NCBI GenBank assembly: GCA_002796325.1
Contig: PCXA01000018.1
Location: 124,001-188,000 of the forward strand
Length of the DNA stretch: 64,000 nt
Direction: 5' to 3'
Origin: Deltaproteobacteria bacterium CG11_big_fil_rev_8_21_14_0_20_47_16
GTDB lineage: Bacteria; UBA10199; GCA-002796325; 1-14-0-20-47-16
Shown: positions 1 through 64,000 of the stretch, one piece after another
How the letters are laid out: every line of letters begins with the position of its first letter
Position numbering within the stretch: the stretch's first letter is position 1
The notes under the pieces: model-generated
Told to the model about the DNA's origin: nothing
Database searches by the model: none
What the model saw: the letters and a program-made list of their open reading frames with translations, nothing else
Position numbers and translations under genes: made by a program

Positions 1-55
1 TCCACTTTTAAAATGGCCGTCATTTTTTTGATGCGCCGCTGCTTTGTAGCGGACG

Positions 56-61
56 TAGAAT
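56..61 (+). promoter_or_regulatory. Possible -10 box directly upstream of the thaumatin-like gene
   Basis: TAGAAT ends seven bases before the A of the start codon at 68, so a transcript from it would begin at or next to the ATG. No convincing -35 hexamer lies 16-18 bases upstream, and no SD sequence precedes the start. This is a weak match to a sigma-70 -10 element and should be read only as a candidate for a leaderless start. Confidence 0.3.
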
Positions 62-67
62 AATGGC

Positions 68-1237
68 ATGAAGCACATTCTGCTCGTCATGCTGTCCGCC
101 GCTATGGTGGCTGTGGCGGCGTGCGGCTTAGGTGGCAGCGCAAGCCCTGGTGGGGCGAGTGTGGACGGCGGCTCAGGCGCTGGTGATACAGCGGGTGGCG
201 CAGCCGGTGGAACAACTGGTGGCGAGGTCATTGGTTCCGGCGGCGGTGGTGGTGTGATCATCACGGGTGGTTCGGAAGTGGATGACTCCGGAGACAATTC
301 AGGTGGTGGCAGTGAAGAAGTCGTTGCGGATGACCCCGTAGACGGCAGCCCCGTCGATGAAGGTGTGAGTGGTGAAGAAATCCCCACGCAAACAGAACGT
401 CTGCAAATCGTGAATAAGTGTTCGTACAGCATTTGGATTCAACAACAAAATATGCCGAGCGGTGTGCCATCGGTGATCAAGCTTGATGCGGGTGGTTCAG
501 CGCAATGGATTATTCCGGCTGCTGGTTTGGCGGCCACACGGTTATGGCCCAAAAAAGGATGTGATGCGGATGGTAACAATTGCTTGATGGGACAGAGCTC
601 GCCACCGTGCCCGCCAACAGGCTGCCCACCACCTGTGGATTCAAAATTTGAAGCGACGTGGGGCTGCACGCTGGCAGATGTGAACCAGTGTGCAGTGAAC
701 CCCTCGGCGCCATCGCAAAAATTATCGGGCGACACGTATTGGAACACGAGCGCAGTTGATGGGTACACATTCCCATTCACTGCAACAGTAACAGACAACA
801 CATTGCCCGCATCGATTTGTTCACCGGTGGATTGCAGCGCACTGACTATGGACCAGTGCCCCACGAACGAAGATTTAAGCGTGGGCATGAGCGGTTCGGT
901 CAACGCATTGTATAGTAGTTTGGATCTGCATTTGCGTAACAACTTGGGTGAGCTGATGGGTTGCTATTCACCGTGTCCCGCACTGACGTATCCCACCTAT
1001 GGCGGATTTGGGTTGTCTAACACTGGTACCGAAGCGGCTATGTATTGCTGCCCCACACCACCCGTGAGCCCGAGCGAATGCAGTGCGGGCCCCGTGGAGA
1101 CCACGCAATACGTTGCGCGCGTGCGCAGCATGTGTGGTGGAACCGTTTACACCTACGCCTATGACGATGGCGACGGCCTACGCCAATGTTCGGGCGCGAC
1201 CAAAGTGCGTTTGATCATCGGACCGAATTGCCCATGA
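68..1237 (+). CDS. Lipoprotein with C-terminal thaumatin-like domain
   Basis: 389 residues. The N-terminus is a lipoprotein signal ending in the lipobox VAAC, with lipidation expected at about Cys19. A flexible linker rich in Gly, Ser, Asp and Glu runs to about residue 107. The rest has the layout of the thaumatin/PR-5 family: an opening strand LQIVNKCSYSIWIQ, a segment with RLWPKKGCD, a DGYTFPFT stretch matching the DGFNVPM region of plant thaumatins, paired cysteines throughout (CSPVDC, CYSPCPAL, YCC) and the typical ending in which a YAYDD segment is followed by VRLIIGPNCP. Plant members are disulphide-rich and some bind or cleave beta-glucans; the function here is unknown. The likely location is lipid-anchored, exposed in the periplasm or at the cell surface. 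No SD sequence is visible before the ATG. The gene converges on the next one with a six-base gap. Confidence 0.8.
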   Translation: MKHILLVMLSAAMVAVAACGLGGSASPGGASVDGGSGAGDTAGGAAGGTTGGEVIGSGGGGGVIITGGSEVDDSGDNSGGGSEEVVADDPVDGSPVDEGVSGEEIPTQTERLQIVNKCSYSIWIQQQNMPSGVPSVIKLDAGGSAQWIIPAAGLAATRLWPKKGCDADGNNCLMGQSSPPCPPTGCPPPVDSKFEATWGCTLADVNQCAVNPSAPSQKLSGDTYWNTSAVDGYTFPFTATVTDNTLPASICSPVDCSALTMDQCPTNEDLSVGMSGSVNALYSSLDLHLRNNLGELMGCYSPCPALTYPTYGGFGLSNTGTEAAMYCCPTPPVSPSECSAGPVETTQYVARVRSMCGGTVYTYAYDDGDGLRQCSGATKVRLIIGPNCP

Positions 1238-1243
1238 TTGATT

Positions 1244-2314
1244 TTAGTTAAACGTCGCGACGTAACCGTAGCTGATGCCAGTGCCTGTTTGGAAAATTCC
1301 CAATGCATTATTGAGAAAGATCGTATTGGCCGACGTGATGGTGGCGCCTGGGTAAGCATAGCTTGTCCAAGTGGCAGTACCGAACGCACCGTTGCTGGTG
1401 CGCGGAATGTTAACAAACGCCGCACCGAGCGTATTGCCAATCACCCAGTCGGCAACCAAGTTGTAGCCGCCGTTGTTGTCGGTGGTAATGCCTTCAAAGT
1501 GCGTAATTGCAGACGCCAGGTTGTTGTAGGTGTAAGTCGTCCAGTTGGACGTGGTGTGTGTCGATGAATCCCAATCTACTACATAGGCAGTCGAGATACC
1601 GCCGCTGTTGGTGTTACTGAAGCCACCGGCGATGGTGTAGCTGGTGCCGCCGTTATACCAAATGCCATAGGCCGTGATGCTGACCGCGCCCGGTTTGGTA
1701 ATGGCGTAATAGGTGTCGTTTGCAATGTCGTAGATGAACGCCTTGCCCGTGATCAAGTCGGTGTCGTAGTTGCCGACGACAAATCCACCCATGGTGCTGT
1801 GCGCGATGGTGTTGAGAATGCTGCGGTGGGGCTCCAGGCTTTGCGGATTGAGCGTTGACCACGTGCCGCTGCCATCGGTGGCGCCTTGATACAATAGACC
1901 CAACGCGCCGCTGCCGTTTTCGGTGGTGGTGTAGTTGCCAACGATTTGCACGGTGCCAGAGGTGCTGCCATTGTTGGGGCCGTAAAGTTCGGTGCCGGAA
2001 ACGGTGGCGCCGGTAGACGATGGAAAGTTGAGTGTCTGCCACGTGCCCGTGCCGCTGACCGGCCCGGTGTAGAGCAGGCCCACTTTGTTGCCACTGGTGG
2101 GTGCATAAAAGCCGCTGATGTAGACGTTAGCGGTGGTGTCGGTGGTGGAGGCGTTATCGACTGCGCGCACACCCGTGATGAGTGTGGAAGACCCTGCGGC
2201 GGCGTCTGTGTAATTGAGTGCGGTGTAAGTGGTGCCGGTGCTGCTTGAACTGCTGGACGAACTGGACCCACAGGCGGCCAAGAGTAGTGCTGCAACAACA
2301 ATAAACTTTTTCAT
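1244..2314 (-). CDS. Putative lipoprotein with serine-run linker
   Basis: 356 residues. The signal MKKFIVVAALLLAACG ends in the lipobox LAAC, followed by a run of about nine serines that probably forms a spacer. The remainder is rich in Thr, Gly, Asn, Tyr and Ser, with recurring stretches of the form GLLYTGPVSGTGTW...LNFP and GLLYQGATDGSGTW...LNP, each near an aromatic residue. This suggests repeated beta-strand blades, as in a beta-propeller or beta-helix, but no family is recognised. A strong SD (AAAGGGG) lies just upstream, inside the loop of a hairpin described separately. The protein is likely anchored to the outer membrane. Its neighbour is another lipobox protein in convergent orientation. 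Confidence 0.7.
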   Translation of the reverse strand: MKKFIVVAALLLAACGSSSSSSSSSTGTTYTALNYTDAAAGSSTLITGVRAVDNASTTDTTANVYISGFYAPTSGNKVGLLYTGPVSGTGTWQTLNFPSSTGATVSGTELYGPNNGSTSGTVQIVGNYTTTENGSGALGLLYQGATDGSGTWSTLNPQSLEPHRSILNTIAHSTMGGFVVGNYDTDLITGKAFIYDIANDTYYAITKPGAVSITAYGIWYNGGTSYTIAGGFSNTNSGGISTAYVVDWDSSTHTTSNWTTYTYNNLASAITHFEGITTDNNGGYNLVADWVIGNTLGAAFVNIPRTSNGAFGTATWTSYAYPGATITSANTIFLNNALGIFQTGTGISYGYVATFN

Positions 2315-2339
2315 GCAATTCCCCCTTTGGAAGAATTGC
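2315..2339 (-). promoter_or_regulatory. SD-containing hairpin abutting a start codon
   Basis: Read on the minus strand, GCAATTC (2339-2333) and GAATTGC (2321-2315) form a perfect 7-bp stem. The 11-base loop contains the SD AAAGGGG, and the 3' arm ends one base before the ATG at 2314. The stem could present or mask the ribosome site. The sequence shows the structure; a regulatory role is inference. Confidence 0.45.
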
Positions 2340-2353
2340 TTCTACAGGAAGTC

Positions 2354-2674
2354 CTATTCCTTCGCTAGAATTTTCAAGCCCACCACACCCACAAAGATGA
2401 GTGTGATGCAACTGATGCGCAGAACGTCGTAAGGTTCTTTGAAGATTAAGATGCCGCAGAGCGATGTGCCCAGCACGCCGATGCCGGTCCACACGGCGTA
2501 GACCGTGCCGATGGGCAGCGTGCGCGCCGCAATCGACATGAGAAAGAAGCTTAACAAGAGCGCCAACGCGGTGGGAATGGCGGGAAGCCATTTGGTGAAG
2601 CCGTCGGAATATTTAAACCCAATGGGCCACGCAATTTCCAATACGCCCGCCAAAATTAAATAGAACCATGCCAT
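2354..2674 (-). CDS. sugE: SMR-family exporter, Gdx/SugE type
   Basis: 106 residues, the usual length for small multidrug-resistance transporters, with four predicted membrane helices. The first helix carries the conserved glutamate (LAGVLEIAW, about residue 13) that binds proton or substrate in this family. The third-helix signature GTVYAVWTGIG is typical of the SugE/Gdx branch rather than EmrE. Family members of this branch export guanidinium and some quaternary ammonium compounds as antiparallel dimers in the inner membrane. No guanidine riboswitch can be placed upstream, because the preceding minus-strand gene ends only ten bases before the start; transcription may read through from the nucleotidyltransferase pair. 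Confidence 0.88.
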   Translation of the reverse strand: MAWFYLILAGVLEIAWPIGFKYSDGFTKWLPAIPTALALLLSFFLMSIAARTLPIGTVYAVWTGIGVLGTSLCGILIFKEPYDVLRISCITLIFVGVVGLKILAKE

Positions 2675-2684
2675 GTGCTGCTCC

Positions 2685-3353
2685 TTATTTAAAAAATTCC
2701 TGAAGTAGTGGTCTGTCTGTAATGGCTTTGGTTATTGCAGCTTTTTCACTTTTTGACAGTGCTTTATAAATTCGCTGAAGTAGCGCAATGTCTTTTGGAT
2801 CTGAAATAGAAGTGAGCACTAACTCTGCTTGTTGCCGATCATTGTCTCTTTTGAAATCTTTCGGACGCCGAGTGGAGATAATCAGTTTATGAATTCCATA
2901 AACGACAGGGTGGGGAAGCGTGACTTCGATTCCATGATACACACAGTGAATGGTCTCACGGGCCATTAAGGACATAAATCGCAATGGTCGCACATTGATG
3001 CCCAATTCGGGAATCTTTTTAGGCTTATCGGAGTGTTGGCCAATTCTGGGCCAAAGAAACTCAACATGCAATTCAGGTTTGTGAAATGTAACCCAGCCAT
3101 CGGTGGTGAATTCTTCCAAAAATCCCATTTGGCCAAATAACTTGGGAAGGTTGATATTCAAATTGTGAGGTGGCTTTTTGGGGACCAGAAAATCAATATC
3201 TGTGGTACGAATTGCGGGGTGGTAATTGGGATCCTTGAAATAATCCTTATAAAAAAGAGTCACCCAACTGCCGATGATGACCAAATGTTTTAACGCGCCC
3301 TGTTGATCGAGAGCGGTTAACAGATTTAGAATTTCGTTGTCTAGGGAAGTCAT
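2685..3353 (-). CDS. Nucleotidyltransferase-fold protein (toxin-like partner)
   Basis: 222 residues. The N-terminal third shows the polymerase-beta/MNT-like pattern: a GS motif (VIIGSWVTLFY, about residue 27) followed by TTDIDFLVPKK with the metal-binding Asp-x-Asp (about residues 50-52). The C-terminal half is helical and charged. The start codon overlaps the end of the upstream gene by four bases, so the two are translationally coupled. Nucleotidyltransferases with a small upstream partner occur in AbiE-like and MNT-HEPN-like toxin-antitoxin systems; the exact family is not recognised, and the toxin role is inference from fold, pairing and operator-rich promoter. Confidence 0.6.
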   Translation of the reverse strand: MTSLDNEILNLLTALDQQGALKHLVIIGSWVTLFYKDYFKDPNYHPAIRTTDIDFLVPKKPPHNLNINLPKLFGQMGFLEEFTTDGWVTFHKPELHVEFLWPRIGQHSDKPKKIPELGINVRPLRFMSLMARETIHCVYHGIEVTLPHPVVYGIHKLIISTRRPKDFKRDNDRQQAELVLTSISDPKDIALLQRIYKALSKSEKAAITKAITDRPLLQEFFK

Positions 3354-3658
3354 TTTTTAAGCAATCGCTCCAGATATTTGATGTTGGTTTTGACATCAGC
3401 CAATTGTTTCTTGAGTGCGCGCTTGTCCTTGATTTGATCTTTATATTTTTTGACCTCTTCGGGCGATAATAAACCCAAATATTTTTGCAGGATGCGTTCC
3501 CCTTCGCGATAAGAGAGGTAGTAGTAAACGTTGCCCCCCCGTTTGCGTTCCAACAGATAGCCTTGGGGGTAATCGTTGAGTTTTTCCTCGTATTTCTTTT
3601 TGAGGGCGAGTGAGCGTGCCAGCTCTTCTTGCAAAACCCCTTTAACAATGGATGCCAC
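3350..3658 (-). CDS. Small coiled-coil partner of the nucleotidyltransferase
   Basis: 102 residues, highly basic. Residues about 25-60 contain a GGNVYYYLSYREGERILQKYL segment, a YYYLSYREG-type motif seen in small proteins encoded next to nucleotidyltransferases. The C-terminal 40 residues are a Lys/Glu/Leu-rich predicted coiled coil. A good SD (GGGAGG) lies about seven bases before the ATG. It is the first gene of a two-gene unit with the nucleotidyltransferase, overlapping it by four bases. By position and size it could be an antitoxin or repressor acting on the inverted repeats just upstream; this is not shown by any recognised DNA-binding domain. Confidence 0.55.
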   Translation of the reverse strand: MASIVKGVLQEELARSLALKKKYEEKLNDYPQGYLLERKRGGNVYYYLSYREGERILQKYLGLLSPEEVKKYKDQIKDKRALKKQLADVKTNIKYLERLLKK

Positions 3659-3684
3659 TTTGCCTCCCTGCTTACAGTGACGTG

Positions 3685-3785
3685 GTGCAGTACATGCGTT
3701 GATAATATGATATATTGTACTGCACGATTGTGCAAGGGGTTTGTGCAGTACAATATAGCGGCCTATCGTTATATGTACTGTATAG
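3685..3785. promoter_or_regulatory. Inverted-repeat operator cluster and minus-strand promoter
   Basis: A 15-bp element GTGCAGTACAATATA occurs at 3743-3757 and as its exact reverse complement at 3711-3725, separated by 17 bases. Ten bases of it (GTGCAGTACA) recur at 3685-3694, and a degenerate copy around TGTACTG lies at 3773-3779. On the minus strand TTGCAC (3735-3730), a 17-base gap and TATCAT (3712-3707) give a plausible sigma-70 promoter whose spacer is filled by the repeat, as expected for repressor control of the downstream gene pair. Confidence 0.6.
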
Positions 3786-3789
3786 GCAA

Positions 3790-4389
3790 TTAACGCTTTG
3801 TTTTTACTGCCACGGTGAACAACGCCTTGGGATTGGGTTTGAGCGTGCCATTAAATTCGCTTTCCACAATGGAGTCGATCTTAAAATGGGGTGCTAATGC
3901 GCTGCGAATTTCTTCGGGCGTAAAGCGATAGGGGCCGTGGATGACATTTGTTTCATGGTGGCTGAACGTTTTCAGAAACAAAATGCCGTCGTCTGCCAAA
4001 AGTGAATGCACCGTGCGTACATAGTTGGTCCAATCCTTGGGATCCAACACGTGAAAGCAGCCGCGATCAAAAATAAAATCAAATGGGCCGCGGACGGTGC
4101 TGTGTAAGATGTCATCTTGCACAAATGTGACGGGGGTTTTTATCTGTTGCAGCCGATGAATGGCGGCCTCAGAGACATCTGTGGCGGTGACGGTGAAGCC
4201 GCGCTGGGCCAGTGCGATGGCCTGCGTGCCCGGGCCGGTGCCAATGTCCAGAAAGCGGCCGCTGCTGAGCTTGCGCTGTGTGAGTTGCGCCGCGAGATCG
4301 TGATCCAGCTCTTGGCTAAACCACGGCATCTCTTCAACCGGTATGGTTTTGTACAGCTCATTCCAATTTGGAAGTTCGCGAGGTAGCAT
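3790..4389 (-). CDS. Class I SAM-dependent methyltransferase, TehB/TPMT-like
   Basis: 199 residues. Motif I of Rossmann-fold methyltransferases is clear: FLDIGTGPGTQAIALAQRG at about residues 46-64, followed by the acidic end of strand 2 (VTATDVS). Later motifs FDFIFDRGCFHVL and LLADDGILFLKTFS complete the core. The FDRGCFH segment resembles the small-molecule methyltransferases of the TehB/thiopurine group. The protein is cytoplasmic and its substrate cannot be told from sequence. The SD AAGGAG sits six to seven bases before the ATG. Transcribed alone; upstream is the YhcG gene on the same strand. Confidence 0.75.
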   Translation of the reverse strand: MLPRELPNWNELYKTIPVEEMPWFSQELDHDLAAQLTQRKLSSGRFLDIGTGPGTQAIALAQRGFTVTATDVSEAAIHRLQQIKTPVTFVQDDILHSTVRGPFDFIFDRGCFHVLDPKDWTNYVRTVHSLLADDGILFLKTFSHHETNVIHGPYRFTPEEIRSALAPHFKIDSIVESEFNGTLKPNPKALFTVAVKTKR

Positions 4390-4448
4390 GGGGCTCCTTG
4401 TCTGTGTGGCGCGAGTGTTATAAGGCGGCGGGTGTGGAAGTCAATGTC

Positions 4449-5531
4449 TCACTTTGCCAGTTTGCTTTTCTGAAAACGCTGCCGGGCCAATTGAATGGTC
4501 TGATGGAGTTTTTTCTCCAGAGCCTTCCGCGGCAGAAGTTCCGTTATATACTCGGCCACGCGAATACCGCTCTTGCTCAACTCTAGTAACTCAATCTGTT
4601 CATCCGATTTTCCTGCGCAGAGGATTAATCCAATAGGTGGCTCTTCGTTCGGCTTGCGTTCGTGCTTTTCCAACCACCGCAGATACAATTCCATCTGTCC
4701 TTTGTGGGCGGCCTTGAATTTGTCCAATTTGAGCTCAATCACCACAAGGCGGTTGAGGCCGCGATGGAAGAACAAAAGGTCCAAGTAAAAGTCCTCCCCA
4801 TCCAGCGTAATGCGCTTTTGTCGTTCCAAGAACGCAAACCCGGTGCCCATTTCCAGGATGAATGATTCCATTTCGCGTAAGATGGCTGATTCAAGATCCT
4901 TTTCTTGATACGCTCCTTTGAGGCCAAGAAAGTCCAAAAAACAAGGATCTCTGAACACCAGGTCTGGAGTGAGCTTTTTGGTTTCTTTTAGCGTAGTTAA
5001 CTCGTGCTTGATGAGATCCTCAGGTTTTTTGGACAGGGCTGTACGTTCAAAGAGCATTCCCGCAATTTTTTTACGTAACGTTCGCACGCCCCAATTTTCA
5101 ATCCGGCACATTTCGACATAGAAATTCCTTTGTAAATCGTCCTTGAGAACCAAGATTTCTACAAAGTGGCTCCAGCTCAATTGTCCCGACAGTGTCGGGA
5201 CAATTTCTTGTCTTGGGAAATACTCATAAAACTGCACCATTCGGTGTAAATTATTGTCACTAAACCCACGGCCATATTCTTTGAGCAATTGTCTCGACAG
5301 TGTCGAGATAATCTTAGCCCCATAATCAGCCCGCCTTTCTTTCAAGATGTCCTGATGAATCCTCTTCCCAATCTGCCAATACAGAGCCACCTGGCCCGAA
5401 TTTACCACGCGCGCAACCCGCTCCCGCGCCTGTTCAATCATGCTGCGGATGTCATGGATTAAAGGGGTGTGTGTGGTGCGCATCTTCATGCGGACTTGTT
5501 TTTGCAATAACAATGCCAGCGGCGTGCACAC
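4449..5531 (-). CDS. yhcG: YhcG-like PDDEXK nuclease-domain protein (DUF1016)
   Basis: 360 residues. The N-terminal half matches the DUF1016 helical domain (ALYWQIGKRIHQDILK, then YGRGFSDNNLHRMVQFYEYFP and QLSWSHFVEILVL). The C-terminal half holds a PD-(D/E)xK core with DFYLDLLFFHRGLNRLVVIELK, the Asp and Glu-x-Lys being the predicted catalytic residues. Members of this family are found in defence islands and are related to recombination-promoting nucleases; the role is not settled. The listed start is GTG; ATG codons at 5489 and 5483 are alternatives, and none has a good SD. Two 23-bp palindromes inside the gene encode the similar peptides IVPTLSGQL and IISTLSRQL (separate entries). Confidence 0.82.
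   Translation of the reverse strand: MCTPLALLLQKQVRMKMRTTHTPLIHDIRSMIEQARERVARVVNSGQVALYWQIGKRIHQDILKERRADYGAKIISTLSRQLLKEYGRGFSDNNLHRMVQFYEYFPRQEIVPTLSGQLSWSHFVEILVLKDDLQRNFYVEMCRIENWGVRTLRKKIAGMLFERTALSKKPEDLIKHELTTLKETKKLTPDLVFRDPCFLDFLGLKGAYQEKDLESAILREMESFILEMGTGFAFLERQKRITLDGEDFYLDLLFFHRGLNRLVVIELKLDKFKAAHKGQMELYLRWLEKHERKPNEEPPIGLILCAGKSDEQIELLELSKSGIRVAEYITELLPRKALEKKLHQTIQLARQRFQKSKLAK
5181..5203. repeat. Palindrome 1 inside the YhcG gene
   Basis: Perfect 11-bp arms, TTGTCCCGACA and TGTCGGGACAA, flank a single central G. The element is read in frame by the host gene as part of IVPTLSGQL. It shares its layout with a second copy 108 bp away. Confidence 0.7.
5289..5311. repeat. Palindrome 2 inside the YhcG gene
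   Basis: Arms TTGTCTCGACA and TGTCGAGATAA flank a central G, with a single mismatch between the arms. It has the same length and the same GACAGTGTC core as palindrome 1, and encodes part of IISTLSRQL. Confidence 0.65.
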
Positions 5532-5685
5532 ATTTAATACAACTTGAAGTAGAATAGTGTTCAGTCGATGTTAAGAAAGTGTACAGCAGCTGTTTATACG
5601 TACTGCGGCAGGTGAGAGGGGATTGATTGGGTATCTTTATTCAATTCCTTGTCTAGCAAGAGAAATTGGGATAGCTCCCCCGCCC

Positions 5686-6519
5686 ATGACCCACAACGGA
5701 AAACATCGCCCATTTTCGGTGAAGTTATACATGCCGGATGGCAATCCTGATGGCTTGAAGTTGATCGAAAAATCCAACTGGACGGGTGTGGGGCTTGTGA
5801 TTCCTCGTCCTCTTTATAGCGATGCCCGCAAACGCCCCGAATTGCAGCGCACCGGAATTTATCTGTTAATAGGACCTCAAGATGATCTCCAATTGTCGCA
5901 AGTTTATGTGGGGGAAGGGGATCCGACTGGGCCGCGCCTGGATCAGCATGCGAAGAATAAAGATTTTTGGACGCATGTGGTGGCATTTACCAACAAAGAC
6001 CAGAGTTTGAACAAGGCACATGTCCAATTTTTGGAATCTAAATTAATTGAATTGGCCCATCGTGCAAAACGGTGCGTACTTGAAAATGGTAATACTCCCC
6101 AATGCCCCTCACTCACCGAAGCGGATATGGCTGAAGCTGATGGATTTTTGGCGGATGTACTCTTATGCCTGCCGGTGCTGGGTTATGGGTTTTTTGAAAC
6201 ACCATCATCCCAAGCAAAGACAACTAGCGAATACATGATTGAATCAAAGGGTGTGATGGCGCGGGGTTATGAAACAGCAACTGAATTTGTAGTGAAGCAG
6301 GGGTCTCATGTTGTAAAAGAAGAAACCGCCTCAATTCACAGTCACTTGAATAAATTGCGCCAGACCCTTGTTGCCCAGGGTGTGCTTGTGGATCGCGGGT
6401 CGTATGGTTTTTCGTCGCCATCGACCGCGGCGGGGGTGGTGTTGGGTCGCTCGGCCAATGGGCGTGCGGAGTGGAAGACAAGAGATGGAAGGACGTTGAA
6501 GGAAGTGCAGGGTGGGTGA
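5686..6519 (+). CDS. GIY-YIG-type nuclease with C-terminal DUF4357
   Basis: 277 residues from the ATG at 5686; an in-frame TTG at 5623 would add 21 residues and has a GAGAGGGG sequence too close to it. The central part carries a GIY-YIG-like core (TGIYLLIG, then QVYVGEGD and RLDQHAKNKDFW), followed by NKAHVQFLESKLIELA, where the family's catalytic glutamate is expected. The C-terminus (SPSTAAGVVLGRSANGRAEWKTRDGRTL) matches DUF4357, a small domain often attached to restriction-associated proteins. The stop lies two bases before the next start, and the gene opens a tight cluster that continues into hsdMSR. A role as accessory nuclease in that cluster is inference. Confidence 0.72.
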   Translation: MTHNGKHRPFSVKLYMPDGNPDGLKLIEKSNWTGVGLVIPRPLYSDARKRPELQRTGIYLLIGPQDDLQLSQVYVGEGDPTGPRLDQHAKNKDFWTHVVAFTNKDQSLNKAHVQFLESKLIELAHRAKRCVLENGNTPQCPSLTEADMAEADGFLADVLLCLPVLGYGFFETPSSQAKTTSEYMIESKGVMARGYETATEFVVKQGSHVVKEETASIHSHLNKLRQTLVAQGVLVDRGSYGFSSPSTAAGVVLGRSANGRAEWKTRDGRTLKEVQGG

Positions 6520-6521
6520 CC

Positions 6522-7859
6522 ATGGCCATGAAAAAACCTAATAATAGCGAAACATTATTAAAACAGCTCCTGGGTATAAAGGCCGAAACCCAGAACCTTG
6601 ACTTTAAGTTGAACCTGAATTGGAAAAATGCTTCCAAGAGAGCTAGGCTTGAAATTGTAAAAGATGTCCTGTCGATCGCTAATGTTCAAGATGGTGGCCA
6701 CATTGTTGTGGGTGTCGATGATAGTACTTATGAACCAGTGGGGGTTGATAGTGAAACCTTTGCTTCTTTCGACGTGACATCTTTTAATCAGTTTCTACAG
6801 AGCTATGCCGATCCGGTTTTTTCGTGCCATATTCACAAAATAGGAGAGGATAAAGAGCGTAAATTTGTCATCATCGACATCCCAGAATTTCAAGAGATAC
6901 CCATTATTGCGAAACAAGACGGACATGACTCTGATGGTAATCAAATAATCAAATCGGGGCAGGTGTACTACCGCACGGAAAAAGCAACGTGTGGCATCAT
7001 CTCCTCTGCGCAGGACATGAGAGAACTCCTAGGTAGGGCGCTCATGAAAAGAAAACAGGACTTACTACACTCAATTGAGAGCATCATGCAAGGGCGCCCG
7101 CCAGCCAGGGAAACCAATGGAGCTCCCTACAAAAGTGAAATAGATAGTGCTCAACAAACTATTCAGGAGAAGCTCGGTAAAGATTTTGGGAATGATGGGT
7201 ATTGGGAAGTCATAGCATACCCAAAATCATATTCGGAAAGCAGATTGAAAGACCAGCCTGAGTTAGGAAATGTCATAAAAAAGAGCAACGTTTCCCTGCG
7301 AGGTTGGAGCTTCCCCTATTTGGAAAATCTTGCAACAACCTATAACACTCAGAATGGCGTTCAAAGCTATTATGCCACTGCCGAGATTAAAGAGGGATAT
7401 AGAGCATTTAAGAGCGGCCTGTTCGTCTGGTGCTCTGATTTTTGGAAGGAAGATGTTTCAAAAAACCCAGATTCAAAACACCCCATTAAAGAAAAAAATA
7501 TGTGCTTTATAAGTGCTATTTATCAGTTGACTGAGATTATGCTTTTTCTGTCACGTTACTTTAACGCATTTGATGCAGGTGACGAGGTTGATATTCAAGT
7601 ATCCTTGAAGGGCTTGAGGGGTAGAAAACTTATTTCGTCGGATTGGCATGTTCCGGGTTTGTATCGAAGAAGTTATTATGTGGCTGAAGAATCTCAGTTT
7701 GACTTCAAAGAAGAAATTCTGCTGGCGAGTCTGACGGCTTCCTATGCAGAAATTGCTTCTGATGTTGCTATAGAGCTGTTCAAGATCTTCAATATGAATG
7801 ATATGAGAAAAGAAACTGTAAGGGTGTGGCAAGAAAAGCTTCTAAAAAAACAATTCTAA
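6522..7859 (+). CDS. AlbA_2/Schlafen-like putative DNA-binding protein in the RM cluster
   Basis: 445 residues from the ATG at 6522; ATG 6528 is also possible, and the SD-like GGTGGGTGA precedes both. The N-terminus fits the AlbA_2 (formerly AAA_4, Schlafen-core) domain: ETQNLDFKLNLNW, then IVKDVLSIANVQDGGHIVVGVDD and a later GQVYYRTEKATC. This domain occurs in bacterial transcription regulators, defence proteins and Schlafen RNases. The C-terminal 250 residues are not recognised and include a long mixed alpha/beta region. It lies two bases after the GIY-YIG gene and 27 bases before hsdM, so it is probably co-transcribed with the type I system. Confidence 0.68.
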   Translation: MAMKKPNNSETLLKQLLGIKAETQNLDFKLNLNWKNASKRARLEIVKDVLSIANVQDGGHIVVGVDDSTYEPVGVDSETFASFDVTSFNQFLQSYADPVFSCHIHKIGEDKERKFVIIDIPEFQEIPIIAKQDGHDSDGNQIIKSGQVYYRTEKATCGIISSAQDMRELLGRALMKRKQDLLHSIESIMQGRPPARETNGAPYKSEIDSAQQTIQEKLGKDFGNDGYWEVIAYPKSYSESRLKDQPELGNVIKKSNVSLRGWSFPYLENLATTYNTQNGVQSYYATAEIKEGYRAFKSGLFVWCSDFWKEDVSKNPDSKHPIKEKNMCFISAIYQLTEIMLFLSRYFNAFDAGDEVDIQVSLKGLRGRKLISSDWHVPGLYRRSYYVAEESQFDFKEEILLASLTASYAEIASDVAIELFKIFNMNDMRKETVRVWQEKLLKKQF

Positions 7860-7886
7860 TAGCGGTGCTCCATAAGGAAGGTAAAA

Positions 7887-10385
7887 ATGGCTCTCAAAAA
7901 ATCAGATCTCTACTCCTCCATTTGGGCCTCTTGCGATGAATTGCGTGGCGGTATGGATGCCAGCCAATACAAAGATTACGTTTTGTTCATGCTGTTCATC
8001 AAGTATGTTTCCGACAAATACGCAGACTATGACGGTTTTGAGCCACCCATTGTTATTCCAAGGGGTGCGAGTTTTAAAGACATGGCTGCGCTCAAGGGAA
8101 AGTCAAATATCGGTGAGCTCATCAATACTCAGGTAATCAATCCTTTGGTTGAGTCCAATACCAATCTTGCCCGCAGTGATTTTCCGGATTTTGATGACCC
8201 AAACAAGCTCGGTGATGGCTCGGCAAAGGTAGAGAAAATTGGGAACCTTATCAGTATTTTTGAAAATCCTGTCCTCAACTTCTCACAAAATCGCGCCGAG
8301 CACGATGACATCCTTGGCGATGCCTATGAATATCTCATGCGGCACTTCGCCACACAGAGCGGAAAAAGCAAAGGACAGTTTTATACTCCTGCGGAAGTCA
8401 GTCGCATCATTGCCAAGGTTCTGGGGATATCACCCGAAAACACCGTGGCGGGCACAACCGCCTACGACCCCACTTGTGGCTCCGGTTCACTGCTATTGAA
8501 AGTGGCGGCGGAATCCGGGAAACATATCACGCTTGAAGGTCAAGAAAAGGACAGCACGACCGCCGGTCTTGCCCGCATGAACATGATCCTGCATGATTTT
8601 CCTACCGCGAACATTCAATCCGGTGGCGAAGGCACCTTGGTGAAGCCCAAGTTTCTCGATGGCGAGCAGCTCCGCACCTATGATTACGTTGTCGCTAATC
8701 CACCCTTTTCAGACAAGACTTGGTCCACTGGCCTCACTCTAGGTGAAAGCGGCAAAGGTGATTGCTATCAACGATTCACCTGGGGTGTTCCACCCAAAAA
8801 ACAAGGCGATTACGCTTACCTATTGCACATCATTCGTTCCATGAACAACAGTAAGGGAAAAGCCGCCTGCATTCTTCCACATGGTGTGCTCTTCCGTGGG
8901 AATGCCGAGGCGGTCATCCGCCAGCAACTTGTACGCTCTGGCATTCTCAAGGGTATCATTGGGTTGCCAGCCAATCTTTTTTTCGGAACCGGTATTCCTG
9001 CCTGTATTCTTGTGCTCGATAAAGAAAATGCCACAGTGCGAAAAGGCATTTTTATGATCGATGCTTCAAAAGGGTTTCGCAAGGATGGCCCCAAAAACCG
9101 TCTGCGTGAACAGGATATACACAAAATCGTGGACACATTCCGGCGACAGGATGAAAACAACCCGCGTTATGCCCGCATGGTACCCGTTGAAGAGATTGCG
9201 AACCCAAAGAATGACTACAACCTCAATCTTCCGCGTTACATCGACAGCGCAGATCCTGAAGATTTGCAGGATATAGACGGACACTTGCGTGGCGGCATCC
9301 CCGAATACGACATTGATGCGCTGGCTAATTACTGGAAGATTATGCCAGGCTTGCGCGCAGCACTGTTCAAGTCGTTTCGCTCCGGTTATTATCAGTTGCC
9401 GCTTCCCATTACTGAAGTGAAGAAAGCCATTTTTAGTCACGCTGAATTTACGGCGTTTCACGAATCGGCCACCTTGCTTTTTGCCAATTGGAAAAAAGCC
9501 AATGTGTCGCTACTCAATGGGTTTGCTCAAAACGGCCATCCCAAGTTGCTCATTGAAAACATTGCCGAAAGTCTCCTTGCCACTTTCAAGGCGGCACCAC
9601 TGCTTGATGCCTACGATATCTATCAGCACATCATGGACTATTGGGCAGAAACCATGCAGGACGACGCTTATCTAATTTCTGCCGTTGGATGGCAGCAAGG
9701 CGCCCAGCCTCGGGAAATTTGCCAGATCAAAAACAAAGAAAGTAAACTTGTCTGGCCAGAGAAAGAAGATTTTAGGCGCGGAAAGCGTCGTTTCAAATCG
9801 GATCTTATTCCTGCCGAGCTTCTGATTGCCTGCTACTTCGGGAGCGAGCGAGATGTCATAACAGGCTTTGAATCCGAACTTGCCACCATTGAACAAGAGC
9901 TTGAGGAAAAGCGCGAGGAACAAAGTGGTGAGGACGGATTACTTACGGAAGTGATCGAGGGTGAAGGAGATAAGCAAAAAATCACCGTCAAGGGAGTGAA
10001 GGCTCGACTCAAAGAAATTGGTAAAGATCCTGATTGCGATGATGAGCGGCAGGCGATTCAAGACTATGCTGAGGTTCTGGATCGGCAAGCCACCATTAAA
10101 ACCGGTCTTAAATTGGCACAGGAAGATTTAGAAAATAAGATAGCTGAGAAATACCCGAAACTCACCGAGAGTGAAGTCAAAACTCTTGTTGTGGATAATA
10201 AGTGGTTGGCCACAATTGCGGCTGCTGTGCAGGGTGAGCTTGACCGCGTCTCACAAACGCTCACCGGGAGAATCCGCCAGCTCGCAGAGCGTTATGAAAC
10301 ACCTCTGCCTAAACTGGAGGAATCAGTTGCTGAATTTTCCACTCGTGTTGAAGGGCATTTGAAAAAGATGGGGGCAGTATGGTGA
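7887..10385 (+). CDS. hsdM: Type I restriction-modification methyltransferase subunit HsdM, long form
   Basis: 832 residues, against about 500 for classical HsdM. The N-terminal helical HsdM_N domain is followed by the N6-adenine methylase core: QFYTPAEVSRIIAKVL, the SAM-binding DPTCGSGSLLL (about residue 194) and the catalytic NPPF (about residues 271-274). After about residue 500 there is an extra helical, highly charged region with likely coiled coils (EQELEEKREEQ and later segments), as in the long HsdM subgroup. HsdM transfers a methyl group from SAM to adenine at the site selected by HsdS and is also needed for restriction. The stop overlaps the hsdS start by seven bases. Confidence 0.95.
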   Translation: MALKKSDLYSSIWASCDELRGGMDASQYKDYVLFMLFIKYVSDKYADYDGFEPPIVIPRGASFKDMAALKGKSNIGELINTQVINPLVESNTNLARSDFPDFDDPNKLGDGSAKVEKIGNLISIFENPVLNFSQNRAEHDDILGDAYEYLMRHFATQSGKSKGQFYTPAEVSRIIAKVLGISPENTVAGTTAYDPTCGSGSLLLKVAAESGKHITLEGQEKDSTTAGLARMNMILHDFPTANIQSGGEGTLVKPKFLDGEQLRTYDYVVANPPFSDKTWSTGLTLGESGKGDCYQRFTWGVPPKKQGDYAYLLHIIRSMNNSKGKAACILPHGVLFRGNAEAVIRQQLVRSGILKGIIGLPANLFFGTGIPACILVLDKENATVRKGIFMIDASKGFRKDGPKNRLREQDIHKIVDTFRRQDENNPRYARMVPVEEIANPKNDYNLNLPRYIDSADPEDLQDIDGHLRGGIPEYDIDALANYWKIMPGLRAALFKSFRSGYYQLPLPITEVKKAIFSHAEFTAFHESATLLFANWKKANVSLLNGFAQNGHPKLLIENIAESLLATFKAAPLLDAYDIYQHIMDYWAETMQDDAYLISAVGWQQGAQPREICQIKNKESKLVWPEKEDFRRGKRRFKSDLIPAELLIACYFGSERDVITGFESELATIEQELEEKREEQSGEDGLLTEVIEGEGDKQKITVKGVKARLKEIGKDPDCDDERQAIQDYAEVLDRQATIKTGLKLAQEDLENKIAEKYPKLTESEVKTLVVDNKWLATIAAAVQGELDRVSQTLTGRIRQLAERYETPLPKLEESVAEFSTRVEGHLKKMGAVW

Positions 10386-11608
10386 AGTCCGGTTACAAAC
10401 AGACCGAGGTTGGTGTTATTCCGGAGGAGTGGAGCGTTCGACCTTTACTCAGCACTGTGCGCATTGCAAACGGTCAAGTCAGCCCCAAGGTTGAACCCTA
10501 TAAGTCCATGATCTTGGTAGCACCGGACCATATAGAGAGCTCGACAGGTCGATTACTTGCAAGGCAAACTGCAACAGAGCAACGAGCGATAAGCGGTAAA
10601 TATGTTTTCGAGAGCGGCGACATTGTTTATAGTAAGATTCGGCCGTATCTGCGTAAAGCGATTCTTGCTAACTTTGTTGGGCTGTGTAGCGCAGATATGT
10701 ATCCGCTCAAGCCCGCAGCCGATGTCTCTTCAGAATTTATGCTGTCTATTGTGTTAGGCTATCGCTTCTCAAAGTATGCCGAGTCAGTTTCTGTTCGTAG
10801 CGGCATGCCCAAGATAAACCGCATGGAATTGGCTGAGTTTTCTTTGGGACTCCCTCCTATCCCCGAACAACGCGCCATCGCTACGGCGTTGAGCGATGTG
10901 GATGGGCTGCTGGGTGCGCTGGAGCGGCTCATCGCCAAGAAGCGCGATCTCAAACAGGCCGCCATGCAACAACTCCTCACCGGCAAAAAACGCCTTCCTG
11001 GCTTTCAAAAAAAATGGGATGTGAAGCGGTTGGGAGAGGTGTTCTCCATTTCGGCAGGTAAGTCAAAGAGTGCTTACGTCGTGACTGATGGACACTATTG
11101 GGTGGTAGATATGGGGTCGGTTTCGAGAAGCGGACGCCTCATTGTCTCTAAAGGAACCAATTATCAAGGCGATTTCCTCAAGGTTGGTGATCTTGTGATG
11201 CCAAAAGATGACATTGGCGGCGGAAATATCATCGGCAAGGTGGGTTACATCGACGCGGACGATACTTATGTGCTTGGTGATCATGTTTATTGTCTGAAAG
11301 CAAATGTCGGTGATCCACTTTTTCTTTCTTATGTTATCAATGGCCACCAGACAAACATTGCATTGCGGAAGAAAGTAATCGGGTCCGCACAGCTCGGGCT
11401 TGGACGCAAGAGCGTTGAAGAACAAGAAATTCCGTTTCCACATTTATCCGAACAAACAGCCATCGCCGATGTGCTGTCGGACATGGACGCGGAGATTGTG
11501 GCGTTAGAGCAGCGGCGTGTTAAGACCCGCGCCCTCAAACAAGGCATGATGCAGGAACTGCTGACCGGTAAAACTCGTCTTGTCACTCCGGAGGTAAATT
11601 ATGTCTAA
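10379..11608 (+). CDS. hsdS: Type I restriction-modification specificity subunit HsdS
   Basis: 409 residues with the two-fold HsdS layout: target-recognition domain 1 (about residues 10-155), central conserved helix ([20 protein letters not shown]...[10 protein letters not shown]), target-recognition domain 2 (about 210-350) and a C-terminal conserved helix ([20 protein letters not shown]...[10 protein letters not shown]). The two conserved helices are direct repeats of one another and form the spacer that sets the distance between the half-sites. Each recognition domain should bind one half of a bipartite site; the sequence cannot be read from the protein. The start overlaps hsdM and the end overlaps hsdR by eight bases. 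Confidence 0.95.
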
Positions 11609-14600
11609 CAGGCCGCGCTCTGAGCTCTTAACCCAAAATCGCGTTGTTGCCTTATTTGCCGATAAAAACCATCCAGATTGTCTCGGCTATGAATATCTTG
11701 GAAATTGGCAGAAGCAGGAGAGGTGCCGAAATATCGAAACCGTTCTCCTCACGGACAATCTGCACAAACGAGGATACACGGATGCTCATATTTCGGCGGC
11801 ACTTCAAAAACTGCTAACTGCTGCAGACAGCACAGGCATCACACTCTATCAGGCCAACATGCGCACCTACCAATTGCTGCGTTATGGTGTGCCCGTACAG
11901 GTTGCTGCCGGGAAGGCGCATGAAACGGTTCATTTGATTGATTGGGAGAACCCGGGCAAAAATGATTTTGGTGTGGCCGAAGAAGTAACGCTCAAGGGTG
12001 GGTATGAACGTAGGCCCGATTTGGTGCTCTACATCAATGGCATCGCTATCGGTGTGATCGAACTCAAACGCAGCTCCGTTGAAATTGGAGATGGTGTGCG
12101 TCAACTCATAACCAATCAGGAAGAAATCTTTAACAAAGGTTTTTTCTCAACCGTGCAATTTGTTTTTGCCGGCAGCGACTCCCAAGGTTTGCGTTATGGA
12201 ACGACAGGTACGCCAGAACAATTCTTTGTTGAATGGAAAGATGAGACCGGTGCTCTTGGTCAAGATGCCATTGGTCGAGGTGAGTATTTAGATAAACCCC
12301 TTGCTCAGATGTGTAACAAGGGTCGTCTGCTCGATTTTATCAGGAACTGCATTATTTATGATGCTGGTCAAAAGAAAGTGCCCCGCCCCCATCAATATTT
12401 TGGTTTCAAGGCTGCTCAAGAAAGGATCCGTCTCAAAGAAGGTGGTGTGATCTGGCACACCCAAGGAAGTGGCAAGAGCATTCTGATGGTGCTCATCGCC
12501 AAGTGGTTGATGGAGTTTGATTCCGAGGCGCGCGTGCTTGTGGTCACTGACCGCGATGAACTCGACAAACAAATCGAGGGCGTGATGAAGAATGCTGGTG
12601 TGATTGGCGCAAATTCGCCATCACCGCGCATCACGACACGGGCTGAATTTGTTTCCAAAATTGGTGCCACAATGCCCCGCTTGCTTTGTGCCCTTGTTCA
12701 CAAATTTGACCCGTCTGATTTGAAAGGCCCACCACCCGCACTTTTTGGGCGTTTCTATGTCTTTGTTGATGAATGCCACCGCACTCAAGGCGGCGACATG
12801 AACAAACAAATGAAACGATGGTTGGAAAATTCCATCTTCATAGGCTTCACTGGTACGCCTCTCTTGCGCAAAGACAAACAAACCACACGAAATGTCTTTG
12901 GTACCTACATTCACACCTACAAGTTTCACGAAGCCGTTGCGGACAAGGTGATATTGGATCTCAAGTATGAAGCCCGAAATGTGCCACAGCGGCTGACATC
13001 CCAGGCGGCCATTGATGCATGGTTTGAACAGAAAACAAAAAATCTGAATAATTTTCAGAAAGCCATTGTGCGCAAGACATGGGCAACTTTGGAAAAACTG
13101 ATGAGTGCCGGTGAGCGCAAACAACGCATTGTCGCCAATATCATCGAAGACTTCACCCTCAAGCCGCGCCTCAACAATGACCGTGGCACAGCCATCCTTG
13201 TGGCGGCATCAATCTATGATGCGTGTCACTATTATCGCCTGTTCAAAAATACGACGTTTGGCCAATACTGCGGTATTGTCACGTCGTACGAACCCAATCA
13301 CAACGCCATCTCCCGTGAGCCGGCCAACAGTGACGAACGATACAAGTTTGATACCTACACACAATACGTTCTCGAAAGCACACAGACGACCAAACAATAC
13401 GAAGATGAAATCAAACGGCGTTTTATCGAGGAACCCGCGAATTGCAAATTATTGGTCGTTGTCAGCAAACTCCTGACAGGCTTTGATGCACCGTCATGTA
13501 CCTATATTTACCTCGATAATGAACTTCATGATCACAATCTGTTTCAGGCCATCTGCCGGACAAACCGCCTGGATGGTGACGACAAAGACTACGGGTACAT
13601 CGTGGACTACAAAGAGTTGTTTGGGGATGTGCAGGAAGTCGTTGCAATCTACAACTCCGACGAGCTGGACATCGACGAAGATGGCAACGGCGACAATAAT
13701 GTCAAAATCAAGAACTGGCTCGAAGAAGGCCGAAAAAAACTCGATGTTGCCCGCGAGAGTCTGAAATACCTCTGTGGGCCGGTCCCAAGTCCGCGTGAAG
13801 TCGAGCAGTACCTACATTATTTTTGTGGGGATGCCAATGATCCGAATGCGTTAAACAACACGGAAGCATTGCGGATTGCTTTTTACAAAACGGTGGCCAG
13901 TTTTGTGCGCGCATTTTCAGCGATTTCCCAGGATTTATCAGAAGCGGGCTACTCCGCTGCCGAAATTACAACTCTCAACAACGAAGTCATTTTCTTTGCC
14001 GATATACGTGCGGCCATTAAACGGCATTCCGGAGAAGAGCTTGATATCAAACCCTATGAAGCGGACATGCGTCATCTCCTCAATTCTTACATTCAGGCTG
14101 ACCCTGCGGATCCCTTGGGAACCTTGGATAATTACACACTTGTTGAAATGATTATTGAGACCGGTATTCACGATGCCATTGCAAGAAAACTCAACGAGAA
14201 AGGAAGGCTTTCAAAAAATGCCATTGCCGAAGGAATCATCAACAATGTCCGCAAGACAATCATCCGTGATCAGCTTACCGACCCAAGGTTTTACGAAGAA
14301 ATATCCAAGTTGCTAGGCGATCTCATTGACCAAAATAGGGATAGTACCGAGGCGTATGAAGAATGGCTTAAAAAGGCAGAGGCGCTTGTCCATCGTATGG
14401 CAAAAAAGGATAACAAGGCAGATCATCCGCATGGGCTCAATGGGCATTCCAGCGCCATCGTGCTGTATAACAATCTTGCGCATATTGAAGCCGATACATT
14501 CCAATGTCCTGCAGACAATGATGAGCGGGCTGCATTGGCGCTTCAGATCGACCGTGCCATGAGGGAAAAAGCGCCGGCGGGCTGGAAGGGTGACGATATA

Positions 14601-14705
14601 CGAGAAAAGCAGGTTTTGAATGCCTTGTTTCCGTTTTTGAACAGAGATCGGAAGGCAACACGGGCCGTATTTGAGATTATCAAGAATCAGCCGGGATACA
14701 CATGA
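11601..14705 (+). CDS. hsdR: Type I restriction endonuclease/translocase subunit HsdR
   Basis: 1034 residues, full length. The N-terminal nuclease domain has [22 protein letters not shown] with the PD...ELK catalytic residues at about 138-155. The SF2 translocase follows: Walker A HTQGSGKS (about residue 286), DECH box (about 389-392), GFTGTPL motif III and a C-terminal helicase lobe with [11 protein letters not shown] and QAICRTNR. The last 250 residues are helical and probably dock on the methylase. The protein cuts unmethylated DNA after ATP-driven translocation. It overlaps hsdS at the start and the metallopeptidase gene at the end, so all three Hsd subunits are intact and tightly coupled. 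Confidence 0.95.
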
Positions 14706-15415
14706 TTGAAACCATCGAACTTGGAGATATTGCCATTCAGATGATCCGCAAGGACATTAAAAATGTCCACTTATCGGTCCATCCACCTGATGGCCGGGTC
14801 ACGCTCTCCGCGCCCAACAACATCAGGACCGAGGTGGCGCGGGCGTATGCAATTTCTAAACTTGAATGGATTCGGCGACAACAGGTGATGCTTCTTGGCC
14901 AGGAACGGGAGTCACCGAGGAAGTTTGTTGAAAGGGAAAGCCACTATTTATGGGGCCGCAGACATTTGCTGAGCGTCGTTGAGAAGAATGCAAAACCGTC
15001 CGTGATTATCGATCATAAGCGCATTACACTTTGTGTGCGGCCTGGCAGCAATCATGTGAAAAAATCACAGGTCATGCACGAATGGCACAAAAAATTGCTT
15101 CATGAGTTTCTCCCACCTATAATTGCCAAATGGGAACATAAAATCGGGGTAAGAATTGCAGATTATTTTTTACAGCGTATGAAAACCAAGTGGGGTGGCT
15201 GTAACCCCAAAGCCGGGCACATTCGACTGAATACAGAATTGGTCAAAAAACCGAAGGATCTGGTTGAATATGTGGTCGTTCACGAAATACTACATCTTGT
15301 CGAACCCACGCACAGTGAACGGTTCTTGAAACTACTGGCTCATCACTATCCCACATGGCATGAAGCCCGTGCTGAACTTAATGAACTTCCTCTTGCGTCA
15401 GAGGAGTGGCGATAA
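14702..15415 (+). CDS. YgjP/SprT-like HExxH metallopeptidase-fold protein (DUF45)
   Basis: 237 residues. The signature [17 protein letters not shown] (HExxH at about residue 194, with a downstream His) and the upstream [15 protein letters not shown] motif define the DUF45/YgjP group of M48-like zinc proteins. E. coli YgjP has been reported as a nucleotide pyrophosphatase, while the fold is that of zinc peptidases, so the reaction here is open. DUF45 genes are frequent companions of type I hsd genes. Here the ATGA overlap with hsdR makes co-translation likely, suggesting a function in maintaining or controlling the restriction complex (inference). Confidence 0.82.
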
Positions 15416-15433
15416 TGCTAGGGAGCAAGTAAT

Positions 15434-17116
15434 ATGACCATTAGCGATATCCCTCTCAAGTGCCTCCTTGGTTTATCAGATTGTACGGATGTAAATGCAC
15501 TTCAAATTGTTGGTGTCTATGTGCGTTGGTTCGAAATGCTGAGCCTTGCTGGTATTGTTTTTGCGATAAGCCAATTCATAGAGAACAACAGGCTACGAAC
15601 TTACATCCTCAAAAGGCGCAGAATTATATGGCCATTTTATGGTCTGATTTTCTTTTCAATATTGGCAGTTATAGTTGCTAATTTGCTTACCATGCCACTG
15701 ATACAAGCAGAACCAATACCGTTTATTTCATACCCTGCCTTTTGGGAAATTCTAAGCCTGTTCGCATTTTCGATTGTATTGTTGGGACTTATCTTACTCT
15801 CAATGGCCCCCCGGATTTTTATACCGAAATTTAACCGAAGAAATTACGAGGACATTTGGAATATTGCTATGGAAGCCATCTTATATGACGGTTCTAATAA
15901 GGCTGTATCTGCCTTGTGCAAAATTATCTACGAGAATATCGATGCAATAATCCATTATGCCTCTCAATACGACAGATTTTGGAATATCAAAGGTAGCACA
16001 TATAAATCACCTTACGAAATGAGAAGGGTAAAGGAAAGAAATATTCCTCTTATAGCAACATCTGTTCAACTGATCGAAGAATTACTTTCTCACGACGTCT
16101 TCTGTAAATTTATTGCTCAACGAAACCTAGCCTTGGTAATGCGATTGATCGATTCAGCCGAAAAAGCAAAACTATGGCATTCATGTGGCTATTTTTTCTT
16201 TAACAATATGTTCAAATGGCTTTTTGAGGACCCAGAAAGTCTTCTCTCGCAAGAACTTAAGGGTAGCGGAACCAGTTACAGCCAACCTTTATCAAACCAT
16301 GCCTTTAAAGCTTCCGGTATTATTTCACACTACAGAATCTTTCAGTCGTATGATTCGAGACTTGATAAATTAAAACCAGAAACTATCAAAAAGGTATGCC
16401 ATGGGCTGGAGTTGGCGCTAAAAGAATATTTCAGCGAGGAGCAACTCACTTGGCATGCCGATGCGCCCAATAGAGCATTGAGTGTTACCTTAAAAGGTCT
16501 ATCTGGAATCGTCTCAAGTATTTGCATGTCTCTTGTTGGACTAAAACAGGAAACATGGAGAAATCCCTATTCTGAAGTTTTTAGTGCAATATCGTTCTTC
16601 TTCGCTCATTCACTTCCCAACGCTCTTCCCGACAATGAGGACAATCTTGCTGAGGACGATAAACAGATGAATGACAGAAGTTTGCTCAAGGGCGTAGTCG
16701 ACGCCATTTTTGACTATCTTGAGGGTCTTTCATGGCTAACAAATACGGAATATACCCGCCATGAATCGAATCACCTATTTTGGGTATTGTGGTCAAACCA
16801 AGAACAGATAATCGTCGGTAAGTTAAGAACAGCTCTATTTGAAAGAATCAAAGAAAGAGTGAAAGAGAACAAGGGGCTCCACTATCCACCACTAATAAGG
16901 CTGCTTTTGGATGTTTATGGGTTCCGTTTTCGTTCTATCCAGGCTGACAATCCAATTGGTGAATATATTCAGAACGAATTTTATGAAGACGTAGCAGAAT
17001 TAGCTCTGAAAAATGAAAAAAACGCAAAATACTTTCTTCCCTCACATTGGAAATGTAATTTTATAGAGAAAACGATCAGAACCGACAAAGACCAGAACAT
17101 ATATCCTAGTTTGTAA
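15434..17116 (+). CDS. 560-residue membrane protein of unknown function at the end of the RM cluster
   Basis: Three hydrophobic segments at about residues 33-50, 66-91 and 103-129 predict an inner-membrane anchor, followed by about 430 residues of soluble, helix-rich cytoplasmic sequence with many aromatic and charged residues. No nuclease, ATPase or NTP-binding motif is visible, and no family is recognised. An SD (AGGGAGCA) precedes the ATG, and the gap to the metallopeptidase gene is only 18 bases on the same strand, so it is probably the last gene of the hsd cluster. N-terminal membrane anchors with soluble sensor or effector bodies are common in defence effectors; that role is a hypothesis. 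Codon use looks more AT-rich than in the housekeeping part. Confidence 0.6.
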   Translation: MTISDIPLKCLLGLSDCTDVNALQIVGVYVRWFEMLSLAGIVFAISQFIENNRLRTYILKRRRIIWPFYGLIFFSILAVIVANLLTMPLIQAEPIPFISYPAFWEILSLFAFSIVLLGLILLSMAPRIFIPKFNRRNYEDIWNIAMEAILYDGSNKAVSALCKIIYENIDAIIHYASQYDRFWNIKGSTYKSPYEMRRVKERNIPLIATSVQLIEELLSHDVFCKFIAQRNLALVMRLIDSAEKAKLWHSCGYFFFNNMFKWLFEDPESLLSQELKGSGTSYSQPLSNHAFKASGIISHYRIFQSYDSRLDKLKPETIKKVCHGLELALKEYFSEEQLTWHADAPNRALSVTLKGLSGIVSSICMSLVGLKQETWRNPYSEVFSAISFFFAHSLPNALPDNEDNLAEDDKQMNDRSLLKGVVDAIFDYLEGLSWLTNTEYTRHESNHLFWVLWSNQEQIIVGKLRTALFERIKERVKENKGLHYPPLIRLLLDVYGFRFRSIQADNPIGEYIQNEFYEDVAELALKNEKNAKYFLPSHWKCNFIEKTIRTDKDQNIYPSL

Positions 17117-17206
17117 CCCCGTTATGTAGATTTCGCTGAACCATTAACCAATATCACTGCAACTTCTGAAGACAGCACTTATAATTCCCGCGACACAATA
17201 CACAAT

Positions 17207-17950
17207 TCACCCCTCCACCTCCCGCATCAATCGCCGATACTCACAAAACTCACAATCTAAATGCGCTTCGGGGATTGTGTTGGCGGTAAGACAACGGTGG
17301 GCGTCGATGATGGCGGGCTCCACCCAGCCTGCGTGGCCAGCGTAGGGGAGTAGTTGGATGTTGAAGTTGAGGGTGCTATCAAATCTGTCCAAATCCTTCC
17401 GCCCATTCGCATACACAAAGTAGCCGGTGTCTTGCACATCGTATCCCATGCCGCGCAGGATCCACTGATAGATTTCCATCTGACGTTTGTAACTGTCTTT
17501 CCAGTCGTCATCGAGGCTGACTTCGCCGTCTTTGCTGGTGGCTTTGTAGTCGACGACGATCAGTTGATTTGCGGGAGTAACCCACAAGTCATCAATGGCG
17601 CCGGTGATGATCAGGTTGGTGGGATGGTGGTGATAGGTGAGGCCTTTGAAATTCGCGCGCCAGATATCAAGATCGCTGTGCTGGAACGGAACGGCATCCA
17701 CGCCATGCGCCTTCATCAACGGGTGCGGCTCGCCCTTGGCGCGGTACACATCAAATTCCTTTTTGAGTAAGGCATCAACGGCCGAATTGAGTGTGAAGCC
17801 CGGCATGGACGGACGATCGATGCCCAGTCGTCGATCCAGATAAAAGCAGCGCGGACATTTGATGAAATTCTCCAAACGCGACCGGCTGAGCTTGAATGGC
17901 TTAGGGGATGCGGGGTCAAACAGGTTCTTGTCTCTGCGCTTAAAGGCCAT
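17207..17950 (-). CDS. Cas4/RecB-like PD-(D/E)xK exonuclease-fold protein with four cysteines
   Basis: 247 residues. The catalytic pattern is a GAIDDLW segment (Asp at about 118-120) followed by LIVVDYKATS (Asp-x-Lys). A downstream QMEIYQWIL supplies the QxxxY motif of RecB/Cas4 nucleases. Cysteines 32 and 35 (KCPRC) and 233 and 236 (CEFC) are placed like the four iron-sulphur ligands of Cas4 and AddB. No CRISPR array or other cas gene is near, so it is an orphan. No SD is seen; a TATAAT sits eight bases before the ATG, suggesting a nearly leaderless transcript. It is transcribed towards the 560-residue gene. Confidence 0.75.
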   Translation of the reverse strand: MAFKRRDKNLFDPASPKPFKLSRSRLENFIKCPRCFYLDRRLGIDRPSMPGFTLNSAVDALLKKEFDVYRAKGEPHPLMKAHGVDAVPFQHSDLDIWRANFKGLTYHHHPTNLIITGAIDDLWVTPANQLIVVDYKATSKDGEVSLDDDWKDSYKRQMEIYQWILRGMGYDVQDTGYFVYANGRKDLDRFDSTLNFNIQLLPYAGHAGWVEPAIIDAHRCLTANTIPEAHLDCEFCEYRRLMREVEG

Positions 17951-17958
17951 GGGCGCTC

Positions 17959-17964
17959 ATTATA
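17959..17964 (-). promoter_or_regulatory. -10 box placing transcription start at the ATG of the Cas4-like gene
   Basis: On the minus strand TATAAT (17964-17959) is embedded in TATATATAAT and is followed by eight bases and then the ATG at 17950. Counting seven bases from the hexamer puts +1 two bases before the start codon. The -35 region (GTGTGA at a 17-base spacing) is only a partial match. Confidence 0.45.
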
Positions 17965-18062
17965 TATACTGTCCAACGTCTTCACACCAACTGTTCATTT
18001 CTGATCACTAAATTCTACCCAACCCACATATAACACCCCCTGACGCTGGTATAGTTTTTGCT

Positions 18063-18106
18063 GAACCTCCTGCTTGAAATGTTGTCCATAACCCAATAGG
18101 AGGTTC
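18063..18106 (+). promoter_or_regulatory. Possible SD-sequestering hairpin upstream of the Bro-N gene
   Basis: GAACCTCC at 18063-18070 is the exact complement of GGAGGTTC at 18099-18106, and the latter contains the SD AGGAGG of the gene starting at 18110. The 28-base loop leaves an 8-bp stem able to hide the ribosome site. Only the sequence complementarity is seen; the regulatory role is inference. Confidence 0.45.
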
Positions 18107-18109
18107 GGC

Positions 18110-18937
18110 ATGGATGCAAAGATTGCGATATTCAAGGGTAAGGGTGTGCGGAAGATCATTCACAATAATGAGTGGTGGTTTTCGATTGTGGACGTCATTG
18201 AGGTCCTGATTGACAACCAAAGGCCCCGTAAATATTGGGCGGATCTAAAGGTGAAACTCATTAAAAATGAAGGGGTTACTGAACTGTCCGATAAAATCGG
18301 ACAGTTGAAATTGCCAGCTCCAGATGGCAAGTTACGGGAGACAGACTGCGCTAATACTGAAACCGTGTTCCGCATTATCCAATCCATTCCTTCCCCCAAG
18401 GCCGAACCTTTCAAACGATGGCTGGCCAAAGTGGGGTATGAACGCATTCAGGAAATTGAAGATCCTGAACTGGCCACCAAGCGCACGCGCGTACTCTACA
18501 AGCTCAAAGGTTACTCCGATGACTGGATTGAAAAGCGCATGCGGGGAATCGCCATCCGCGAAGAACTCACAGATGAATGGAAAAATCGCGGTGCCCAAGA
18601 GCAAAAGGACTATGAAATTTTGACTGCTGAAATTTCAAAGTCGGCTTTCGGCGTGACGCCCAGCGAATATAAAGAGCTAAAAGGTCTCGAACGGGAAAAC
18701 CTACGGGATCACATGGATGACTTTGAACTGATTTTTACCATGTTGAGTGAACGTGCCACGACAGAGATTCATAAAAATGAAGATTCCAAGGGAATGCCAA
18801 AGCTCAAAAGTGATGCCCAGGCGGGTGGTGCCATTGCGGGAAGCGCGCGCGAACAGCTCGAAAAGCGGCTGGGTCGTTCTATTATTTCGAAAGCGAATTA
18901 TTTGCCAGGGGCAAAACCGAAAATTAAAAAACCATAA
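18110..18937 (+). CDS. Bro-N (antirepressor-like) domain protein
   Basis: 275 residues. The N-terminus (NEWWFSIVDVIEVL...PRKYWADLK) is a Bro-N domain, the DNA-binding module of phage antirepressors and baculovirus BRO proteins. The C-terminal half (ELKGLERENLRDHMDDFELIFTML then TTEIHKNEDSKG and a GGAIAGSAREQLEKRLG tail) is the part shared with DinD-like chromosomal Bro-N proteins. No phage structural, integrase or lysis gene is nearby, so this is a chromosomal or island gene rather than evidence for a prophage. An excellent SD (AGGAGG) is present but may be paired in the hairpin just upstream. Confidence 0.78.
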   Translation: MDAKIAIFKGKGVRKIIHNNEWWFSIVDVIEVLIDNQRPRKYWADLKVKLIKNEGVTELSDKIGQLKLPAPDGKLRETDCANTETVFRIIQSIPSPKAEPFKRWLAKVGYERIQEIEDPELATKRTRVLYKLKGYSDDWIEKRMRGIAIREELTDEWKNRGAQEQKDYEILTAEISKSAFGVTPSEYKELKGLERENLRDHMDDFELIFTMLSERATTEIHKNEDSKGMPKLKSDAQAGGAIAGSAREQLEKRLGRSIISKANYLPGAKPKIKKP

Positions 18938-19017
18938 TCCTTTCCCAGACAACTCTTCCCAAACCCGCGCCAAATCTGCTAGGCAGGGCGCCTGATCAAT
19001 CACAACCGGAGGCGCAT

Positions 19018-19563
19018 ATGCTCATAGATGTTGGCACACCAGAATCAATTAATCTGTTCTATAAAATCGCACACGCCGCATACGACCGCCAGAGTCAGCC
19101 GTTTATGTGGGAAAGTCAGCAATGCCTGGACAATGGCGATGTCCAAACGCAATTTCAGTTGCCCACGGGTTGGGTTGTCACCAATACCCGTAATGCCGAT
19201 GGACGCGTTCAAAACTTCCAATACACCACATATGTTCAAGGCAAAGAAACAACCATTGAAACAGAACTCACTTCACCAGTTGTCTGGAAGCCGGGAATGC
19301 CTGGGGTTCATGCAGTTCATCGTCTGTGGCGTGATGGCAATCTGCTCATTTCAGCAGGCGGGGACGGCACAATGCTTATGGATTTTGAAGTGGCGGGGCA
19401 GCGTTTACCACATGAGTCGCTGGCGACAAACATGGCAGTTGTGGCATTCGAAGAAAGCATGAAAGAGGTGTTTGGTCTTAAAGAGCGCCCCAGTTACCAC
19501 CCCTTGGTCATTCCCCTTGCGGTCAATTACCCAGTCAGATGTGCTTTTGCGTGTGTCATGTAA
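19018..19563 (+). CDS. Hypothetical cytoplasmic protein
   Basis: 181 residues, no signal peptide and no membrane segment. The sequence has alternating hydrophobic and polar strands (TQFQLPTGWVVTNTRNADGRV, HRLWRDGNLLISAGGDGTMLMDF), suggesting a mainly beta fold, and ends in a short hydrophobic tail. A strong SD (GGAGGCG) lies four bases before the ATG, which supports a real gene. It is not recognised as any family. It stands between the Bro-N gene and the DUF1456 gene, all on the plus strand with gaps of 80-130 bases. Confidence 0.55.
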   Translation: MLIDVGTPESINLFYKIAHAAYDRQSQPFMWESQQCLDNGDVQTQFQLPTGWVVTNTRNADGRVQNFQYTTYVQGKETTIETELTSPVVWKPGMPGVHAVHRLWRDGNLLISAGGDGTMLMDFEVAGQRLPHESLATNMAVVAFEESMKEVFGLKERPSYHPLVIPLAVNYPVRCAFACVM

Positions 19564-19624
19564 TTCGCATTATTCACGCCGCTAGCTTAACATCCCAGCC
19601 GCCACGGTGGGGGATAAAATTGGT

Positions 19625-19653
19625 TTGACGCTCTCTGCTGTTTTAAAAATAAA
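19625..19653 (+). promoter_or_regulatory. Candidate sigma-70 promoter for the DUF1456 gene
   Basis: TTGACG (19625-19630), a 17-base spacer and AATAAA (19648-19653). The -35 matches five of six consensus bases and the -10 four of six. The start codon is 42 bases downstream of the -10 element. Confidence 0.5.
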
Positions 19654-19695
19654 CATCCCTGTTCAAAATGGCGACACATCTGCTAAGCACGCCGC

Positions 19696-20172
19696 ATGAT
19701 AAACAACGACATTTTACGACGATTCCGGTATGCGCTCGACATCAGTGATTCCGCCATGATTGAAATGTTTAAGTTGGGTGGGCACAAAACCGACAAAGCG
19801 GCGCTAAACGCCATGCTCAAAAAGGAAGAAGACGCCGGTTATGTGGCCTGTAACGACGCGCTCATGACCGCGTTTCTGGATGGGCTGATTCTGAAAAAGC
19901 GGGGCCCCCGCGAAGGCTCAGCCGCGCCGGCCAAAGCAGGCGATACACGTCTGCGCAATAATGTGATTCTCAAAAAAATGCGCATCGCGCTCAACTTGAA
20001 CGAAGACGACATGCTCGCCATCATGAAGCTGGCCGGTGTGGTCATTTCCAGTTCCGAACTCTCCGCGCTCTTCCGCCGCAAAGACCACAAGCACTACAAA
20101 GAATGCGGCGATCAATTCCTGCGCAATTTTATTCAGGGGTTAACGATAAAAAATCGCGGTGAAAAAGAATGA
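19696..20172 (+). CDS. yehS: YehS-like DUF1456 protein
   Basis: 158 residues, the usual length. The protein is a tandem duplication of a DUF1456 unit: NDILRRFRYALDISDSAMIEMFKLGG in the first half and NNVILKKMRIALNLNEDDMLAIMKLAG in the second, each followed by a short helical segment ending FLDGLILKKRG or FIQGLTIKNRG. The family is widespread in proteobacteria, is small and cytoplasmic, and has no assigned reaction. The stop overlaps the next start codon by four bases (ATGA), so the two are probably co-translated from the promoter at 19625. Confidence 0.85.
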   Translation: MINNDILRRFRYALDISDSAMIEMFKLGGHKTDKAALNAMLKKEEDAGYVACNDALMTAFLDGLILKKRGPREGSAAPAKAGDTRLRNNVILKKMRIALNLNEDDMLAIMKLAGVVISSSELSALFRRKDHKHYKECGDQFLRNFIQGLTIKNRGEKE

Positions 20173-20762
20173 AAATGCGCTTAACAGTCATGTTGCTATT
20201 GTTTGTTGTTGCTGGTGTTGGCCATGCTCAGGCGCCAGTCGCGGTGCCACTGCAGCCGTTCACAATTGAAGCGTTCGATGAAAATCAGTTTTATCAATTT
20301 GTAAAAGTATTTTCCAGCATGCGCGGTCCGCTTCGCAGTCAAATCCTTAAAGATCGCAAAGATGATTTTAAAAATGCAGATCCGCTAAAATATGTCACAA
20401 AAATTAAAGACGAGCCCAAAGTGCAAGCTATGCTCAAGGACAACAACTTGACGTGGAATCAATTCACAATGCTGATGGGCAATATTTTGATTGCATATTT
20501 AAATGTGCAGCCCAAATCTACAAAACTGGCTACCATGCAGCGGTTGGCAGATTATGGTTTAGGGGTTTCTGGCGACGAGATTGTGAACACACATCTAGAA
20601 GTGCTCAAAACCATGCCGATCACGCCTGAGGGGGTTGCTCTCGCCGGTTTGTTGTTGGATCAAATTGTTAAAATTCCGGAACAAAATATAAATATTGTCA
20701 GGAAAAAATCACGAACACTAGATCAACTTTTCTATACGCGCTTCTGGCGCGGGAAACTGTAG
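20169..20762 (+). CDS. Exported hypothetical protein
   Basis: 197 residues. The N-terminus is a Sec signal peptide (basic KMR, hydrophobic core LTVMLLLFVVAGVG, predicted cleavage after HAQA at about residue 20), so the product is periplasmic or secreted. The mature part is charged and helical, without cysteines or recognised motifs. It is translationally coupled to the DUF1456 gene by an ATGA overlap and stops exactly where the convergent hicB begins its final codon at 20763, leaving no intergenic space. Confidence 0.6.
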   Translation: MKMRLTVMLLLFVVAGVGHAQAPVAVPLQPFTIEAFDENQFYQFVKVFSSMRGPLRSQILKDRKDDFKNADPLKYVTKIKDEPKVQAMLKDNNLTWNQFTMLMGNILIAYLNVQPKSTKLATMQRLADYGLGVSGDEIVNTHLEVLKTMPITPEGVALAGLLLDQIVKIPEQNINIVRKKSRTLDQLFYTRFWRGKL

Positions 20763-21203
20763 TTAAGCGGCCTCTGCATCATTCAGTAAATCAATTGCAA
20801 CGTGAGCGTGCTTATTCATGGCGCTAATGAATTCCACAATCTTGGCAATGCTTGGAATCGCGCGTGCCTGCTCATACTGGGCATAAGCATGCTTGGATAC
20901 GCCCAAGCGATCTGCCACTTGTTGAATGCTCAACCCACACTTGGCACGCTGTCCTTGCAGCATGCGCGCAATTAGATATTTGTCATCTGCGGCATTTTTG
21001 GTCTGAACAATCACACGATTTTGGGGTAGCAGAGACACAGCAACTGAAAATCCTTTGCGGTCTATAATCATCTCTAAGGCATCCTTAATCATGAACAGGG
21101 CATCTTTTCTGGATTTTCCCTGTGTATGTACGTTTAGAGCTGGGACGTCGATGGGCCAATATCTTCCTTGTTTAAATACACGTCCTTCAAATTTGATACA
21201 CAT
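20763..21203 (-). CDS. hicB: HicB-family antitoxin with XRE helix-turn-helix
   Basis: 146 residues. The N-terminal 60 residues have the partial RNase H-like HicB fold (KFEGRVFKQGRYWPIDVPALNVHTQGKSRKDAL). Residues about 78-130 form an XRE-type HTH (LQGQRAKCGLSIQQVADRLGVSKHAYAQYEQARAIPS), which would bind the hicA promoter. HicB neutralises the HicA mRNA interferase and represses the operon. It lies nine bases after hicA on the minus strand, the common hicA-hicB order. Confidence 0.85.
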   Translation of the reverse strand: MCIKFEGRVFKQGRYWPIDVPALNVHTQGKSRKDALFMIKDALEMIIDRKGFSVAVSLLPQNRVIVQTKNAADDKYLIARMLQGQRAKCGLSIQQVADRLGVSKHAYAQYEQARAIPSIAKIVEFISAMNKHAHVAIDLLNDAEAA

Positions 21204-21212
21204 GACATCCTC

Positions 21213-21401
21213 CTATTTTTTGCGCGCCGGGTTTTGTTCTGCAATCTTCACAATACCACCTCCGGTAAACTCGTTAATCTCTTTGTGTCGTGGTACAGCC
21301 GTCTGAATGTCACCATTGGTCCATACCTCATGACGACTTCCTTGCCGTAGCAACCACCAGCCATTTTGTACTAGTTTTTTGATAATGTTCTTCTTTTTCA
21401 T
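21213..21401 (-). CDS. hicA: HicA-family mRNA interferase toxin
   Basis: 62 residues, the usual size. The double-stranded RNA-binding-like fold with its catalytic histidine is recognisable in KKLVQNGWWLLRQGSRHEVWTNG, followed by the family's AVPRHKEI turn and a C-terminal helix GGGIVKIAEQ. HicA cleaves mRNA when HicB is lost. No SD precedes the ATG; instead the start is a few bases from a TATATA run, so translation may be leaderless. The pair lies at the right end of the accessory region. Confidence 0.87.
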   Translation of the reverse strand: MKKKNIIKKLVQNGWWLLRQGSRHEVWTNGDIQTAVPRHKEINEFTGGGIVKIAEQNPARKK

Positions 21402-21430
21402 ATGGTATATATATCTATATACATCGTCAA
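21402..21430 (-). promoter_or_regulatory. Promoter/operator region of hicAB
   Basis: On the minus strand TTGACG (21430-21425) is followed by an AT-only stretch with two TATATA-type hexamers running up to four bases before the hicA ATG. The TATA stretch is nearly self-complementary, as expected for a HicB operator. The spacing between the -35 and any one -10 hexamer is not ideal (13-15 bases), so the exact start site is unclear. Confidence 0.4.
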
Positions 21431-21638
21431 GTTCTATCTCTTGAGCAAAAATGCGCCTAATGCCGTGATTAGCAAAAATAGTGCCAGCGGAAGAGGTGGG
21501 AATTAATGCGGATAGAGCTTCTTGGGTGTCGCAAATTTGGACAGTCGTTGTTCAGTATCGCGTCAAAAATTTCAAAACCGCTGATTGATTCCGTCAGCTA
21601 TTCCCGCTATGTGGCCCATTCGATTAAAAGGAGACTAT

Positions 21639-22223
21639 ATGAAAAAATATCTGCCGTTGTTGATTGTTCCGTTAATGATGGGGCTCACGCATTGCGGTCG
21701 CCAATACGCCAAGGGTGAATATGTTGACCCCAACATGGTGGTGTTGCGCAGCGATAAATTCGTCGAAGCCGATCTGCAGCAAATCGCCAAACGCCTTGCC
21801 GATTCACTCACCGCAAGTGCTGCTGCCAGTGGCAACCCCACAGCAATTCTAAGCGCCATGACCAACGAAACCGATGAGCACATCGACATGAACGCGCTCA
21901 CCGACAAAATTCAGGTGCTGCTAGCCAAGTCGGGCACGCTGCGTTTGGTGAATGCCAAAATGCGGCCAGCCGTTGCCGAAGAATACAACTACGAAGCCTC
22001 GGGCTTTGTTGACCCGGCGACTGCCAAGAAAAAGGGCAAGCAGTTGGGCGCGCAATATCTCATCTCGGGTCGCATTGCGTCCATCAAGCAACCAGTGGGT
22101 CGCCAAGAATACGTCTATTATAAGGCCATGTTGGAAATGACCGACATCACCACCAACATCATTGCCTGGACGGACGATGTGGAAATCAAAAAACACTTCC
22201 GCAAAAAGTTCACCGGTTTTTAA
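21639..22223 (+). CDS. lpoB: LpoB-like outer-membrane lipoprotein
   Basis: 194 residues from the ATG at 21639, which has a good SD (AAAAGGAGA). The signal ends in the lipobox LTHC. The body matches LpoB, the outer-membrane activator of penicillin-binding protein PBP1B: MVVLRSDKFVEADLQQIAKRLADSL, FVDPATAKKKGKQLGAQYLISGRIASI and a C-terminal YYKAMLEMTDITTNIIAWTDDVEIKK. The family also includes curli-type CsgG-related proteins. It should sit in the outer membrane facing the periplasm and stimulate peptidoglycan synthesis. The gene is followed after three bases by a COG3014-like lipoprotein, an arrangement seen in other Gram-negative genomes. The 235 bases upstream hold no other gene. Confidence 0.85.
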   Translation: MKKYLPLLIVPLMMGLTHCGRQYAKGEYVDPNMVVLRSDKFVEADLQQIAKRLADSLTASAAASGNPTAILSAMTNETDEHIDMNALTDKIQVLLAKSGTLRLVNAKMRPAVAEEYNYEASGFVDPATAKKKGKQLGAQYLISGRIASIKQPVGRQEYVYYKAMLEMTDITTNIIAWTDDVEIKKHFRKKFTGF

Positions 22224-22226
22224 TTC

Positions 22227-23450
22227 ATGAAATCTGCGATTGCACTGGCCATGCTCGTGCTGTCGGGTTGCGCCACGTATAGCTATCAAGCGCGGCCCAG
22301 CCTCAACGATTATTCGGCAGGGCAGTTTAAGCAGGCCGCCGAACAGCACAAGTCGGTGAGTGCGGGGCATGTGAACCGCCTGCTCTATCTCATGAACCAA
22401 GGCATGATGGAGCACGCAGCGGGGGACTACACAGCATCGATTCACACGATTGCAGATGCCATTGATCGCGCCGAAGAATTTTCCAAAAATAGTGTGGGGG
22501 CCAATGCGGCGTCGATTGCGGCAAACGATTCCGTCATGCCGTATCGCGGCAGTCTGGCCGATCAACTCTATTTGCACACAATTCAAATGCTCAACTATGC
22601 CGCGCTCGGCGATTGGGTGAACGCCATGGTCGAAGTGCGCCGCATTCGCACCATCGCGCCCAACTTGTACGATGCATCGTCCAAGCGCCAATACTTGCAA
22701 GATCCATTCATTAATTATGTAAGCGCGCTCTTTGCAGAAGCCACGGGCAACCCCAACGATGCATGGATTGATTACAAACGTGCACTCAATCTCACACCGC
22801 AGCCGCCGCAATTGCAAACCGATGTCAGTCGCGCCGCGGCGCGCTCAGGCTTGGCGGGGCAAGATGCCGCGCTCTTTGGCAGCACACATGCCACGATCAT
22901 TGTGGTGGTGGAAGGGGGCGAATCGCCGGCCAAGGTGCCGTTGGATGCACCTGTTTACAATGGCGAATTGGTGGACGCTTCACAATACGCGGCCAACACA
23001 GTGCAGTTGCTCACCATTCCCACCTATGTCGATCGTGCGCCGGGGCCGCGTCACATGACCGTTGTGCTCGATGGTAAATCTGCGGGAACGGTTCAGCCGC
23101 TCGACGATGTCGGGCGCGCGTTGCGTGGAACATTAAACGACGAAATGCCCGGCATTGTTGCGCGCAGCGTTGCGCGACTTGCAGCCAAGGCAGCTGCAAG
23201 TGAAGCGGTCGCTGAAAAAGTGAATAAGGATTTGGGTCTTTTGATGGGCGCACTCACCATTGCCACCAACACAACGGATTTGCGCAGCTTTGAAACCTTA
23301 CCCAAATATTTTGCGGTGTATCGTGCCGCTATCGCGCCGGGCTTCCATGATGTATCAGTCAATGTCGCTGGCGCATCAGACATACCGCTGGCGTCTCAAG
23401 AATTTTCCGCAGGTAAAACCTATTTGTTTGTGCGGCGTGTGATTCGGTAG
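22227..23450 (+). CDS. COG3014-like lipoprotein paired with LpoB
   Basis: 407 residues. The signal ends in the lipobox LSGC (about Cys15). The mature N-terminal half is a helical TPR-like array ([29 protein letters not shown], then [22 protein letters not shown] and [24 protein letters not shown]). The C-terminal half is beta-rich with several [12 protein letters not shown]-like strands. The layout fits the uncharacterised COG3014 family usually encoded next to LpoB. It begins three bases after the LpoB stop without its own SD, so it is probably translated by coupling. The likely role is in the cell envelope together with LpoB (inference from pairing). Confidence 0.7.
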
Positions 23451-23464
23451 TAAGGGAAATCGGT

Positions 23465-25567
23465 ATGTGGACATGCCCGATGCATCCCCAAATTCAGCAA
23501 GACCATCCTGGACCGTGTCCCATCTGCGGCATGGCGCTCGAATCAACGGCTGTTGCCGAAACTACATCACATCACGACCACGCTGAACTCAACGACATGA
23601 GTCGTCGCTTTTGGGTAACACTCATTTTAACGCTCCCTATTTTTTTAAGCACCATGCTCGAAATGGTTCACATCAGCATGCCGTTTTCCATGCGCCTTCA
23701 AGGTATTTTGCAATTTGTGCTGGCAACACCTGTAGTCGTCTGGGGTGCCGCGCCCATCTTTCAACGCGGTTGGCGTTCGCTGCAAACACTGCAACTCAAT
23801 ATGTTTACGCTCATCATGCTGGGAGTGGGCGTGGCCTATGCCTATAGTGCCGTGGCGCTTTTTGCGCCGGGCATTTTCCCACCATCGTTTCAAGATGCCG
23901 TTGGCAATGTCGCACTTTATTTCGAAGCCGCAACCGTGATCACCGTTTTGGTGCTGCTCGGACAAGTGTTAGAGCTGCGGGCGCGCAGCAAAACGGGGGC
24001 AGCGATTCAAGCATTGCTACAACTCTCGCCCAAAACGGCGCGACGTGTGCTGCCATCGGGTGCTGAAGAAGATATTTCAATTGATGCGGTGCAGGTGGGT
24101 GATCTTCTGCGCGTGCGACCTGGTGAAAAAATTCCGGTGGATGGTCGCGTGGTCGAAGGCACGAGTGCTATTGATGAATCCATGGTAACAGGCGAATCCA
24201 TGCCGGTAATGAAAGCGGCAAACGATGCCGTGATTGGCGCCACAATTAATGGCACCGGTCTTTTGCTCATTCGTGCTGAACGCGTGGGTGCCGATACCGT
24301 GTTGTCGCGCATTGTGAAAATGGTATCAACGGCGCAGCGTAGTCGTGCGCCCATTCAAAAGGTGGCGGATACTGCTGCCAAATATTTTGTTCCCGCCGTA
24401 GTCGCTGTTTCAATCATTACATTTGTGGTGTGGGGCGTGTGGGGGCCAGCACCTCGCTTTGCACACGCCATCATTAATGCGGTCGCTGTTTTAATTGTGG
24501 CGTGCCCATGCGCATTGGGGCTTGCAACACCTATGTCTATCATGGTGGCCATGGGGCGGGGTGCGCAGATGGGCGTGTTGTTTAAAGATGCCGAAGCAAT
24601 CGAAGTCCTGCGATCTGTGGATACATTGGTCTGCGATAAAACAGGAACGCTCACCGAAGGTAAGCCGCGTCTTGTGTCGATTCGGTCAGCAGAAGGATGG
24701 ACGGATGTCGATGTATTAAAATTCGCAGCCAGTTTAGAGCGCGGCAGTGAACATCCTTTGGCGGCAGCCGTGGTACAAGCCTCAACCGATCAAAAAATTG
24801 AACTGCTACCAGTGAGCAATGCGCAATCCATGACGGGTCAAGGCATTACGGGAACGGTGGCAAAACAAAAAATTGCGTTGGGCAGTATTACCTATATGAA
24901 AACGCAAAGTATGGATTGGCATCGTTGGGAATTTATAGCCAACGAGTGGCGCCAAGAAGGTAGAACGGTTGTGGGTGTTGCAGCAGACGGGCGCATGATC
25001 GGACTTTTGGGGATTGCAGATCCCATAAAGTCAACTGCGGCCGCTGCCATTGCGGATTTACATCGCAGTGGTGTGCGCGTGATCATGCTCACAGGGGATA
25101 ATGCTATAACAGCGCGCGCAGTTGCCAAGGTGTTGGGTATTGATGATGTGGTGGCCGATGTGCTGCCGGATCAAAAGGCAGAAGAAGTTAAACGTCTGCA
25201 AGCCAAAGGGTATATTGTGGCTATGGCTGGCGATGGCATTAACGATGCACCCGCGTTGGCACAAGCCCAAGTGGGCATTGCAATGGGCACTGGTACCGAT
25301 GTGGCCATGGAAAGTGCGGGCGTGGCACTTGTGGGTGGCGATCTTCATGGCATCGCGCGCGCACGTCGTCTCAGTCAACAAACCGTTCGCAACATCCGTC
25401 AAAATCTTTTCTTTGCATTTATCTATAATACATTGGGCGTGCCAATTGCGGCGGGCGTGCTTTATCCCATGTTTCACATGCTGCTTAGCCCCATGATGGC
25501 TGCGGCTGCCATGAGTTTAAGCTCGGTTTCGGTGATTATAAATGCGTTACGACTCCGGCGGGCGTAA
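23465..25567 (+). CDS. copA: Copper-exporting P-type ATPase
   Basis: 700 residues. The N-terminus is a short metal-binding domain ([10 protein letters not shown]...[10 protein letters not shown]) in place of the usual HMA domains, followed by the eight-helix core. Family motifs are intact: CPCALG in the sixth helix (about residues 347-349), the phosphorylated Asp in DKTGT (about 391), the HP motif SEHPLA, and [10 protein letters not shown] in the hinge. CPC with this layout indicates Cu(I) efflux across the inner membrane. No CopZ chaperone, CueR-type regulator or multicopper oxidase is adjacent, so it appears to be a stand-alone gene. SD AAGGGA is present. Confidence 0.95.
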
Positions 25568-25575
25568 CATGTGAC

Positions 25576-26331
25576 TTACCAAAATTTTGGAAAGTAGGCG
25601 CCAGTCCTTTTGCGATAATCATTGTAAGTCGGAAACACGCTCATCAGCTTTCGTTCTTCAATTGATGCGCGCACCCGTTGTGCCACTAGCCATCCAACCA
25701 AGAGCACCATATTCAATCGACTGGGGGAGCCCAAAAAAATCCCAATAGTGGCGATGCTTTCGCCCACATATACAGGGTGTCGAATATACCGATACAATCC
25801 ATGCTGCACCACATGCCGCGCCTGTGTCATGATGCTAAACGCCCGACCCAAATAAAGAAAACCAACCAGTGCGATAAGGTGCCCCAAAACCAGAAATAAG
25901 AACGCAGCTAGTTCCCATGAAATTGTTTTGGGAGGATTGTGAATCCAACTTGCTGGCAAAAATAGTAAACGATGGGTTTCCAAGAGCGATGGTGGCATTA
26001 TTGCACAAATCAATGGAAGGAGGGTTTCGCGTAAACCTTTGGCACGCATGACTGGATTAGCACGTGACAGGTAAGCAATAATAAAAAATGCAAACAATCC
26101 CATTACGAGCGTCCAATTAATCCATGACATAATTTGAAGGTGGCTTTCAAAACCAATGTTGGCGTCCAGGCGTTGGTAGAATTGATAGCGAATATAGATG
26201 ATATAGAAGCTGACACCCAACATCCGTGCAATCAAGTCACTGACAAAATGAATCTTTCCGCGTCGGTAGCAGGTCAGCAAATAGACATTGGCAATAATAA
26301 TCAGAAGGAGAAGTACAAGATGCAATACCAT
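25576..26331 (-). CDS. Membrane methyltransferase of the isoprenylcysteine/PEMT type
   Basis: 251 residues with about six predicted helices. The C-terminal signature ARHVVQHGLYRYIRHPVYVGES and RASIEERKLMSVFPTYNDYRKRT is that of ICMT/PEMT-type integral membrane methyltransferases, where the RHPVY region and the later glutamate pair bind SAM and substrate. In bacteria the natural substrate of most members is unknown; isoprenoid or lipid thiols and phospholipids are possible. It starts two bases after the GH114-like gene and likely shares its transcript. It converges with copA, with an eight-base gap. Confidence 0.75.
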   Translation of the reverse strand: MVLHLVLLLLIIIANVYLLTCYRRGKIHFVSDLIARMLGVSFYIIYIRYQFYQRLDANIGFESHLQIMSWINWTLVMGLFAFFIIAYLSRANPVMRAKGLRETLLPLICAIMPPSLLETHRLLFLPASWIHNPPKTISWELAAFLFLVLGHLIALVGFLYLGRAFSIMTQARHVVQHGLYRYIRHPVYVGESIATIGIFLGSPSRLNMVLLVGWLVAQRVRASIEERKLMSVFPTYNDYRKRTGAYFPKFW

Positions 26332-26333
26332 GG

Positions 26334-27158
26334 TTAGTTTTCCACTTGGCCAATGCCATTTAAGGATACTCCTGCGACGTACCAGTCAAAATCATGCTTC
26401 TGGCAAAGGTTTATTGCATCTTGAATCAATGGTGATCCTGGTTTGCCATATAACACAACGAATGCGGGCTTTTTGAAGCGCTTGCGAAATGCGATAAGAG
26501 CATCTTCTTTGATACGTCGATCGTCTTCAGGTGTGGCTTCGTAGGTTTTGGTAGCAAAGTTGTATCGTGTGTATACATCTTCTGCCAAAGCCCCCGTTAT
26601 AATGTTCCCAATATCAGGTAGAATTGGAAACCCATTGTTGGGAATGATGCCTAGCTGAGGGAATTTTTTGTGAATTGATTTGATGAGGTCCACCAGTGCA
26701 GCACGTGATCCTTGATATAGATTAGGATTTTTTTCTTCCAAATAGAGGGGTACATCAATGGTATCCAAAAAGATCCCGGTGAATCCCTGGCTTACAATCT
26801 TGGGGATTAATGTGTTCATAAGCAACTGCCGCCATGCTTTAGCGCGCACATCTACCCGAAATGCACCCGGCCAGTCAGGGTTGGGCTCCACCAGCCATGA
26901 AGCCCCTTTGACTTGGGCCCACCAGGATCGGGTGTTATTCACTTCACCAATACTGATATATGCAAATAGTTTTGTGGAAACCTGTTTGAATTGTGATGGC
27001 GAAATATTGTCGGGGTCAACAATGGCAATGGATACGGTGGCAATTTGAGAAGGTGCAATAGTTGAACCATAGTCAATCAGCCAAGGTGTTATGGCTCTTG
27101 CGTATGCGCCAACCGAAATACCCAATAACAGTAACAAAATAATTCCTTTATTCATCAT
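26334..27158 (-). CDS. GH114-like (TM1410-type) exported glycoside hydrolase
   Basis: 274 residues. A signal peptide (GIILLLLLGISVGAYARA) precedes a TIM-barrel-like domain of the GH114/TM1410 group: PWLIDYGSTIAP, KLFAYISIGEVNNTRSWW, GFTGIFLDTIDVPLYLE with its acidic residues, and IIPNNGF. Characterised members are endo-alpha-1,4-polygalactosaminidases that attack aminosugar exopolysaccharide; family assignment is good, the substrate is not certain. The product is periplasmic or secreted, and the T2SS encoded nearby is one possible exporter. Only 21 bases separate its start from that of the divergent histidine kinase gene. Confidence 0.75.
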   Translation of the reverse strand: MMNKGIILLLLLGISVGAYARAITPWLIDYGSTIAPSQIATVSIAIVDPDNISPSQFKQVSTKLFAYISIGEVNNTRSWWAQVKGASWLVEPNPDWPGAFRVDVRAKAWRQLLMNTLIPKIVSQGFTGIFLDTIDVPLYLEEKNPNLYQGSRAALVDLIKSIHKKFPQLGIIPNNGFPILPDIGNIITGALAEDVYTRYNFATKTYEATPEDDRRIKEDALIAFRKRFKKPAFVVLYGKPGSPLIQDAINLCQKHDFDWYVAGVSLNGIGQVEN

Positions 27159-27179
27159 CGTGTTATATGCACTCCCATC

Positions 27180-29108
27180 ATGGCTCTAGCACAACTACTA
27201 CATGATGTGGAAGCGTTGAGTTACCCCGAATATCGGGCGCGCCATCTTTTTACAGCAAAATTGCGCTTGGTTATTTTTCTGTGTTTTTGGTTTTTATATG
27301 TCTCAGCATTTAAAGATGAGTTGGCTAGTGTTGCACCCGTAACCGCTACAATTGCGATCAGCTTTATCTTTACGGTATTTGCCTATTACCTCATTATCGC
27401 GCGTGGCAAAGTCATCTTGGCAATGGGGGTCGAAGCTATTGCCGATGTGGTCGCCATTTCAGCCGTGGTGTATTTAACCGGTGGCATGACCAGTGATTTT
27501 TTTACACTCTATGTTCTCTACAGCATTTCGGCTGGGGGATTCTATAACTACCGAGTTGCGCTGATAGCTGCAATTGCTTCAGCTATTGCCTACATAGCGA
27601 TGTTCATTTCATTGTGGGCAGGGTGGTTACCGACGCTTGTTATTTCCTCTTACGAAGGACACCACGGTACTTTGGAGCAAGCGCATCCCTGGGTACATCC
27701 ATTACTTTTACTTCTATTGTTGGGAGGGGCTGTTTACGTCACTTATGTTGCGCATGGCTTTACTCAGCGTCGCGAACGCATGCTCGAAGAAAAAAATCGT
27801 GAGCTGGCCGCTTTGCACCGCATGAGTAACAGTATTCGTAGTGCCAGTCCATTGCCAGAAGTAGCTGATCGTGTACTTAACAGTATGTTGTCGGGTCTGG
27901 ATTTTAGTCTCTGTTTGCTCATGCTGCTGGACAAAAAGACCAATCGTTTGGTGTGTTATCCGCCGCGTAATCATCCCATGACACGTAAGGCAGAAGCACT
28001 GTTGGGTTTTTCGCTGAGTGAACTCTATATCCCACTTGAACGACTTAACAGCACTGACATCGTCAAGTTTCATCGCAGCCTCTATCAATTGTCTGAAGGC
28101 ATCGAACCTGCGCTCACGCCAGAACAAGCAGATGCCATTCAAGGCAAGTTGGGCTTACAGGTCATGGTGACATTACCCCTCATTGTTGAAAACGATGTTA
28201 TTGGAACTTGTATTGGTATGACCACCGCACCATTGATTGAAGATCACCTCCTCTCCACACTTGAAGTTTTTGCCAATCAGTCTGCGCTATTAATTCAAAC
28301 CACCATGCTGATCGAAGAACTCAAGACCAAGAACACTGCATTAACTGAGGCCAACCGTGTGAAGAGTGAGTTCTTGGCAACCATGAGTCACGAACTTCGT
28401 ACACCACTGACTGCCATTATCGGATTTTCTGAACTATTATTAGAAGGTGTCATGGGTGAGCTAAATAATGAGCAGCGAGACAGTCTGCGTGAAGTGCTTA
28501 ATAATGGCACCAGTCTTCTCGATCTGATCAACAACTTGCTTGATTTTGTGAAGGTGGAATCTGGTAAAATGGGTCTTAATTATCAGCGGTTTACGCTTCC
28601 AGATCTGATTGATCGCCTACGTCGTGGGTTGTGGCCACTCATTCAGCGCAAAGAGTTGAATTGGGAAATCCATGCACCAGATAATTTGCCGCCACTGAAT
28701 GCGGATGAAAAACGTATGCAGCAAGTCTTGTTGAACCTGGTGAGTAATGCCATCAAATTTACACCAGACAAGGGCACAATCAGTGTGCATGTTAATCGCG
28801 TACCACATTTTTCCCAGTTATCTCAAGTTGCACAACAGCACTTGGAGTCAAAGAAGGACAGCAATGATGCATTTTTTGTAATTTCAGTGCGGGATACTGG
28901 TATTGGAATCTCTCCAGAAAATTTGGAACGTATCTTTGAGATGTTCAAGCAGATTGATAGCTCAATTAGTCGTAGTTATGAAGGTACCGGATTGGGCTTG
29001 GCTCTGGCCAAGCAGTTGGTTGAATTGCATGGTGGCACCATTTGGGCTGAAAGTGAGCTGGGCCATGGTGCCACTTTCATCTGTATCCTCCCAAGTAGTG
29101 GTAATTAG
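27180..29108 (+). CDS. Membrane sensor histidine kinase with GAF domain
   Basis: 642 residues. Five to six predicted membrane helices occupy about residues 25-195, giving a MASE-like integral sensor. A linker helix leads to a GAF-like domain (about 215-375) and then a HisKA dimerisation domain with the phosphoacceptor His404 in ATMSHELRTPLTAIIGFS. The HATPase_c domain holds the N box (NLVSNAIKFTPDKG), G1 (VRDTGIGISPENLERIFEMF) and G2 (GTGLGLALAKQL) motifs. No receiver domain is fused and no response regulator is adjacent, so the partner must lie elsewhere. Only 21 bases lie upstream before the divergent gene, without an SD; the start may be leaderless. Confidence 0.9.
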   Translation: MALAQLLHDVEALSYPEYRARHLFTAKLRLVIFLCFWFLYVSAFKDELASVAPVTATIAISFIFTVFAYYLIIARGKVILAMGVEAIADVVAISAVVYLTGGMTSDFFTLYVLYSISAGGFYNYRVALIAAIASAIAYIAMFISLWAGWLPTLVISSYEGHHGTLEQAHPWVHPLLLLLLLGGAVYVTYVAHGFTQRRERMLEEKNRELAALHRMSNSIRSASPLPEVADRVLNSMLSGLDFSLCLLMLLDKKTNRLVCYPPRNHPMTRKAEALLGFSLSELYIPLERLNSTDIVKFHRSLYQLSEGIEPALTPEQADAIQGKLGLQVMVTLPLIVENDVIGTCIGMTTAPLIEDHLLSTLEVFANQSALLIQTTMLIEELKTKNTALTEANRVKSEFLATMSHELRTPLTAIIGFSELLLEGVMGELNNEQRDSLREVLNNGTSLLDLINNLLDFVKVESGKMGLNYQRFTLPDLIDRLRRGLWPLIQRKELNWEIHAPDNLPPLNADEKRMQQVLLNLVSNAIKFTPDKGTISVHVNRVPHFSQLSQVAQQHLESKKDSNDAFFVISVRDTGIGISPENLERIFEMFKQIDSSISRSYEGTGLGLALAKQLVELHGGTIWAESELGHGATFICILPSSGN

Positions 29109-29194
29109 GTTGCCTTTTCTAACCTGGTTTGTTAGATTCCGACCCGAATTGTCTGATAAATAATTGTTTTTAACCAGGCCCATGGGGCTGTTGA

Positions 29195-29213
29195 GGGGGC
29201 GACGTGAGCCCCC
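29195..29213 (+). promoter_or_regulatory. GC-rich leader hairpin upstream of gspC
   Basis: GGGGGC (29195-29200) and GCCCCC (29208-29213) form a 6-bp GC stem with a seven-base loop GACGTGA. It is not followed by a T-run, so it is not a standard terminator. It lies 15 bases before the preferred gspC start at 29228, and a GTG in its loop is an alternative start codon that would be in frame. Possible leader control element for the T2SS genes. Confidence 0.4.
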
Positions 29214-29227
29214 ACAAAGGTTTGGGG

Positions 29228-30172
29228 ATGGAGGCTTTGCTTAAGCAGTGGACGTGGGTCGCCAAGGCCTTGGCCGTCTTAATGGTGGCCTACTTTGCAG
29301 CAAAAATTACCAATGTTTATGTTGGGAAATTGCTGGAGGTGAGGCGATCTATTGGCATGGTGAGTCCAACAGTAAGTGCAACAGATACAGATGCTACGCA
29401 CAGCGAGTCCGATTTTGAAGTTATTGTTCAGCGCAATATTTTTGATTCAAGTGATGAGCCTGTGGCTGAGGGTGAGGCGGGTTCAGAAAATGGTGGCGGC
29501 ACAACAGTTCCGACAGGGGAGGCCTCCAAGACAAGTTTGGGGATCAAGGTTTTGGCCATTATGATGATTGGGGATGGCAAAGATTCGCGATCCAGTACCA
29601 CCGTTGGTATGAATAATGCGACTGATGCCTACGCCGTTGGACAAGAAATGACGGTTGCATCAAATGTAAAGTTGGTTCAAGTCAAACCGAATCGTATTGA
29701 GTTTGTAAATGGTGGGCGCTTGGAATATGCCGAACTGGATATGGGGCTGGGGGACAATATTTTTGGTCCGCCCAAAGAATCATCGGGTTCTGTTGTCTCA
29801 GCTGAAAAGACAGAAGCACCGGGCCCCCAACCAGGTGGCGTTGCTAAAGTTAGTGATAATAAATTTGCGATTGATCAACGGGAAATTGACAATGCGTTGG
29901 CCAATCCCGAACTATTGTATACTGAAATTCGTGCAGTTCCGAACTTTGAAAATGGTAAAGTCAGTGGTATGAAGGTGTTGTCGATTAAGCCAGGATCATT
30001 ATTTAGTAAATTGGGCATTAAGCGGGGTGACGTTCTCCAACAAATTAATGGTTTAGATCTAGACGTGAAGCAAGGCTTCCAGATATTTGCGCAATTGAAA
30101 GACCAAAAGAATTTTAATATGAACCTTCAACGCGATGGGAAGAAGACCACACTTGAATATGAAATTCGCTAA
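29228..30172 (+). CDS. gspC: Type II secretion inner-membrane protein GspC
   Basis: 314 residues from the ATG at 29228, which has an AAAGG SD; a GTG at 29204 would add eight residues but lies in a hairpin loop. A single N-terminal membrane helix (about residues 7-29) is followed by the periplasmic HR domain (FEVIVQRNIFD) and a C-terminal PDZ domain (VLSIKPGSLFSKLGIKRGDVLQQINGLDLD). GspC connects the inner-membrane platform to the secretin through the HR domain and helps select substrates through the PDZ. It is the first T2SS gene and overlaps gspD by 14 bases. Confidence 0.9.
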   Translation: MEALLKQWTWVAKALAVLMVAYFAAKITNVYVGKLLEVRRSIGMVSPTVSATDTDATHSESDFEVIVQRNIFDSSDEPVAEGEAGSENGGGTTVPTGEASKTSLGIKVLAIMMIGDGKDSRSSTTVGMNNATDAYAVGQEMTVASNVKLVQVKPNRIEFVNGGRLEYAELDMGLGDNIFGPPKESSGSVVSAEKTEAPGPQPGGVAKVSDNKFAIDQREIDNALANPELLYTEIRAVPNFENGKVSGMKVLSIKPGSLFSKLGIKRGDVLQQINGLDLDVKQGFQIFAQLKDQKNFNMNLQRDGKKTTLEYEIR

Positions 30173-32672
30173 GGGTTTAAAAGGCTATATTGTTTTTGGT
30201 ATTATTTTCCTCGCCACATCGGTGTGCGCGCAGGTCCCGTCGGAGTCGGGTGATGACACACTACCGTTGCCGAGTAGTGCGCCTGCAGGACCGGAAAGTG
30301 CTGTACCAAATACAAATCCAGCAGGTGGTCCTGTTGCAAATCGACCGTCACTCCCAACAGCGCCTGGATCGCAAGCCCCAGTAGACCCCCATGCGCCTCC
30401 TGTTTCTACTGGTACAGATGAAAATGGGGAGACATTGGTGCGTTTAAACGTACAGGACGCAGATATTCGGGACATTATTAAGCAAATCAGCTTGGCCACT
30501 GATCGTAACTTCATTTTGGATGATGCTGTAAAAGGGAAGATTACGATTATCTCGCCAAAGCCCGTGACCAAGGATGAAGCGTATCAGACATTTCTATCAG
30601 CACTGATGATGTCTGGGTTTACGACAGTGAAGGGGCCAGCAGGGGTGATTAAAGTGGTGCGCTTGAAGGATTCAATTACATACCCAATCCCCACTCACGT
30701 TGATAATACACCATACACCGATAGCTTTGTTACACGTCTCATTCAGCTGAATAATATTGGTGTGGTGGATATGATGAATGCCATCAAGGCGCTTGTCTCC
30801 AAAGATGGTAATATTTATGCTTATCCAGCAACCAATACATTGATTATTACCGATTCTGGTACCAACATTGATCGCCTAATGAAAATCATTAAAGAACTCG
30901 ATCAAGAAGGACCTCAACAGGTGATGGAAATTATCCCTGTGCGAAATGCCTTGGCGCGCGATGTTGCACAGACCCTTACCACACTGTTTAAGCAAGAAAA
31001 GCAAAAGGCGCCGGCCAAGCCAGGTGAATTAGAAGAATTAGATGAAGTGAGTAATATCCTGGCTGATGAACGTACAAATGCAATTATAGTATTGGCCAGT
31101 AAGCGTGCGATTGAAAAGGTTCGTGGTATTGTTGCACGTTTGGATGCGCGTGTCGCTGCGGGACAAGAGGGTAAGATTCATGTCTACTATCTGCGCTATG
31201 CCAAAGCTAAACAGCTTTCTGAAACATTGGCGGCAATCACATCGGGCGCAGGCCAAAAACCTGCAGGCGCGGGCGCCAAGAGCGCCGCACCGACAATTGC
31301 TGAATTTGAAGGTGGTATCAAGATTGGTGCTGATGAATCGACCAATGCATTGATTGTTACTGCGTCGGCTAAAGACTTTCAAACCTTGATTGATCGTGTG
31401 GTGTCCAAGCTCGACGTGCCACGACGTCAGGTTTATATCGAAGCAGTAGTGATGGAGCTTACACTGACGCGTAACAAAAGTTATGGCGTTTCAGGGGGTG
31501 GTGGTGCAGGCGGTTCGTCGATTGGATTTGGTCAGACCTTTGGTGCCACATCTCAGTTTGCATCGTCAGTTCTTGGTGCACCGTCCTTGTTGGGTGGCTT
31601 GATTAGCTCACGTACCACAACACTCAATCTTCTGAATGCAGATGGTACTACCAAGGCTGTGAGTGTGCCGGCTTTCACAGCGTTTTTAACAGCTATTCAG
31701 ACTTATGGTGATGCAAACATTGTATCAACACCGAATATCCTGACAGTGGAAAATGAAGAAGCCATGATCGAAGTCAAACATGACAAATATATTCCATCTG
31801 CAACACCTGCATCGGCCACATCAGCTGTTTTAACCCAGTCGTATACCTCTAAGGAAGTGGGATTAACATTGAAGGTAACACCTCAAATTAGTTCCAATAA
31901 TCAGATTTTATTGGCGGTCGATGAAGAGCTCTCAAACTTTGGTGAAGATCAAGCATTTCCAGGCGGATACAACCTACCAACAACGCGCAAGCGTCATGTA
32001 AAGACATCTACAGCAGTATCAGATGGTCAGACAGTGGTGTTGGGTGGTTTGATGGAAGATACATCAACCAACACTGTTCAAAAGGTGCCTATTTTGGGTG
32101 ATATTCCACTACTGGGCTTTTTGTTCCGTCAGACAGATAAAAAAATGTCTAGAAATAATCTGCTGATCTTTTTGACACCGCACATTATGGATGATGCGAC
32201 CGACTTCTCGCGCATTCTTCAACAAAAAATCGATCAGCGGAATCGCTTTGTGGAACAAAACTACGGCAAGAAGCAACGTGAAATTATTCGCAGTACCATT
32301 AAGAATCATCGCGAAGACTTGCTTGAGTTTAAAGAAGCATCTGACTTGTTGCCAGACACAACATTTAAGAACACCGCCAATCAGGTAGGTGACCCTTTCC
32401 CAAAAGTACAAACTCAAGCCCCAGCACCAGCGGCAACAAAAGCAATTCGGACGCCGCCATCCGTTAAGCAGGTTGCACCCGTGACACCACCGCCATCGTC
32501 AGGGGTCATTACGGTGCCGTCGCTAACGCCAGGGGCACCAAGTGCCACACGTCAGGATATGTCCCCTGTGGCGCCACCTGTAACAAAGGTGGCACCAACG
32601 CCAACCCCAGCACCGACGGCCACGCCCGTCAAGCCGACTGGCAAAGTCAACGAATTGAATCTAACCTATTGA
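30159..32672 (+). CDS. gspD: Type II secretion secretin GspD
   Basis: 837 residues from the ATG at 30159, which gives a proper signal peptide (KGLKGYIVFGIIFLATSVCA). After a Pro/Ser-rich linker come N0 (LNVQDADIRDIIKQISLAT), N1-N3 ring domains and the secretin core with VEVKHDKYIPSA and the signature VPILGDIPLLGFLFR. The last 100 residues are an unusual Pro/Thr/Ala-rich tail instead of a clear pilotin-binding S-domain. GspD forms the outer-membrane pore of the system. No pilotin gene is seen in the window. Confidence 0.95.
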   Translation: MKFAKGLKGYIVFGIIFLATSVCAQVPSESGDDTLPLPSSAPAGPESAVPNTNPAGGPVANRPSLPTAPGSQAPVDPHAPPVSTGTDENGETLVRLNVQDADIRDIIKQISLATDRNFILDDAVKGKITIISPKPVTKDEAYQTFLSALMMSGFTTVKGPAGVIKVVRLKDSITYPIPTHVDNTPYTDSFVTRLIQLNNIGVVDMMNAIKALVSKDGNIYAYPATNTLIITDSGTNIDRLMKIIKELDQEGPQQVMEIIPVRNALARDVAQTLTTLFKQEKQKAPAKPGELEELDEVSNILADERTNAIIVLASKRAIEKVRGIVARLDARVAAGQEGKIHVYYLRYAKAKQLSETLAAITSGAGQKPAGAGAKSAAPTIAEFEGGIKIGADESTNALIVTASAKDFQTLIDRVVSKLDVPRRQVYIEAVVMELTLTRNKSYGVSGGGGAGGSSIGFGQTFGATSQFASSVLGAPSLLGGLISSRTTTLNLLNADGTTKAVSVPAFTAFLTAIQTYGDANIVSTPNILTVENEEAMIEVKHDKYIPSATPASATSAVLTQSYTSKEVGLTLKVTPQISSNNQILLAVDEELSNFGEDQAFPGGYNLPTTRKRHVKTSTAVSDGQTVVLGGLMEDTSTNTVQKVPILGDIPLLGFLFRQTDKKMSRNNLLIFLTPHIMDDATDFSRILQQKIDQRNRFVEQNYGKKQREIIRSTIKNHREDLLEFKEASDLLPDTTFKNTANQVGDPFPKVQTQAPAPAATKAIRTPPSVKQVAPVTPPPSSGVITVPSLTPGAPSATRQDMSPVAPPVTKVAPTPTPAPTATPVKPTGKVNELNLTY

Positions 32673-32681
32673 TTTAGATGC

Positions 32682-32711
32682 TTGTCCCGCCATAATCGCC
32701 CATGCTATAGT
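32682..32711 (+). promoter_or_regulatory. Promoter for gspE to gspN
   Basis: TTGTCC (32682-32687), an 18-base spacer and TATAGT (32706-32711). The -10 matches five of six consensus bases and the -35 four of six. The element lies in the 83 bases between gspD and gspE, about 45 bases before the gspE start, and suggests that gspE-N can be transcribed apart from gspCD. Confidence 0.55.
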
Positions 32712-32755
32712 GCATCTATTATATAGGTTATATCAGTGGGTATGGGGGAGTGGGG

Positions 32756-34447
32756 ATGGAAGACCGAAGTCTAGGGGCAATTCTACTCGAATCAACATCG
32801 TTAACAGAAGCTCAGCTGGAGCAGGCCCTGATGGTACACCGTGAAAAGGGCATCAAGCTGGGTGATGCATTGGTGCAGCTAAAGTTTCTCCGTAGTGAAG
32901 ATATCCTGAAAGCACTTTCCATACAGATGGGTTTACCCTACGAAAATCATGTACGTGGTGAAGACATTCCGCACGATTTAATTGAAACACTGCCTATCAA
33001 CTATGCCAAAAAAAATGAGGTTGTACCGTTGCGCCGTGAACATGGGGCAATCGTTGTCGCCGTTTCGGATCCCAGTAATTACAATGCGCTGGATGATTTG
33101 CGCATGATTTATGGGTCTCGTATCAAGCCAGTCATTGCCAGTGGTTATGAAATTATGAATGCCATCAACGCTGCGTACAATAAGGAACAAGGCGAAGGCG
33201 GCGATATGAATGAGCTGGATGAAAGCATGGGCGAAATTGCCTCTGAATTCGATGAGCCCGTCGATTTGTTGGATGCAGACGATGAAGCGCCAATTATTCG
33301 TTTGGTGAATACGCTGCTTTTCCGCGCCGTGAAACAGAAGGCCAGTGATATTCATATTGAGCCATTTGAAAAGGAAATTGCCGTGCGTTTTCGAATTGAT
33401 GGTGTGCTGTATGACATCATGACGCCACCCAAGCGGGCTCAAAACTCCATTATTTCCCGTGTAAAAATTATGGCAGGTTTGAATATTGCTGAGAAGCGTC
33501 TGCCGCAAGACGGACGTATTCGCATTAAAATCGCCGGCAAAGATATTGATATTCGTGTGTCGACGGTGCCCACAGCCTTTGGCGAAAGTATCGTCATGCG
33601 TCTTTTGGATCGCAGTAAGGTGATGCTGGATTTGGATACACTCGGTTTGCATGGCAAGGTTTTGGATCAGATTAATCAGCTGATTACACGTACCAACGGA
33701 ATTTTCTTGGTCACAGGTCCTACCGGTTCTGGTAAATCCACCACACTGTATGCCTGTCTTTCCAAAATTAATTCCAAAGACATCAAAATTCTAACGATTG
33801 AAGATCCTGTTGAATACCAGCTGTATGGCATCAACCAAGTGCAGGTGAATCCCAAAATTGAACTGACATTTGCGAATGGCCTTCGCTCCTTTTTGCGTCA
33901 GGACCCAGATGTCATCATGGTCGGTGAAATTCGTGACAAGGAAACCGCAGAAATTGCGATTCAAGCAGCACTCACTGGTCACTTGGTGATCAGCACTCTC
34001 CATACGAACAGTGCGCCAGCAACCATTACACGTCTGATTGATATGGGAATTGAGCCATTTTTGGTGTCGTCAGCAGTGGTGGGAATCTTGGCCCAGCGCC
34101 TTATTCGAACAGTGTGTCATGACTGTGCCAAAAAATACACACCGACATCAGAAGAACTCGCACGCCTGGATATGAAGCCAGAAGACCTGAAAGGGCGCCA
34201 ACTCTTTAGACCGGTCGGTTGCCCCAATTGTTTGGAAACAGGTTATGCGGGTCGTCAGGGTATTCATGAAATGATGTTGATTGATGATGATGTTCGCAAT
34301 GAGATTGTCAAAGGATCTGATGCTTCTGTAATTAAGAAAGTAGCGCTGTCCAAAGGAATGATAACACTGCGACTAGACGCGATTGGCAAGATGTTACAGG
34401 GAATGACCACTATTGAAGAAGTGCTAAGCGCAACGGATAAGGATTAA
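32756..34447 (+). CDS. gspE: Type II secretion ATPase GspE
   Basis: 563 residues from the ATG at 32756 (SD GGGGGAG; a GTG at 32750 is also in frame). The N-terminal MshEN-like domain (LESTSLTEAQLEQALMVHREKG) is followed by the ATPase core with Walker A GPTGSGKST (about residue 321), the Asp box, Walker B (DPDVIMVGEIRDKETAEIA), the His box (LVISTLHTNSAPATI) and a tetracysteine zinc motif (CHDCA...CPNC). GspE is the cytoplasmic hexameric motor that drives pseudopilus assembly. Two bases separate it from gspF. Confidence 0.96.
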   Translation: MEDRSLGAILLESTSLTEAQLEQALMVHREKGIKLGDALVQLKFLRSEDILKALSIQMGLPYENHVRGEDIPHDLIETLPINYAKKNEVVPLRREHGAIVVAVSDPSNYNALDDLRMIYGSRIKPVIASGYEIMNAINAAYNKEQGEGGDMNELDESMGEIASEFDEPVDLLDADDEAPIIRLVNTLLFRAVKQKASDIHIEPFEKEIAVRFRIDGVLYDIMTPPKRAQNSIISRVKIMAGLNIAEKRLPQDGRIRIKIAGKDIDIRVSTVPTAFGESIVMRLLDRSKVMLDLDTLGLHGKVLDQINQLITRTNGIFLVTGPTGSGKSTTLYACLSKINSKDIKILTIEDPVEYQLYGINQVQVNPKIELTFANGLRSFLRQDPDVIMVGEIRDKETAEIAIQAALTGHLVISTLHTNSAPATITRLIDMGIEPFLVSSAVVGILAQRLIRTVCHDCAKKYTPTSEELARLDMKPEDLKGRQLFRPVGCPNCLETGYAGRQGIHEMMLIDDDVRNEIVKGSDASVIKKVALSKGMITLRLDAIGKMLQGMTTIEEVLSATDKD

Positions 34448-34448
34448 G

Positions 34449-35678
34449 ATGCCTGTTTATAAATATAGTGGCGTTAATGCTAAAGGTAAGAAGGTTGCCG
34501 GCTCAATTGATGCCGAAAATGAAAAGGCAGCACGCGCCAAGCTACGACGTACGGGTGTTTTCCCAACTAGTTTGGGTGGCGATGGTAAGGCGGGGGGATT
34601 CTCTCTCAATACTGAAATTGACATTGGAAAATATTTTCAAAAGGTCACTGTAGAAGATTTGGCCCTTATGACCCGTCAGTTGGGTTCCTTGTTGCAAGCC
34701 GGTATTCCATTGGTTGAAGCTCTCGCAGCTCTAACAGATCAGGTTGAAAACCCTAAATTGCGAGATGCGGTTGCAACAATTCGTGAAAAAGTGACCGAAG
34801 GTACCAAGCTGTCTGATGCCATGAAGGGCTATCCCAAGATTTTTGATACGCTCTATGTCAACATGATTGCTGCAGGTGAAGCCAGCGGTGCATTGGAACT
34901 TGTTTTACAGCGCTTAGGGGATTTTACTGAAGGTCAGTCGCGTCTTACCGCAAAAGTGAAGAGCGCCATGACGTATCCGATCTTGATGACCGTCGTAGGT
35001 GGCGGTTTGATGATTTTATTACTGACGTTTGTGGTTCCTAAAATCACCAAGCGTTTAATCGGCATGGGTAAAGAGTTGCCATTGCCCACACAAATCCTCA
35101 TGGGTATTAGCGATACCCTGATTAACTACTGGTACATTTTCCTTATTTTGGGCGTTGCCATTTACTTTGGGTTGAAGCGCTATTTAAACACACCCAATGG
35201 CAAAGAATTTTTTGATCGCAATATTCTTAAAGCACCCGTCATTGGGCGGCTTATCCGTCTTTTGGCAATTTCTCGATTCTCGCGAACGCTGGGGACTCTT
35301 TTGGCGAGTGGCGTTCCCATGCTGAATGCATTGGATATTGTGCGGAATATCGTAACCAATACAGTGATGCGTCAGGCGATTGAAAATACGCGTGATGCGG
35401 TTAAAGAAGGTGCCAATATTTCAGATACTTTGAAGCGTACCGGAGAATTTCCACCATTGGTGACCCATATGTTGTCCGTAGGTGAAAAAACAGGTGAATT
35501 GGAAAAAATGTTGGAACGAGTGGCGGATAATTATGATAAACAGATCGATAATACGGTCACAGCCCTGACATCGTTGCTAGAACCTCTCATGATTGTTGTC
35601 ATGGCAGGTATGGTGGCATTTATTGTCTTGTCTGTAATGTTGCCAATGTTGCAACTCAGTGATATTAAACATCGATAA
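34449..35678 (+). CDS. gspF: Type II secretion platform protein GspF
   Basis: 409 residues with the duplicated T2SSF domain: ALMTRQLGSLLQAGIPLVEALAAL in the first half and FSRTLGTLLASGVPMLNALDIV in the second, each ended by membrane helices (about residues 175-200, 222-240 and 380-400). GspF is the polytopic inner-membrane protein at the centre of the assembly platform, contacting GspE and GspL. The SD AAGGATTAAG overlaps the gspE stop. The next gene starts 17 bases after it. Confidence 0.95.
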   Translation: MPVYKYSGVNAKGKKVAGSIDAENEKAARAKLRRTGVFPTSLGGDGKAGGFSLNTEIDIGKYFQKVTVEDLALMTRQLGSLLQAGIPLVEALAALTDQVENPKLRDAVATIREKVTEGTKLSDAMKGYPKIFDTLYVNMIAAGEASGALELVLQRLGDFTEGQSRLTAKVKSAMTYPILMTVVGGGLMILLLTFVVPKITKRLIGMGKELPLPTQILMGISDTLINYWYIFLILGVAIYFGLKRYLNTPNGKEFFDRNILKAPVIGRLIRLLAISRFSRTLGTLLASGVPMLNALDIVRNIVTNTVMRQAIENTRDAVKEGANISDTLKRTGEFPPLVTHMLSVGEKTGELEKMLERVADNYDKQIDNTVTALTSLLEPLMIVVMAGMVAFIVLSVMLPMLQLSDIKHR

Positions 35679-35694
35679 CTCAAAGGGGGATTCA

Positions 35695-36135
35695 ATGAAC
35701 ATACTCACTAAGAAATTCGGACGCCGCCGTGAACGCGGTATGACACTCATCGAAATTATGATTGTGCTCGCCATTATCGCACTTGTTGGTGGTGTGGTGG
35801 GTGTGAACGTGTTCAATCGGCTCGAGCAGGCCAATGTAGATACTGCCAAGACGCAAATTCGTGGCTTTCAATCCGCACTGGCAAACTATCGCCGCGACAA
35901 AGGCAAATTCCCAGGTGAAAGCGAAGGCCTAGCCGCGCTTCTTAAGGGTGGTTATATTGGTGATGCTTCTGGTCAGTCTATTTCAGAAGTACCACAGGAT
36001 CCATGGGGACATGATTACATCTACAAAGTGCCTGGTACCAATGGCAAAGACTACGAGATCATTTCTTTGGGCAAAGATGGCCAAGAGGGTGGTGAGCCTG
36101 ATACTCCTGATGCGGATATCTCTTCAGCCAACTGA
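35695..36135 (+). CDS. gspG: Major pseudopilin GspG
   Basis: 146 residues from the ATG at 35695, supported by the SD AAAGGGGGA. The basic leader ends RRRERG and the type III prepilin site is G15/M16 in ERGMTLIEIMIVLAII, with Glu at position +5. The mature protein has the GspG C-terminal calcium-loop region (WGHDYIYKVPGTNGKDYEIISLGKDGQEGG). It polymerises into the pseudopilus after cleavage by a prepilin peptidase, which must be encoded outside this window. Confidence 0.95.
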   Translation: MNILTKKFGRRRERGMTLIEIMIVLAIIALVGGVVGVNVFNRLEQANVDTAKTQIRGFQSALANYRRDKGKFPGESEGLAALLKGGYIGDASGQSISEVPQDPWGHDYIYKVPGTNGKDYEIISLGKDGQEGGEPDTPDADISSAN

Positions 36136-36137
36136 TT

Positions 36138-36782
36138 GTGCGTATTCATGATGGTCCTTTAGCGGGGTCAAAACGACAGCATGGGATGACCTTGATTGAA
36201 ATCATGGTCACGTTGGGGGTGATCGCCCTGATTATGGGCATCACCATTAGCCAGCTGGGGGGCACGTTTGATGCGCATGCTCGAGAAGCCACTGAACGTC
36301 TGGCATCCACTATTCGATATCTTTATAACAAGGCTGCTAGTGAGAACCTGACGATGCGTTTGGTATTTGATTTTGAAAAGCGCACATACAACGTTGAGGC
36401 GACTGCAGATCGGTTCTTGATTGAAAAGGGCGATCCTCGTGATAAGCAAAAAAGGAAATCTGAAAAATCCACGGAAAAGGCTGCAGAAGGTGAAATAACG
36501 CCTATTCAAAAAGCAGAAGCCAGTTTTGGGGCAGTTGATTCCTATCTTTTAAAACCCGTGGAACTACCCGGCGGTGTATTTATTAAGGATATTTACACTG
36601 AACATGATCAAGGTCCGGTGACAAGCGGAACGGCCTATATTTATATATTCCCGAGTGGTTATGTTGAACACGCCATCATTAATTTTCGAAATGAAGAGGA
36701 TTCCGAACAGAGGTCTCTTGAAATCAACCCCATGACTGGAAATAGTCGTCGCTATGATGAATATCGTGAACCTCAAAAATAA
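36138..36782 (+). CDS. gspH: Minor pseudopilin GspH
   Basis: 214 residues, GTG start two bases after the gspG stop. The leader ends QHG with the site QHGMTLIEIMVTLGVIAL. Compared with the usual ~165-190 residues it is somewhat long, with a charged insert (about residues 98-118, rich in Lys and Glu). The C-terminal region is beta-rich, as expected for the GspH fold (FIKDIYTEHDQGPVTSGTAYIYIFPSG). It belongs to the pseudopilus tip region with GspI, J and K. The gspI start lies inside its 3' end. Confidence 0.88.
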   Translation: MRIHDGPLAGSKRQHGMTLIEIMVTLGVIALIMGITISQLGGTFDAHAREATERLASTIRYLYNKAASENLTMRLVFDFEKRTYNVEATADRFLIEKGDPRDKQKRKSEKSTEKAAEGEITPIQKAEASFGAVDSYLLKPVELPGGVFIKDIYTEHDQGPVTSGTAYIYIFPSGYVEHAIINFRNEEDSEQRSLEINPMTGNSRRYDEYREPQK

Positions 36783-37227
36783 GGGTTTCACTTTGCTCGA
36801 AGTTTTGGTGGCATTGGGGATCCTGGCAGTTTCAATTACAGCCATTTTGCAAATGTTTGGTACGTCAATGTCCACAAGTGCACGTGCAGAGCGAGTTACA
36901 GTGGCAACGATGCTGGCACGTCAAAAAATGGCGGAGCAAGTAATTAAAATTGATAAAGACCTTTTGGAAGGTAAATTCCCGGATACGACCGAGGAGTCTG
37001 ATGGTGATTTTGATGAGCCGTATCAAGACTATAAATGGAAGATTAAAATGCGAAAAGTTGAAATTCCAATGCCACCACAGGATAAGTTAGATGCGCAAGC
37101 AGCCATTATGCAAATGATTAGTAAGCAAATTGGTGAGGCCGTCCGAGAAGTAAAGCTGTCTGTAATTTGGGAAGAACTTAATGAGCCTCATGATGTGACG
37201 GTGACAACCCATGTGGTCAAAAAATAA
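36754..37227 (+). CDS. gspI: Minor pseudopilin GspI
   Basis: 157 residues. The short leader NIVNLKNKG is followed by the prepilin motif NKGFTLLEVLVALGILAVSITAI with Glu at +5. The remainder has the length and composition of GspI and would form the tip complex with GspJ and GspK. Two ATG codons (36754 and 36757) are possible. The gene starts within gspH and overlaps gspJ by 17 bases, so the minor pseudopilins are translationally coupled. Confidence 0.9.
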   Translation: MMNIVNLKNKGFTLLEVLVALGILAVSITAILQMFGTSMSTSARAERVTVATMLARQKMAEQVIKIDKDLLEGKFPDTTEESDGDFDEPYQDYKWKIKMRKVEIPMPPQDKLDAQAAIMQMISKQIGEAVREVKLSVIWEELNEPHDVTVTTHVVKK

Positions 37228-37903
37228 TAGCGGTATGACATTGATTGAAGTCATGGTGGCCATGTTCATTTTGGCGATTATGACCATTTTACTCCAACAA
37301 ATTACAAATTCTAATTTGGATTCCATCGATAGGGTTGAGAAGCGAGATGCAGTTGTTCACTCTGCACGAGTAGCCATGCGACGCTTGGTCATGGATTTGG
37401 CAAATGCATTTATTGTGGCGCCAACTCCGGCGATGCAAGGTCTTCAGTCTGGAAATCCTGTGATTGAAACGCGATTTAATGGGCAAGGGCATGGTGGACG
37501 AGATCAGTTGAGTTTTACAACTTTTTCACACTTGCGCTATGTCAATAATGTCCGTGAATCTGATCAATCAACTGTGAGCTATTTTGTTGAGAACGACAAG
37601 GATGACCACGATAATTTGCAGTTGTTAAGGCGTGAAGCCCCCAGTGTTGATGTGGGTAGTGTTGAGAAGGGAACAGCTTATGCCATAACGGATCATCTGA
37701 AGGCATTCACCCTCCAATATCTAGACATTAAAACAAATGAATGGCGTAGTGATTGGGATTCCAAAGATACGGCGCGTCTAACCAAGCTGCCGCGTGCTGT
37801 TAAAATCCAGATCGATATCATTGACCCCAACGACAAGGATAATGTGCTGAAGTTTAGCACCATTGCACTGGTACAATTATGGCAAATGCCAATCGACTTT
37901 TAA
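37211..37903 (+). CDS. gspJ: Minor pseudopilin GspJ
   Basis: 230 residues. The leader WSKNNSG precedes GMTLIEVMVAMFILAIMTILLQQ with Glu at +5. The C-terminal half is beta-rich (YLDIKTNEWRSDWDSKD, RLTKLPRAVKIQIDIIDPND), matching GspJ. It overlaps gspI at the start and gspK at the end. Confidence 0.9.
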   Translation: MWSKNNSGMTLIEVMVAMFILAIMTILLQQITNSNLDSIDRVEKRDAVVHSARVAMRRLVMDLANAFIVAPTPAMQGLQSGNPVIETRFNGQGHGGRDQLSFTTFSHLRYVNNVRESDQSTVSYFVENDKDDHDNLQLLRREAPSVDVGSVEKGTAYAITDHLKAFTLQYLDIKTNEWRSDWDSKDTARLTKLPRAVKIQIDIIDPNDKDNVLKFSTIALVQLWQMPIDF

Positions 37904-39210
37904 AAGGAATGAGATCACGATTCAGCAATCGCGGAGTTGCTCTCTTATTGGTTTTGGGGGCAATCATGATGTTGACGATTGCTGTGAGCATGTTTGCAGA
38001 TAACACGGATATCCAATTTGAATTGGCCTATAACGAGCGCGATCGCTTACAGGCTGAATATTTAGCATATTCGGCAACTAATTTAATGTTGTTGGAACTA
38101 CAAATGGAGAAGTCAGCGAAAAGCATGTTGGCGAATGCGCCAGCTGCTGTCTCTGAGGGCCTGGGTTCCACTCCATTGTGTCAGAAATTTCCTATGTCAT
38201 CATCCCTACTAAAGGCAATTTTTTTGGGAGGCATGTTGGATGGCAACAAATCGGCTGCAGATGGGGAAGTTGCTCCGCCGATTGAAAAGAAGGATGGCCC
38301 TGTGATTACGGGTTTCCAACAGGAAGCGGCCAAAGAATTTTTAGACTTTTCGGGTGATTTTGATGGCCAATGTGCTGACTTGCAAACACGTATCAACCTC
38401 AATCAGTTCTTTGATTTGGATCCAGCGCAGCAAGCGATTGCAGCGGTTAATCCGTACGATCAGCTAAAGCTCACCATTATGTCGCTTTTGCAGCAGCCCG
38501 TTTATAAGGAATTATTTGATGAAACTAAGCCAGACGATATTAAAAATATTGTGCGCAATATTGCAGACTGGATTGATAAAAATGATGTGATTAATGAGTT
38601 GAGTGGGTTGACTGGTGGACCTGAAACCAGTCTTTATGATTCATCGAGTTATGGGGCAGCTTCTCACCAGGTTAAAAATGGCAAAATGCTTACATTAGAT
38701 GAGGTCTACCTTGTGAAAGACGTTCTGGATGATTGGTTTACGCCATTTCGTGAAATTTTTACTGTTTATGGAGACAATAAGGTTAATATTTGCCAGGCTG
38801 ATGATTCAGTGGTGATGGCGGTTTTGGCCCGCTATCTTACGGGCAATCAACGTTTTGGAAACATTGATCTTACAAAGCCAGAGTTGAAAGAGGCAATCAA
38901 AACAGCATTGGCCACAGCATGTGAGGCCCCACAACCAAAGCCGGCCGAGATTGCACAAGCTATAGACGCTGTATTGGCCGGCAATACGGATAATAACCAA
39001 GGGGCATCCACATCCCAACCCGCAAACCCTTCGTCGCAGACCCCAGTAACTGCATCCAATTTAACTCAGTTGATTACAACAGAAACCCAGTGGTATGAAT
39101 TAAAGTCCACTGGCCAAGTGGGTGATGTTATAGTACACCTCACTCAGGTCTGGGATACAAAAGGAACCAATCCCAGTCAGTGGAAGTTAATATATTCTAA
39201 ACTGGAATAA
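37879..39210 (+). CDS. gspK: Minor pseudopilin GspK
   Basis: 443 residues, longer than the ~310-330 of well-studied GspK. The prepilin site is in SNRGVALLLVLGAIMMLTIAV; as usual for GspK the +5 residue is not a glutamate (it is Leu here). The large helical insert domain characteristic of the pilus-tip cap (ADWIDKNDVINELSG..., LTLDEVYLVKDVLDDW) is present, followed by a Ser/Pro/Gln-rich stretch (about residues 376-395) and a small terminal domain. An internal ATG at 37909 is an alternative start that avoids the gspJ overlap. Confidence 0.88.
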   Translation: MANANRLLKGMRSRFSNRGVALLLVLGAIMMLTIAVSMFADNTDIQFELAYNERDRLQAEYLAYSATNLMLLELQMEKSAKSMLANAPAAVSEGLGSTPLCQKFPMSSSLLKAIFLGGMLDGNKSAADGEVAPPIEKKDGPVITGFQQEAAKEFLDFSGDFDGQCADLQTRINLNQFFDLDPAQQAIAAVNPYDQLKLTIMSLLQQPVYKELFDETKPDDIKNIVRNIADWIDKNDVINELSGLTGGPETSLYDSSSYGAASHQVKNGKMLTLDEVYLVKDVLDDWFTPFREIFTVYGDNKVNICQADDSVVMAVLARYLTGNQRFGNIDLTKPELKEAIKTALATACEAPQPKPAEIAQAIDAVLAGNTDNNQGASTSQPANPSSQTPVTASNLTQLITTETQWYELKSTGQVGDVIVHLTQVWDTKGTNPSQWKLIYSKLE

Positions 39211-39218
39211 GGGACGCA

Positions 39219-40874
39219 ATGCCACAAATCATCCTGGGGGTGGATGTTGGAAGTTACTCGGTCAAAGTGGCCGAGATTGTGCGTAGCTTTAATCATTTTG
39301 AGTTACGTCATTTCTACGAACGACCCATCCCATATAATGATGTATTAACGCCCGAAGAATCCACGACCAGTGCGCTCACGGGTCTTGTGGAGGAGCATGG
39401 TCTGCACTGGGATTCGCTGATTACAGCCATCCCTGGTCAGCATGTGGCATGTCGTGAAGTGTTTTTGCCATTTGGCCCCAAAAAAGTTGGCCAAACCATT
39501 GAATTTGAACTGGAAAATTTCCTGCCATTTCCGATCGATGAAGTATCATACGATTACTATATTGTTCGTGGTGACAAATCTTCTTCTGAAATGTTGGTGG
39601 CCTATGTGACGAAGGCCGAATTGGGCAAATTTCTCTCAACCATGCAAGGTGGTGGGATGGATCCGCGGCGTGTGGGCGTTGAAGGCGCAGAGCTCGTTAG
39701 TTTGATGCATATTGGTATGGTGCCCCCGGAAGGGTCCTATGCCATGGTGGATATCGGACATAGTAAAACCACACTGACAATTTGCCGTGGCAAACAATTG
39801 GCCTTCATGCGCACCATTCTCATCGGTGGCAAGCATTACACAGAGGCCATTGCCAATGCGCTGCATGTGCCAATGGATGAAGCTGAAAAATTAAAAATTG
39901 AAATTGGCCAGCTACCAGTTGAGGGCGAAGAGCCCATTCTGGATGATATTTCAAAGACAGTTGTCAAGGTCATGCAAGAGCTGACCAATGAATTGGTTTT
40001 GCAAATCAGGCAAACATTTTTTGCGCATCAGGATAAAAACGAAGAAGTGGTCAGTGGTTTATATTTGTCGGGTGGGACATCCCGAATTCGTGGAATTGAC
40101 CGTTACTTGTCTCATCGTCTGAAATTGAATGCTATTTTTCTGAACTGTTTCGATTTCCATTTTTGTAAAATCGGCCAGAGTGATGCCCATCCTCAAGTGG
40201 TGCCCATGGCCATGGCGATTGCACTGAGAGGTGTTGCGCCTGCGGGTCTTCCGGATCTGAACTTTAGAAAAGGGGATTTTGCATATAAGGGTAATGTCCA
40301 ACAGTTGGGTGGAGGTATTCGTCGTGCAGTAGCGGCATTGATTGTAATTCTTGTTTTGGCGATATCCTATTATGCACTACGCTCCTACACTTTGAATTCC
40401 AGTGTCGATCAATTAACTAAAGAAATAAAACAGTTGGTTAAACAAGCAATTCCGACTGCTGATGATAAATCAATCAGTAACCCATCTGCAGCGCTTCGAT
40501 TTGTGAAGGGCAAGCAAAATGAGGTTGGTGAACGTTTGCAGAAATTATCAGGCCTGCTTGATCGTAATGTTTTAAATGTTCTTTTGGAAATATCGTCTAA
40601 GTTGCCGCCGCGTAACGAATTGTCTCTGAATGTAGATGATATGAACTTTATGGATGATGGAAAAATAAAGCTTAAGGGATACACAGACTCACAAGAGTCA
40701 TTCAATAAAATCCGAGATGCGCTCATGCAATCAGGATTATTTCGCAATGTAATTGGTAGTGCAGGCCCAGGGACTATTAAAGATACCGTGGCTTTTGATA
40801 TTTCATTTGAGTTGAAACCCACAGACGGTGAAGCGCCAGAGGCATCATCAAAAGAAAATGCACCCAGGAGGTAG
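39219..40874 (+). CDS. gspL: GspL, PilM/PilN-type fusion
   Basis: 551 residues. The cytoplasmic N-terminal 350 residues have the actin-like PilM/GspL fold (GVDVGSYSVKVAEI, YAMVDIGHSKTTLTICRG and SGGTSRIRGIDRYLSHRL). One membrane helix lies at about residues 368-388 (ALIVILVLAISYYALRS), followed by a PilN-like periplasmic part with a predicted coiled coil and an alpha/beta ferredoxin-like domain (ELSLNVDDMNFMDDGKIKLKGYTDSQESFNKIRDAL). GspL links the ATPase GspE to GspM and GspF. The SD AAGGGACG is good, and gspM follows after two bases. Confidence 0.9.
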   Translation: MPQIILGVDVGSYSVKVAEIVRSFNHFELRHFYERPIPYNDVLTPEESTTSALTGLVEEHGLHWDSLITAIPGQHVACREVFLPFGPKKVGQTIEFELENFLPFPIDEVSYDYYIVRGDKSSSEMLVAYVTKAELGKFLSTMQGGGMDPRRVGVEGAELVSLMHIGMVPPEGSYAMVDIGHSKTTLTICRGKQLAFMRTILIGGKHYTEAIANALHVPMDEAEKLKIEIGQLPVEGEEPILDDISKTVVKVMQELTNELVLQIRQTFFAHQDKNEEVVSGLYLSGGTSRIRGIDRYLSHRLKLNAIFLNCFDFHFCKIGQSDAHPQVVPMAMAIALRGVAPAGLPDLNFRKGDFAYKGNVQQLGGGIRRAVAALIVILVLAISYYALRSYTLNSSVDQLTKEIKQLVKQAIPTADDKSISNPSAALRFVKGKQNEVGERLQKLSGLLDRNVLNVLLEISSKLPPRNELSLNVDDMNFMDDGKIKLKGYTDSQESFNKIRDALMQSGLFRNVIGSAGPGTIKDTVAFDISFELKPTDGEAPEASSKENAPRR

Positions 40875-40876
40875 AT

Positions 40877-41461
40877 GTGGCTCTGATCAGTGGTTTGGGG
40901 AAGTTTAAATTTGAAAATTTGTATAACCAATTTTTAGGGTTACAGCCTCGTGAGCAAACAATGGCCCTTGTAGGTGCAGGGGTGGGTTTGTTGTTGATTA
41001 TTGTTATTCCTATCTGGCTTGCAACGGGACGTCTGGATAAGTTGCAGCGTACTTTGGATCAAGGGCAAAAGAGCATGAATGAAATTGTACATGCTATTGA
41101 TGATTACAATACCAATAAGGCAAAGCTGACTGCTTTGGAAAATAAATTGCGGAGTGGCTTTGATTCGAATGCCAACGTGACATTGGAGAATCTCGCCAAG
41201 CAGGCCAATATTAAATATGATATCCGATCACGTCCCAATGCAGTCCCAAAGGATCTCTATAATGAGACCAGCGTTGAAGTGAGTTTGAAGGATGTGTCTA
41301 TTAAACAGCTTGTCGATTACTTATATCAAATTGAGTATGGATCTGGACGTATTATGCGAATTGATCATCTACGTTTGAAGCCGACGTATAGTAATCGTAA
41401 AATGATTGATGCACGATTTGATGTGACGTCATTCCAATTACAAGAGAGTGAGCGCTCATGA
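40877..41461 (+). CDS. gspM: Type II secretion protein GspM
   Basis: 194 residues, GTG start with a strong AGGAGG SD. A single helix at about residues 32-54 (ALVGAGVGLLLIIVIPIWLA) is followed by a coiled coil and a ferredoxin-like periplasmic domain (SVEVSLKDVSIKQLVDYLYQIEYGSGRIMRIDHLRLKP). It partners GspL in the inner membrane. The ATGA overlap with gspN shows coupling. Confidence 0.85.
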   Translation: MALISGLGKFKFENLYNQFLGLQPREQTMALVGAGVGLLLIIVIPIWLATGRLDKLQRTLDQGQKSMNEIVHAIDDYNTNKAKLTALENKLRSGFDSNANVTLENLAKQANIKYDIRSRPNAVPKDLYNETSVEVSLKDVSIKQLVDYLYQIEYGSGRIMRIDHLRLKPTYSNRKMIDARFDVTSFQLQESERS

Positions 41462-42378
41462 AGCGTTTTGCACAGTGGGCAGGATATATTGTTTTTGGTG
41501 TCTTGGCATTTCTGTTCTTCTTGTATTGGACATTTCCATTTGATCAGGTCAAAGGTCGCCTGGAAGGTGGTCTTGAGTCAGCTTTGGGATCTGATTATGG
41601 TGTCCGCATTGATAGCATTTCCTCTAGTTTTATAACAGGTGTTGCACTCAAAGGTGTGACAATTTCAACTCGTACTAAAGGTGAGCTGATTCCAATCATG
41701 GTTGTGAATAAGGCCCGTTTGCGTGTCGGGCTCTTTTCAGTCATATTTGGCAATCCCTCAGTCAGCTTTTCTCTCGATTTTAAGAAAAGCTCCATTGATG
41801 GCACTGTTGTTAAGCGAGATAATAAATTGTCAATCAATGCGTCGCTTGAACCGATGCTCTTACAAAGTGTTCCATGGTTTTCAGATGTGCTGGGGTTGAA
41901 TTTAGACGGTAAGATCACAGGTGTTATATCGATGACCATGGCGCTTGATGGTAAAACCCCATCAGAAGGGGCCGCAAAGTTAGCCTTTTTAGCTGGGGAG
42001 CTGAAAGCAGGTTCCAAAATTCCATTGGGGCAGTTTGGGAGTATGGATGTTGCGACACCGGTTAAATTTGCACAAAATAAGGATTCCAAGCTTGTGATGG
42101 ATTGGTCCAAGGGCATGGTCAATTTGAAGGAATTTATATGGTCTGAAGGGGATTTGCAGATTGACCTTAAAGGCCAATTCTTCACTGGTGCTAATCTTGC
42201 AAGTACGCGTTTAAACATTAATGGAACAATTAAGCTATCACCAGAATTTGAAAAAGAGTTCCCAATTGTTGCAATGATTTCCAAACAGAAGCAAGCGGAT
42301 GGCAGTTACCCGATTGCGCTGACAGGCAATCTTACTCATGCCGGAATTAAAATTGGTGAATTTACGCTACCGCTCTAG
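41458..42378 (+). CDS. gspN: Type II secretion protein GspN (deltaproteobacteria/leptospiral type)
   Basis: 306 residues with an N-terminal helix (WAGYIVFGVLAFLFFLYW) and a long beta-rich periplasmic domain. The layout, with YGVRIDSISSSFITGVALKGVTIST and LFSVIFGNPSVSFSLDF, matches the GspN family of deltaproteobacterial and leptospiral T2SS rather than the short enterobacterial GspN. The exact role is unresolved. It is the last T2SS gene and overlaps the 3' end of ftsB on the opposite strand by 12 bases. Confidence 0.8.
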   Translation: MKRFAQWAGYIVFGVLAFLFFLYWTFPFDQVKGRLEGGLESALGSDYGVRIDSISSSFITGVALKGVTISTRTKGELIPIMVVNKARLRVGLFSVIFGNPSVSFSLDFKKSSIDGTVVKRDNKLSINASLEPMLLQSVPWFSDVLGLNLDGKITGVISMTMALDGKTPSEGAAKLAFLAGELKAGSKIPLGQFGSMDVATPVKFAQNKDSKLVMDWSKGMVNLKEFIWSEGDLQIDLKGQFFTGANLASTRLNINGTIKLSPEFEKEFPIVAMISKQKQADGSYPIALTGNLTHAGIKIGEFTLPL

Positions 42379-42681
42379 TTGAAAGATCACTTCGCCTGGA
42401 CGAATATAGCCTAATTCTTGGCGGATGATAATTTCGAGATAGCGGGGGTCATGTAAGAGTTTTTCTTCTTTCTTTAACTCATCTAATTTTGCCTGAAGGG
42501 TTTGCGATTCTGTAATCAAGTTCTTCTTTGTATTAAGTAGTGAGTAATAGGTGTAGAGTCCTTGATTCCCAAACACCGCAAACCAACAAAATGCTAGGAA
42601 AAGCAGCGCCATTGCCCATTGCAAGGGATTGAGCTCTGTTCTGCAGTGCTGAATTGCGCGTGTAATAAATCCTAGCTTCAT
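42367..42681 (-). CDS. ftsB: FtsB/DivIC-type septum formation initiator
   Basis: 104 residues. A membrane helix ([26 protein letters not shown]) is followed by a coiled coil ([27 protein letters not shown]) and the family's [23 protein letters not shown]-like ending. FtsB-type proteins bridge FtsL and FtsQ in the divisome. It is the last gene of the yebC-ruvCAB unit, coupled to ruvB by an ATGA overlap. Confidence 0.85.
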
Positions 42682-43697
42682 ACAAACAGATCCTCTTGAT
42701 TGCCATTGGCTGGCGGCGTTTTACCCAAATGCTGATAGGCGAGTAATGTTGCCACTCGCCCACGCGGTGTGCGGTTTAAAAAGCCACACTGAATCAAAAA
42801 TGGTTCGTAGACTTCTTCAATGGTGTCGGATTCCTCACCGATTGCGGCCGAAATGGTATCCAACCCCACAGGGCCACCACTAAATTTGTCGATAATGGTC
42901 ACTAGAATTTTGCGATCCATGACGTCAAATCCTTTGTGATCAATTTCGAGTAGTTGCAAGCCTGCACGCGCAACGTCTGGTGTAATAATGTTGTCAGCTT
43001 TCACTTGGGCATAGTCCCGCACGCGTCGTAAGAGACGATTGGCAATGCGCGGTGTGCCGCGGCACCGAAGAGCGACTTCGTGTGCCCCTTCTGGTGTGAT
43101 TTCAATGTTGAGCAATTGGGCTGAGCGCGTCACGATTCTTTCCAAATCGGAAGGCGTATAAAATTCCAGTTGGCACAGAATGCCGAAGCGATCGCGGAGT
43201 GGGGCGGAAAGAAGCCCTGAACGGGTGGTGGCGCCGATCAACGTGAACGGTGGTAAATCCAGTTTCACAGACCGTGCGCTGGGACCCTGGCCAATCATTA
43301 AGTCAATGTGATGATCTTCCATGGCAGGGTACAGAATTTCTTCCACTACGTGTGGCATGCGGTGAATTTCATCCACAAACAATACGTCGCCGTGCTCTAA
43401 GTTTGTGAGAATCGCTGCCAAATCACCCGCACGCTCCATGATGGGGCCCGACGTGCCCACCAATTTGGAACCCAATTCATTGGCGATGATATTTGCGAGC
43501 GATGTCTTGCCCAACCCGGGAGGGCCACAAAAGAGCAAATGGTCGAGAGACTCTTTACGTTGCTTAGCGGCTGTAATGAAAAGTGACAGCCGCTCTTTAA
43601 TAGGATCTTGCCCCACAAATTCGGTGAGTGTGCGTGGACGCAGGGTCATTTCTAATTGCTTTTCGGTATCATCAAATGGGTGGGGTGAGATGGTCAT
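42678..43697 (-). CDS. ruvB: Holliday junction branch-migration ATPase RuvB
   Basis: 339 residues, standard length. Walker A is [15 protein letters not shown] and Walker [12 protein letters not shown]; sensor 1 is in [20 protein letters not shown] and the winged-helix C-terminal domain ends with [13 protein letters not shown]. RuvB hexamers drive branch migration on RuvA tetramers in recombinational repair. The start overlaps the end of ruvA by four bases; SD AAGGAG is upstream. Confidence 0.97.
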
Positions 43698-44293
43698 GAT
43701 TTGGCCAGCTCCTTGAGTGCGGCTTTAATGAGCTGGGAAATCGGCATGTCGGCTGGATTTCCCAGGCGAATAAGTGCGCGCTCGGCTTCTTGTCGGTTGT
43801 ACCCCAAATTGACAAGTGCTGAAATGGCATCGCCTGAAACAGTTGGTTTAGATGCTGTTGCACCCAGAACGGGTAGGGTAACCATGCCGTCTTTAATGAG
43901 GCGGTCTTTCAAATCCAAAACAATTCGTTCGGCTGTTTTTTTGCCAACACCTGGAATGGCATTAAGTCGTGCAAGATCATCATTCACAACCGCTGAAACA
44001 AAATCGTTGGGCGCTAAACCAGAGAGCACCACAAGGGCGAGTTTGGGGCCAATACCTTGGACATTGATGAGTCGTTGGAAAATGCGCAACTCATGTGGTG
44101 ATAAAAATCCAAACAAGGCTATCTGATCTTCGCGCACGTGAGTATGAATATGAAATTGAATAGTGGCATCAGCAGTGTTGAGGGACTCAAGTGTTACCGG
44201 GGTAACGAAGACATGATAGCCGACGCCGTTCACCGAAATGACGACGTAGTCTGTGCCGCGACTTTTGAGTGTGCCTTCTAAATATGCAATCAT
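43694..44293 (-). CDS. ruvA: Holliday junction-binding protein RuvA
   Basis: 199 residues from the ATG at 44293 (SD GGGGGAT); an upstream in-frame ATG at 44323 lacks support. Domain I is the OB-fold ([19 protein letters not shown]), domain II contains the two helix-hairpin-helix motifs ([17 protein letters not shown] and [21 protein letters not shown]), and domain III ([16 protein letters not shown]) regulates RuvB. Complete. Confidence 0.96.
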
Positions 44294-44367
44294 GATCCCC
44301 CACGAAGCTTGAATGACGTGCATTCTACGCCACTTGCGATTGATGAGGCAACCTTTTTTAGCCTGGA

Positions 44368-44859
44368 TTACAACAGATTGGTACGAATTTGCAGGCGATG
44401 GGAGTGGGCATGGGTGATTGCAACGGCTAAGGCATCTGATGCGTCACTTGCCGCAACTTGGGGTAGTTTCAAAAGGCGTTTCACCATGGACTGGATTTGT
44501 TCTTTGCTGGCGTTGCCATACCCCACAAGAGATTGCTTAACCAATCGTGTGCTGTATTCCACCACGGGGATGCCGCATGCGGCTGCTGCGGCCAATGCAA
44601 CGCCCCGTGCTTGACCCAAAACAAGTGCACTTCGGGGGTTGTTGGCGACAAAGACTTCTTCAACCGCGACCACATCCGGTTTAAAATGGGAAAGAATCTT
44701 AATCAATTCGCTGTGAATAAAGTGAAGTTTGACCGCAGAGGAAAGTGATGCCGATGGAACGATCACACCATTATCGACATGACCCACACGGGCGCCTTCG
44801 CAGGCGACAATGCCGTAGCCAGTGACGCGGCTACCTGGATCAATGCCGAAAATAATCAT
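44368..44859 (-). CDS. ruvC: Holliday junction resolvase RuvC
   Basis: 163 residues. The four catalytic acidic residues are identifiable: Asp7 in FGIDPGSR, Glu in AVEEVFV, and the C-terminal pair in ASDASDALAVAITHAH. Motifs VLGQARGVAL and YGNASKEQIQSMVKRLL complete the family. It resolves Holliday junctions by symmetric nicks. It starts two bases after the yebC stop. Confidence 0.97.
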   Translation of the reverse strand: MIIFGIDPGSRVTGYGIVACEGARVGHVDNGVIVPSASLSSAVKLHFIHSELIKILSHFKPDVVAVEEVFVANNPRSALVLGQARGVALAAAAACGIPVVEYSTRLVKQSLVGYGNASKEQIQSMVKRLLKLPQVAASDASDALAVAITHAHSHRLQIRTNLL

Positions 44860-44861
44860 TA

Positions 44862-45608
44862 TTATCCCAATTGCTCCATAATGGCTGGATCGATATCAAA
44901 GTTGGCGTACACATTTTGGACGTCGTCGTGTTCTTCCAAGGCGTCCATGAGCTTTAGCATTTTTTCAGCATCGTCTTTCTCAAGTTTTACAGTATTTTGT
45001 GGCACCATTTGAACAGCAGCTTCCACAATTTTGAGAGCGGCTTTTTCACAGGCATCTTTGACGGCCATAAAGCTGCTGGGATCGCATTGTACTTCCCAAA
45101 CGTCTTCTGCATCCTTGATGTCTTCTGCTCCCGCTTCCAGCGCGATGTCCATGAGTTTGTCTTCTGCAATGCTGGGTTTATCAATTGTAATAACACCGCG
45201 CTTATCAAATACCCATGCGACACTATTGGATTCACCCAAGTTGCCACCATGTTTAGAAAGCATGTGGCGCACTTCGGCAACGGTGCGGTTGCGATTGTCG
45301 GTCATAATTTCAACAAAGACAGCAACACCAGCTGGTCCATAACCTTCGAGTGTGCCTTCTTCGTAGTTAACGCCTTCAAGTTCGCCAGTTCCTTTTTTGA
45401 TCGCACGAGTGACGTTATCCGCTGGCATGTTGGCCGCCTTGGCTTTATCAATGACCATGCGGAGACGTGAATTAGAGTCAGGATCCCCGCCGCCCAGCCG
45501 CGCTGCGACTGTTATTTCCTTAATAATTTTGGAGAACATGGCACCACGTTTGGCGTCCGTAGCCCCTTTTTTCCGCTTAATTGTCGCCCATTTAGAGTGT
45601 CCTGACAT
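44862..45608 (-). CDS. yebC: YebC/PmpR-family protein
   Basis: 248 residues, full length. The start [14 protein letters not shown] and the following [20 protein letters not shown] are the family signature; the acidic C-terminal region ([18 protein letters not shown]..., [16 protein letters not shown]) is also present. YebC proteins act as transcription regulators or help ribosomes through proline stretches; the context here is the conserved yebC-ruvC-ruvA-ruvB block. SD AAGGA lies about nine bases before the ATG. Confidence 0.96.
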
Positions 45609-45735
45609 AGCTGCATCCTTTCGATTGTTGCGATGCGCCTGCCACTATCTGAATCTTTGTGAGTGGTCCATATTTACTTTTGTGGCCGAATTGTTTACAA
45701 GCACCACACACTTAACCGGGGGTGGAGAGAAGCAT

Positions 45736-48246
45736 ATGGGTATCTGTAAACCTGGACCATCCCAATCATTACCGCAAGAAGCTACCGCGACGTACGTTTC
45801 AGTCGCTGACTGCGAACAATTGGAGTATGATGTCTCGCATAAACCCAATGCGACTGCTCACGATCACTATCTTCAAGGTATTTGTGACTACTACAATGAC
45901 AATTTAACTCGCGCGTTTACACGCCTTAACCAACTGTGGTCCCAAGGGGCCAGTTTGTCTAAAAATCTTCAGTTAAAGGTAGCAACCGCGCTTGGGAAAA
46001 CGGCCATTGCGTTAGATCGCTCCCCAGAAGAGATCAGAAGTTACTTTCAAAATGCATTAAATGTGGATCAAAACGATGCAGACGCACTTTGTTATTATTC
46101 TTTGTATTCTGTAAAATCCTATCTGCCATCATCTGAATTTGATTTGAATGTAAAACAAGCATGGACACAGGATAAGCCTCTTGCGTCGACCAATATTTGC
46201 ATTGCTGCATATGCACGTTTGAGCCCAACATTTCCCAGTGCGCAGCAGGTTGCAGATGCATCGTGTCGATTGCTATTGCAGGACCGCTATACTGCAGCTG
46301 TTGGCTGGGACTGCTTGCAAGAAAATGCATTGCATTGGGATCCTAATGAGGAAAATGAATCTACCACAAGACTGTTATGGGAAGAAGAGGCCTACTACTC
46401 CCAAGTCCTTTCTAAGAATCCCACGGACTTAGAGGCATGGCATGCACTAAAGCGCATATATGATGCCACGGGTAAGATGGATCAGCTTTTAGTTGTCCTA
46501 AATACAATTACAACTCTTTCAAAGGATCCAAGCGATCGCGTGAATGCAATGATTGAAGAGGCTCAGTATGCATTTGAGTTTAAAATGTATAACCGGGCTG
46601 AATTCATTTGGCAGCAGCTAAAGCCTCTTAACGATAATGAATATATTTATGGTATGGCCATGCTTCAATTGGTGCGCGATCAAAAAAGTGAAGAAGCGAT
46701 TAAACTTTTTAAAGTGCTCTGCACCTTTGAGCCGAACAATGTAAAATTTAGGCAAGGCCTACGTGTTGCGATGATTGCAAACATGGCAGATCTTTTGGGC
46801 TCACATGACTACGTGCGTTTAAAAGGTGCTGAAACAATTAATGTGTTTCGAAATTTAAAAGATAAGAGCCTTGAATGCCTCAAAGAGTTTCCGAATGACC
46901 GCTATGGTTTATACGTATTACGTGAAGCCAATTGGCGTGTGGCAGAATATGATGGTGATGCGAAAGAAATGCTCTCGCCAACCATTTTTACTGGATTGTC
47001 AGAGACTGCTGAAGATGAACTCGGGGATTTGGATCAGGTCTCCATTGGTTTGGCGTATACTCATTTGGGCAAGATCCTGGTGTCTGCCGATGGCCGTAAA
47101 GTTGCCTTTGCAAAGGCGCAGGACTATTTTGATAAGGTGCACAATCGACACGCAACTATTTTGGCCAATGGCACCAGCTTGCAACGCTATAATCAAATTG
47201 AAAATTGGCTCAGTGTGGGATGGATGTATTTTGCCCAGGGAAATGACACAAAGGCTGCAGAAGTTTTCGAAGCCGCAACACACGATACATGGCAGGGGTT
47301 GGTGGTTTTACCAAAGCAGCGTATTGAAGCGTATCGTGGTCTCGCCAATGCCCAAGATAGCCTGGGACGCGTGCAGAATAATTCAGGGAATTATGCGGGG
47401 GCCATATCATTTTTTAATTCAGCCATTTTAAACTATGAAAAAGGGGAGAAGCTTGAAGCAAAGGCTATCAGTCAACCCAAACATACAAAGCCGTCAGTTA
47501 ATCCTTCTGTCGTTTGGGGAAACCAGGCTGTGTCCGAGCAAGAAATGATGGCACATCTTGTTGCAGCGAAGACTCAATACCTCTTCTTTCTTGACCCTGC
47601 GCTACGGGATGAATCGTTATTCAATAAAGGTGTTTGTCAAAGTTGGTTGGGGTTTGCTGTCAAAAAGCAGAAACAAGGGGACTATATTGCTGAATATAAT
47701 AAGTCTGTTGCCATCTTTACTGAGCTTCTTCACAAATACCCTCAACAACCAGAGTTTACACGTTTCTTGGCAAGTAACTTACTCTCCATGGAGAATCTGA
47801 CAGAGGGACGTCAAAAGATGTATGATGCGCTGAAATGGGGTACAGCTGAGCCTGTTACGGCACGGGCAACGATTATTGCAGCGATTGAACGGGCTTTTGA
47901 CCGCGTGTTAACGTCTGGTCACGAAATTCAGGAAATGAATGATGTGTTGTCTTATACCACCGAATATCTACAACTCGCGATTGAGAATGCAAAAGCAAAT
48001 CCTGTGAATCTACAATCGGCAATTAAAGCAGCCGAACGTCTCAGTAAATCACCTGAAGTGTATTGCTCTGGTTCTCACGTTCATGCGGATGCTTTTATGC
48101 GTATTAAAACTGATATTGAAACCAGTAATCAACTCAGTCCACGTGCACGTGACTGGCTGCTTAAGGCTCTGAAGCCTTGCCTAGATAGTGTGTTGGGTGA
48201 GCAACCAAGGGCAGCAGTAACGACGGCATCGTTACAGGCTGAGTAG
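45736..48246 (+). CDS. 836-residue TPR-like protein of unknown function
   Basis: The preferred start is the ATG at 45736, with a purine-rich SD (GGTGGAGAGA); in-frame codons further upstream lie inside yebC and are rejected. There is no signal peptide. The sequence is almost all helical with several recognisable TPR-like pairs (WHALKRIYDATGKMDQLLVVL, LSVGWMYFAQGNDTKAAEVFEAA and YRGLANAQDSLG). There are no enzyme motifs. Four or more cysteine-containing segments (ICDYYN, DWLLKALKPC) are scattered. TPR arrays scaffold protein complexes; the partner is unknown. It is divergent from yebC, and the next plus-strand gene is the secreted tandem-repeat protein. Confidence 0.7.
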   Translation: MGICKPGPSQSLPQEATATYVSVADCEQLEYDVSHKPNATAHDHYLQGICDYYNDNLTRAFTRLNQLWSQGASLSKNLQLKVATALGKTAIALDRSPEEIRSYFQNALNVDQNDADALCYYSLYSVKSYLPSSEFDLNVKQAWTQDKPLASTNICIAAYARLSPTFPSAQQVADASCRLLLQDRYTAAVGWDCLQENALHWDPNEENESTTRLLWEEEAYYSQVLSKNPTDLEAWHALKRIYDATGKMDQLLVVLNTITTLSKDPSDRVNAMIEEAQYAFEFKMYNRAEFIWQQLKPLNDNEYIYGMAMLQLVRDQKSEEAIKLFKVLCTFEPNNVKFRQGLRVAMIANMADLLGSHDYVRLKGAETINVFRNLKDKSLECLKEFPNDRYGLYVLREANWRVAEYDGDAKEMLSPTIFTGLSETAEDELGDLDQVSIGLAYTHLGKILVSADGRKVAFAKAQDYFDKVHNRHATILANGTSLQRYNQIENWLSVGWMYFAQGNDTKAAEVFEAATHDTWQGLVVLPKQRIEAYRGLANAQDSLGRVQNNSGNYAGAISFFNSAILNYEKGEKLEAKAISQPKHTKPSVNPSVVWGNQAVSEQEMMAHLVAAKTQYLFFLDPALRDESLFNKGVCQSWLGFAVKKQKQGDYIAEYNKSVAIFTELLHKYPQQPEFTRFLASNLLSMENLTEGRQKMYDALKWGTAEPVTARATIIAAIERAFDRVLTSGHEIQEMNDVLSYTTEYLQLAIENAKANPVNLQSAIKAAERLSKSPEVYCSGSHVHADAFMRIKTDIETSNQLSPRARDWLLKALKPCLDSVLGEQPRAAVTTASLQAE

Positions 48247-48296
48247 CGAGGTGTTTGGTACCCCCGCAGTAGGTCAACTTTAACTATTTTTAATAA

Positions 48297-48449
48297 CTAG
48301 TTGAAATTAATGCGCTTTTTTGAATCTTCAAAAAGTTGCACCCACGCGTTTCGTGTGATTTTTACCATCCCTCCCAAATTTGTGAGAATCGCTTTTTCAT
48401 CCACAACTTCCCAATAATGAAGGCAATTTTTTTCGGATGGGTTTGGCAT
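48297..48449 (-). CDS. Possible 50-residue protein
   Basis: An open frame from the ATG at 48449 encodes a 50-residue, weakly basic protein (EKNCLHYWEVVDEKAILTNL in the middle). The composition is protein-like and the stretch lies in an otherwise unassigned 249-base gap. The only SD-like sequence (AGGGAG) is about 17 bases upstream, which is too far, and no relative is recognised. The gene is therefore doubtful. Confidence 0.25.
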   Translation of the reverse strand: MPNPSEKNCLHYWEVVDEKAILTNLGGMVKITRNAWVQLFEDSKKRINFN

Positions 48450-48495
48450 GCCTGTTGCTTTGGTATCTCCCTGGAACACAACGAGGGAGGATAGA

Positions 48496-49656
48496 ATGAG
48501 TACCTCAATTAAAGTCGTAACAGTAATTTTTACAATCGTACTGATGGCCACATCGGTCAATGCGTCTGAGTTAAAGGGTGGTTACTTGAATTCTGCAACG
48601 CGAGAAGCAATGATTCGTGTCGATGACAATCGCGCTTCCATTCATTTATATAATAATCCGCTCCCTATGCAGTTTGGTGATGGCGAGTATCGCGGAACCG
48701 GAAAATTATTTGTCGTCTATTATTGGGGATGGACGCGAGAAGTCCGAGGGCGTTTTGTAGACCGTCAGGGCCACATGGTGGCTACCCCAAGCGATGGGTA
48801 CGACAAAGTGATTTATCTTAATCGCTATGGCAATATTACAGCAGCAGCTGGTTTGGATGATCAGGAAATTGCCGCATTTTTCCCACGTGATCAGCAACGA
48901 AACGTTGCGCTCGTTGCAAATGCACAGAAGCGCCCGCTATTTGCAGCGATGCGCTATTCATCAGATGTTTTATCAAAGATGCATGCTGCTTCAGATGAGG
49001 TTGCTCAAACCTATGCCATGAGTGCGGGTTGGATGGGCGGCTACGACGTAAAAAACTTTATGCAACAATTATTGGATCTATCTCAATCCCGAGAGGGGTC
49101 GTCCATTGCAGCAATGCGTAGCCTCTTTAATGTGCGTGCCAATGTAACAACCGGCAAAACTGTTGCCTTCGGTGTCTCTTTGGTTGCGCAGGGTGGTAAC
49201 GGTACCGGTGGTAGCAATCCCATTGGCCAAGGTGGTAACGGTACCGGTGGTAGCAATCCCATTGGCCAGGGTGGTAACGGTACCGGTGGTAGCAATCCCA
49301 TTGGCCAGGGTGGTAATGGTACCGGTGGTAGCAATCCCATTGGTCAAGGTGGTAACGGTACCGGTGGTAGCAATCCCATTGGCCAAGGTGGTAATGGTAC
49401 CGGCGGCAGCAATCCCATTGGCCAAGGTGGTAATGGTACCGGCGGCAGCAATCCCATTGGCCAGGGTGGTAATGGTAGCTGCGGTTCGGATTCTATTGCA
49501 CAAAGTGCCTGTGACCAGCTTAATAAATGGTCTCAGAATAGCTATGGTTATGCAGATGTCGAAATGAGTGGTGGTGGTAATGACGGCTTAACATCTCTTC
49601 CCAAGGCATGGTACTTGGATGCATTGACTCACGGTACCGTTCTGATGCTCAAATAA
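48496..49656 (+). CDS. Exported protein with seven to eight tandem 13-residue repeats
   Basis: 386 residues from the ATG at 48496, which has the SD GGGAGG about five bases upstream. A signal peptide (VVTVIFTIVLMATSVNAS, cleavage near residue 25) leads to about 205 residues of mixed domain. Then come seven exact units of GGNGTGGSNPIGQ and one degenerate unit, and finally a 50-residue C-terminal part with one cysteine in each flank of the junction. The Gly/Asn-rich repeats resemble flexible linker or surface-layer spacer modules. The repeats are 39 bp each with synonymous differences, so the array can change length. A substrate of the nearby T2SS is possible but not shown. Confidence 0.75.
   Translation: MSTSIKVVTVIFTIVLMATSVNASELKGGYLNSATREAMIRVDDNRASIHLYNNPLPMQFGDGEYRGTGKLFVVYYWGWTREVRGRFVDRQGHMVATPSDGYDKVIYLNRYGNITAAAGLDDQEIAAFFPRDQQRNVALVANAQKRPLFAAMRYSSDVLSKMHAASDEVAQTYAMSAGWMGGYDVKNFMQQLLDLSQSREGSSIAAMRSLFNVRANVTTGKTVAFGVSLVAQGGNGTGGSNPIGQGGNGTGGSNPIGQGGNGTGGSNPIGQGGNGTGGSNPIGQGGNGTGGSNPIGQGGNGTGGSNPIGQGGNGTGGSNPIGQGGNGSCGSDSIAQSACDQLNKWSQNSYGYADVEMSGGGNDGLTSLPKAWYLDALTHGTVLMLK
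49192..49503. repeat. 39-bp tandem repeat array (coding)
   Basis: Seven full 39-bp units (49192-49464) and one degenerate unit (49465-49503). Units differ only at synonymous positions such as aac/aat, ggt/ggc and caa/cag, and each carries one GGTACC site or its trace. The array lies wholly inside the exported-protein gene and keeps the frame, so it is a potential variable-number repeat. Confidence 0.9.
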
Positions 49657-49664
49657 TTTCCGCT

Positions 49665-49690
49665 TGTAGCGCCCGCCAGCATACGCTACA
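49665..49690 (+). terminator. Weak terminator-like hairpin after the repeat gene
   Basis: TGTAGCG (49665-49671) and CGCTACA (49684-49690) form a 7-bp stem with a 12-base loop, eight bases after the stop at 49656. No T-run follows, so it fits a Rho-type or processing structure better than an intrinsic terminator. Confidence 0.35.
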
Positions 49691-49699
49691 ACAGACGCC

Positions 49700-49870
49700 A
49701 TGAAGAAAGCTCAAGGCGTTTTGTTGTATCCGGGAGTGGTGTTACGGTCCAATGGCATGATTGTAATGCCACGTGTGCCACAGTCCAAATCCAGTACCTC
49801 TGTTCAATCACGTGCTTTGTTGGTTACGCCTCGCAAGACCCAATCTCAAGTGTCATCCAAGCGTAAATAG
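49700..49870 (+). CDS. Possible small basic protein of 56 residues
   Basis: An ATG at 49700 opens a 56-codon frame rich in Lys, Arg, Ser, Val and Gln (MKKAQGVLLYPGVVLRSNGM at the start, ending KRK). No SD is visible. It lies right before the DnaA-box-like repeats. The composition suggests a nucleic-acid-binding protein or unstructured peptide, but it may be a chance frame. No family is recognised. Confidence 0.35.
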   Translation: MKKAQGVLLYPGVVLRSNGMIVMPRVPQSKSSTSVQSRALLVTPRKTQSQVSSKRK

Positions 49871-49886
49871 TCCAATTCTGAAAACC

Positions 49887-49919
49887 TGTGGATAAGTCTG
49901 GGGATAAGCCTGTGGATCG
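49887..49919. promoter_or_regulatory. Three DnaA-box-like elements at 12-bp spacing
   Basis: TGTGGATAA at 49887-49895 is the exact reverse complement of the DnaA box TTATCCACA. TGGGGATAA at 49899-49907 has one mismatch, and TGTGGATCG at 49911-49919 has two. The three are spaced exactly 12 bp apart and in one orientation. The following 60 bases are AT-rich. This is the pattern of a DnaA-binding cluster such as an origin or a DnaA-regulated site. Confidence 0.55.
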
Positions 49920-49960
49920 TGCCCGAAGCCCTAAATTTTAGTGCTTTTAGAGCAGAATGC

Positions 49961-49981
49961 ATGGAAATAAGTCATTTCCAT
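49961..49981. repeat. Perfect 8-bp-arm palindrome downstream of the DnaA-box-like repeats
   Basis: ATGGAAAT (49961-49968) and ATTTCCAT (49974-49981) are exact inverted copies with a five-base spacer AAGTC. It could bind a dimeric regulator or cap an RNA. Confidence 0.5.
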
Positions 49982-49990
49982 ATATTTAAA

Positions 49991-50015
49991 ATCAATGAGT
50001 TAGGTAGGCATTGAT
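49991..50015. repeat. 7-bp-arm inverted repeat downstream of the DnaA-box-like repeats
   Basis: ATCAATG (49991-49997) and CATTGAT (50009-50015) flank an 11-base spacer. Together with the palindrome just upstream it makes the 49870-50074 gap unusually structured; no gene is seen in that gap. Confidence 0.4.
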
Positions 50016-50074
50016 TAACATGCGCTTAATGCCACACCGATGTCATTTAAGGAAATTCTTGTGGACAGTGGTCT

Positions 50075-52684
50075 TTAAGTAGTGAGCGAAGAAAGTAGGG
50101 ATTGAAGCTGATTATATAAGGGATTTATTCCTTTCCATCGCAGATTTCCACTGGCTGTCTGATCCAAAACGCCCATGTGTTGTAAAAGTCGTAAGCCGTT
50201 TTGAAAAATAGACTTCGAGACCGCCTCGACATGGGGTCGTCCATCGCTTTTTTTGAGTTGGGTGCCGTATTGAATCAGGAGTTTGATCCACTGCCGCTCA
50301 GGGGCATCTTGAGGTCGCTGGGGTTGTTGCATGAATTGGAATAGGATGCGGTAGGCATCTAGATAGTTATCCATAACGGCTGCGAATGCCGATAACGGTT
50401 TACCAGCAATATAATCGGTCAGTGTGTGAAGGTGTTTGTCAATGGCACGACGGGTGCTGAAGTTGAATTCATAACGGAAGAGTTGCTTGAGTAGTTGATA
50501 TTCTGCCACCACTTCTTCAAATGGTTTTTTGGAATTGCTGGATAGCAGTTGTGCCAAGCAGGCGACGGATACAAAGAAGTGAATACCGGTATTCTTGGTG
50601 AAGTCCAGCATCTGTCGATGTGATTCGGATATGAAATAGTGTGCAACCGAGTGGGTTGTGTCCACTTGGAGGAGTTTGTCAGTGACCCATCGATTCACAA
50701 TATCCCGTAGTTGCATATCAGGCATGGTGCACAGTCCTGGAGAGCAGGGTGCCTGCTTCCAAGTTAGGTAGTCCAATAAGATACGTGCGTGGTGAATAAT
50801 GTCCTCAAATGACAGTGGTTTTGATTGAGATAGTAATATGGTTGCCAGAATGCAGGCCGGGGTAACGACCAACTCACGATTGATTGCATACAAAATCTTT
50901 TGTGAGGTGAGTTGAACCAATTCGGGTTTTTGTGTGTCTTTAATGTGTTTGGGGTCGGGATCGGCCCAGAGTTCAGCAGCTGTTAACCCCAATGAAATAG
51001 GTTCACCAAAGTTGAGATAGACGTGACCCCATCGCTTTCGAAAGAATTTTCCAATCCTCAAAATATCGCGAGCACCTTCGGCCGCTTTATTGCGACCCTT
51101 TAGTTCTCCTGCATAGCTTTTAACTTCCATGACTTGATCATAGCTGATGGATACGGGGATAAAGGCAATGTCATTGGACGCGCCTTCGCGCCAGGAATCT
51201 ACCAGCATGGAGAGCATGCCCAGTTTTGCTTGGGCCATCTTGCCGGTTCGGGAGCGCGTGCCTTCAATGAAGAATTCCTGACAGTATCCCTGACGCACAA
51301 GCTCCGTAATATAAGATTGAAAGACGACTTTATAGAGAGGGTTGCCGCTAAAACTGCGTCGTAAAAAGTAGGAACCGCAGAGGCGGAAGATGGGACCAAT
51401 CGGCCAGAAGTTCAAATTGATGCCGCTAGCGATAAAGGGGACCACAACATTGTGCGAATAGAGCATCGTTGAAAGGATCATGTAGTCCATATGACTGCGA
51501 TGGTTGGGGACGAGCACAACGGGTCCATTGGAAATGGCGCGCTTGAGTTTCTCAAGACCTTGCTCATCCACTGTAATGCCATCATACAATGTTGAGAGTG
51601 CCCAGCGCATGATGCGCGCAATGATTTCAATCATACTGTAGTGCTGATCGGCGGCAATTTCATTGGCATAACTGCGTGCCAAGTCTTCAACACTTGCAAC
51701 AGGCTTTCCTCGGTCTGATGCGATGTCATAAATCATGCGTTGGACGGGCTCGGCCTGGAGCACTTGGTCAATCAACCATTGGCGCGGTTTAATACTGGGG
51801 CCCGTGATAGTGGTGCGTTCAATTCGGAGTTGATTGAGAAGGGTGGCACGAAGTGACTTGGTTAATGCCGCAAGAGATGTGTCTTGGGGTTGGGTTTGTA
51901 ACCATTCTTGAACATTGAGTGGAATGCCGCATTTTGCAATTGCACGACTCTTGTAGTGAAGCCAAAAGAAAAAGAGGCGGCGCAGGGGACCACGGTTGTC
52001 ACGGTCACCCAATAGAAAAAGTGTAAACGCATTGGTGGGGCGTTCTGGGTGTTTATCCCAAATAAAGTCCTGAGGCACACAATAAACAGGTCTCGTATTT
52101 TTTTGAGCGGCACGAATCACTGCAATCAGTGGATCGTCATCCATATTTTCCCAATACAAGTCATCGTGAAAGCGAGAGGTCTTAAGACGGATGAGCGTGG
52201 GGATGCCTTGCTCAATGAGCGATTGCCACAGGCCATTTTGAATGGGTGACAAACTGCCTGCGTCGTGTCCGTGCATTTCCAAATACAGTCGGGCGATGCG
52301 TTTGCAATCTCCCCAACGTCGCCACAAAACCAGCGATAAATTATTGGCCAACTGTGGAAGTGGCATGTGGCGCTGGATGTAAAGATAGTTAAAATAGTTG
52401 AAAGCCAGTTGGCCAATGAGTGGTGTGGTGTAGACGATGGCGGCATCGGGCGGTAATGTGGCCATGCTTTCAAAGCTGTGTTCATCCACCTGAATCTTTT
52501 TGAAGAATCGAGGAAACGTCCACTGATGAGGGTGGTTAAACGACGTCGACATGGCCGCCTGATAGGCTTCCACTTCGGGTCGAATAGATGTGGGTGGGGG
52601 GGCTTCAGTGCCAGGCAGAAAGTGCACGACTTGCATGCACCAGCGCCACAATCGCTCCCCCCATGCCGTACGATGAAATGGCAT
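50075..52684 (-). CDS. plsB: Glycerol-3-phosphate 1-O-acyltransferase PlsB
   Basis: 869 residues from the ATG at 52684 (SD AAGGA); an upstream in-frame ATG at 52732 is less supported. The acyltransferase motifs are intact: the catalytic HX4D in NHRSHMDYMIL, then FIASGINLNFWPIGPIF, FFIEGTRSRTGKMAQAKLGM and IPVSISYDQVME. The protein is somewhat longer than the ~810 of E. coli PlsB, with the N-terminal helical region and the C-terminal domain both present. PlsB transfers acyl groups from acyl-ACP or acyl-CoA to glycerol-3-phosphate, the first step of phospholipid synthesis. It is divergent from mutL. Confidence 0.95.
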   Translation of the reverse strand: MPFHRTAWGERLWRWCMQVVHFLPGTEAPPPTSIRPEVEAYQAAMSTSFNHPHQWTFPRFFKKIQVDEHSFESMATLPPDAAIVYTTPLIGQLAFNYFNYLYIQRHMPLPQLANNLSLVLWRRWGDCKRIARLYLEMHGHDAGSLSPIQNGLWQSLIEQGIPTLIRLKTSRFHDDLYWENMDDDPLIAVIRAAQKNTRPVYCVPQDFIWDKHPERPTNAFTLFLLGDRDNRGPLRRLFFFWLHYKSRAIAKCGIPLNVQEWLQTQPQDTSLAALTKSLRATLLNQLRIERTTITGPSIKPRQWLIDQVLQAEPVQRMIYDIASDRGKPVASVEDLARSYANEIAADQHYSMIEIIARIMRWALSTLYDGITVDEQGLEKLKRAISNGPVVLVPNHRSHMDYMILSTMLYSHNVVVPFIASGINLNFWPIGPIFRLCGSYFLRRSFSGNPLYKVVFQSYITELVRQGYCQEFFIEGTRSRTGKMAQAKLGMLSMLVDSWREGASNDIAFIPVSISYDQVMEVKSYAGELKGRNKAAEGARDILRIGKFFRKRWGHVYLNFGEPISLGLTAAELWADPDPKHIKDTQKPELVQLTSQKILYAINRELVVTPACILATILLSQSKPLSFEDIIHHARILLDYLTWKQAPCSPGLCTMPDMQLRDIVNRWVTDKLLQVDTTHSVAHYFISESHRQMLDFTKNTGIHFFVSVACLAQLLSSNSKKPFEEVVAEYQLLKQLFRYEFNFSTRRAIDKHLHTLTDYIAGKPLSAFAAVMDNYLDAYRILFQFMQQPQRPQDAPERQWIKLLIQYGTQLKKSDGRPHVEAVSKSIFQNGLRLLQHMGVLDQTASGNLRWKGINPLYNQLQSLLSSLTT

Positions 52685-52793
52685 GGGGTCCTTGTAGAAA
52701 GTGTTGGGGGCTTTTTCAATCAATATATACAAAGCTATGACGGATTCGAGGTTCGGGCTTGACGGTTGGGAGGGGGCGCGTTACGGGCGGACC

Positions 52794-54505
52794 ATGTCCC
52801 GAATCCAGATTCTATCAAAAGAAGTCGCCAATTTGATTGCCGCCGGCGAGGTTGTTGAGCGGCCTGTGTCAGTGGTGAAGGAACTGGTTGAAAACGCACT
52901 GGATGCGGGTGCGACTTCAGTGACGGTGGACCTGCAAGATGGAGGCACCACACGTATTCAAGTGAGTGATAATGGCTGTGGTATGACCGCCGATGAGTTG
53001 GCATTGTGTGTGTTGCCACATGCCACGAGTAAAATTGGGAGTGCAGATGATTTGGCCCGGATTATGACCTTTGGGTTTCGGGGTGAAGCACTCCCCAGTA
53101 TTGCCGCTGTATCCCATGTGTTGATTACCAGTAAGACCCCAACTTCAGACAGTGCCGCATGCATTCGCGTGGATGCCGGGAAAATGGGTGCAGTTGAACC
53201 GTGTTCTGCGCCCGATGGGACGTTGATTTTGGTTGAGCATTTATTTCAGAACGTTCCGGCCCGCCAAAAATTTCTGAAATCAGAGCGTACAGAGTATGGC
53301 CATATTTTTGATTTGATTCAGCGTGTGGCGTTGGCCAATCCCCAAACACGGTTTGTGTTACGTCATCAAGGCAAAGAGACGCTGCGTGCGAATGTGACCA
53401 CTGAATTGCGCGGCCGCGTGGCAGAATTGTTTAGTGTGAATGCCGCCGAACAGCTTTTACCGTTTTCTGAGGATTCAGGTGGGGTGCGGATCAGTGGGTT
53501 TGCCGGGCGTCCCATACTGGCCAAGGCCGGATCGCCGCAGACCTATTTAACTGTGAATGGACGTGTGGTCAAAGACCGATTGCTCATGCATGCAGTGGGT
53601 GAGGCGTATCGCACATTTTTGCCACGCGAGCTGTATCCATTTTGTGTGGTGCAGTTGGAGTTGGATCCATCACTTGTTGATGTGAATGTTCATCCTGCCA
53701 AGGCGGAAGTGCGGTTTGTGCAGCCACAGGCGATGCATCAGTTGGTGGTGCATACATTGCGTGCCGCATTGCAACAGGCATCGAGTGATGCGATGACTTT
53801 AGGCAACAGCACTGCGTCGGCATCGCCTGTGGCTAGTTACGGAAATGATTCCCTCACGGGTCCGGCGTCACCCGCAGGCAGTTGGCCTGACCTACGTCCC
53901 CCGGCATCATCAGGAGAAACCCCACTATTCAATACCGAGGACATGCCGGCGTTGCGGCCCATTGGTGCGCTGGCCCGGACCTATCTATTATATGAAGATC
54001 CCAATGGTAGTTTGATCGCGATTGATCAACATGCTGCTCATGAACGTTTGGGTTACCTAAAATTAAAGGAGCGTTTTGCAGCGGCAGATTTGCAAGTGCA
54101 GCGCTTATTGATTCCAGCAGTTGTGGAATTGTCGCCGCGTGATCATGCAATGGCGTTAGAGTCGATTGAATTGTTGGGCCGTTGTGGAATGGAAGTGAAT
54201 GACTTTGGTGGCAATAGCGTTGTGATCAAGTCGGTGCCAGCACTACTGGCGAATACGGATCCCGTGACATTGTTGAAGCGCCTGCTTGAAGATTTGGCCC
54301 AATCTGGGACTACCACCAGCATGGATGTTGCGATTGATCATGTATTGATGACCATGGCCTGTCACCGCATGGTACGTGCTGGTGATTATTTGAGTGGTGA
54401 AGAAATTGTGGCATTGGCTGACGAAGTCATGGCCACACCGACCGCAGATCGCTGCCCACATGGGCGTCCCACCTGGGTGCGTATTCCAAAAAGTGAGATT
54501 GAAAA

Positions 54506-54524
<19 letters not shown>
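52794..54524 (+). CDS. mutL: DNA mismatch repair protein MutL
   Basis: 576 residues from the ATG at 52794 (MSRIQILSKEVANLIAAGE); two upstream in-frame ATGs (52701, 52737) would add unrelated residues. The N-terminal GHKL ATPase is complete (VERPVSVVKELVENALDAGA, ISDNGCGM-like VSDNGCGMTADEL, GFRGEALPSIAAV). After a Ser/Pro-rich linker the C-terminal dimerisation domain has DQHAAHERLGYL, ACHRMVRAGD, CPHGRPTWVRI and a final FYRK. These are the motifs of endonuclease-type MutL, but the last Glu of DQHAx2Ex4E is Leu. The 3' end overlaps miaA by 19 bases. Confidence 0.95.
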
Positions 54525-57124
<2,600 letters not shown>

Positions 57125-57959
57125 GCGGTGGGGCGCCATGGATACCGCAAAAAAATAGAACCAAAAGACACTGCCTTTGCACCCAGTTCGCGCAGTCGCG
57201 CCATGTCGGTATAGTCCCACACGCCAGGGCCGATGACAGGAATTGATGTGGAGGTGGCAAGCTCGCGTACCATTTTCCAGGTCCACGGTTGTGCGGCCTT
57301 CCCCGAAACACCGCCACCCCCAAAGCGAGCAAGCGGGCTGGGTTGGCCTGGGTAGGCCACTGACCATGGTACTGAATTGATGGACACCGCTTCAACAAGA
57401 CCTTCACACGCTTTCGCAATTTCCACATAGTTGTGAACCACTGATAATTTCAAAATAATGGGGTGTTTGCTGGCGGCATGCATGGCACGCACCATATCGA
57501 TTACAGCACTGGCATTTTCCAAGAGTTCTTTGTCGGTATTGGGGCAAGACGCATTGAGTTCAATGGCGCGAATATCTGTTTTTGAGAGGCGCTCTGACAT
57601 CGTGCTAATGGTGGCTACGTCATCTGCCATAATGGAGCAAACCATGTCGTAACCACGGTGTGCAATTTTGGGTGCAACTGATTTTAACCACCAGTCAAAT
57701 CCGGGATTGGTGAGTCCAATCGCATTGGCCACCCCATTGGGTGTATTGGCAATAACGCTCCAGGGATGTGACCAGCGTAAGTTGCCGCGACGGGGTTTGG
57801 GTGTAAGTGTTTTCGTGACGATTGTGAAACGCTTGGGGTCAATCAGCCCGGTCCAGCGTAAAGGCCATTCCCACGGCCAGCCGCGCCCGTCGTACGCAAG
57901 CGCACCGCTTGCAACCATATACTCAAAGCGATGTCCATTCGATAGCTGAATCATGGGGG

Positions 57960-57988
57960 TTGCCTTTCTTGGTGCGACTCTATATAAT
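57960..57988 (+). promoter_or_regulatory. Promoter of the HNH gene with start site near the ATG
   Basis: TTGCCT (57960-57965), a 17-base spacer and a perfect TATAAT (57983-57988). The first transcribed base should be about 57995, five bases before the ATG at 58000 and after the ATG at 57991. The divergent minus-strand gene has the same AT-rich core (TATTAT) as its probable -10. Confidence 0.65.
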
Positions 57989-57999
57989 AGATGTACGTT

Positions 58000-58599
58000 A
58001 TGATCAATTCATCTGTTTTGGTTCTGAATCGATCTTTCCTTCCGGTCCATGTGACCCCTCTCAAACGTGCGCTCTGTATGATGGTTCAGGGGATTGCTAA
58101 GGCCATCGATGAAGAGTATCAAACATTCGACTTCCAAAATTGGGCCGAACTCTCGGTGGCCAAGCATCATGAAAGTGTCGGCATGGTGGATCGTGTGATT
58201 CGAGTCCCCCGTGTGGTTTTACTTTCAGTTTACGATCGTCTGCCCAAGCGCTGCGTGCGCTTTTCACGTCTCAATATCATGACCCGTGATAACTACACCT
58301 GCCAATATTGCGGTAAGCGCGGACCCAAGAGTGATCTGAATCTGGATCACGTGGTGCCACGTGTATTGGGTGGCGGTACATCCTGGGATAATGTGGTTAC
58401 GAGTTGTTTGGATTGCAATCGCATGAAGGGTGGCCGGACGCCTGCCCAGGCAAAGATGCATTTGGCACGTAAACCCTACCGTCCCAATATTGCGCCGCTC
58501 ATGGAACTGATGCAGCGACGTATGTTTCATGAGGCTTGGAAGCCATTTTTTAATATTGTCGATCTTAGTTATTGGACGGTCGAACTTGATTCCGATTAA
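58000..58599 (+). CDS. HNH endonuclease-type protein
   Basis: 199 residues from the ATG at 58000, preferred because the promoter at 57960-57988 would start transcription after the in-frame ATG at 57991. The HNH/McrA-like core is YTCQYCGKRGPKSDLNLDHVVPRVLGGGTSWDNVVTSCLDCNRMKGG with two CxxC zinc pairs and the DHV active site. The N-terminal 90 residues have an unassigned domain of the type found in this small HNH family, whose members are widespread and mostly uncharacterised. No SD is present. The rluD start follows three bases after the stop. Confidence 0.85.
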   Translation: MINSSVLVLNRSFLPVHVTPLKRALCMMVQGIAKAIDEEYQTFDFQNWAELSVAKHHESVGMVDRVIRVPRVVLLSVYDRLPKRCVRFSRLNIMTRDNYTCQYCGKRGPKSDLNLDHVVPRVLGGGTSWDNVVTSCLDCNRMKGGRTPAQAKMHLARKPYRPNIAPLMELMQRRMFHEAWKPFFNIVDLSYWTVELDSD

Positions 58600-58602
58600 T
58601 CC

Positions 58603-59568
58603 GTGTCAGATACCCTTACAACAGTAGTCTCGTCTAAAGATGCCGGTCAGCGCTGTGATCGCTTTATGATCAATACGTGGCCGCAATTTTCGCGTGCACA
58701 AATTCAGCGATGGTTGGAAACGGGGGCTATTACTGTGAATGGCGCTTCAATGAAAGCCTCTCACAAGATGCATGAAGGGGATCGTGTTTTGCTGACGCCA
58801 CCAGAAATGGCTCCGAGTGAACTCATTGCGGAAAACATTCCGCTGACGATTTTGTTCGAAGATCGTGATTTGATTGTTGTGAACAAATCCCCTGACATGG
58901 TGGTGCATCCGGGTGCCGGCCAAACCTCTGGAACATTGGTGCATGCCTTACTAGGACATTGCAAGGATTTGCGGGGGGTGGGGGACCAGGAACGTCCTGG
59001 CATTGTGCATCGCCTGGATAAAGGAACTAGTGGTGTTATCATTGTTGCCAAGTCAGATGAATCCCACCGTGCATTGCAGACGCAATTTCAAACACGCCAA
59101 GTGGTGAAGGAATATATGGCTGTGCTGCAAGGTATTCCAAAAGGGCGTGCGGGTGTTTGGGATAAGCCTATCGGGCGTCATCCGGTGCATCGTCAAAAGA
59201 TGGCGGTGACGCAAAAGGGACGAGCCTCCCTGACACGATGGGAATGTGTGGAAACGTTTGGTCGATTTGCATCGTTGGTTCATTTGTTTTTACATACGGG
59301 TCGCACGCACCAAATTCGTGTGCATGCAGCACATGCGGGTCATCCGCTGATTGGTGATGCGACTTACTCGGCGGGGCGCGCTAAAATTGGCCCCGAAGAA
59401 TGGCGCAAAATTGTTTCTGAATTTACGCGTCCAGCCTTGCATGCGTTCCGGTTGCAAATTGCCCATCCACGGACGGGAGAGACGATGGAATGGACAGCGC
59501 CCATTCCAGACGATATGCAAAATTTAATTTTAGCAGCGCGTGCGCATGTGGAGGAAGGCAATGATTGA
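58603..59568 (+). CDS. rluD: RluD-family 23S rRNA pseudouridine synthase
   Basis: 321 residues, GTG start. An N-terminal S4-like domain (FSRAQIQRWLETGAITVNG) is followed by the catalytic domain with HRLDKGTSGVIIVAKS, whose Asp is the catalytic residue, and by the family's TGRTHQIRVHAAHAGHPLIGDATY segment. RluD makes pseudouridines in helix 69 of 23S rRNA; RluC-like activity cannot be excluded. The 3' end overlaps pgeF by eight bases. Confidence 0.94.
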   Translation: MSDTLTTVVSSKDAGQRCDRFMINTWPQFSRAQIQRWLETGAITVNGASMKASHKMHEGDRVLLTPPEMAPSELIAENIPLTILFEDRDLIVVNKSPDMVVHPGAGQTSGTLVHALLGHCKDLRGVGDQERPGIVHRLDKGTSGVIIVAKSDESHRALQTQFQTRQVVKEYMAVLQGIPKGRAGVWDKPIGRHPVHRQKMAVTQKGRASLTRWECVETFGRFASLVHLFLHTGRTHQIRVHAAHAGHPLIGDATYSAGRAKIGPEEWRKIVSEFTRPALHAFRLQIAHPRTGETMEWTAPIPDDMQNLILAARAHVEEGND

Positions 59569-60196
59569 ACGTGGGTTTGGGCACCGAGGGCAAGTTGTTT
59601 CAGACTTGGTGCTGGTTAACGGTGTCGTGGATGCGTTTATCCCCAAGACACATCAGGTGCATGGTGCATTGGTGAAACATGTCACTGCAGAAATGGGTGA
59701 TTTGGTAATGGAAGCCGATGCCTTTGTGGCGACAGACCCCAAGGTGGTGTGTTCGGTCATGACAGCAGATTGCGTTCCACTTTTAATGTGGGATACGCAA
59801 GCACGTATTGTGGCAGCTGTACATGCCGGGTGGCGTGGCGTGGCAGCAAATATTGCAACGGCTACTGTGGACTTTATACGGGACATGGTACCCAACGCGG
59901 ATCTGCGTGTGGCAATGGGCCCAGCAATGGGATCGTCCTGTTATGAAGTTGGGGATGAAGTGGTTTCTGCCTGTGCCAAAACTATTTCAGACATATCTCC
60001 GTTTATTAAAGCGACATCGCAGGGACATCAGCTGATTGATTTGAAGGGAATTTTATTTGAGCAGTTGGGCCATGTGGGTGTGATGCCCAATTGTATTGAG
60101 TCTGATCTGACTTGCACACATTGTAATACGACCTATGCATCCTATCGTCGCGGCGATCGTCGCGAACGTCAACATAGCTGGATTGTTATTTCTTGA
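59561..60196 (+). CDS. pgeF: PgeF/YfiH-type laccase-domain protein
   Basis: 211 residues from the ATG at 59561 (SD GGAGGAAGG). Family residues are present: the catalytic-site His in KTHQVHG, the TADCVPLLMWD cysteine motif, VHAGWRGVAANI and SDLTCTHC near the C-terminus. Members are multicopper-like or purine nucleoside phosphorylase-like enzymes; YfiH/PgeF of E. coli edits peptidoglycan precursors. It overlaps rluD by eight bases. Confidence 0.88.
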   Translation: MIERGFGHRGQVVSDLVLVNGVVDAFIPKTHQVHGALVKHVTAEMGDLVMEADAFVATDPKVVCSVMTADCVPLLMWDTQARIVAAVHAGWRGVAANIATATVDFIRDMVPNADLRVAMGPAMGSSCYEVGDEVVSACAKTISDISPFIKATSQGHQLIDLKGILFEQLGHVGVMPNCIESDLTCTHCNTTYASYRRGDRRERQHSWIVIS

Positions 60197-60209
60197 TTAT
60201 GGGATCGTC

Positions 60210-60845
60210 TTACTTAATGGGTTGAGCGGTGCGTGTTGCGAGTCGTGTGGTCTTCAAATAATGCTGCCGTGCAGATTCATTATCCAAATCCAAAGTGCCA
60301 CCTGAATTCAATGGCGTTTGATAGTCAGGTCGTGTTGTGCGCACTGTTGCGTGGCGCACAGTATGTTTGATTCGCTTGGGTGCTGGCGTTACCTCTACAG
60401 CTGCAGCAAGAGGCGCTTCAACTGATGTAGCTGGTGTTGACGCTTCTGCAGCAGCTTCTGTTGGTGCTGCTTCAGTAGACTGGGTTGTTTCTGCAGTTTG
60501 TTCTTGGGTTGCTTGTTGTAGTGTCTCTACTTTGGGTGTGGTTACTGGGGCAGTTGGTACGATTTTCTGAATGGCCAACGCGAGTACGAAGACAGCAACA
60601 GCAATTGAAATGTTCACCAGGCGATTTAATGATGACAGTGGCTTGAGAGGGGTAGCTGTATGTGATGCTGTGTTGTTTGTTCGAGTTGCCCGAGCCGTCT
60701 GAGTCCTTTTAGTGCGCTTTGTAGTGGTACGCGTCAGCGATGATGATGTTGCAGCAGCGGCACTGGCATTTTTACGTGGGCGCCCGCGCTTGCGCTTAAC
60801 GGGCGCTGGTGCTGCTTCGGTGATTTTTTCTGTGGCTGTTGTCAT
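60210..60845 (-). CDS. Membrane-anchored AT-hook protein of unknown function
   Basis: 211 residues from the ATG at 60845 (SD AAAGGGG). The N-terminal 70 residues are rich in Lys, Arg, Ala and Thr and contain an AT-hook (KRKRGRPRKNA, core GRP). One membrane helix follows (about residues 78-98, VNISIAVAVFVLALAIQKIV). The rest is Thr/Ala/Glu/Val-rich low complexity with a basic terminal part (RIKHTVRHATVRTTRPDYQT). This layout, DNA-binding tail on the inside with a membrane anchor, could tether AT-rich DNA to the membrane. No named family is recognised. The gene is divergent from the FAD monooxygenase. Confidence 0.65.
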   Translation of the reverse strand: MTTATEKITEAAPAPVKRKRGRPRKNASAAAATSSSLTRTTTKRTKRTQTARATRTNNTASHTATPLKPLSSLNRLVNISIAVAVFVLALAIQKIVPTAPVTTPKVETLQQATQEQTAETTQSTEAAPTEAAAEASTPATSVEAPLAAAVEVTPAPKRIKHTVRHATVRTTRPDYQTPLNSGGTLDLDNESARQHYLKTTRLATRTAQPIK

Positions 60846-60996
60846 GTGAACCCCTTTGACACATATTCGGCGCTGCGTCAAAAAAGTTGCGTAAAATTCA
60901 CAAATTTTCTGGGAAATGCAAAATTTTGGGGTCTGAGGGGTCTTATAGACATTATAAGGAATCTTATATAGGGACGGTTTAACCAGGGAGGGGATC

Positions 60997-62148
60997 GTGG
61001 TGGATGTCATCATAGTAGGGGCGGGTCCAGTGGGGTTGAGCCTGGCATTGGGGTTGGCGCGGGCGGGTAAGTCGGTCGTGGTATTGGAAAAGGACCCAGG
61101 CTTACATACAACATCGCGTGCACCGATCATTTGGCCGCGAACGCAAGAAATTTTAGCAGATCTTGGGGTGATGGATCGATTTGAATCTGCATCTATTATT
61201 CTCAAACAATTTACGATGTGGAATGCGGATTCAAATCATAAATTGATATCTTTGCCGATCAGTGAGCTCAAAGACCAAACACACTTTCCACAAATTTTAA
61301 TATTGCCTCAACATAAAACAGAAGCACTGTTATATGAGGCATTGAAAGCATATCCATCCGTGCAAGTGCACTTTGCCCATGAGGTTACTGGTCTTTCGCA
61401 AGATAGTGAATCTGTTCGGGTGCGCTATGCTACAAATGGAACGAGCGAAAGCGAAATGGTTGCGTCGTATGTGGTGGGTTGTGATGGGGCCCACAGTGCG
61501 ATTCGTGCGGCATTGGGGCTGGAACTTGATGGTATTACCTATCCACTGATGGCTGCATTGGCCGATGTGAAATTGCCTTATAACGATCCTAACTGGGTGT
61601 TCCCTCGTTTGTCTGTAAAGGATGTCCCAGTTGTTGCGGTGCAAATTGAATTGGGTGAGTGGCGTTTGATCTTACCTTTTACGCAGGATGAATCCATTAC
61701 CATGGATGAGCGTGTTCGCTTGTCTGTGAAGAATTTGTTCCATCAAGCTGACTATAGCTTGATTTGGCAAAGTGAATTCAAATTGCATCAACGCATTAGC
61801 CCTCAATTTGCGCTCGGCCGTGTGGCGCTGGCAGGGGATGCTGCGCATTTAAATAGTCCAGTGGGTGGGCAGGGGATGAACTCAGGCATTCAAGATGGGG
61901 CATTGCTGTGCACTGCGCTGGTGAAGGCAATTGATACGAGAAACCCAGCATTACTGCAACCCAATGCAGAGATGCGCCATGCCAAAATCAATTTTGGTGT
62001 GAATCAATTTACAAATATTTTGACCCGCGTGGTGATGTTATCAAAGGGGCGCTACATGCCTTGGGTTTTACGTATTTTGAATCTGGTATTAAAGATACCA
62101 TCGCTTCGCCAAAAATTTCTGATGAAGCTCACAATGCTAGGGGATTAG
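60997..62148 (+). CDS. FAD-dependent monooxygenase (PHBH/UbiH-like)
   Basis: 383 residues, GTG start with SD GGGAGGGGA. The N-terminal dinucleotide fold is VDVIIVGAGPVGLSLALGLARAGKSVVVLEKD, and the second FAD motif is ALAGDAAHLNSPVGGQGMNSGIQDG; a central VGCDGAHSAIRAALGLELDG carries the DG motif of aromatic hydroxylases. Ubiquinone-pathway hydroxylases, phenol hydroxylases and polyketide tailoring enzymes share this layout, so the substrate is open. The 3' end overlaps the convergent HAD gene by 12 bases. Confidence 0.88.
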   Translation: MVDVIIVGAGPVGLSLALGLARAGKSVVVLEKDPGLHTTSRAPIIWPRTQEILADLGVMDRFESASIILKQFTMWNADSNHKLISLPISELKDQTHFPQILILPQHKTEALLYEALKAYPSVQVHFAHEVTGLSQDSESVRVRYATNGTSESEMVASYVVGCDGAHSAIRAALGLELDGITYPLMAALADVKLPYNDPNWVFPRLSVKDVPVVAVQIELGEWRLILPFTQDESITMDERVRLSVKNLFHQADYSLIWQSEFKLHQRISPQFALGRVALAGDAAHLNSPVGGQGMNSGIQDGALLCTALVKAIDTRNPALLQPNAEMRHAKINFGVNQFTNILTRVVMLSKGRYMPWVLRILNLVLKIPSLRQKFLMKLTMLGD

Positions 62149-62790
62149 TTGGGGTTGCATTAAATTATAATAATTTGGGAATGCGTTTGGAATATCATGC
62201 CCAATAGGAATAAATGGCAAAGAAATTTTTTGTGCAGAAAGTGCATCCTCCTTGCTGTCGCCAATAGATACAGCATGCTTCATTCCAGATTGATCAATGT
62301 ATGTTTTCATCCAATCTGCTTTATTAATAGGTGCGCCTTGAATATGTTCAAAATATCGCTCCAACTTACGTTCTTTAACCAAACTAATGAGAATGTCATG
62401 TGGTGTAGCAGATAAAAGAACCATGTGTTTTTTCCCAAACATAAAGTCCAAGAACTGTGTGGCACCAGGAATTTCGGGTGCTGCAATAATGCCTAAAGTA
62501 GTTTCTTCATTATAACGATTTAGTAACTGTTGTTCCCTTTCGGGGGGGCATGTCTCACCAAGAATGTTCTCACAAATGTGGCGCAGCTTGTCGTGACGTA
62601 GGACGTGATTTTTTGTTCTGGAATAAGTTCTGATCTGATTACGATAATTAGGGTAATCATCAAAACAGGTTTCAAATGCGGTCCATTTGAGTTCATTCGA
62701 GTCGACAAGTGTTCCATCAAAATCAAAGATGAGTAGGTCGGCAGTTTGAATTAGGGATAACGCTGTCTGTAAATGATCATTTTTGGCCAT
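62137..62790 (-). CDS. HAD-superfamily phosphatase (Gph-like)
   Basis: 217 residues from the ATG at 62790. Motif I IFDFDGTLVDSNELKW and a late motif GDSKEDALSAQK are typical, with a helical cap domain (about residues 30-110). It resembles phosphoglycolate phosphatase and related small-molecule phosphatases. No SD is seen and the start lies only ten bases after the 3' end of tRNA-Leu, so the gene may be expressed from the tRNA transcript after processing. Confidence 0.8.
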   Translation of the reverse strand: MAKNDHLQTALSLIQTADLLIFDFDGTLVDSNELKWTAFETCFDDYPNYRNQIRTYSRTKNHVLRHDKLRHICENILGETCPPEREQQLLNRYNEETTLGIIAAPEIPGATQFLDFMFGKKHMVLLSATPHDILISLVKERKLERYFEHIQGAPINKADWMKTYIDQSGMKHAVSIGDSKEDALSAQKISLPFIPIGHDIPNAFPNYYNLMQPQLIP

Positions 62791-62799
62791 AGACTTATG

Positions 62800-62886
62800 T
62801 GCCCGGGGCCGGAATCGAACCGGCACGACCCTTTTGGGGTCTCAGGATTTTAAGTCCTGTGCGTCTACCAATTTCGCCACCCGGGC
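62800..62886 (-). tRNA. tRNA-Leu (UAA)
   Basis: 87 bases with acceptor arms GCCCGGG/CCCGGGC, a T-arm GTTCGATTC, a long variable arm with GACCC/GGGTC pairing and the anticodon loop CTTAAAA. The anticodon is TAA. CCA is not encoded. It lies 19 bases after tRNA-Cys on the same strand. Confidence 0.95.
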
Positions 62887-62905
62887 GACCTTTATTTTGA
62901 ATTTG

Positions 62906-62978
62906 AGGCGCGGGTGGGAGTCGAACCCACGCATGACGGTTTTGCAAACCGCTCCCTTAACCACTTGGGCACCGCGCC
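62906..62978 (-). tRNA. tRNA-Cys (GCA)
   Basis: 73 bases with acceptor arms GGCGCGG/CCGCGCC, anticodon GCA in the loop TTGCAAA, T-arm GTTCGACTC and a T as discriminator base, typical of tRNA-Cys. It is first of a two-tRNA unit with tRNA-Leu. CCA is not encoded. Confidence 0.95.
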
Positions 62979-63075
62979 AAAAGCTGGAGGGGCCAATATA
63001 ATGAGTCCTCATCCGAGTCTAGGGAAAAATCCCTAAAGAATTCTGTTAAGAAAAAGGTACACATGGGGTCTTTCA

Positions 63076-63081
63076 TATAAT
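63076..63081 (+). promoter_or_regulatory. -10 element upstream of hpt
   Basis: Perfect TATAAT at 63076-63081, 35 bases before the hpt start. No convincing -35 is found at the right distance. Confidence 0.4.
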
Positions 63082-63115
63082 AGACAGCCTGCTCCACCAA
63101 TTGAAAGGATGCGTC

Positions 63116-63634
63116 ATGGACTCCAAACTTCAGGTTTTATATTCCGCACAACAGATTGAACAACGCGTAACCGAGCTGGGTAAGCAAATCGATGCTGACT
63201 ATAAAGATGAACCATTGGTGGTGGTGGGTGTTTTGAAAGGCAGCTTCCTATTTATGGCAGATTTGGTGAGAGCCATCAAAAAGGATGTACGCTGTGATTT
63301 CTTACGTGTTTCCAGCTATGAAAATGACAAATCATCAGGTGTTGTTCGTATGGATTTTGACTTAACCCAATCAATTGAAGGAGATAATTTGCTTCTCATT
63401 GAGGACATTGTAGATACTGGTCGCACTTTGGCATTTTTGAAAGAGCATCTGCATGGTAAGAAACCAAAGTCGCTGAAAGTTTGTTCGCTCCTCTATAAGG
63501 ATATTGGAATCGATAACCGTCATTTGGCGGATTATGTTGGTTTTGAAATCCCCAATCATTTTGTAGTGGGCTATGGTTTGGATTCTGAAGGTCTGTACCG
63601 CTCGCTGCCCTATATTGGTTATTTCCCGCGTTAA
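63116..63634 (+). CDS. hpt: Hypoxanthine phosphoribosyltransferase
   Basis: 172 residues from the ATG at 63116 (SD AAAGGA); an in-frame TTG at 63101 would add five residues. The PRPP-binding loop LLLIEDIVDTGRTL, the flexible loop region FLRVSSYENDKSSG and the C-terminal FVVGYGLDSEGLYRSLPYIG are typical. It converts hypoxanthine (or guanine) and PRPP to the nucleotide in purine salvage. The last four bases overlap the convergent comEC-like gene. Confidence 0.95.
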   Translation: MDSKLQVLYSAQQIEQRVTELGKQIDADYKDEPLVVVGVLKGSFLFMADLVRAIKKDVRCDFLRVSSYENDKSSGVVRMDFDLTQSIEGDNLLLIEDIVDTGRTLAFLKEHLHGKKPKSLKVCSLLYKDIGIDNRHLADYVGFEIPNHFVVGYGLDSEGLYRSLPYIGYFPR

Positions 63635-64000
63635 TGTGACTTCGGGTTTTGCCGAATCTCGAAACTATTTCCATCTGTTTCAATGACGATATTGCCGTTT
63701 GCAATGTGGGAGCCTTGTGTGCCCACATTGTGGCCACGATTGGTTTGATAGATTGGAATTTTTAAGTCGTGCAGTCTCGCCAGTGTGCCTGGATTGGGAT
63801 GAAGGTAAGAATTATTATCACCCACAGAGATAACAACGGCGTCGGGTGATAGTGCTTTTAAAAAGTTGAGATTGCTACTGGTGCCACTACCATGGTGACC
63901 CAAATGTAGAATATCCACGTGTCCAATCAATGGCGCCACTGCTGATTCTTCATCAACGGTATCGTATGGTGGATTACCACCGCCGCCGGGCAAATCTCCG
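63631..64000 (-). CDS. comEC: C-terminal part of a ComEC-type DNA-uptake protein
   Basis: The open frame runs past the right edge of the window, so only the last ~123 residues are seen. They match the metallo-beta-lactamase-like domain of ComEC: HVDILHLGHHGSGTSSNLNFL, DAVVISVGDNNSYLHPNPGTLARL and a final NRGHNVGTQGS. ComEC forms the inner-membrane channel for transforming DNA. Start and membrane part lie outside the window. Confidence 0.85.
   Translation of the reverse strand, partial: GDLPGGGGNPPYDTVDEESAVAPLIGHVDILHLGHHGSGTSSNLNFLKALSPDAVVISVGDNNSYLHPNPGTLARLHDLKIPIYQTNRGHNVGTQGSHIANGNIVIETDGNSFEIRQNPKSH

Follow-up and report, generated by a model that had tools for sequence, protein, structure and literature searches.

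The open-licence literature describes DARS and datA from E. coli and its near relatives, and published work places the DARS2 core in γ-proteobacteria with Fis (PMC4245941). B. subtilis is reported to be without datA, DARS1, DARS2, Hda and IHF (PMC13220808). In E. coli, DARS1 is located near uvrB-bioD and reads TAATACACA tgg TTATCCACA ggaat AGTGGATAA, and the core of DARS2, near mutH, reads TTCTTCACA act CTATCCACA gaaaa GGTGAATAA. The DnaA residues R285, R334, D269 and L290 have roles at DARS1 and DARS2 (PMC5742627), and double boxes separated by 2-3 bp are the usual DnaA target (PMC11317965).

At the level of the family, the element analysed here matches DARS1 and the DARS2 core in its box offsets (12 and 14 bp) and in the orientation of the boxes. 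Its copy in the source genome (G000) lies in the window, by which is meant the whole stretch of 64,000 nucleotides under study (G000:C8:124001-188000, from a contig of 270 kb). A preliminary description had proposed either a replication origin or a DnaA-controlled, regulatory site at this place; the first half of that proposal fell with the analysis of GC skew, by the refuting condition that the description had itself named, while the second is strongly supported by comparative evidence. The site belongs to a longer element, conserved over deep divergences, in which a DARS-type core is accompanied by a second motif.

The box array in the window

The arrangement on which the original proposal was based is confirmed. 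Three DnaA boxes are located on the minus strand, with starts at 49887, 49899 and 49911 (spacing 12 + 12 bp), and Tandem Repeats Finder reports an array of 12-bp period at 49885-49917. The boxes adjoin 140 bp of AT-rich sequence (64% AT versus 53% in the window), a composition equalled by 1.6% of 140-bp stretches. The two inverted repeats are present, with perfect 8-bp arms. The gap is free of genes and lies between convergent ones, a 56-aa ORF on the plus strand and plsB on the minus strand (Table 1), the element starting directly past the plsB stop codon. Single near-boxes are no more frequent in the window than in shuffles (61 versus 68), and hence only their arrangement is informative: tandem pairs at 12 bp with at most one mismatch occur twice in the 1.95-Mb genome, and the control with the reversed pattern gave none.

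Table 1. Features of the site and of its flanking genes, in window positions.
Feature	Position	Strand	Remarks
56-aa basic ORF	49700-49870	+	convergent to plsB; LYPGVVLR stretch at the same place in the order relative G004
R3 slot (inverted box, box I)	49873-49881	-	TCAGAATTG; degenerate, 4/8 positions mismatched
Box R2 (box II of the DARS-type core)	49887-49895	-	TTATCCACA; 0 mismatches to TTATNCACA
Box R1 (box III of the DARS-type core)	49899-49907	-	TTATCCCCA; 1 mismatch; 12 bp from R2
Third near-box	49911-49919	-	CGATCCACA; 2 mismatches; 12 bp before R1
Motif P copy	49958-49974	-	TGACTTATTTCCATGCA; degenerate versus TGCCTAAtaaTTAGGCA; 67 bp before R1
IHF consensus	49990-50002	+	AATCAATGAGTTA; perfect, in the spacer; p 0.01 in G000
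L box slot	50060-50068	-	CTGTCCACA; weak in this copy
plsB (glycerol-3-phosphate acyltransferase)	50075-52732	-	Pfam GPAT_C + Acyltransferase
mutL	52701-54524	+	divergent from plsB

The window copy is among the weaker ones, with a degenerate P and no recognisable R3, and its third near-box is an addition of G000 that is missing from the aligned relatives. The P copy overlaps the first of the two inverted repeats. The small basic ORF, for which no family match was found, seems to be a real gene; a LYPG-x-x-LR stretch was also seen by eye in G001, G002 and G005. Inside ORF 48448-49656, seven 39-bp tandem repeats that are 95% alike (49192-49477) encode GGNGTGGSNPIGQ repeats, and the protein of this ORF has no Pfam match. 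A 16S rRNA gene was not found in the G000 assembly (20 contigs, 99.75% complete).

A conserved element within the class

At the plsB/mutL locus the element was recognized in 20 genomes of the class, belonging to 12 of its 21 families; in the other nine no element was found at plsB. It is located just 3' of plsB and in the same orientation, or beside mutL where plsB is absent, as in G022, in which no plsB was found. One further genome (G016) has a copy away from this locus. Identity of PlsB among the order and class relatives is roughly 30-42%. The tandem pair occupies the same place in all four order relatives that have plsB, and the first 240 nt after plsB contain, over 17 genomes, 45 TTWTNCACA boxes versus 0.86 expected, there being none after plsB in 14 other genomes of the class. 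The 20 carriers are these 17 genomes plus G013, G022 and G021.

The layout consists of a single DnaA box (L), a 17-bp palindrome (P) and, after 65-68 bp, two tandem boxes at 12 bp (R1 and R2), usually with an inverted box (R3) 14 bp beyond the pair. R3 is enriched at exactly +14, where 11 of 19 copies have it with two mismatches or fewer; the only other enriched offset is +23/24, in a few genomes of one family. The R2-R3 pair alone was tried as a search pattern and was too weak. In the relatives the L box is TTATNCACA, often followed 11-12 bp on by an inverted partner.

The palindrome, TGCCTAAnnnTTAGGCA / TGCCTAAtaaTTAGGCA, came out of an unsupervised search for palindromic motifs in the spacers of the 17 genomes, with a de novo score of 116.7 versus 29.6 ± 2.6 for shuffled spacers. 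It starts 65-68 bp before R1 in every genome, and the stretch between the two is conserved in length but not in sequence; the distance from P to L ranges between 26 and 97 bp. The two arms of P covary no more than in shuffles, and P therefore looks like the target of a protein rather than a hairpin. Of the 19 copies, 10 fit the loose Fis consensus GNNYANNNNNTRNNC. IHF was considered as a conserved partner and rejected, its consensus being perfect in G000 only (enrichment over the 17 genomes, p 0.18). In family f2 a gene of the HU/IHF family was observed directly beyond the element, on the plsB strand (L202 = G001:C59:22499-22759; L193 = G005:C28:562-822).

DnaA and its boxes

The residues of DnaA that contact the box (R399, R407, Q408, D433, H434 and T435) are identical in the G000 protein, which also keeps R285 (arginine finger), R334 (sensor-2), D269 and L290. 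A double box at 2-3 bp and a DnaA fit to read the standard box are thus both present, and the site is predicted to be a DnaA-binding cluster. Since double boxes are the usual target of DnaA, the specific evidence for DARS comes down to one opposed box, that at +14. The likeness depends mainly on that box, and could be a chance match at a level of a few per cent.

The second of the two tandem pairs in the source genome, a double DnaA box, TGTGGATAAGGTTGGGGATAA (G000:C5:28443-28463; L003:1501-1521), was observed about 150 bp upstream of a gene reading as nrdJ, the B12-dependent ribonucleotide reductase, with NrdR-box-like sequences in between. By analogy with E. coli nrdA, this box suggests DnaA control of nucleotide reduction. 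In G022 a double DnaA box lies upstream of a uvrB-like gene (L101 = G022:C17:23876); DARS1 also adjoins uvrB.

Copies outside the class

Sequence model R1 was made from elements of the class alone, and it matched full-length copies in genomes of the same domain outside the class. Sequence model R2 was built from 23 elements, and copies not used in building it were matched in G289 (E 1e-12), G379 (2.7e-9), G353 (8.9e-9) and G249 (1.1e-8), E-values of the element models being rough. Near-full-length matches with E up to 1e-6 were obtained in 14 genomes outside the class, seven of which are not in model R2, and 1.76 Mb of natural DNA gave no full-length match other than the elements.

The matches outside the class draw support from their neighbourhoods. 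The mutL neighbourhood is common to the window's class and to G379 and G249; mutL adjoins the element in these two genomes as it does, within the class, in G022. On the other side of the element, G379 and G249 have a gene resembling that of the DnaA inactivator Hda, which is divergent from mutL, so that both genes start at the element; an Hda-like gene also adjoins it in G108. All three Hda-like genes code for Bac_DnaA and Hda_lid domains. The proteins of G379 and G249 score 164 and 147 bits with TIGR03420. All three are under the Hda equivalog cut-off (194.8), and on that account they are perhaps a separate family of DnaA regulators. Each of the three Hda-like genes (L264:628-1368, L317:631-1380 and L320:1719-2459) is followed by a small zinc-ribbon-like gene. 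Elsewhere the element lies between murJ and mazG (G353), beside mazG with a MurJ-like reading frame, recognized by eye, on its other side (G215), or after recG-type genes (G153 and G289), with ndk also present in G153. The element is apparently ancient and occurs in distantly related bacteria.

Alternative roles of the site

A replication origin, main or accessory, is what boxes beside an AT-rich spacer with inverted repeats would first bring to mind. The genes dnaA and dnaN are absent from the window, as had been noted, and both are located on another contig, C1. The skew check places the switch there: the cumulative GC skew of G000 is lowest at C1:75,973, between dnaA and dnaN, and no switch exists on C8, where skew is positive in 27 of 27 10-kb windows. 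The minimum of G027 also adjoins dnaA, and skew is monotone on the element-bearing contigs of G002, G027 and G011 and, outside the class, around the element in G223 and G153; in the single-contig genome G289 the coarse skew sampling was noisy. With the minimum at dnaA/dnaN in G000 and G027, and monotone skew through the element in G000, G002, G223 and G153, identity of the site with oriC was rejected and an origin of any kind at this place is extremely improbable. From the skew minimum and box-like sites, the region C1:75.7-77.4 kb is probably the oriC of G000. The DnaA-box-like sites, at L001:1262-1334 and 2821-2840, lie in the dnaA/dnaN gap and upstream of dnaA.

Hairpins can be drawn in the spacer, and the site sits at a gene 3' end, as would a structured RNA or a transcription terminator in which the DnaA boxes had arisen by chance. 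Folding of either strand, however, shows no surplus over shuffles (z -0.25 and -0.67), there is no Rfam match, and arms of P without covariation, together with a P-to-R1 stretch kept in length and not in sequence, also argue against this explanation, which is very improbable. DnaA-dependent transcriptional control of a neighbour (mutL, plsB, the HU/IHF-type gene or the hda-like gene) would fit the f2 genomes, with their HU/IHF-family gene on the same strand after the element, and G379 and G249, with the element between the divergent mutL and hda-like starts. Against it, the neighbours of the element vary between lineages, and the window copy, like those of most class carriers, is found at gene 3' ends, between convergent genes, so that a promoter role is unlikely in the window; such control is considered rather improbable. 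The main rival is a datA-like or titrating site, which would bind ATP-DnaA and, by hydrolysis or sequestration, leave less of it free or active, an effect opposite to that of DARS. The L box and the R pair point in the same direction around an AT-rich spacer, as the essential datA boxes do (PMC5742627), and in the window copy three boxes share one direction and the IHF consensus is perfect, ihfA being present in G000. A search of six class genomes for an Hda homologue gave none, and hence another inactivator may be needed. datA, on the other hand, is without the 12/14 triplet, the IHF sites of the element are not conserved, and the opposed R3 box is kept in most carriers. A datA-like or titrating role is held to be unlikely.

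Proposed function and comparison with known systems

The explanation that we favour, with modest confidence, is that of a conserved extra-origin, DARS-like element that would regulate DnaA with the help of a partner protein at P. We infer the binding of DnaA, the factor at P and the direction of the effect on DnaA from sequence. DnaA would assemble on the R1-R2 pair, and on the inverted R3 where present, and would also bind the distant L box. A probably dimeric protein would bind P, about 66 bp away on the box-III side, and contact the DnaA oligomer, or bend or loop towards it. This would alter either the nucleotide state of DnaA or its supply. ADP release as at DARS is the most likely route, the layout of the core making it the best single guess. 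The altered state or supply would then tune initiation at the dnaA-dnaN origin, and in this manner the element probably helps to set the timing of the start of replication.

A broader proposal can be put forward only tentatively: L, P, 66 bp and a DARS-type triplet may together form an ancient DnaA-regulating element that extends far beyond the γ-proteobacteria, from which E. coli DARS would derive or with which it would have converged, and TGCCTAAnnnTTAGGCA may have a dimeric reader. If this were true, bacteria in general would use DNA sites to control the ATP/ADP-DnaA cycle. Because unrelated lineages, several in number, carry a DARS-type core, with an Hda-like neighbour in one of them, the generality of this control would become testable, and the element predicts an undescribed protein that would bind the palindrome.

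Among the described systems, datA of E. coli is likewise a non-coding extra-origin cluster, in which boxes of one direction flank a spacer (PMC5742627). It differs by having no 12/14 triplet, which was found neither in datA nor in 48 kb around E. coli dnaA-oriC, and by its IHF site, which is not conserved across the carriers of the element. The datA layout, an IHF site at constant spacing with boxes of one direction to either side, is not kept in the carriers, the IHF consensus being perfect in G000 only (test over the 17 genomes, p 0.18). The double boxes reported for the DnaA regulon of E. coli (Stringer 2024, PMC11317965) are also 2-3 bp apart and include a site at an nrd gene, which may be compared with the nrdJ-like gene here. 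Those are promoter sites, whereas the window site is flanked by convergent genes and keeps P at a fixed distance. The DnaA-box clusters of B. subtilis (Okumura 2012, as described in PMC13220808) are, by that description, likewise outside oriC and thought to limit free DnaA.

DARS2 has sites for other proteins on its box-III side, where the element has the putative protein site P. In DARS2 the proteins are IHF and Fis, and their sites lie at distances unlike that of P (PMC4245941, PMC8682772); DARS2 is without P and its 66-bp spacing, and the element is without a conserved IHF consensus. DARS1 shares with the element its non-coding, extra-origin position and extra sequence on the box-III side, but has no P, no distant L box and no adjoining mutL or plsB, and the window copy in turn is without a good box I, its R3 slot (TCAGAATTG) having 4 mismatches. 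P is found in neither DARS1 nor DARS2 of E. coli. When sequence model R2 is run on 66 kb of E. coli DNA, with DARS2, datA and oriC among them, DARS1 comes out at the top. The window site is, as DARS are, intergenic and outside oriC; at the level of the family the three-box core is R1-12-R2-14-inverted R3, and the place of the accessory site on the box-III side of DARS may be taken by P, at a fixed distance, with no enrichment of the IHF consensus.
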